A stretch of DNA of 29,101 nucleotides, from IMG/VR virus record IMGVR_UViG_3300035670_000997, positions 1 through 29,101 of that record. One strand, written 5' to 3'. Shown here one piece after another: positions 1 through 29,101 of this stretch. How positions within the stretch are numbered: the stretch's first letter is position 1; every line of letters starts with the position of its first letter. The stretch comes from a virus. A program made the translations under genes and the position numbers. A model generated the notes under the pieces. That model did no database searches and was not told the DNA's origin. It worked only from the letters and a program-made list of their open reading frames with translations.

Positions 1-1045
1 AGACTGAAATAATAATACCAAGAGGTACAATGACTTTACCTAAACCTTTTACAAATGCTCCAACATCTGTCAATTCGCTTAAGAACTTCAAAGGACCTGC
101 GGCAACATCTCCAATACCTTTGAATACGCCTAGAAGTTTAGCAAGACCAGCACCAACAATGCCAACCTTTGCGGCATCGGCTGCGGCATCAATACCTTTA
201 ACTACACCGCCAGCGTCATCGACATAACCAGCGGCTTTAGCGGCATCAGCAGAAACAAATTTTCCTGTTTCTGTATTTCTAAATCTTGTGCCTTCTTGTT
301 TGATTGTTGGTGCTTTTTGAGCACCAGGTCTTGGCATTCCAGGAACGCTAGGTGTGATTCGTGTAATCAGTTGCGCTACACGATTGAATAGATCGGTGAT
401 GATGTTACCAATGAAACGAATTGATGTTCGAATTACATCAAAGATTTCATCGATACCTTTTTGAAGTTTTGGAAATCTCTCAGCAAACTTGAGTTTGAAT
501 TTTTCAAAAGCACCCTTAAATAAATCAGCAAGATTACCTAATAATTTCGTTAGGCTTTCTCCGATCTTTGGAATCTTAATCTTATCAAATATGCTTTTGA
601 AAAAGTCAGGTATCTTTACAGTAAAGAATTTTTTGAAATTTTCTAAGAATGGCTTGAAGCCTTTGACTAATTCTTGTATGCCTTTTCCTAAGAGAGCAAG
701 AGGTCCAAGACCATAACCTGCTTTGTCTTTCTTAGTAAGAACATCAAGAATTGCTTCAACGCTTTTCTCAATCGACTTCAGAGTGCCTAGAATGTCATTG
801 TCTAGTTTTCTTTGTTCGTTTTGATTCTCTTCATTAAATTGCTTATCTCGGCGTCTTTCTTCACGATCTTTTTGTCTTTCGGCTTTTTCTTCAGCCGAAC
901 TTTTCTGAAAGGCTTTCTCTAAGGCAGACAATCCCGCACCAAAAAGCGCAGGATTGCCTGAGATGGCTGCCTGTTTGAAACCGGCTCCGAAGTTTGCAAC
1001 AGAGCCTTGAATAGTTTGACCTAACTTACCTACTAAATTTGCCAT
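1..1045 (-). CDS. Probable tail tape measure protein, N-terminal part (truncated by the left edge)
   Basis: The reading frame opens with ATG at 1045 (MANLVGKLGQ) and stays open for about 348 codons to the window edge, so the C-terminus is missing. Residues about 50-95 are highly charged and rich in Glu, Arg and Lys, probably a coiled coil. They are followed by Phe/Lys-rich amphipathic segments and by Ala/Gly-rich hydrophobic stretches near the cut end. Alternating helical, amphipathic and hydrophobic parts are typical of tape measure proteins. The position supports this: it lies directly downstream of gp26 and a small -1 frame ORF, where tailed phages place the tape measure after its chaperones. 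If correct, it is the functional equivalent of T4 gp29, setting tail length and leaving through the tube at infection. The start follows the preceding stop by 5 nt with only a weak A/G-rich ribosome site. I recognise no specific motif, so the call rests on composition and context. Confidence 0.55.
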   Translation of the reverse strand, partial: MANLVGKLGQTIQGSVANFGAGFKQAAISGNPALFGAGLSALEKAFQKSSAEEKAERQKDREERRRDKQFNEENQNEQRKLDNDILGTLKSIEKSVEAILDVLTKKDKAGYGLGPLALLGKGIQELVKGFKPFLENFKKFFTVKIPDFFKSIFDKIKIPKIGESLTKLLGNLADLFKGAFEKFKLKFAERFPKLQKGIDEIFDVIRTSIRFIGNIITDLFNRVAQLITRITPSVPGMPRPGAQKAPTIKQEGTRFRNTETGKFVSADAAKAAGYVDDAGGVVKGIDAAADAAKVGIVGAGLAKLLGVFKGIGDVAAGPLKFLSELTDVGAFVKGLGKVIVPLGIIISV

Positions 1046-1050
1046 TTATC

Positions 1051-1251
1051 TTATCTTCTTGTTCGGGCTCTCATATTAGCCTCTTGTTGTTTTTGTCTTT
1101 CGTTTTCTTCCTTAACGAACTGCGTTAGAAGCATAATATAAATTTCTCTTTCGAATGGCATCATCTCTTCAAGTTCAGTTAAACTATATTTATGATGTTG
1201 CATTAGAGCAAAATTTGTCTTGTAATAGTTGGTTAGGTTATCACTAGACAA
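1051..1251 (-). CDS. gp26 frameshift extension (GT-like tape-measure chaperone tail)
   Basis: A 66-codon frame in the -1 phase relative to gp26. No ATG starts it near the N-terminus: the first start codon is TTG at 1251, 2 nt after the gp26 stop, with no ribosome site at proper spacing. The frame is open upstream through the gp26 end, back to a TGA about 30 nt before the slippery sequence. A -1 slip on AAATTTTTTC (1260-1269) would read Phe-Arg-Ile-Ala-Leu and continue, giving a fusion of about 315 aa. The peptide is charged and helical (TELEEMMPFEREIYIMLL, then a basic tail ending RARTRR). Small helical C-terminal extensions made by frameshift are known for lambda G/GT and many other tape-measure chaperones. 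The fusion is inferred. Independent TTG initiation or a non-coding frame are the alternatives. The ORF ends 5 nt before the tape measure start. Confidence 0.6.
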   Translation of the reverse strand: MSSDNLTNYYKTNFALMQHHKYSLTELEEMMPFEREIYIMLLTQFVKEENERQKQQEANMRARTRR

Positions 1252-1253
1252 TG

Positions 1254-1997
1254 CTATCCGAAAAAATTTGCCATGCCCTCCAGAGTAATGTGATCATCAG
1301 TACCACACTTTTCACAATGCCAGTGAATTGTATGCTTAAGTTTGGGCATTGTAGTAAAGAATGCATTCACCTTGGCAAATTGTTCTTGACCAAGATTGTT
1401 AATGAAGTCTTGCAATTCTTGCTTTGTTGATTCTGAAGCAGGATATGTGTTCTCTGCATCAAAAATGTAGTCAATACATTGACAAACAACATCAACAATT
1501 ACATCCATTTGATTCTTTGTGTCTGCTTTCTGCATTTTATCTGCAAGCGAGATGGTTGGGTATTTCAATACAATACCAATCTGCTTTTCTTCATCAAGAA
1601 TAATCTTGTGAGTATGCTCTGGATCCTTCTCGACTTCTACTTCCATGAGATTGAGGTTTTGTTTTGTGACATGATCGCACTCACTCATCTCACGATTTGT
1701 CTTTTCAAAGTGAGATAGATTTAATTCGATTGATTCGCCAATTGATTTTGCACGAAGGCGCATGAAGAAATATTCCAAGTCAAACATTGGAAGTGTTTCA
1801 ACTTTAACACCCTCACTTAAACAACAGTTTGCGATAATCTGTTTGATTGCACGAAGCATTTCGCTTGATTCTTTGCTCTCTAAAGCCATCAAAAGAATCT
1901 TTTGCTCTTTGACCAAGAATGGTCTGTATCGAACCTGCTCACCTGAAGAAGGTAAAGTCAATTCAAAGGTTGGTGTATTAATTTGTGGTAAAGCCAT
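1254..1997 (-). CDS. gp26: Baseplate hub assembly protein gp26 (tape-measure chaperone candidate)
   Basis: A 247-aa protein of the T4 gp26 baseplate family (T4 gp26 is about 208 aa), needed for assembly of the central hub and tape measure. The N-terminus (ALPQINTPTFELTLPSSGE) and the following VRYRPFLVKEQKILLMA segment are typical of the family. A C-terminal Cys/His cluster (H225, H227, C228, C231, H236) looks like a small metal-binding knuckle. The start ATG at 1997 has a strong AAGGAG with 7-nt spacing (2005-2010). The gene is followed by the -1 frame ORF and a probable tape measure gene, and its last codons form a slippery sequence. I therefore infer that it plays the role of lambda gpG. 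gp26 itself is well supported; the chaperone role is inferred from gene order. Confidence 0.85.
   Translation of the reverse strand: MALPQINTPTFELTLPSSGEQVRYRPFLVKEQKILLMALESKESSEMLRAIKQIIANCCLSEGVKVETLPMFDLEYFFMRLRAKSIGESIELNLSHFEKTNREMSECDHVTKQNLNLMEVEVEKDPEHTHKIILDEEKQIGIVLKYPTISLADKMQKADTKNQMDVIVDVVCQCIDYIFDAENTYPASESTKQELQDFINNLGQEQFAKVNAFFTTMPKLKHTIHWHCEKCGTDDHITLEGMANFFG
1260..1281 (-). promoter_or_regulatory. Candidate -1 programmed ribosomal frameshift site at the gp26 end
   Basis: Read on the minus strand, the gp26 codons are GCA AAT TTT TTC GGA TAG. This contains two overlapping canonical -1 heptamers in the correct phase, A AAT TTT and T TTT TTC. Slippage on either yields the same product. 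GGAGGG (1276-1281) sits 6 nt before the first heptamer and 9 nt before the second. This resembles the Shine-Dalgarno stimulator 10 nt upstream of the E. coli dnaX slip site. The zero-frame stop follows 3 nt after the second heptamer. I see no strong downstream stem-loop by eye. Confidence 0.6.
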
Positions 1998-2012
1998 AAT
2001 GTTTCTCCTTAA

Positions 2013-2594
2013 TTATGTGATTGCAGAAAGTGTTCTCTGCGTAAAGTCATTAACATGATATCTATATGCAATTGTGACGCTAAATCTTTGGTAACTATCA
2101 AACTCTTCCCAAGTGAGGTTCATTGGTCCAATGCCGATTGGAAAAGCACCATTGAGAGTACACTTAGCAAGTTGCTTTCTCTGATCGTTAACCTGATAAA
2201 TTGTTACTTTGCCTCCTTGTGCGTAGTCATTGTAATATCGAACAAAACCTCCAGTTCCATTACCTCCAGAAGTACCAGACTTTGTAACGATGTTATCCAT
2301 CCAACTTTCAAAAACTTTTCTTTCAATCATGTCTTCAGATGCGATAATTTGTAGATTAAGATCATTATAAGTTACATCATACGCAAATTTTGTTGTTGGA
2401 CCAAAAGATTGATCATCGTTTGTCGCAATGGTTCTTCCTGGAAACTCTGTTGCTTGACAACGAAAACGAAATGAACTGTTAAAGTTAGAAGCACCTGCCG
2501 CAGTTGCAATTCCGCTAGGCAAAGTTACTTCTGCAAAGAACAGATTGGGGCGTACAACCTTGACGCTATTTTTAAATGATGTTATACTAAACAT
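2013..2594 (-). CDS. Tail-tube-fold protein (gp54/gp19-like, probable tube initiator)
   Basis: A 193-aa protein with the layout of T4 tube-fold proteins. It has an N-terminal RPNLFFAEVTLP strand, then FRCQATEFPGRTI (compare FQCKATALPAG in T4 gp19), a helix with FESWMDNIV, and a final GPMNLTWEE...FSVTIAYRYH strand pair. T4 gp19, gp54 and the Ig-like half of gp48 share this fold. A second tube-fold gene for the main tube normally sits after gp18, outside this window. The hub context here (gp26, tape measure) makes a tube-initiator role like gp54 more likely than the main tube, but I cannot separate the two. The gene starts 2 nt after the upstream stop, with a weak GAAGA-type ribosome site, so translation is probably coupled. 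Confidence 0.65.
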   Translation of the reverse strand: MFSITSFKNSVKVVRPNLFFAEVTLPSGIATAAGASNFNSSFRFRCQATEFPGRTIATNDDQSFGPTTKFAYDVTYNDLNLQIIASEDMIERKVFESWMDNIVTKSGTSGGNGTGGFVRYYNDYAQGGKVTIYQVNDQRKQLAKCTLNGAFPIGIGPMNLTWEEFDSYQRFSVTIAYRYHVNDFTQRTLSAIT

Positions 2595-2596
2595 GT

Positions 2597-3196
2597 TTAT
2601 CGTACCATTCTTCTGCTATCAGTCCAGATAGTTTCTTTTGATGATTTTCTAAATTTCTCTAACGGTAAGAATAATGCAATATCCCATTCAATTGATGTAA
2701 TCTCTAAAAATGGTGAACGAACTTGCCTATTCAAATATCTTTTCACAGTTGGTTTGAATGCTCTATATTTAGCCGCTTTGGCAAGAATGCTATAGGATAT
2801 CTGTACTCTTGTTTTCTCGTCATAGTTTCTATCAGTTGTCGTACTATAAATCGCATCCATCAATTTTGCTCTCAGAGGGTGGGGCAAATAGTGAAAGTTG
2901 ATGCCTAAGAACCCATCTGGATAAGTTTCAATAGGAAAAATCAAAGGAAAAGTATCGTAGTAAGGCAAGTCTTCTTTGCCTTTTGGATCGTATTTGAAAA
3001 GATACATGTAGCCAGGCGTGAGTGTGCCTACTTTGCGTTTCTTTTCAAATGATCGAACTACCTTTGAAGGCGTTAAACGATTTGGTGCAGAGATTTGTTC
3101 TGCCGCATCACGATACCATTCTCTAGCCGCATTGGTTCGTGCCGGTAGTTGACCAGCATTAACGCCTTGATAGATGATTTCCTTAAAGATTAACAT
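2597..3196 (-). CDS. Conserved T4-like phage protein of unknown role (possible DNA-end protector or neck protein)
   Basis: A 199-aa protein with no signal peptide or membrane segment. It contains blocks that look strongly conserved: ARTNAAREWYRDAA near residue 20, GYMYLFKYDPKGKEDLPYYD around 62-81, FPLIFPIE and FLGINFHYLPHPLRAKLMD around 83-114, and a C-terminal EWDIALFLPLEKF. I recall similar sequences as a marine T4-like phage family but cannot name it with confidence. It lies next to gp4, and in T4 the neighbour of gene 4 is gene 2 (DNA-end protector), so that function is possible by position only. The start ATG at 3196 has AGGA at good spacing. A CATAAATA element (3221-3228) lies just upstream. 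Confidence 0.6.
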   Translation of the reverse strand: MLIFKEIIYQGVNAGQLPARTNAAREWYRDAAEQISAPNRLTPSKVVRSFEKKRKVGTLTPGYMYLFKYDPKGKEDLPYYDTFPLIFPIETYPDGFLGINFHYLPHPLRAKLMDAIYSTTTDRNYDEKTRVQISYSILAKAAKYRAFKPTVKRYLNRQVRSPFLEITSIEWDIALFLPLEKFRKSSKETIWTDSRRMVR

Positions 3197-3220
3197 AGTA
3201 TTCCTGTTGTTGAATACATA

Positions 3221-3228
3221 TATTTATG
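3221..3228 (-). promoter_or_regulatory. Possible late promoter (CATAAATA variant)
   Basis: On the minus strand the sequence reads CATAAATA, one base off the T4 late consensus TATAAATA. It overlaps the gp4 stop codon and lies 24 nt upstream of the ATG at 3196, leaving room for a short leader with the AGGA ribosome site. The same variant precedes gp13 at 28258. One mismatch in AT-rich DNA makes this tentative. Confidence 0.35.
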
Positions 3229-3664
3229 TCAAATGTTTCTCTGTAAGTATCTTAAATTCCCAATTTCTGTCTAAACAATACTCTGTTGCCGCTTTCCATT
3301 TTGCTTGATTGACGCCCCATGTCATGACTTCATTGAGATATCTGCGAGTTGGTTTTGCTGAACCCTCATGTTTCTTAGGTGCCATTGTTTGCTTATGTGG
3401 TTTCACTTCAATCAGACATGCTCTTAGATTACCATTCTTGTCACGATATCGTACCCAAAAATCAACAAAATATCGATGATATCGGGTATCAATTGGAGAC
3501 TTGTATGGTATGACCACTTCTTCAGAGTTCCACTCAAGTACAGACGAATTCGTATCACACCACACCATGAATCTGCGTTCAAGCAGACTACGGTAAATGA
3601 TGTTAGTTGGATCGCCCTTGTACTTTTGTGGGTTAGTTGGTTTGTATTTGCCTTTGTATGCCAT
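3224..3664 (-). CDS. gp4: Head completion nuclease gp4
   Basis: A 146-aa protein, close to the 150 aa of T4 gp4 (also called gp50/65), which acts after DNA packaging to finish the head before tail joining. The N-terminus (YKGKYKPTNPQKYKGDPTN) is the family signature. The PD-(D/E)XK nuclease core is visible: a helix with S26 and E29, then D68 in RYFVDFW, then E86 and K88 in LIEVKP, the same arrangement as TnsA-type endonucleases. It is the first gene of the leftward cluster, 46 nt from the divergent gp48 start. No clear Shine-Dalgarno precedes the ATG. A TCTAAATA element (3704-3711, minus strand) is the only late-promoter-like sequence upstream and has one mismatch. Confidence 0.88.
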   Translation of the reverse strand: MAYKGKYKPTNPQKYKGDPTNIIYRSLLERRFMVWCDTNSSVLEWNSEEVVIPYKSPIDTRYHRYFVDFWVRYRDKNGNLRACLIEVKPHKQTMAPKKHEGSAKPTRRYLNEVMTWGVNQAKWKAATEYCLDRNWEFKILTEKHLT

Positions 3665-3671
3665 AGTGAAT

Positions 3672-3679
3672 TATAAATA
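3672..3679 (+). promoter_or_regulatory. T4-type late promoter for the gp48 operon
   Basis: An exact TATAAATA, the -10 element recognised by the T4 late sigma gp55 with gp33 and the sliding clamp. It lies in the 46-nt divergent gap, 32 nt upstream of the gp48 ATG, with AAAGGA (3698-3703) between them. No other exact consensus element was found in an intergenic gap before 17016, so it may drive the whole gp48 to gp7 run. Confidence 0.75.
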
Positions 3680-3710
3680 GATAAAAAACAACCTTTCAAA
3701 GGATATTTAG

Positions 3711-4709
3711 ATGGCACGATTAGATTTCGAAATAACTCCAGACTTTGCACAAGAGGCAAGCGATAGAAGTGCGTTTGGAGGAACTTCTCTTCAAGTCACG
3801 GGAAGATACAGAGATGCTGGATTGAGTGGAACTTATTCGTATCCTTCGACCACTCAGCAGGACGGATTTCATATCCCACGAATGACATTTAAATTCTATG
3901 ACGCCTTTGGTACTTTCATTTCAGGTGCACCGACTGTTAAGTTGCGTGTGCCAAATAACTTCAATGTGTCAAGTTTCTCAGAATACAGTAGAACTGAAGC
4001 GATCTTTGGTGCTGGCATGGAAAGTCTGGCTGCAAATCTTTATACTGAAGCAGGTGCAGAGAATGTTGGTGAACAAGCAGGCGGCGACTTAACTGCGACT
4101 GAAGTAACAGAGGGTGGTAGTGAAGGGCTTCTCAAATATGGTGCGACTGCCGCAGAAGCGTTTTTATATGCTCTACAAAAATCTCTTGCTGGTGCAACGG
4201 GTTTTCTTACATCTGGCGGTTTGAATTCAATCTCTCAAGCAGAGTTTACTGGAAGAGCCGCAGTCAATCCATATGCACAATTGCTATACAAAGGTCCTCA
4301 GTTTAGACGATATCAAGTTCCAGTTACATTTAGACCAAGAAGTGCAACAGAATCGCAAGCAATTAATAAGATCGTAAATACATTTAAAATTGCATCATCT
4401 CCATCAGCACAAAACAGATCAGTTACAATTGGTGGATACACAGGAACACTTCAATCATTCACATTTGGATATCCACATCTGACTTCATTTAGCATTGAAT
4501 TCAATTCTCCACAAGGCGCAAAGACTTTATATGAGAGCAAACTTTGTGCGATTGAATCTGTAGCAATGGATTATGGTGGACAAAAGATGACATTCTTTGA
4601 AGATGGTCGACCAACAGAATCTACAATGACACTTCAATTATCCGAAGTAACAGTTCGTACTCTTGGTGATGCCAAGTACGATGCTAAATCAGGCGCAACG
4701 ATGGTATAA
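3711..4709 (+). CDS. gp48: Baseplate tail-tube cap gp48
   Basis: A 332-aa protein (T4 gp48 is about 364 aa) that would cap the central hub and join it to the tail tube. The C-terminal half has the conserved NPYAQLLYKGPQFRRYQVPVTFRP block (residues about 188-210), then a strand pair ending FSIEFNSP, and a YESKLCAIESVAMDYG...MTFFEDGRPT...MTLQLSE ending, which is how gp48/gp54-type proteins finish. The middle (about 100-175) is Gly/Ala/Glu-rich and helical. The ATG at 3711 follows AAAGGA by 7 nt. The next gene, gp53, starts 3 nt after the stop. A gp54-like role is possible because the two families are related; the length and position next to gp53 favour gp48. Confidence 0.8.
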   Translation: MARLDFEITPDFAQEASDRSAFGGTSLQVTGRYRDAGLSGTYSYPSTTQQDGFHIPRMTFKFYDAFGTFISGAPTVKLRVPNNFNVSSFSEYSRTEAIFGAGMESLAANLYTEAGAENVGEQAGGDLTATEVTEGGSEGLLKYGATAAEAFLYALQKSLAGATGFLTSGGLNSISQAEFTGRAAVNPYAQLLYKGPQFRRYQVPVTFRPRSATESQAINKIVNTFKIASSPSAQNRSVTIGGYTGTLQSFTFGYPHLTSFSIEFNSPQGAKTLYESKLCAIESVAMDYGGQKMTFFEDGRPTESTMTLQLSEVTVRTLGDAKYDAKSGATMV

Positions 4710-4712
4710 GAT

Positions 4713-5237
4713 ATGGCACAATATTCTTTCTACCCAAAAATTAAATATCAGATCGATCCATTTACGCAGTTGCGTATGGTTGATATCACGGTGTCTGCTA
4801 AGATTAAAAAGGCACTTAGAGATTACAACGCAATTGCAATTCGACCATACACAGTACAGAATGGTGATCGCCCAGAGGTTGTTTCAAATCTACTCTATGG
4901 TAATCCTTACTATGACTACATTCTACTCATGGTCAATAACATTGAAAATATTTACGACCAGTGGCCAAAAGACGATACGACATTTCAAAACTATATCGTT
5001 GAGAAATATGGAAGCGTTCAAGCCGCTAGAGTTGGATACAAATACTACTACACCGCCGATGGTGATATCGTAAGCGAAGAATATTGGCAGACATTAACTG
5101 GCGCAAGAAAGTATAGAGAAACATTTTATGAATACGAAACTCGTTTGAACGATGAGAAATCTCGTATTCGAATTCTAGAACTACCATATATCGTTAAGTT
5201 TGAAAGCGATCTACAAGAATTGTTGTCACAAAGATGA
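4713..5237 (+). CDS. gp53: Baseplate wedge protein gp53
   Basis: A 174-aa protein (T4 gp53 is 196 aa) that holds neighbouring wedges together and to the hub. The signature GDRPEVVSNLLYGNPYYDY followed by ILLMVNNIENIYDQWP (residues about 51-85) matches the T4 stretch around ELANAIYGNPQLYWVLLMCN. The second half has the charged helical ARKYRETFYEYETRLNDEKSRIRI segment and a C-terminal FESDLQELL helix, as in T4. The start is 3 nt after the gp48 stop. The stop TGA overlaps the next ATG in an ATGA junction, so translation of gp27 is probably coupled. Confidence 0.9.
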   Translation: MAQYSFYPKIKYQIDPFTQLRMVDITVSAKIKKALRDYNAIAIRPYTVQNGDRPEVVSNLLYGNPYYDYILLMVNNIENIYDQWPKDDTTFQNYIVEKYGSVQAARVGYKYYYTADGDIVSEEYWQTLTGARKYRETFYEYETRLNDEKSRIRILELPYIVKFESDLQELLSQR

Positions 5238-6631
5238 GCCTTCTAAATTTTCCAAACACCGATTCGTTTAATGACGAAGACTATTTACCGCAGAACCAAA
5301 CTGGTGTGCATTTTCAAGGCACATACACACTCGACACTTTGCGTATTAAATTGAAGAATGAACAGGTTGTCGAACTTGGTAATGTCTTTACTGAGATTGA
5401 GGTGTTTGAAGATGTTTTCAAATATTCAATTGAAGGCAGAATTCGAATCAAAGACTATGTTGGTGGTATCGAAAAGTTTATCATCACAGGCGGCGAAGAG
5501 ATTGCTATTCGTGCTTTGAAACCAAATGGTCAAAACGAAGTCATTCTCAGCCGTGACGATTTAGTTGTTACTCGACTATCGCCAATTGTGTTTACGCAAA
5601 ACAGTTTTAGAACATACGATTTGTTTTTCACATCAAAATCATCAGTCAACTCACTAAAGAAAAAAGTGTTTAAGAGTTTTGGTACAGATCGAAACTTGGT
5701 GAGTGTAGTGCAAAAGTTATTTTCAGAGATTGATACTACAAGCAACATTGCAATTCACAATAGCAACATCTTTCTAAGCAACCCATTTATTTGCACAGGC
5801 AAAAGACCATTAGATGCAATCAACATGTTAGCCAAAAGAGCATGTGTCGATGGCGATTACTTTTTATTCTTTGAAAGATTTGCAAAGAATCCAAGAGAGA
5901 ACTTTACTCACGCATTCACAGGTTTCAATACACTCAAAGAGTTTTGGACAGAGAACAATTCAATACCAAAAATTACCTATGAGCCAAACACAAGCAAGGT
6001 AAACTACATTGATGAAACGGAATCAGAATCCAATGTATCTACCTTCTATGTAAGACTAGAACAAAACTTTGATCACATGGCATTCACAAAGTCTGGATTC
6101 TATAACTCTAGAATTCGCACACTCAATTTGATTGATCAGACATACACAGATACAAAGATTGACTACATCAATGAATCTGAAGACAATCTAAAGACAATCT
6201 ATAACAACAGATTCATCGATAGCAAGAACATCTTTACAGACTATGATTCAACAACAATCGAAAGACTAATTGCCAAACCAAGACACGATTCAATACCAAA
6301 CAAAAATCAATGGTTGAAGTACGACACATACGGTTCTGTACTCAATAGTGGCATTCGTGTTGTTGTTCAAGTATCTGGTGCAACCAACAAGATTGGTGCA
6401 GGCAATCTGATTGAATTAAGCATTCCAAGTCAAGCATCAAAGACATTGAGATACGAAAGTCCTGTACCGCACGAAGATCAAGTTTATTCTGGCAAGTACA
6501 TGGTAACTGCCGTTCGTCATTTTTTAACACCCAAGTCATACAACAAAACTTTAGAGTTGAGCCGTGGATCACTCAGATTCGACATTGATACACTTGTCGA
6601 AAGATTCTCTGCGGCAGAAGAAATAGCATAA
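5234..6631 (+). CDS. gp27: Baseplate central hub gp27
   Basis: A 465-aa protein, larger than the 391 aa of T4 gp27. It forms the trimeric hub ring that carries the gp5 spike and connects to the tube. The first 130 residues form a tube-like beta domain (ELGNVFTEIEVFEDVFKYS...GRIRIKDYVGGIEKF). The middle includes RPLDAINMLAKRACVDGDYFLFFE (about 193-216), and the end has the hub-typical strand VYSGKYMVTAVRHFL near residue 420. The gene begins in an ATGA overlap with gp53. It is in the same transcription unit as gp5, its binding partner, but two genes (a kinase and a 76-aa ORF) are placed between them. Confidence 0.85.
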   Translation: MSLLNFPNTDSFNDEDYLPQNQTGVHFQGTYTLDTLRIKLKNEQVVELGNVFTEIEVFEDVFKYSIEGRIRIKDYVGGIEKFIITGGEEIAIRALKPNGQNEVILSRDDLVVTRLSPIVFTQNSFRTYDLFFTSKSSVNSLKKKVFKSFGTDRNLVSVVQKLFSEIDTTSNIAIHNSNIFLSNPFICTGKRPLDAINMLAKRACVDGDYFLFFERFAKNPRENFTHAFTGFNTLKEFWTENNSIPKITYEPNTSKVNYIDETESESNVSTFYVRLEQNFDHMAFTKSGFYNSRIRTLNLIDQTYTDTKIDYINESEDNLKTIYNNRFIDSKNIFTDYDSTTIERLIAKPRHDSIPNKNQWLKYDTYGSVLNSGIRVVVQVSGATNKIGAGNLIELSIPSQASKTLRYESPVPHEDQVYSGKYMVTAVRHFLTPKSYNKTLELSRGSLRFDIDTLVERFSAAEEIA

Positions 6632-6642
6632 GAGGATAACTG

Positions 6643-7593
6643 ATGAAACTTTCTTTCTCAGAGTACATACAACAAACTGACTACGAAGCCTATCAGCCTT
6701 TGTTAGAAAAACTTATCATGTATAACAATGGTAAGAGATATGGACAAATTGTTTTTCTAGCAGGTGGTGCTGGTTCAGGCAAAGGGTTTGCAATCAATAA
6801 CTTTATGGAAGGCGACAAGTTCAAAATTCGTGATGTTGACGAATTGAAACTTGCTTTTCAGAAACTTGATCAGTTGAATAAGTTCACGCTTGATGATTTG
6901 CTGAAGAAGTATGGTGACAATATCAGCGAAAAAGATATGGACTTGATTCAGAAAACAGTTATCGACAAAGGTTACTCTCTCAAAGATTTAGATTTAAGAA
7001 CGCCAGAACATGTTTATGCATTGCATGTCATGGTTCGTGCAACAGGCGCAAAGAACAAAACACTTGATTTGATTCTTGACAATGCAAAAGAAGGCACATT
7101 GCCAAACATTCTTTTTGATACAACATTCGCTGACATGGATGACATGAACACTTACATACCAATGCTAACAAAAGTTGGTTATCAAACAAGAGATATTCAT
7201 GTGACATGGGTGCTAACTAATTATGAGATTGCAATTCAAAACAATGCGAATCGAAAAAGAGTTGTACCAAAAGACATTCTACTGAAGACGCATCGTGGTG
7301 CCGCTAGAACAATTGTGCAATTAGTCAAGACAGGTTTTCCTAGAGAAGTTGATGGTGGCATCTATGTTGTGTTGAACAATCCACAGAATACTATGTACAT
7401 CACCAATCCAAAGACAGGTGAACATTACCGAGATGTAAAAGGTAGAAAAGTTGTAGGTAACTTTATGTACCTCACCGTGAAGAAACCAGGCAAGCAGATT
7501 ACAAATGACGCTGAAATTAAAAAACAACTGTTCGCTTGGATTAAAGACAATGTTCCTTCAGACGCATTAGATACGAAAGATTTACAGTTATGA
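6643..7593 (+). CDS. P-loop kinase, zeta-toxin-like, in the baseplate operon
   Basis: A 316-aa protein with a clear Walker A motif, GGAGSGKG at residues 41-48, after a hydrophobic strand (QIVFLA). A DVDE motif follows at about 64-67, then a Walker B-like ILFDTTFADMDD near 153-164. A basic segment, ANRKRVVPKDILLKTH (about 202-217), resembles the Arg-rich lid of zeta toxins and related small-molecule kinases. In that family, zeta toxin phosphorylates UDP-N-acetylglucosamine. The substrate here is unknown, and other P-loop kinases such as nucleotide or polynucleotide kinases share these motifs. The ATG follows AGAGGA (6633-6638) by 4 nt. The stop overlaps the next start in ATGA. It lies between the hub genes gp27 and gp5, an odd place for an enzyme. 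It could be a virion-delivered effector or an assembly factor; both are speculation. Confidence 0.7.
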   Translation: MKLSFSEYIQQTDYEAYQPLLEKLIMYNNGKRYGQIVFLAGGAGSGKGFAINNFMEGDKFKIRDVDELKLAFQKLDQLNKFTLDDLLKKYGDNISEKDMDLIQKTVIDKGYSLKDLDLRTPEHVYALHVMVRATGAKNKTLDLILDNAKEGTLPNILFDTTFADMDDMNTYIPMLTKVGYQTRDIHVTWVLTNYEIAIQNNANRKRVVPKDILLKTHRGAARTIVQLVKTGFPREVDGGIYVVLNNPQNTMYITNPKTGEHYRDVKGRKVVGNFMYLTVKKPGKQITNDAEIKKQLFAWIKDNVPSDALDTKDLQL

Positions 7594-7820
7594 AAACTTT
7601 CAAACAGTACATTTGCACACCTGCTTCAATTGAGGAGTGGGAAGAAGATGTTTACGGACCAGAGATACTTGAAACACTTAAGCAAGTTGATGGTCGATGG
7701 GCAATTGTTTCAAAGAAGACTGGTCGCCCTCTTGTATACTATAAGGGCGAAGGCAAACCATCTGATGATTGGTTTCGTGAACAAGAAAGAAGAATACAGT
7801 ATTTTAAACATAAGGGTTAA
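7590..7820 (+). CDS. Small conserved phage protein, translationally coupled to the kinase
   Basis: A 76-aa acidic-to-basic protein beginning in an ATGA overlap with the kinase gene. The N-terminus (MKTFKQYI) resembles phage starter peptides and the preceding kinase N-terminus (MKLSFSEYI). The body has RWAIVSKKTGRPLVYYKGEGKP (residues about 37-58) and ends DWFREQERRIQYFKHKG. I recall the closing pattern from other small marine phage proteins, but no function is known to me. The tight coupling suggests that it works with the kinase, perhaps as a partner or regulator. That is inference from gene order. gp5 starts 2 nt after its stop, and the AAGGG ribosome site for gp5 (7811-7815) lies in its last codons. 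Confidence 0.65.
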   Translation: MKTFKQYICTPASIEEWEEDVYGPEILETLKQVDGRWAIVSKKTGRPLVYYKGEGKPSDDWFREQERRIQYFKHKG

Positions 7821-7822
7821 GC

Positions 7823-8656
7823 ATGTTTCTTGGTAAAGATGGGTTTGTCTGGTGGATTGGTGTTGTTGAAGATATTGAAGATGAGTTGAAACTAGGCAGA
7901 GCCAAGGTTCGCATTTTCGGATATCATCCTGAGTATTCGTCTGGTCGTTTAGACACCAGCGATTTACCTTGGGCGTATACAATTATGCCAACAAATATAC
8001 CAAATGCATTTGGTCGACCAGAACTTGGCGATTGGGTTTTTGGTTTCTTTATTGATGCTGATGAATCAAACGAACCAGCAATTCTAGGTTATCTTCCAGG
8101 CATTCCTTCAGGCACAAACTCTTTTGGTCGCTACAAAAAAGAAACTAGACACTTTGCAAACACAGTCAATTCAGAGAGTTTTTCAATTACAACAAGATCA
8201 GGTCACACACTTGACTTTCAAGATGCCGCAAATGCAGAATCAATTACGCTGACGCATAAAAATCGAAACACTTTTACGATGGCGGCAAACAATGACATTA
8301 CAATCAAACATCAAAAAGGACCAGCCATCACATTAGACGATGATGGTGCTACAGGTCAAATTAAACTCAGAGTTGCCAATACTTCTACACTCAGCAATAC
8401 AAGCATGACAATGGGTTGTAGCACAATTTCAATGAGTGCATGTGCAAATGGGGTCATAAATATTCAAAGAGGAACATCTTCAATTCGAATGTTTGCAAAT
8501 GGCAACATTCAATTGATCGCCGGAGGGGGTTCTGGAGATATACTTGTTACAGGAAATGGGGGATCGTATTCTCTCACATCAAAGATTAAATCGATGGATG
8601 AACAAATTGAGATAGCAAAAACTCTTCCTCCACCTGATGGTATAGGAGAGTTATGA
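7823..8656 (+). CDS. gp5: Baseplate hub spike gp5 without lysozyme domain
   Basis: A 277-aa protein, about half the length of T4 gp5 (575 aa). The N-terminal OB-fold domain is clear: WWIGVVEDIEDELKLGRAKV and RIFGYHPE (about 10-37), LPWAYTIMP, then LGDWVFGFFIDADESNEPAI, as in T4 gp5 and VgrG spikes. The C-terminal part (about 110-265) is a run of short Thr/Ser/Asn-rich strands (ITLTHKNRNTFTMAANNDIT, IQLIAGGG) consistent with the triple-stranded beta-prism needle. The lysozyme domain inserted between them in T4 is absent, so peptidoglycan opening must come from elsewhere. It probably trimerises on gp27. A tip protein of the PAAR type is not visible in this window. Confidence 0.85.
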   Translation: MFLGKDGFVWWIGVVEDIEDELKLGRAKVRIFGYHPEYSSGRLDTSDLPWAYTIMPTNIPNAFGRPELGDWVFGFFIDADESNEPAILGYLPGIPSGTNSFGRYKKETRHFANTVNSESFSITTRSGHTLDFQDAANAESITLTHKNRNTFTMAANNDITIKHQKGPAITLDDDGATGQIKLRVANTSTLSNTSMTMGCSTISMSACANGVINIQRGTSSIRMFANGNIQLIAGGGSGDILVTGNGGSYSLTSKIKSMDEQIEIAKTLPPPDGIGEL

Positions 8657-8722
8657 TGAAAGGCTACACAGTTATTTTAGTCGAATGTCAATAGAATGTC
8701 AACTTTTTAAAGGATTATTACC

Positions 8723-8908
8723 ATGACCAATCACGAAACACTTGTAAGTTTGTTTGACACATACTTGAAAGAGAATGAAAAGTTTACCGATAAAGGCGTC
8801 AAAGCCGCAGGTACTAGAGCAAGAAAAGCACTTGCCGAATTCACAAAAGCCGCAAAAGAGCGAAGAAAAGAGATTCAAGATAGCAAAACTACGGAAACAA
8901 AAGAATAA
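8723..8908 (+). CDS. Small basic protein resembling histone H1-like Hc1
   Basis: A 61-aa Lys/Arg/Ala-rich protein. The core, KAAGTRARKALAEFTKAAKE followed by RRKEIQ, resembles the N-terminal helix of bacterial Hc1 histone-H1-like proteins (pattern A..R.R....L...AK..RKE). The N-terminal third (NHETLVSLFDTYLKENEKF) is a short amphipathic helix. A strong AAAGGA (8710-8715) precedes the ATG at 8723. It sits between gp5 and gp25, where T4 has no counterpart. Possible roles are nucleoid binding or compaction, or a small assembly factor. The similarity is my pattern reading and could be just a charged helix. Confidence 0.6.
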   Translation: MTNHETLVSLFDTYLKENEKFTDKGVKAAGTRARKALAEFTKAAKERRKEIQDSKTTETKE

Positions 8909-8918
8909 ATAGTCAATC

Positions 8919-9308
8919 ATGGCAGAACAAGTATTTTTTAAAGATGTGCCACTACTCTTTCGTGTGAATCCAGTCACAAATGATTTGTCGCTGGCGAAAA
9001 ACGAAGAAGCAGTTAAAAAGGCACTTATCAATCTACTCCGTACGAAAGTAGGTACTAGACCATTTCGTCCAAACTTTGGTGTAGACTTAGAGAGATACTT
9101 GTTTGAAACAATTGATTATGATACAGAACTTGAGATTAACAAAGAAATTGCTAGAGCAATCAGAGAACATGAGCCAAGAGTCCAGTTGATATCAATTGAA
9201 TCAACAGTTGACGGACCAAATGGTGTCAAGGTGGTGATTACATATCGTGTAACAGGTTTCTCTAGAGTGCAAACAGTCGAAACAACCGTTACAACAAGAG
9301 TAAAATAA
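8919..9308 (+). CDS. gp25: Baseplate wedge protein gp25
   Basis: A 129-aa protein (T4 gp25 is 132 aa) forming the wedge core with gp6 and gp53 and triggering sheath contraction. The family motif is visible: KALINLLRTKVGTRPFRPNF followed by GVDLERYLFE (residues about 29-58), including the conserved GTRPFRPNFG loop, then EINKEIARAIREHEPRVQL and a final beta-hairpin. It is annotated in many phages as gp25-like lysozyme, but the family is structural. The stop codon abuts the gp6 ATG directly. Confidence 0.93.
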   Translation: MAEQVFFKDVPLLFRVNPVTNDLSLAKNEEAVKKALINLLRTKVGTRPFRPNFGVDLERYLFETIDYDTELEINKEIARAIREHEPRVQLISIESTVDGPNGVKVVITYRVTGFSRVQTVETTVTTRVK

Positions 9309-11132
9309 ATGGCGACCCCTACAAATTTAAGAGTTGATGACTTAGATTTTGAAACGATCAAACAAAATCTAAAAGACTTTCTCAAACAACAAGACCAGTT
9401 TCTTGATGTTAACTTTGATGCATCTGGTATCAGCATTCTTTTAGATGTTCTTGCCTATAACACATATTACAATGCAACATATTTGAATCTTGCCGCTACT
9501 GAAAACTTTCTTGCGACTGCACAAAGAAGAAACTCAGTAGTCAATCTCGCAAGAAGTCTAAACTACACACCAAGATCAAGATCATCTGCGAAAATCTATG
9601 GCACACTTACTGCAACGGCAACTGGTGCGCCAACTGTTGTTGATCTACCAAGATACACTCGCTTTGAGGGTACTGTAGATGGTACGACATACTACTTTTT
9701 AAATGCAGAACCAATTTCTCTTTTCAATACAACAGGCAGTACATATCAAGAAACTGAAGTTGAGTTAACTCAAGGTCGCTATGCAAGCGAAAGATATATT
9801 TTTGATCCAAACAATCCAGATCAAAGATTTCTAATTAATAACGCTAATGCAGACACATCAACCATTCAAGTTCGTGTACAGACTTCAGCATCCGATACCA
9901 CAACAAGAGTATTTTTCAATCCAGACAATGTGGTTGAAGTTACAGGAACTACACTTGCATATTTCTTAGAAGAAGTTGAAGACGGCAAGTTTGAATTGTT
10001 CTTTGGTGACAATGTTGTTGGTCGTGCATTAGATGCTGGTAACATTGTATTCGTGGATTACATTGTGTCTGATGGTGCAAGCGGAAATGGAATTACAAAT
10101 CTTACACTTGTAAGCACAGTAAGTGGTGTGACTGCACTCACATGGACCGCAGACGGACCTGCATCAGGTGGTGAAGAAAGAGAATCGATTGAGCGTGTTC
10201 GCTTTAACGCACCAAAATTCTATACCGCACAAAATAGAACGGTAACCGCTGAAGATTACTTAGCACTTGTACTCAGACAACCCAATGTGGGCTCTGCCGC
10301 AGTATGGGGTGGTGAAGATAATGATCCACCACAATATGGTCGTGTGTTCATTGCAGTTCGACCAACAACGGGTACTGCACTTACCGCATTCGAAAAGACT
10401 GCGATCATCGACACAGTTATCAAACCAAAGAAAATTCTTACAGTACAAACAGAGATTGTTGATCCAGAATTCATCTATCTAACAATCTCTGCGAATGTTA
10501 AATATGATCCAAGACTTACAACACTCACAGGAGAAAGTTTGAAGTCATTGGTGATCAATACAATTAAGCAATACAATGATGACGATCTTGACCAGTTCTC
10601 AAAATATTTTCGCTATTCTAAACTAACAAAACTTATTGACAATACTGAAAGATCAATTCTCAACAATACAATGACTATTCGTTTGAGAAAAGAAACTGCT
10701 ATTCAGTTGGGCGTCGGTACACGATATGAAATTAACTTTTCAAACCCAATTAACACAGTTACGCAAGGTCGCCCAGCATCATTCCCTTATGGTATTGTTT
10801 CTCAGATTTCTTCAAACGGTTTTACATATCAAGGCTTACCAAACTGCTTCTTAGAAGAGAACAACGGAATCATTCGTATCTATCGTATTGTGCGTACTGA
10901 CATTGTTGGTGTTGCACAGAATGTGGGAACAATTGATTATAATACGGGCAAAATTATTCTCACAAACTTTGCTCCAGATTCATTTGCAGATGGTGGTACT
11001 ACACTTAGAATTACTGCCGTCCCAGATGAATTAGACATTCTACCACTCAGAGGACAAATTCTAACTATCGAAGACGATGATATCACAGTAACGATTACAG
11101 ACGATACCCAAATCAGTTTAGTTAGAAGATAA
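9309..11132 (+). CDS. gp6: Baseplate wedge protein gp6
   Basis: A 607-aa protein (T4 gp6 is 660 aa) of the baseplate-J family that forms the ring around the hub and controls baseplate opening. The N-terminus has the conserved FDASGISILLDVLAYNTYYN and LNLAATENFLATAQRR (residues about 37-78). The middle has the J-domain pattern ERESIERVRFNAPKFYTAQNRTVTAEDYLALV (about 289-320) and GRVFIAVRP. A C-terminal part after 440 is beta-rich. Its ATG directly follows the gp25 stop, with only AAGAG upstream, so translation is likely coupled. gp6 binds gp25 and gp53, which are in the same operon. Confidence 0.92.
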   Translation: MATPTNLRVDDLDFETIKQNLKDFLKQQDQFLDVNFDASGISILLDVLAYNTYYNATYLNLAATENFLATAQRRNSVVNLARSLNYTPRSRSSAKIYGTLTATATGAPTVVDLPRYTRFEGTVDGTTYYFLNAEPISLFNTTGSTYQETEVELTQGRYASERYIFDPNNPDQRFLINNANADTSTIQVRVQTSASDTTTRVFFNPDNVVEVTGTTLAYFLEEVEDGKFELFFGDNVVGRALDAGNIVFVDYIVSDGASGNGITNLTLVSTVSGVTALTWTADGPASGGEERESIERVRFNAPKFYTAQNRTVTAEDYLALVLRQPNVGSAAVWGGEDNDPPQYGRVFIAVRPTTGTALTAFEKTAIIDTVIKPKKILTVQTEIVDPEFIYLTISANVKYDPRLTTLTGESLKSLVINTIKQYNDDDLDQFSKYFRYSKLTKLIDNTERSILNNTMTIRLRKETAIQLGVGTRYEINFSNPINTVTQGRPASFPYGIVSQISSNGFTYQGLPNCFLEENNGIIRIYRIVRTDIVGVAQNVGTIDYNTGKIILTNFAPDSFADGGTTLRITAVPDELDILPLRGQILTIEDDDITVTITDDTQISLVRR

Positions 11133-11137
11133 TCAAG

Positions 11138-14100
11138 ATGGCTGATGTATTTTTAAACCCTTCATTAAACTTAGACACTCTCTTTCCAACATTAAACGAT
11201 GAGAGTTTCCTTCAGTTTTTGAAGGACTACTATAAGTTTCTACAGAGTACCAAACTTACAATTACAGATGTTTCTGGAACATTTGTAAAAGACGAAATCG
11301 TTACTGGTGCAGATAGCAAAGCAACCGGTAAAGTAGCGTTTGTCGGAACAAATGAGATCATCGTACTGATGACTACCGATGCGCCGCTTGATATCAATGA
11401 GATTATTACTGGTTCAACCTCTGGTGCAACGGCAACTATATCTGGTGTTAAAGACAATGTAATTCGTGAATCTGCAAGACTTCCAAAAGCCCGTAGTCAA
11501 TATGTTTCTGGTGATGAGTTCTTTCAACTTCTAAGAGATGAAGTAAACGCTGGATATCCATCTACATCTGAATCAGATCGTAGACTTCTTTACAATCGAA
11601 TTCGTGACCTCTTACAATCAAAGTCTACTGAAGAAGCATATCGCTTTCTATTCAAAGCATTCTTTGATGAAAACATTGAGATTCGTTTTCCTGGCGATGA
11701 CTTGCTTCGTGTTTCGGATGGTAAGTTTGAAAAGACAAGTCTGATTCGTGTTATTCCTACAAACACAAATCTATTTCCAATTGGCGATATTTTTGACTTT
11801 CTCAATAAAACAATTCGTGGTCAAACATCTGGAGCCGTTGGTACTGTTGTTAACATTTCGATTTCATTCCTTGGTGGTGTTCAGTACGCAGAGTTTAACT
11901 TAAAACTTGTTTCTGGAGAATTTCAAGCAGGCGAAACTGTTGCAGATGTTTTGCAACCAAGACTTTCAACTGAAGTCTATGGTATTATTGGTGACATTCG
12001 AATCAATGATGGTGGTTCAGGATACTCTGTAGGCGATGTGCTTACAATTACTGGTGATGGTGCTGAAGCACTCGCTGAAGTTTCGTCAATCAGCACAGGA
12101 CCTATCAATCGCATCATCGTCAACATCCCAGGTTATGGATATAGAATAAACACAAGAGCAGTAGTAGATAATACTGATACTGCTGGTAACGGTCTCGCAA
12201 TTAGTGTTACTTCAATTGCAAACACTTATACAGTAAGTGATGGAAGTAACACATTCACCGTTGGTGACACAAGCCAAATTCAAATTATAAGTCGTGGTTC
12301 TAATTATCAAAGAACACCAACGATTACTCTTGTTGATGAAACCATTCGAGACCTAGGTCTTCTTTCTGAAAGACTGATTACAATTACCAATTCTGGTAAT
12401 AACTATGCGGTTGGTGAAATACTCACATTTACGGGTGGTGCTGGAAATAATGCCGCAGGTAAAGTTGCATCTGTTGGTAATACTGCACCGTTTGGTGAAG
12501 AGAATTTATTATTTGAAGATGACTTTGTTCTCATTCAAGAACAAGAAGTCAACGGATTGCATAGTGCAATTAAATCAGAAGACTGGACAAACACTGGTCC
12601 AATCTTACGAATTGAACTAACCGACATTGGTAGCGGTTATGCATCAAACAATCTTCCTACACTTACACTTGAATCTGCAAATACAGTAAGCGGTGCAAAC
12701 GCAACATTTACTGTTGACAACATTTTGGGTGTGAGTGCTAATGTCACAGTTGACATTGCAAATAACTCAGTAGGTATTGGTTCAATTCGTCAGATTGATG
12801 TTACAAATCCTGGTATCAATTTTAGTAGCGCAAATGTTGATGCTACTGGTGTTGGTGACGGCAATGCTAATCTAGAAGCAATCATTTCTGGTTTGAATGT
12901 CAATCGTGGTTTCTTCACAAACGATGACGGTAAAGTAAACTATAAGATCATTCAGGACTCCTTCTTCTATCAAGATTTCTCTTATGTGATTCGAAGCGGT
13001 CTGATTATTGACGCCTATAAAGAGTTGGTGAAAGAAACTGTTCACCCGGCTGGTCTTGAGTTCTTCGGCGAAATTGTTATTACATCTATCATTGGTCTTC
13101 AAGCAGAATTCAGAAGTCAAATTGATCAAACACCAAGACCCCTTGCACTCAGCAGTTTCCTATCTTTGTATCCTGTTGGCGTTACTTTCCCATATGCTGG
13201 AAGTATTCGTGAAGTTGAAATTACACCAGCAGTCATTGACCAATTAAGCCTAAGCGAAAATAATTTTGTTCGTGAGATTGATTTTTATCTACCTACAGTA
13301 GAACTAATTTCAACTAGCACATTTGATGTTGGAGCAATTTCACGAATTGAATTGAGTGGAACGCCAATCAATCTAATTGCTGGTGTTGATATAGTTAAAG
13401 ATCAACCCCGTTTTGCGGATGAATATCTTGAGGTTCCTCTTGAATATTTTGGTGATGCGTTAATTTCATCTTATAGTACAACGACATTCTTAGATGCACC
13501 AGATGAAATCTTTGAGGTCCTCTTTAAGAGAGAATACACACAAAGTCTCGAAATTGACATTGCACTATTTGCAAATGTTTCATCACAAATTGTTTTCAAT
13601 GATGTAAACATTGCAGAAACTTCAGTTAGTGAGGCAGTACTTAAACTTGAATTAGATACCGTTTTGGTTCCAGTTTCAATAAGAAATTTTAACCTTCGTG
13701 AAATTGATATAACACCATATGTCGATGCTGGCATAATTGTAGATTACACCAAATCAGATCAATTTTATGCGAATACTTTTGATGAAGTTCCAATCTCATT
13801 TTATGCCGATGAAGGAATTATCAATTATTCATCTACATTATTTACCGACTCATTAGAAGGACAGATTTACTTCACCCAAAGAAGAGAGTACACTCAAAGT
13901 CTTGAGATCGATATTATTTCTTCTGCACAAGAATTTAATGACTATGGTGATTTAGAAACATATGCATTAAGTTACGATTTAATTTCAACTTATGCAGAAA
14001 CAACTTTTGATACAGTATATTCAACCCCATTAAGATCAAGTGGAATTGTAAGTAAATCATATGAAATTGACATTGAACTATTAAAAATTAATAGTTTTGT

Positions 14101-17020
14101 TCCACTTCCGTTCATTTCAAGAGAACAAACGCTTTTCTTAGAACTTTATCTTGACGCTTCTTCAAATATTGTATACAATGATGTTCAGGTACTAGAAACT
14201 TCAATTAGTGATGTTACCGTTACAATATTCTCAATTGCACAAGATACATCAAAATATGAAAATCTGTTGTTATTGAATTTAGCAAATGAAAGCATTTCGG
14301 AATACGCAAACGAAAACTTTTATGGTATTAATATTGTTCCATTAAGATCAAGTGGAATTGTAAGTCAATCATATGAAATTGATATTGAACTTCCTCTTGT
14401 TACTGTTGCGGCAACACTTCAACCATTTAGAATCTTTGTTGATAGATTGCGTCTGCCATCACTTGGTCTTGGAACTTCTATTATTGATGCTACTGTCAGT
14501 TTTGACGGTACATCATATGAAATTGAAACTCGACCAGAGTTTGTTCAGTTTGCCCCAACACCAATTCCACAGACTACTGGAAGACTGAAAAAATTACAAT
14601 ATATTGTTCCTTCAGTTAATGCTGTAATACCAAACATTTATGAAGTAATTAAGATTAATCCAGAAATTGATGTTGCGCCAATCCCAAGAATGAAACTTGA
14701 GATTGATGTAATTGCAGAATTTGTTTCTCCATTCAGAGAAGATTTTTCAATTTACACTTTAGAAGAATTTTCTGACAACACCATTGCAGAATATGCATTA
14801 GAAACATTCTCAAGCCCACATTTATACAAGTATCAATCACTATCATCTTCTGATATTGATTATCGAATCGAAATATATCCATATATCGATTCTCGTATGA
14901 GATTCTATAGTGAAATTCTCACAATGACAAACCGTGAGATGACTGTAGAGATTGATGTGGTTGCAGAATCGGCAATAGTTTCTCCAATCTTCAGACCAAA
15001 ATTGGAGGTTGATATTCCTTCTTATCCAAGATTTCCTCTTGGAGAATTAAATATTGATGCCATTCAAAATGATCTGTTTGGTGGAGAATATGAAACGCTT
15101 TCATTTAATGAAATAATTAATCCAAACTTCATACCATTATCATCAACTACTGAAATTGTAAATAGATTAGAAATCTATGTTGATTTGTCGATGAACTTCT
15201 ATTCAGAAGTCTTTACGGTAGAAAGTTTCACTCAACCAACAGTATTACAAATTAAACCTTATGTTGATGCTGGTATTATTATTGACCTCACAAAAGGTCA
15301 ACTTTATACCGCCGATGACTTTACTGAAATTCCAATCTCATTTTATGCCGATGAAGGAATTATCAACTACACATCAACAACCTTTACTACATCGTTAGAA
15401 GAACCAATTGAGGTTCTTGCGAGAAGACAATACGGTCAAAAAGTTGAAATTGAAATTCCTCTTTACCCAAGAAGAACTGCACTTGGATTAAAAATTGAAG
15501 AAATCGCCAATGAGGAAATTGGTCAAGAGGTATACGGAGAAGCACAATATACAGATGAATCTTTCTTTGGTAAGTTTAATCCAAACTTTATATATTTAAA
15601 TACCGCATCTGAAGTTGTAAAGAGAATCGAATTAGCAAGTATTGATGTGTCAATGAACTTCTATTCAGAAGTCTTTACGGTAGAAAGTTTCACACAACCA
15701 ACCACACTTCTGTTAAATCCTTACATTGATGTTGCGCCAATCCCAAGAATGAAACTTGAGATCGATACGCATTCTCCAAAACGACTTCCAGCCGAACAAT
15801 TAAAGATTGAACAAGTAGAATATGAATTGATTTCGTATTGGTCTGAATTTACTCTTGATGGTGTGCTAAACTTCAACATTCCTAAATTGAATGGTGCATC
15901 TGAAGTTGTGAAGAGAATCGAGTTGGCAAGCATTGATTTGTCAATGAACTTCTACTCAGAAGTCTTTACGATGGAAAGTTTTACCCAACCGACAGTAATT
16001 GAGATTAGTCCATTAGTCAATGTTGGAGTTATTTGGGACTTAACTAAAAAAGAGTTTTATACTGCCGATGACTTTACTGAAATTCCAATCTCATTTTATG
16101 CCGATGAAGGAATTATCAATTATTCATCTACAATATTTACCGACTCATTAGGCGAGAGTGTTGAAGTTACTACAAGAAGACAATATACTGAAAAAATTAA
16201 AATCCAAATCAATTCCGATGGTTTAAATGAAAGTTATTCTGGGCTCGCCTTAGAATATCTTAAAGACTATGGTCTGAGGGATGTTCGTGATGACACATTC
16301 CTAAGTGAAAGTTCAATTCATACCGTACTCCTAAGTCCAATTTCAATTCCAGTCGAGAAAACGATTGAGATTCCAAAAGAAGAAATTTTGGCATCATTTG
16401 ATATCCTTCCAGTTAACCGTGAAATTAAACCATATCTAAATCTTGAAATAGGTAGAACTACTGAAATTGAACTTGATGTGGATTGTAATTATAAATATTC
16501 TGACATTGAACTCACCTTTGTCGCAGATGAAGTGATTTCAAGATTTGCCGAGCAAGATATTGGTGGAAACTATGCATTAGGCGCAACAACATTTAGAGAA
16601 AAGCCAATAACTTTTGGTGAGTTTAGCATAAGAGAGTATCAAGACGAAATTATCGACACATATGATCAACTTGATATACAAGATCCATTTACGAATGATC
16701 TCATTAGGAAAAATGTCCAAATTGATGGTTCAGTATCTTTTACCGATCCAGGACTTTCCGCAATTAGAATCAATTCTTTATATGGAGATCCAATCTCATC
16801 TTTTTCAGAAAGTGTATTAACCGACCTTAGCGGAAGAAAGACTATGGTTGTTGGAACCAATACACAATTTATCTTAGACTATCTTGTAAATGACAGTCTA
16901 ATAACAGATACAGAAAAATTCTTGGTCACAAATGTCGCTAACAACACATATCTGGAAGTTAATGTGAATCCAGAAGAAAATTATATCGATGCATCGGTTT
17001 ACCGAGAGTATTTTGTATAA
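11138..17020 (+). CDS. gp7: Enlarged baseplate wedge protein gp7-like with mosaic repeats
   Basis: A 1,960-aa protein in the gene 7 position between gp6 and gp8 (T4 gp7 is 1,032 aa). The N-terminus (LFPTLNDESFLQFLKDYYKF) and residues about 148-195 (SDRRLLYNRIRDLLQSKSTE, then IEIRFPGDDLLRVSDG) match a family I know from marine T4-like phages in this slot. Residues about 43-110 and 215-285 carry an SGATG-type beta module. Residues about 285-590 carry repeated GSGY/GNNY strands. From about 750 to 1,700 the chain is a mosaic of repeats (SFYADEGIIN three times, NFYSEVFTVESFTQPT three times, RSSGIV-SYEIDIEL twice, DVAPIPRMKLEID twice). The C-terminus holds a VVGTNTQF module shared with the next giant protein. 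It ends in the first late promoter of the gp8 block. The gp7 name rests on position more than on sequence identity. Confidence 0.65.
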   Translation: MADVFLNPSLNLDTLFPTLNDESFLQFLKDYYKFLQSTKLTITDVSGTFVKDEIVTGADSKATGKVAFVGTNEIIVLMTTDAPLDINEIITGSTSGATATISGVKDNVIRESARLPKARSQYVSGDEFFQLLRDEVNAGYPSTSESDRRLLYNRIRDLLQSKSTEEAYRFLFKAFFDENIEIRFPGDDLLRVSDGKFEKTSLIRVIPTNTNLFPIGDIFDFLNKTIRGQTSGAVGTVVNISISFLGGVQYAEFNLKLVSGEFQAGETVADVLQPRLSTEVYGIIGDIRINDGGSGYSVGDVLTITGDGAEALAEVSSISTGPINRIIVNIPGYGYRINTRAVVDNTDTAGNGLAISVTSIANTYTVSDGSNTFTVGDTSQIQIISRGSNYQRTPTITLVDETIRDLGLLSERLITITNSGNNYAVGEILTFTGGAGNNAAGKVASVGNTAPFGEENLLFEDDFVLIQEQEVNGLHSAIKSEDWTNTGPILRIELTDIGSGYASNNLPTLTLESANTVSGANATFTVDNILGVSANVTVDIANNSVGIGSIRQIDVTNPGINFSSANVDATGVGDGNANLEAIISGLNVNRGFFTNDDGKVNYKIIQDSFFYQDFSYVIRSGLIIDAYKELVKETVHPAGLEFFGEIVITSIIGLQAEFRSQIDQTPRPLALSSFLSLYPVGVTFPYAGSIREVEITPAVIDQLSLSENNFVREIDFYLPTVELISTSTFDVGAISRIELSGTPINLIAGVDIVKDQPRFADEYLEVPLEYFGDALISSYSTTTFLDAPDEIFEVLFKREYTQSLEIDIALFANVSSQIVFNDVNIAETSVSEAVLKLELDTVLVPVSIRNFNLREIDITPYVDAGIIVDYTKSDQFYANTFDEVPISFYADEGIINYSSTLFTDSLEGQIYFTQRREYTQSLEIDIISSAQEFNDYGDLETYALSYDLISTYAETTFDTVYSTPLRSSGIVSKSYEIDIELLKINSFVPLPFISREQTLFLELYLDASSNIVYNDVQVLETSISDVTVTIFSIAQDTSKYENLLLLNLANESISEYANENFYGINIVPLRSSGIVSQSYEIDIELPLVTVAATLQPFRIFVDRLRLPSLGLGTSIIDATVSFDGTSYEIETRPEFVQFAPTPIPQTTGRLKKLQYIVPSVNAVIPNIYEVIKINPEIDVAPIPRMKLEIDVIAEFVSPFREDFSIYTLEEFSDNTIAEYALETFSSPHLYKYQSLSSSDIDYRIEIYPYIDSRMRFYSEILTMTNREMTVEIDVVAESAIVSPIFRPKLEVDIPSYPRFPLGELNIDAIQNDLFGGEYETLSFNEIINPNFIPLSSTTEIVNRLEIYVDLSMNFYSEVFTVESFTQPTVLQIKPYVDAGIIIDLTKGQLYTADDFTEIPISFYADEGIINYTSTTFTTSLEEPIEVLARRQYGQKVEIEIPLYPRRTALGLKIEEIANEEIGQEVYGEAQYTDESFFGKFNPNFIYLNTASEVVKRIELASIDVSMNFYSEVFTVESFTQPTTLLLNPYIDVAPIPRMKLEIDTHSPKRLPAEQLKIEQVEYELISYWSEFTLDGVLNFNIPKLNGASEVVKRIELASIDLSMNFYSEVFTMESFTQPTVIEISPLVNVGVIWDLTKKEFYTADDFTEIPISFYADEGIINYSSTIFTDSLGESVEVTTRRQYTEKIKIQINSDGLNESYSGLALEYLKDYGLRDVRDDTFLSESSIHTVLLSPISIPVEKTIEIPKEEILASFDILPVNREIKPYLNLEIGRTTEIELDVDCNYKYSDIELTFVADEVISRFAEQDIGGNYALGATTFREKPITFGEFSIREYQDEIIDTYDQLDIQDPFTNDLIRKNVQIDGSVSFTDPGLSAIRINSLYGDPISSFSESVLTDLSGRKTMVVGTNTQFILDYLVNDSLITDTEKFLVTNVANNTYLEVNVNPEENYIDASVYREYFV
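13789..16151 (+). repeat. Mosaic intragenic repeats inside the gp7-like gene
   Basis: Near-identical nucleotide blocks recur at distance. The SFYADEGIIN block is at about 13789-13857, 15331-15371 and 16084-16151; copies one and three are almost identical over some 65 nt. The NFYSEVFTVESF block is at about 15187-15240, 15650-15702 and 15942-15995. Just before the start, a block encoding RSSGIVS is at 14027 and again at 14339, and DVAPIPRMKLEID is at 14671 and 15728. DNA-level identity, including synonymous positions, points to recent duplication or gene conversion. Confidence 0.8.
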
Positions 17021-17023
17021 ATA
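17016..17023 (+). promoter_or_regulatory. Late promoter 1 for gp8
   Basis: An exact TATAAATA overlapping the stop codon of the gp7-like gene, 75 nt upstream of the gp8 ATG. It is the distal member of a tandem pair 35 nt apart. Confidence 0.65.
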
Positions 17024-17028
17024 AACAG

Positions 17029-17047
17029 AAACTAAAGGTAGTTTTTT
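17029..17047 (+). terminator. Weak terminator-like hairpin between the two gp8 promoters
   Basis: AAACTA, loop AAGG, TAGTTT, then three more T. The 6-bp stem is AT-rich and only marginally stable. It could reduce read-through from gp7, or from late promoter 1, before promoter 2 restarts transcription. It may also be chance. Confidence 0.25.
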
Positions 17048-17050
17048 CCA

Positions 17051-17058
17051 TATAAATA
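17051..17058 (+). promoter_or_regulatory. Late promoter 2 for gp8
   Basis: A second exact TATAAATA, 39 nt upstream of the gp8 ATG, at the same distance range as the gp48 promoter. The strong AAGGAG at 17085-17090, 7 nt before the ATG, completes a high-expression start. Confidence 0.75.
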
Positions 17059-17097
17059 AAAGAGATTGCCAAACACCCTATTTTAAGGAGATAAAAT

Positions 17098-18369
17098 ATG
17101 CCAGCAATTGCAACCAGTAAGTTTAGAGTACATAACGCAGAACAGTTTTTAGAGGCTTTTTCAGAGGCTTCTAACACTATCATGTATCTCTATATTGGTG
17201 GAACAAGCCCATTTTCAGATGACTTCAACCCACCAACACCAACCAACTCTACCGCAAATATTGAGTTCATTCCTTGGAGAGATTCAATTGCGGCTAAGCG
17301 TATTCAGTCAACCGATGTTGTTCATGTTATCGACCGCTATGACTGGACCACAGGTACAGTTTATGACCAATACGATGACCAAGACACAAACATTCTCGAT
17401 GACGACTTCTATGTTCTCACCGATGACTTCAATGTGTACAAGTGCTTGTTCAACAACGGCGGTTTGACTTCTACAATCAAGCCATCAGGTACTTCTACAA
17501 CTGCCGCTACACTTGCTGACGGCTACAAGTGGAAATACATGTACACAATTTCAACTTCAGACGCTTTGAAGTTCTTGACAAACGACTACATGTCCGTTCG
17601 TACAGACAACACCGTTGCAGGAGCCGCAGTTGACGGCGGTCTTGATACAGTTCTCGTAACTGCTGGCGGTTCTTCATATACTGAAGCCCCTTCAGTTACT
17701 ATTGATGGTGACGGATCAGGTGCTACTGCTACTGCAAACATCACAGCCGATGCCGTTTCTTCAATTACAATCACTAACGCAGGTTCAGGCTATACCTACG
17801 CCACAGTTTCCTTCTCAGGTGGCGGTGGTGGTTCAGGTGCTACTGCTAGAGCAATTCTACCTCCAAAGAATGGTCACGGTTCAAACGCCATCGAAGAACT
17901 TGGTGGTAAGTTCATCATGATCAATGTCCGCTTGGATGGTACTGAAGCAAACACAATCTCTACTGCTAACGACTTCCGTAAGATCGGTTTGATTCGTGAC
18001 CCATATGAGTTTGGTACAACAACCCGTGGTCTTGCGACAAACTATCGCCAGACATATCGTTACACAGTTACAGACGCCAACGCTTCATTCAGCCTTGACG
18101 AAACTGTTACTTCTGGTTCTAACACCGCTACTGTTGTTGAGTGGGATAACACTAACAAATACCTCTTTGTTAACCTACCACTACCACTTGCATTCGCAAA
18201 CGGTGCTACTGTAACAGGTTCATCATCGGCTGCAACTGGTACAATTGATGCTATCAATGAGCCAGGACTCGCACCTTACTCAGGCGATGTTCTTTATGTT
18301 GAAAACAGAAGCCCAATTTCAAGAGCGAATGACCAGATTGAGGATGTGAAACTCGTTATTGAATTCTAA
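17098..18369 (+). CDS. gp8: Baseplate wedge protein gp8
   Basis: A 423-aa protein, longer than T4 gp8 (334 aa). The N-terminus (TSKFRVHNAEQFLEAFSE) and ADGYKWKYMYTISTSDALKF followed by LTNDYM (about 140-165) are family signatures, as is PPKNGHGSNAIEELGGKFIM (about 257-276), the loop before the second beta domain. Between them, residues about 180-255 hold an inserted Gly/Ala-rich strand repeat (GSSYTEAPSVTIDGDGSGAT, GSGYTYATVSFSGGGGGSGA) of the same kind as in the gp7-like protein. An SGSNTATV module near 340-395 is also shared. It has the best ribosome site in the window and two late promoters, which implies high expression. Its codons use more C-ending forms than neighbouring genes. Confidence 0.88.
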   Translation: MPAIATSKFRVHNAEQFLEAFSEASNTIMYLYIGGTSPFSDDFNPPTPTNSTANIEFIPWRDSIAAKRIQSTDVVHVIDRYDWTTGTVYDQYDDQDTNILDDDFYVLTDDFNVYKCLFNNGGLTSTIKPSGTSTTAATLADGYKWKYMYTISTSDALKFLTNDYMSVRTDNTVAGAAVDGGLDTVLVTAGGSSYTEAPSVTIDGDGSGATATANITADAVSSITITNAGSGYTYATVSFSGGGGGSGATARAILPPKNGHGSNAIEELGGKFIMINVRLDGTEANTISTANDFRKIGLIRDPYEFGTTTRGLATNYRQTYRYTVTDANASFSLDETVTSGSNTATVVEWDNTNKYLFVNLPLPLAFANGATVTGSSSAATGTIDAINEPGLAPYSGDVLYVENRSPISRANDQIEDVKLVIEF

Positions 18370-18406
18370 ATTCTGGTTGTTTTAACTTTAAAAGGTAAAG
18401 GGTGAT

Positions 18407-21400
18407 ATGTCAAATCCCGGTGGCGTAGATTTAAACATTGGTCCATACTTTGACGATTATGATGAAGATAAGAAGTATGTAAGAGTTCTCTATAGACCTG
18501 GTCGAGCAGTCCAGGCTAGAGAACTCACACAAGCACAGACTTATCAGCAAAAGCAGATTCAACGCTTTGCTGAATACTTCTTTAGCGAAGGATCAATTGT
18601 AGATGGATGCGAACAGAGTTTAGACTTGAGAATGGAGTATGTAAAACTCCAGACCGAGTATGATTCTGTTGAAGTTGATGTTGAAGACTTTTTAGGACAA
18701 AGAGTTATTGGTGCGAACACTGGTTGCCGTGCCTATGTAGGTCTTGTTACTGATATTGATGGCGAAGACCCAAAAACTCTTTTCATTAATTATGAATCAA
18801 CAGGAACAGTCATTCTCAATGTTGATGCCACCGGTGCATTTATCACTCTTGGTAACACAGTTACCTTCAACTCTGGTAATACTGGAGTTATTAAAGCATT
18901 TTATCAAGACCAAGATACATTAGGGTATAAAGTCTATGTTGGTGATTTGCGTGGTGGTGTTGATACTGTACCATTTACTGCAAACTCAATAGGTTCAGAT
19001 GGTACTACATTCACCATGAATGTTGGTTCGGTCAGCGATAAAAGAACATCTAAGCAATTTGAGAATAGCGAAAAACTTTTTGTTTTATTTGATGATATTG
19101 CTGATTCACCAAATACTGCATACGCAAATACTGCAACATCTAGAGCAACCTTCACAATTGTTAATGAAGGTCTTGCCACACAAGAGACTTTCAACTATGG
19201 TTCAAAATATACTATCAATGATGGCGTAATCTATGTTGCCGATCACTTTGTTAAGCATGATTCACAGACAATCATTCTTGACAAATACACAAACCGTCCA
19301 TCATATAAAGTTGGTGTAATTCCAACCAAAACATTCATCGACACAGTTGATGACCAAACACTTCTTGACAATGCTCAAGGCACACCAAACTTCCAAGCAC
19401 TTGGCGCTGATCGTCTTAAGATCGATACAGTACTTGCTAAAGTTCCGCTTGATGAAGCCACGGACGAATCTGAATTCGTGCCTATTACAGAAGTTATTAG
19501 TGGTAACATTGTAAAGAAATTTACTGATCAAGTTGAAAATAAATTAGAAGACGCACTTGCTAGAAGAACATTTGAAGAATCTGGAAACTACACGCTTTCC
19601 GATCCAAGAATTTTTATTCGTGAACACTTAAGTATTGATGACAATCGTGGTAAGTTTACTGAGGCTGAAGGTGGTAACAATGAATTGCTTGTCATTGAAA
19701 CTGATCCATTCGTTTCATATGTAAAGGGTTTCAGAAACGAACTACTCACAAAAGTTTTCACACCAGTACGAAAAGGTACTGATACACAATTCGTTGAACA
19801 AGTCAAGACTGCAATTCTTGTTGGTTCTTATATTCCAGTTAAAGAACTTGTTGGCACATGGGATTTCATGGAATCAACAGTCATTGATCTCTATGATACT
19901 GCACAAGAAGCCATTTCAAATAATAGTTTTAGTTCCACAACTCTAACTGGTTCTAAGATTGGTGAAGCAAGAGTAAGAGCCGTAGAGTATGCATCAGGCA
20001 CCGTAGGTACTGCTGATTCAAGATACGATCTCTACATCTATGATATCGTAATGAATCAAGATAAACTTTTCCAAGATGTTCGTGCATTTTATCAGAGTGG
20101 CGGTTCTTTCCCAAATCGATTTGCAGATGTTGTGGTCGATGCGTTAGGTAATGCGACACTCAGAGAATCTGCATTTGAATCATCTATCTTTAAACTTCCA
20201 TATGTTGGTATTCAAACACTCCGTGACGAAAATAACAATGTGGAATCAGGATTTCAGTTTAGAAAAGAATTTCCAGCAAACTTTAACGGTTCTGGACAGG
20301 TTACGCTTGCTACCACAGACTTGAACGAAACATTTGGTTCAGGTGGTACTGAAGCACTTAAAAATACAAACTATCTTGTTATACCAACAAATACTGCAAA
20401 TACTGCCGCACTCACAGGAACAACAAATGTGATTGCAGATGTTGCGACAGGCACTAATACGGTCATTTCAAGTTTGCCTGGTGCGACAACAACATTCACT
20501 ACAGAATATCAAGTTGGTGATGTAATTCGTATCGATGGTGAAGACAGAATCATTTCTGCAATTACAAACAACTTCTGGATGACAGTAACTTCAGAATATA
20601 CTTCAGCGGCTTCAAACGAAGATCACTATAAAGTATTTCCTGCTGGTCGCCCAATTAAACTTTCTGGCATTGGTTCAAATGGTGTTGAAAGAACAGTTTC
20701 AGTTGGTTCACCTCCACAGACAGTAGATATTGATCTACAGGAGAATGGGCTAATTTCAAGTTCTGGATCAGGTTTCTCTGCAAGGGTCTCAATTATTATG
20801 GACCGTGCAAATGCTAGAGAAACTCGTAAGACACTTAACGCAAACCGTGAAATTCAAATTCAAGCCAATACACATCCAAATGGATTTGTTGGACCTTATG
20901 GATTAGGATATGGTGACATTTATCAGATTCGTGGAATCTATCAGTCAAGTGGATTTGGTATTTCAGCAACCACAAGCAATACAAATGTCACAAGTCTTTA
21001 CACTTTAGACAATGGTCAAAGAGATACTTCATACGAACATGGAACAATTACACCTAATGTTGGTGTAACTCCAACAGGAAATCTTCTTGTTGTATTTGAT
21101 CATTTCACACACGATACTTCACAAGGTATTGGATATCTATCATTCGATTCATATCCTGTTAACGATGAAACATCATCTAATACAACGATTCGAACAGAAG
21201 AAGTTCCATCATATCGTTCCGTTAGAACTGGAGAACTTTTCAGTCTGCGTGATTGTCTAGACTTCAGACCAATCAAAGCGGCAAGCGCAAGCACTACAAA
21301 CCCAACCGATGGCGGAACATATCAGATTCCAACAGGCGGTTTACACTTCCCAACACCAGCATCAGACTTTGATGCTGACCTAATTTACTACAAGGGAAGA

Positions 21401-24400
21401 AAAGCAAAACTATACATTGATCAAAATGGTAACTTAGGAATCAATGATGGTTCTCCTGGTTATCCTCTTGCATCACCACCACCAACTATTCCAGACACAC
21501 TAGAATTAGCAGAGATTACAATTCCTGTTTATCCATCATTGGCTGGTGACATTCGTATTGAATCTTATAAGAATCGTAGATTTACAATGCGTGAAATTGG
21601 TAAGATGAATAAGCGCATCGAACAAATTGAATACTATGCGACACTCAGCGAACTAGAAAAACAAGCACAATCAAAAGTTGAAGTTGATGACGATGGATTT
21701 GATCGTTTCAAGAACGGTATTCTTGTAGATTCTTTCTCAGGACATAACATTCATGATGTTTTTAATCCTGATGGTAATCGTGTTCGAATTGACACCAGTG
21801 CAAATTATGCTACCACATATGCAAACAACCAAGTACAGGTTGAACTTGCACTCAATGAATCTTCATCTTCAAACATTAGAAAGACACCAGGAAGAAAAGT
21901 ATATGTAAACTATACTGAACAAGATTTTATTGATCAGCCATATGCATCAACAACAATCAACCTAGCGCAAGAACTTACATTTACATGGTCTGGTGACATG
22001 ACCATTATTCCTGCTACAGACAATTGGGTTGATACAAGTTATCCTCCAGAAGCAAACACAAACATTGACCTAACTGGTATTACTGATAACTTTAAAGCAA
22101 TTGCAGATTCTTGGAATACTGTTGTTGCGCCACATCTTCGCCATTGGGTTGGTGAAACACCAAAAACAACAACGACTACAACAACCGGTCGTTCACGAAG
22201 CGGTAGGGTGGTTACGGAATATAAAGATACAAGAACTGTTACAACACAAAATCAAAAACTAAATGAGATTCAAGCAAACTTCACTCTTGCTAATGAAGAT
22301 GTAAACACAGTTACCGAGCGAGTTTCTGACATTAGTATTAAACATTACATTCGCCCAAGAGATTTTGTATTTGTATCTCAAGGCATGAAAGATGGTTCAA
22401 AACTTTATGCATTCTTTGATGGTGAAGATGTAACTGCAAATTGTACACAAATTGCATTGGCAGATGGTGCTGATGTAAATGATTTGTTTGACTTGTTTGA
22501 TACAGATGGCATTCTTCAAGCCGATGCTGGAGTTTACTCTCTTGGTACTGCTGGAGACCTTACAGTAAATAGTAATCGAATTATTGGTGTCTTTAGAGTT
22601 CCAGAAGGAAGATTCTTTGTTGGTCAAAGATCATTCCGTTTGACTGATAGCGAAACTGATGATGTTGAAGAAGCAACTACAATTGCTACTCAATCAATTT
22701 TTGCACAAGGACTTTCTGTAGCAAAAGGTCTTGATGTTGTTAATACACGACCATTCACATTTGATGGTTTTGCTAATCAGCAATTAAAAGGTAAAGGCAC
22801 ATCAAGAAAAGTTACACTCAAAGACGAAACTACTAGAAAAATTATTCGTCAATGGTATGATCCACTTTCTCAAAGTTTCTATGTTGACGAAGAAACATAT
22901 CCAGAAGGTATATATGTTACATCCCTTGACTTGTTCTTTAAAACAAAATCTCCAGACACATCTAAGCATGGTGTGACTTGTGAGATTCGTGAAATGGACA
23001 ATGGATTCCCAACAAGATTGGTGATTGGTGGTGAGGTTGCTAGAAGAGAACATGATGATATTGTAATTAGTGATGATAGTACTGCAAACACTACATTTAC
23101 ATTTGCAAATCCAATTTTCTTACCGCCAGGTATTGAATATTGTTGGGTTGCAAAACCTGATGGTAATGTGACAGACTTTAATGTGTTTGTTGCCGAACTT
23201 GGACAGTTTGACATTACCAATCCAGAAGTTAATTTCAGAATTACTGAACAACCTGCAACTGGCATGTTGTTTACCTCTGCAAACGACTTTACTTGGATAC
23301 CAAGACAGAATCAAGATGTTAAGTTTAAGTTAAGAACTGCACAATTTAGCACAACGCCAGCAACAGTTATTCTACAAAACAAGCCATGGGCAAATACTGG
23401 AGGCAACTTCAACTTCAATGCTTATTCATTGAACCTTGAAAACTTAACTACACCAAAATCTAATATTCTTTTAGAAGGAAGAACTGCTGACGGAACATAC
23501 ACCCTCAGTACATTCAATAGCATTAAGAACTTGGAGAGAATTCAGTTGTCAACGATGCAACAACTCGCCAATTCATCAAATGAAACATCATTCCTTCCTA
23601 CAGATAAATCAATTACGATTAGAGCAACGATGCTCACAGAAAATGCAAATGTTTCTCCATACATTGATATTGAGAGAATGCGTGTTTACTTAGAGCAAAA
23701 TATTATTAACAATTCTACCTTTAATCAGTTGACTGGTACAGTTACCTATAACACATCAAATAATATTGTTGCTGGCGTTGGTACGCTTTTTGATAGTGAA
23801 ATTGATGTTGGTGAATATGCATTGTTCGGTGAAGAGTATCGTCAAGTTTCTTTTGTTGCAAACGATAACTATCTTGAAGTTAAGAATAACTTTACAACTT
23901 CTGGTTCTGGAGTTTCTGTCATTAGTAAAGCCGCAGAAAATCCATCTGGGCCATACGCCGACCTCACACGATACATTACCCGTGTGGTAGAATTGAATGA
24001 TGGATTTGAATCATCCGACTTGGCAGTTTATTTGGCAGTCAATCGCCCACCAGGCACGGATATCAAAGTATACTACAAAGTGCTTAGTGAAAACGACAAT
24101 GATCCATTTGACTTCAAATTCTATAATGAAATGACGCTTGATGGAACGGCTAAAACCAGTCAAGAATCGACTGTATACAATGAAGAAAAATATATCGTAC
24201 CTCTTGCTAAGAAAACTGGTGGTTCAAGACTTCTCGATGGAAGAGTTACAATCACGAATGGTTCAGTAGATGTTGTTGGTGCAAATACAGTATTCTTGGA
24301 GCAATTACAAGTTGGTGCAGATATTGCCGTTGGTACATCAAGACTTCAGAGAACGATTTCATCGATCACAAATAACACATTCCTGACCGTAGAATCTGCA

Positions 24401-24583
24401 TATTCCTCTGATGCGACAAATCAAGAGATTTATAGAATTCTAAATAACTCAATTGGGTATACAACACCAGATGGTAGATCATTTAGTGGATATAAATATT
24501 TTGCTATTAAGGTAGTGTTTTTATCAACCAATACGGCAGTTGCACCAAAAATTAAAGATTTAAGAGTGATTGCCTTGGCTTAA
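18407..24583 (+). CDS. Giant virion structural protein, DUF4815-type
   Basis: A 2,058-aa protein in the place where T4 has genes 9-12. The N-terminus (GPYFDDYDEDKKYVRVLYRP, then GRAVQARELTQAQTYQQKQI) is typical of the DUF4815 virion proteins of marine T4-like phages. Residues about 95-170 carry an SGATG-type module. Three copies of a GxxTxF/vGd/NNxxLxV beta module lie at about 672-740, 1773-1841 and 1940-2013. Residues about 1,245-1,290 are a Thr/Arg/Ser-rich linker. RPRDFVFVSQGMKDGSKLYA near 1,316 begins a second conserved block. It probably forms the baseplate periphery linking wedge to fibres, a role inferred from position. AAAGGG precedes the ATG at 18407. Translation ends 21 nt before the next gene. 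Confidence 0.75.
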   Translation: MSNPGGVDLNIGPYFDDYDEDKKYVRVLYRPGRAVQARELTQAQTYQQKQIQRFAEYFFSEGSIVDGCEQSLDLRMEYVKLQTEYDSVEVDVEDFLGQRVIGANTGCRAYVGLVTDIDGEDPKTLFINYESTGTVILNVDATGAFITLGNTVTFNSGNTGVIKAFYQDQDTLGYKVYVGDLRGGVDTVPFTANSIGSDGTTFTMNVGSVSDKRTSKQFENSEKLFVLFDDIADSPNTAYANTATSRATFTIVNEGLATQETFNYGSKYTINDGVIYVADHFVKHDSQTIILDKYTNRPSYKVGVIPTKTFIDTVDDQTLLDNAQGTPNFQALGADRLKIDTVLAKVPLDEATDESEFVPITEVISGNIVKKFTDQVENKLEDALARRTFEESGNYTLSDPRIFIREHLSIDDNRGKFTEAEGGNNELLVIETDPFVSYVKGFRNELLTKVFTPVRKGTDTQFVEQVKTAILVGSYIPVKELVGTWDFMESTVIDLYDTAQEAISNNSFSSTTLTGSKIGEARVRAVEYASGTVGTADSRYDLYIYDIVMNQDKLFQDVRAFYQSGGSFPNRFADVVVDALGNATLRESAFESSIFKLPYVGIQTLRDENNNVESGFQFRKEFPANFNGSGQVTLATTDLNETFGSGGTEALKNTNYLVIPTNTANTAALTGTTNVIADVATGTNTVISSLPGATTTFTTEYQVGDVIRIDGEDRIISAITNNFWMTVTSEYTSAASNEDHYKVFPAGRPIKLSGIGSNGVERTVSVGSPPQTVDIDLQENGLISSSGSGFSARVSIIMDRANARETRKTLNANREIQIQANTHPNGFVGPYGLGYGDIYQIRGIYQSSGFGISATTSNTNVTSLYTLDNGQRDTSYEHGTITPNVGVTPTGNLLVVFDHFTHDTSQGIGYLSFDSYPVNDETSSNTTIRTEEVPSYRSVRTGELFSLRDCLDFRPIKAASASTTNPTDGGTYQIPTGGLHFPTPASDFDADLIYYKGRKAKLYIDQNGNLGINDGSPGYPLASPPPTIPDTLELAEITIPVYPSLAGDIRIESYKNRRFTMREIGKMNKRIEQIEYYATLSELEKQAQSKVEVDDDGFDRFKNGILVDSFSGHNIHDVFNPDGNRVRIDTSANYATTYANNQVQVELALNESSSSNIRKTPGRKVYVNYTEQDFIDQPYASTTINLAQELTFTWSGDMTIIPATDNWVDTSYPPEANTNIDLTGITDNFKAIADSWNTVVAPHLRHWVGETPKTTTTTTTGRSRSGRVVTEYKDTRTVTTQNQKLNEIQANFTLANEDVNTVTERVSDISIKHYIRPRDFVFVSQGMKDGSKLYAFFDGEDVTANCTQIALADGADVNDLFDLFDTDGILQADAGVYSLGTAGDLTVNSNRIIGVFRVPEGRFFVGQRSFRLTDSETDDVEEATTIATQSIFAQGLSVAKGLDVVNTRPFTFDGFANQQLKGKGTSRKVTLKDETTRKIIRQWYDPLSQSFYVDEETYPEGIYVTSLDLFFKTKSPDTSKHGVTCEIREMDNGFPTRLVIGGEVARREHDDIVISDDSTANTTFTFANPIFLPPGIEYCWVAKPDGNVTDFNVFVAELGQFDITNPEVNFRITEQPATGMLFTSANDFTWIPRQNQDVKFKLRTAQFSTTPATVILQNKPWANTGGNFNFNAYSLNLENLTTPKSNILLEGRTADGTYTLSTFNSIKNLERIQLSTMQQLANSSNETSFLPTDKSITIRATMLTENANVSPYIDIERMRVYLEQNIINNSTFNQLTGTVTYNTSNNIVAGVGTLFDSEIDVGEYALFGEEYRQVSFVANDNYLEVKNNFTTSGSGVSVISKAAENPSGPYADLTRYITRVVELNDGFESSDLAVYLAVNRPPGTDIKVYYKVLSENDNDPFDFKFYNEMTLDGTAKTSQESTVYNEEKYIVPLAKKTGGSRLLDGRVTITNGSVDVVGANTVFLEQLQVGADIAVGTSRLQRTISSITNNTFLTVESAYSSDATNQEIYRILNNSIGYTTPDGRSFSGYKYFAIKVVFLSTNTAVAPKIKDLRVIALA
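24491..24498 (+). promoter_or_regulatory. Possible late promoter inside the end of the giant virion gene
   Basis: An exact TATAAATA encoding part of GYKYF, about 107 nt upstream of the small coiled-coil gene. It would give a usable leader for that gene, which the closer element at 24596 cannot. It lies in coding sequence and may be chance. Confidence 0.4.
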
Positions 24584-24595
24584 GATAAAAAGGTG

Positions 24596-24603
24596 TATAA
24601 ATA
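24596..24603 (+). promoter_or_regulatory. Late promoter overlapping the start region of the coiled-coil gene
   Basis: An exact TATAAATA whose last base is 2 nt before the ATG at 24605. Transcripts from it would start at or inside the small gene and so lack its ribosome site. It would therefore serve the fibre gene at 24877 rather than the small gene. Confidence 0.6.
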
Positions 24604-24604
24604 C

Positions 24605-24835
24605 ATGGAACGATTAGAATTAAGAGAAAAAGTCTTAGGTTTCACGGAAAGAGATCCACACTCAAAGGCTTTGTTAAATACCGACACAGGCGGATTAATG
24701 AAGTATAAAATGCAAAAACAAAGACATGCTGAGAGTGTGCAAGAAGTAAACAAAATGAAAGAAGAAATTTGTAGTCTAAAAGACGATCTCTGTGAAATTA
24801 AGAAAATGCTCTTAGCGATCACTAACAAAGTTTAG
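24605..24835 (+). CDS. Small coiled-coil protein upstream of the tail fibre
   Basis: A 76-aa charged helical protein from ATG 24605. A GTG at 24593 would add four residues, but it leaves no ribosome site, whereas AAGG at 24589-24593 is about 11 nt before the ATG. The first half has LREKVLGFTERDPHSKALLN; the second half (EVNKMKEEICSLKDDLCEIK) has a heptad pattern typical of a coiled coil, with two cysteines. Similar short coiled-coil ORFs often lie beside fibre genes in marine T4-like phages, so it may be a fibre-attachment or fibre-assembly protein. This is inference. Confidence 0.6.
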   Translation: MERLELREKVLGFTERDPHSKALLNTDTGGLMKYKMQKQRHAESVQEVNKMKEEICSLKDDLCEIKKMLLAITNKV

Positions 24836-24876
24836 AAAACCCTTGTCAATCAACCTAGATAAGAGAGAGAGAAAAT

Positions 24877-26715
24877 ATGGCATCCCAAGTACAATTAACT
24901 AACACATTTAATGAATTTCGCCAAGCGTATAACGATGCGGCGAATGACATTACTACCTTACAAACTAGCAATACTGCGCTATATGGTTCTGTTTTTCAAG
25001 GAACTACGGGCATAGTATCAAACACCGTTCAGGTCACTACATTAGAAGCAACTGCAAGTAGAGTTGTTTTTACTGCCGTTCCCGGTTCCGGAGATGGTGC
25101 GGTTCTAGACGATGATGCTGGATTAATTTATCACGCAGGAAATACATCTTTAGAACTTGAAGGAAACCTTGATGTTGGTGGTAGCGTTACCGTAACCGGT
25201 AATACTGAAATAACAGGAACAACAAAATCTACAGGAACTTTTACTCTTGTAGATGGACCAACATTCACAATTCATTCATCTAACGGTACAATTACTTCTG
25301 CTACAGGTAATGTTGAACTCAACAATACATCTTCTAGCGTAAACGCATATCACATTCACGCAACATTGCATGTGGCGGCTGGTGGCAATGTGGAAGATTG
25401 GTCATCAGGTAAAGGTACAGAAATAACATCTCACCATATTGCCGCAATTGGCGATCAAGACGAAGCCGTTGACATGGTTGTGACTAACTCATCAGATGGT
25501 GTCAACGCTTACGCAGAATTCATTGCAGTTAACGATACTGGTACCATTGAAAACGGTTGGGTTTCTTTCGGTATTAACTCATCTAACTACGGTGAAGGTG
25601 AATATGCAGTTACTAAAGCAGACGATGCATATGTTCTCTATCAGCCACCAACAGGAACACTTAACTCTGGCGATTTAGTAATTGGTACTGGTTCAAATGG
25701 TACTGGCAACAAAATTTTATTCTCTGCAAATGGCTTTGATGATCCAGCAAATAACACTCAGATGATTATTCATCCAGGAAATAAAGTTGAAATTGCTATT
25801 GATACCGAATCTTCAAACACTTCGACCGGAGCCCTTGTTGTTAGAGGTGGTATGGGTCTTACAGGTAACTTGAATGTTGGTGGTAATACAACAATTACTG
25901 GATCAATTACACTTCTTGGTTCTGGTAACACAGTTACAACAGACAGTCTTGCCGTTGAAAATCCAATCATCTTCGTTGGTCAAAACAACGCCGCAGATAC
26001 ATTCGACCTAGGTTTTGTTGGTATCTACAACGATGGTGTAGAGAAATATGCAGGTTTCGTGCGTGACGCTTCTGCATCAGGCATGTTTAAACTTTTTGCA
26101 AATACAGTTACCCTACCAGCAAATACAGTAGACTTTACTGATGCAGGACTTCAGTATGGTGCTGTAATGGTTGGTGAAGTAGAGATTGTTGATACTACGG
26201 CATCAACTAGCAACACGACTGGTGCATTGATTGTGTCTGGTGGTGTTGGAATTTCTGGTTCTACTTACACTAGCGGAATTGTTAGAGTTACAAACACAAC
26301 TACTTCAACAGGAACTGGAACGGGTGCGGTTGTAATTTCTGGTGGCGTAGGAATTTCCGGAAATACAAACATCGGAGGCATTCTAAGCGTTGATGATGAC
26401 ATTATTGCAAATGCTTCATCGGATGAAAGACTTAAAGAGAATGTTTTAAAGATTGACTCTAGTTTAGATAAAATTGATCAAATCGGTGGATATACATTTG
26501 ATTGGAATGAAACTGCCCAACAAATGTATCCAGGAAGAAATATCCATGATGTTGGAGTTCTTGCTCAAGAAATTCAAAAAGTTCTTCCGGAGGCAGTTGT
26601 TGAAAGAGAGAATGGATACTTAGCAGTCAACTACGACAAAATTATTCCATTGTTAATCGAATCAATTAAAGAATTGAAAACTGAAATTTCAAATCTAAAA
26701 AAACTAGGAGAATAA
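24877..26715 (+). CDS. Tail fibre with C-terminal S74 intramolecular chaperone
   Basis: A 612-aa protein. The N-terminus (SQVQLTNTFNEFRQAYNDAA) is a helical attachment segment. The shaft is built of short beta repeats, including three GALxVxGGxGxxG units (about 317, 450 and 485). The C-terminus from residue 514 is a peptidase_S74 chaperone: SSDERLKENV, GYTFDWNE, DVGVLAQEIQKVLPEAV, LAVNYDKIIPLLIESIKEL, and a final coiled coil. S515 and K520 have the spacing of the Ser-Lys dyad of the endosialidase chaperone (S911/K916), so self-cleavage before S515 after trimerisation is likely. It is followed 3 nt later by the glycine-rich adhesin gene. Adhesion is inferred; no enzymatic domain is visible. 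Confidence 0.85.
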   Translation: MASQVQLTNTFNEFRQAYNDAANDITTLQTSNTALYGSVFQGTTGIVSNTVQVTTLEATASRVVFTAVPGSGDGAVLDDDAGLIYHAGNTSLELEGNLDVGGSVTVTGNTEITGTTKSTGTFTLVDGPTFTIHSSNGTITSATGNVELNNTSSSVNAYHIHATLHVAAGGNVEDWSSGKGTEITSHHIAAIGDQDEAVDMVVTNSSDGVNAYAEFIAVNDTGTIENGWVSFGINSSNYGEGEYAVTKADDAYVLYQPPTGTLNSGDLVIGTGSNGTGNKILFSANGFDDPANNTQMIIHPGNKVEIAIDTESSNTSTGALVVRGGMGLTGNLNVGGNTTITGSITLLGSGNTVTTDSLAVENPIIFVGQNNAADTFDLGFVGIYNDGVEKYAGFVRDASASGMFKLFANTVTLPANTVDFTDAGLQYGAVMVGEVEIVDTTASTSNTTGALIVSGGVGISGSTYTSGIVRVTNTTTSTGTGTGAVVISGGVGISGNTNIGGILSVDDDIIANASSDERLKENVLKIDSSLDKIDQIGGYTFDWNETAQQMYPGRNIHDVGVLAQEIQKVLPEAVVERENGYLAVNYDKIIPLLIESIKELKTEISNLKKLGE

Positions 26716-26718
26716 AAA

Positions 26719-27465
26719 ATGACAGTTAGATTAGATGCTTTAGGAGTTGTTTTTAACGACTTAACATACCAAACAACAAAAGGTATGACTTCAGTAAATG
26801 TCAGAACATTTACTACTGGAACTTCGGCTGCATTTACTGCAACCGCAAATACAATCGCCGCACTTGTTATAGCAACAGGTGGCGGTGGAGGCGGAGGTGG
26901 TGCTGATACAGACGGCGCCGCCGGTGGCGGTGGAGGCGGAGGTGGTTCTGGAGCAACCGCAATTCGATCATATACTGGTGCCGAAATTGCTACTGCGACA
27001 TATACGGTTGGTGCTGGCGGTACTGCTGGTGCGGCCGCCAACGGCACCGGCGGAGGTAATGGAGGAACTACTACATGGACACCTGCAAGCGGAACTGCTC
27101 TTTCTTGCGCCGGTGGAACGGGTGGAGCCGGAACTGGCGTAGTCGCAACGGTCTCTGCGACAAGTGGTGGTAATGCTGCCGCCGCACCGACTGGTGGATT
27201 AGTAAACCTCGCTGGTTCGGGTGGTGGTTCTGGCCATGGTCAGGATGTACCAGTGCTGGGCATCAGCGGCCAAGGCGGCGCTTCATTTTGGGGCGGCGGC
27301 GGAGAAAATGCTTCTGTTGCAACTGCTACAAACACCGCAGGCACGGCTGGTGTTGCATATGGATCTGGTGGAGGAGGCGCCGCCTCTGCGGACTCAGCCA
27401 CTGGTGCGGCTGGTGGTGCTGGTGCGGGTGGTGTTATTGTTGTTATTGAATATATCGCATCATAA
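26719..27465 (+). CDS. Glycine-rich adhesin, probable fibre tip
   Basis: A 248-aa protein dominated by Gly and Ala. An N-terminal Thr-rich domain (about 1-52) is followed by polyglycine runs at about 55-62 and 70-77, then GxxGG spacers, and a closing GAGGVIVVIEYIAS. Such proteins form polyglycine-II helical sandwiches in T2/S16-type gp38 adhesins and in marine phage fibre tips, with variable loops between the Gly runs binding the receptor. Here the candidate loops lie around 85-100, 115-145 and 185-215. The gene follows the S74 fibre after 3 nt, as expected for a fibre-tip pair. It is clearly more GC-rich than its neighbours because of GGN/GCN codons. The long open frames on the opposite strand here are proline-rich by-products. 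Confidence 0.75.
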   Translation: MTVRLDALGVVFNDLTYQTTKGMTSVNVRTFTTGTSAAFTATANTIAALVIATGGGGGGGGADTDGAAGGGGGGGGSGATAIRSYTGAEIATATYTVGAGGTAGAAANGTGGGNGGTTTWTPASGTALSCAGGTGGAGTGVVATVSATSGGNAAAAPTGGLVNLAGSGGGSGHGQDVPVLGISGQGGASFWGGGGENASVATATNTAGTAGVAYGSGGGGAASADSATGAAGGAGAGGVIVVIEYIAS

Positions 27466-27483
27466 TTCACACCATGTAAAAAG

Positions 27484-27509
27484 AAAAAGCACGGGTTTCC
27501 GTGCTTTTT
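27484..27509 (+). terminator. Bidirectional intrinsic terminator
   Basis: A perfect 11-bp stem (AAAAAGCACGG / CCGTGCTTTTT) with a GTTT loop, followed by further T residues on the plus strand and an A-rich flank that gives a T tract on the minus strand. It sits between the convergent adhesin and oxygenase genes and can stop transcription from both. Confidence 0.9.
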
Positions 27510-27517
27510 TTATGTCT

Positions 27518-28195
27518 TCAAACTTTAAATCTTTTTAGTGGCGGAGATACTGAAGATGTTATCGATTTAACAAAGAAAACTTGTGTTAACCTAGGAGTTT
27601 CAGAGTAAAAACTATTTGCCGCATGGTAAACACTAGAATCAAAACTTATCATTCTATTATACTCATTATTAAATCTGACCGTTTCTTCAAATGCTGAATT
27701 GAATGAGGTAAACTCTTGATCAAAATTTTCATCAATTCCGTGTTTGTAAAATTTTGATTTTATATCTTCACCAAAAGAAAGATTTGAATCTTTGTCGATA
27801 ATATCTTGGTCAATTACTTTGTATAAAGATGTTCCACATTTAGAATTAGCATTTGGGGTCAAGTAAACTACTCCAGCAAAAATGTTATCTTTATCTATAT
27901 GAATGAATCCTTTATTTTTTAAAGAATCTTCTTTAGGGTCATATGGCTCAATTAATTGAAAAGATGTAGCAATTTCCCAGTCAACTCTAGACAAATTGAA
28001 ATCATAATATAGTGATAAAACTTTAATGCAAAAATTTTTGAAAAAGTTTTCATCAATTTCATGTAATAACTTAGTTCTTTTGCCTGGCCATGCTCCTGTG
28101 TCTGAAGGGTAATAATCTAAACTCAAAGCAAATTCTCTGATTTTGTCAGGATCATCATAAAAATTGTCTACACAGATAGAAGGAAAATATTTCAA
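27518..28195 (-). CDS. 2OG-Fe(II) oxygenase-like protein (DUF6445-type)
   Basis: A 225-aa protein from TTG 28195, chosen because GGAG lies 6 nt upstream. A GTG at 28207 would add four residues but has no ribosome site. The double-stranded beta-helix iron site is visible: H99 and D101 in GFIHIDKDN, distal H191 in YHAANSFY, and the 2-oxoglutarate-binding R202 in PRLTQVFFV. A typical GVVYLTPN strand follows HxD. Such enzymes hydroxylate or otherwise modify proteins, sugars or nucleobases; the substrate is unknown. It is the only non-structural-looking gene in this part, is encoded against the late direction and is more AT-rich than its neighbours. A role in decorating virion or host surface molecules is speculation. 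Confidence 0.75.
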   Translation of the reverse strand: MKYFPSICVDNFYDDPDKIREFALSLDYYPSDTGAWPGKRTKLLHEIDENFFKNFCIKVLSLYYDFNLSRVDWEIATSFQLIEPYDPKEDSLKNKGFIHIDKDNIFAGVVYLTPNANSKCGTSLYKVIDQDIIDKDSNLSFGEDIKSKFYKHGIDENFDQEFTSFNSAFEETVRFNNEYNRMISFDSSVYHAANSFYSETPRLTQVFFVKSITSSVSPPLKRFKV

Positions 28196-28226
28196 GGTTA
28201 TCTCCACAAGCGTTTATTGATCGTAT

Positions 28227-28232
28227 ATTATA
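28227..28232 (-). promoter_or_regulatory. Possible sigma70-type -10 element for the oxygenase gene
   Basis: On the minus strand this reads TATAAT, 32 nt upstream of the TTG start. No convincing -35 hexamer lies 16-18 nt upstream, and the region is AT-rich. If real, the gene would be expressed earlier than the surrounding late genes. Confidence 0.3.
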
Positions 28233-28257
28233 TAGGCGTTTCATAGAAATAAAAAAA

Positions 28258-28265
28258 CATAAATA
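28258..28265 (+). promoter_or_regulatory. Possible late promoter for gp13 (CATAAATA)
   Basis: One mismatch to TATAAATA, 33 nt upstream of the gp13 ATG, the same spacing as the exact promoters of gp48 and gp8. AGAGGA (28288-28293) lies 5 nt before the ATG. The 91-nt gap between the divergent oxygenase and gp13 genes contains no exact consensus. Confidence 0.5.
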
Positions 28266-28298
28266 GATAGAACAAATCAAATTTTTTAGAGGACTACC

Positions 28299-29048
28299 AT
28301 GAGTGCTACAAAACCAGCAAGCAGAGAAGAATTAAAAGAATATTGCCTAAGAAGACTTGGCGCACCTGTAGTGGAAATCAATGTAGCCGATGAACAGGTT
28401 GAAGACTGCATTGACATGGCACTTCAGTACTACCATGACTATCACTTTGACGGTACGCAAAAAGTCTATCTAGCGCATCAAGTTACCGAAACCGATGTTC
28501 AAAACAAATACATTGACATACCACAATCCGTGATTGGTGTCATCAATATTTTTGACATTGGTAGCACATACTCAACAAACAATCTCTTCAACATTCGTTA
28601 TCAGATTGCGTTGAACGACCTTTTCGCTTTCAACTACGGTCCGTTTGCGCCATACTACATGGCACTTCAAAACATTCGTTTGGCTGAAGAATTGTTCGTT
28701 GGTAAACAATCTCTACGCTTCAATCGTCATCAAAACAAACTCTACATTGACATGGCATGGGGTGAAAAAATTGTGGTTGGCGAATACATTATCGTAGAAG
28801 GATATCAGATTCTTGATCCAGACACATATACCGATGTGTACAATGATCTTTGGCTCAAGCGATACACTACCGCACAAATCAAAAAGCAATGGGGCGAGAA
28901 TCTCAAGAAGTTTGAGGGGCTTCAAATGCCAGGCGCAGTTACATTCAACGGACAAAAGATTTGGGATGAAGCGATTGACGAAATCACAAAACTAGAAGAA
29001 GACATGTTGAATTCATACTCACTACCAGTCTCAGATATGGTTGGCTAA
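28299..29048 (+). CDS. gp13: Neck protein gp13
   Basis: A 249-aa protein (T4 gp13 is 309 aa) that closes the filled head together with gp14 and provides the tail attachment site. The N-terminus (PASREELKEYCLRRLGAPVV, then EINVADEQVEDCIDMALQYYHDYHFDG) is the family signature, also seen in marine T4-like phages. The middle includes YIDIPQSVIGVINIFDIG, and the C-terminus has LKRYTTAQIKKQWGENLKKF and FNGQKIWDEAIDEITKLEED, both typical. It is followed 2 nt later by gp14, the expected T4 order. Confidence 0.92.
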   Translation: MSATKPASREELKEYCLRRLGAPVVEINVADEQVEDCIDMALQYYHDYHFDGTQKVYLAHQVTETDVQNKYIDIPQSVIGVINIFDIGSTYSTNNLFNIRYQIALNDLFAFNYGPFAPYYMALQNIRLAEELFVGKQSLRFNRHQNKLYIDMAWGEKIVVGEYIIVEGYQILDPDTYTDVYNDLWLKRYTTAQIKKQWGENLKKFEGLQMPGAVTFNGQKIWDEAIDEITKLEEDMLNSYSLPVSDMVG

Positions 29049-29050
29049 AC

Positions 29051-29101
29051 ATGCGTAATCGATTTTTTAATCAGTACAGTACTGCCTCAGAGCAAAATGT
29101 A
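29051..29101 (+). CDS. gp14: Neck protein gp14, first 17 codons (cut by the right edge)
   Basis: ATG at 29051 opens MRNRFFNQYSTASEQNV and runs off the window. The start matches the gp14 N-terminal pattern of marine T4-like phages (short basic residues, FFxQY, then TxxEQN), and gp14 follows gp13 in T4. With 17 residues, the call depends largely on this context. Confidence 0.7.
   Translation, partial: MRNRFFNQYSTASEQNV

Follow-up and report, generated by a model that had tools for sequence, protein, structure and literature searches.

The DNA analysed here (the window) is a 29,101-base fragment of the genome of an uncultivated marine virus, a T4-like phage. Genes on its minus strand run in the order gp4, gp2, a tube-initiator-like protein, gp26, a short ORF in the -1 frame and the start of a large tape-measure-like protein. 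The product of gp26 (1254–1997, minus strand; 247 aa) was assigned as the short tail assembly chaperone (TAC-N, G-like). It matched T4_baseplate (Pfam PF12322, 2.5e-61; 207.6 bits against a gathering cut-off of 24.5) and phrog_150 (4.6e-64), and was modelled by AlphaFold2 with a pLDDT of 92. On the minus strand the 3' end of the gene reads CTG GAG GGC ATG GCA AAT TTT TTC GGA TAG.

Starting a few codons before the T-run, the -1 frame stays open as far as position 1051, and the segment 1051–1265 (minus strand) encodes a gp51/T-like C-terminal domain (FFRIAL...RTRR), which in our model is reached by frameshifting only. Its match to phrog_634, the gp51 family (1.2e-29), begins at the slip residues, and the product aligned to the C-terminus of T4 gp51 with only a one-residue gap. 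The initial annotation had described a 66-codon downstream ORF in the -1 frame, open through the slip site; frame and openness were borne out, but the length of 66 had been counted from a TTG without a Shine-Dalgarno sequence, and the slip site is where the conserved domain begins. In-silico fusion of gp26 and the gp51 domain by a -1 shift gave 315 aa, in agreement with the size of about 315 aa first estimated. Adjoining the -1 segment downstream is an ORF at 2–1045 (minus strand), probably the start of the tape measure gene, which is cut by the window end; its matches to phrog_1272 (tail length tape measure, 1.7e-7) and phrog_1204 (tail protein, 3e-7) are weak and truncated. In the relatives HTVC008M and Cr30 an annotated tape measure lies just downstream, with one small ORF between.

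By tblastn, 712 annotated phage records contained gp26 and 717 the -1 segment. We collected 190 related loci and analysed 191 including the window; the 180 intact loci with the gp51 domain in the -1 frame fell into 67 clusters at 80% protein identity and 26 at 60%. The gp51 domain was in the -1 frame of gp26 in 181 of the 191, that is, in every locus outside the T-even type that held both parts (181/181). Two of the other ten were cut by contig ends, and in eight, from T-even-type or Campylobacter phages, the reading frame is fused. Changes in the -1 segment fell mostly on third positions of the -1 frame (4782/1923/11673 by codon position), a pattern of coding constraint. A relative of an Agrobacterium phage gp26 was sought in one genome per bacterial species, and none was found.

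Two overlapping heptamers had been put forward as slip sites, A AAT TTT (1269–1263) and T TTT TTC (1260–1266, minus strand), and both do lie in the gp26 phase. Only the second is conserved: within the last gp26 codons an in-phase T TTT TTN was present in 180/180 intact loci (156 TTC, 20 TTT, 2 TTA and 2 TTG), with the gp51 domain directly after it in the -1 frame; an intact relative with a disrupted slip sequence was not seen among them. A AAT TTT was rejected as the slip site because its AAT is replaced by AGT, TCT, GAT or GCT in many relatives; across the 180 loci the codon before TTT is one of these five, so that the amino acid changes and the third base is always T. NNT TTT was found in 67/67 clusters against 26.7 expected from the encoded amino acids and observed codon usage (log10 P -27.2, phylogeny not corrected for). 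The only one of the 181 loci to have no in-phase T TTT TTN was an IMG/VR contig near HTVC008M, in which the gp26 frame is broken inside the gene, by either a contig error or a pseudogene.

A Shine-Dalgarno-like GGAGGG (1276–1281, minus strand) lies 6 nt from A AAT TTT and 9 nt upstream of T TTT TTC, as the initial annotation had it (6–9 nt). The element is enriched in relatives: the Glu codon five before the slip was GAG in 34 of 52 clusters, compared with a baseline of 24.7% elsewhere (p 7e-10), and the anti-Shine-Dalgarno duplex was 1.6 kcal/mol stronger than in synonymous shuffles (-6.55 vs -4.92 ± 0.18 kcal/mol).

Eight nucleotides past the heptamer is a candidate stimulatory stem-loop (1215–1251, minus strand), in which UUGUCU-A-GUGAUA would pair with UAUUAC-A-AGACAA; the 55-nt segment 1259–1205 folded at -12.3 kcal/mol (z -3.07). 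Across relatives the RNA structure signal peaked at +8 to +12 nt past the slip, with a mean z of -1.9 in 45-nt windows from +8, compared with -0.5 to +0.3 at control positions lying >75 nt to the 5' side or at least 20 nt to the 3' side. In 24/67 clusters a hairpin with a folding energy of -6 kcal/mol or lower started 4–10 nt after the heptamer, and in 19/67 a perfectly paired helix of ≥9 bp followed the slip, against an average of 2.6 (maximum 10) at upstream positions. RNAalifold over the relatives found no stem-loop common to all lineages; two main registers occurred in different clades, with partner positions summing to 52 or 40. An Rfam search returned nothing relevant.

The constant -1 frame, the invariant T TTT TTN, the cis-signals, the lack of a conserved start and the adjacent tape measure gene make -1 frameshifting the best explanation of the locus, and the T-even gp51, a natural in-frame fusion of both domains, was also counted in its favour. 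Judging from these sequence comparisons, -1 ribosomal frameshifting of the lambda G/GT type very probably makes a short and a long tail assembly chaperone here. The comparisons show a conserved reading frame and slip site, the accompanying signals and the homology of the domains, and from them we infer slippage, its rate and the chaperone role. Most ribosomes would stop at 1254 and release the 247-aa short form. A minority would pause through the action of the upstream GGAGGG and the downstream stem-loop and slip backwards by one base on U UUU UUC, the two tRNA-Phe re-pairing with UUU UUU, before continuing in the -1 frame to give a 315-aa long form (TAC-NC) with the gp51 domain. Many short and few long copies would, by analogy with lambda, coat the tape measure protein encoded next. 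The fusion had been suggested to recruit the tape measure; the same analogy refines this, in that the gp26 part would bind the tape measure and the T-like C-terminal domain of the long form would bring in tube subunits.

In most public records gp51 is annotated as a separate small gene, and in the Vibrio schizoT4 phages an ATG overlaps the gp26 stop, as might be expected if gp51 were an independent gene with its own start, or with reinitiation past the gp26 stop, and the T-run were incidental. However, start codons of the -1 frame stand at differing places by lineage, and no conserved independent start for the small ORF was found over the 67 clusters. An ATG occurred at codon 4 or 5 in 20 of these (schizoT4 Vibrio phages and others), and in 19 there was no ATG, GTG or TTG through codon 19. 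In two Aeromonas phages, phiAS5 and 65, the -1 frame is closed by a stop that abuts the slip-site FFRL on its 5' side, and the annotation has cut off the conserved half or passed over the ORF. Conservation also starts exactly at the slip residues, and the wobble bases of the slip site are under constraint. An independent start was rejected as a general mechanism, and a separate gp51 gene is very unlikely, although reinitiation could additionally yield the free C-terminal domain in certain lineages, the schizoT4 Vibrio phages among them.

The run of six Ts after three As might also be taken as a site at which RNA polymerase, not the ribosome, slips and joins the frames. Bacterial RNA polymerase usually slips on longer runs than the six or seven Ts present, the run ends in C at 156/180 loci, the Shine-Dalgarno-like element acts on ribosomes, and the downstream hairpin is still untranscribed while the polymerase sits at the run, making transcriptional slippage less probable still. 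The homopolymer at the junction is likewise where a sequencing or assembly error could split a single gene, but the same layout recurs in 181 loci, including finished isolate genomes from different laboratories; this breadth of conservation already refutes such an error, which we give practically no chance.

If frameshifting explains the locus, the small ‘gp51’ genes of marine T4-like phages most likely do not stand alone and are instead the part of gp26 read after the shift, and many phage records would be misannotated at this spot. Cyanophage gp51 was described as being without the first ~200 residues (Sullivan et al. 2010, PMC3037559), which would be because it is the frameshifted end of gp26. 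In phiAS5 (locus L192, 2501–2683) the gp51 domain was annotated from an internal ATG with its conserved half trimmed, and in Aeromonas phage 65.2 (locus L193, 2501–2677) it was unannotated; we attribute both to the stop that closes the -1 frame right before FFRL. A gp51 entry was also missing in S-WAM1 and ACG-2014j, and misannotation was widespread.

The slip site of lambda is G GGA AAG, and the E. coli dnaX cassette consists of an upstream Shine-Dalgarno sequence, the slippery heptamer A AAA AAG and a downstream stem-loop. The window resembles dnaX in having all three elements, whereas the dnaX slip site differs and the gene is unrelated; unlike lambda G/GT, it has U UUU UUC with a Shine-Dalgarno-like element and a stem-loop. 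In lambda G/GT, and in siphophage tail chaperone genes, where it is conserved, the frameshift yields a short and a long product (Xu, Hendrix and Duda 2004; as summarised in PMC5009743). In the Vandenendeviridae/Andersonviridae chaperone (phage Adele, PMC12846349) there is, as in the window, a -1 shift on a T-run at the gene end, although the phage families and the motif (GTTTTT) are different. Among solved structures, profile searching picked out no phage match that would relate PF12322 by sequence to a solved chaperone. With Foldseek, the HK97 chaperone 2ob9 had the highest probability among the listed PDB matches (0.54), but the match was partial with an E-value of 1.2. The resemblance in fold is suggestive at most, and its weakness was weighed against the frameshift reading together with the lack of a universal stem-loop.

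Most literature searches for a gp26/gp51 frameshift returned nothing; a 2025 paper led to the 2022 work of Vladimirov and colleagues, the abstract of which reportedly mentions T4 genes 26 and 51 and describes frameshifting as a conserved feature of several groups of T4-like phages. It is the study in which the T4-like tail assembly chaperones were identified (Vladimirov, Gautam and Davidson, Virology 2022, as cited in PMC10885494 and PMC12846349). As far as the citing papers describe them, these belong to the same gene families, with one-gene frameshifting in some groups and separate short and fused long genes in the T4 type; the window differs in being a fragment of an uncultivated virus. In some T4-like phages, according to PMC10885494, a short gene together with a longer, fused one takes the place of frameshifting, and the two T4 forms are separate genes. 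The initial annotation knew of no established frameshift for gp26 in T4 itself. Frameshifting of T4-like chaperones had, as cited in these papers, already been published and is established, and the window is one more example with useful extra detail on the cis-signals. The central proposal of that annotation, a -1 frameshift joining gp26 to the downstream ORF as in G/GT, is strongly supported by the comparative evidence and matches the published work.

In T4 itself gp26 and gp51 lie on opposite strands, consistent with the earlier remark that gene 51 is a separate ORF there. In the T-even-type phages tested both proteins matched Pfam T4_baseplate, and gp51 adds the same C-terminal domain as in the fusion. 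By their sequences, T4 gp26, the homologue of the short form, and gp51, a gp26-like domain plus the C-terminal domain, are paralogues. T4 uses two genes for the short and long forms and no frameshift, whereas phages of the window type use one gene plus a frameshift; no second full-length gp26-like copy fused to a gp51 domain was noticed in the 29-kb fragment (a partial genome), in which gp26 and the gp51 segment each occur once and occupy different frames. T4 gp51 was reported to be essential and absent from the final particle, and its function was given as unknown in a 2010 review (PMC3004832). Our comparisons support reading it as the long tail assembly chaperone.

In a phylogeny of the shared domain, T-even gp26 and T-even gp51 fell on the same side of one branch (97/92 support, to be read with caution given the long branches). 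In Pectobacterium phage POP12 (locus L194, 1934–3209) gp51 and gp26, in that order, form a tandem pair on one strand, flanked by gp54 and gp25, whereas the T4 pair diverges. Tree grouping and tandem order are both in keeping with T-even phages having exchanged the frameshift for a duplicated gene. We give even chances to a scenario in which the frameshift cassette was ancestral to the whole T4 superfamily, with U UUU UUN invariant and the stem-loop repeatedly rebuilt in different registers, and in which the T-even phages escaped when the gene duplicated in tandem to give gp26 (short) and gp51 (long), as the 51–26 order of POP12 suggests. In Campylobacter phage F379 (locus L091, 1955–2695) the gp26-like and gp51 domains form one in-frame ORF of 246 aa, and no short copy was seen nearby.

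Elsewhere in the window, a gp5-like hub protein (7823–8656, 277 aa) matched only the N-terminal third of tail-lysozyme profiles, and its lysozyme part may be missing or encoded elsewhere. The window also encodes two very large proteins, one at 11138–17020 (1960 aa) with no Pfam match and one at 18407–24583 (2058 aa) with a DUF4815 domain.
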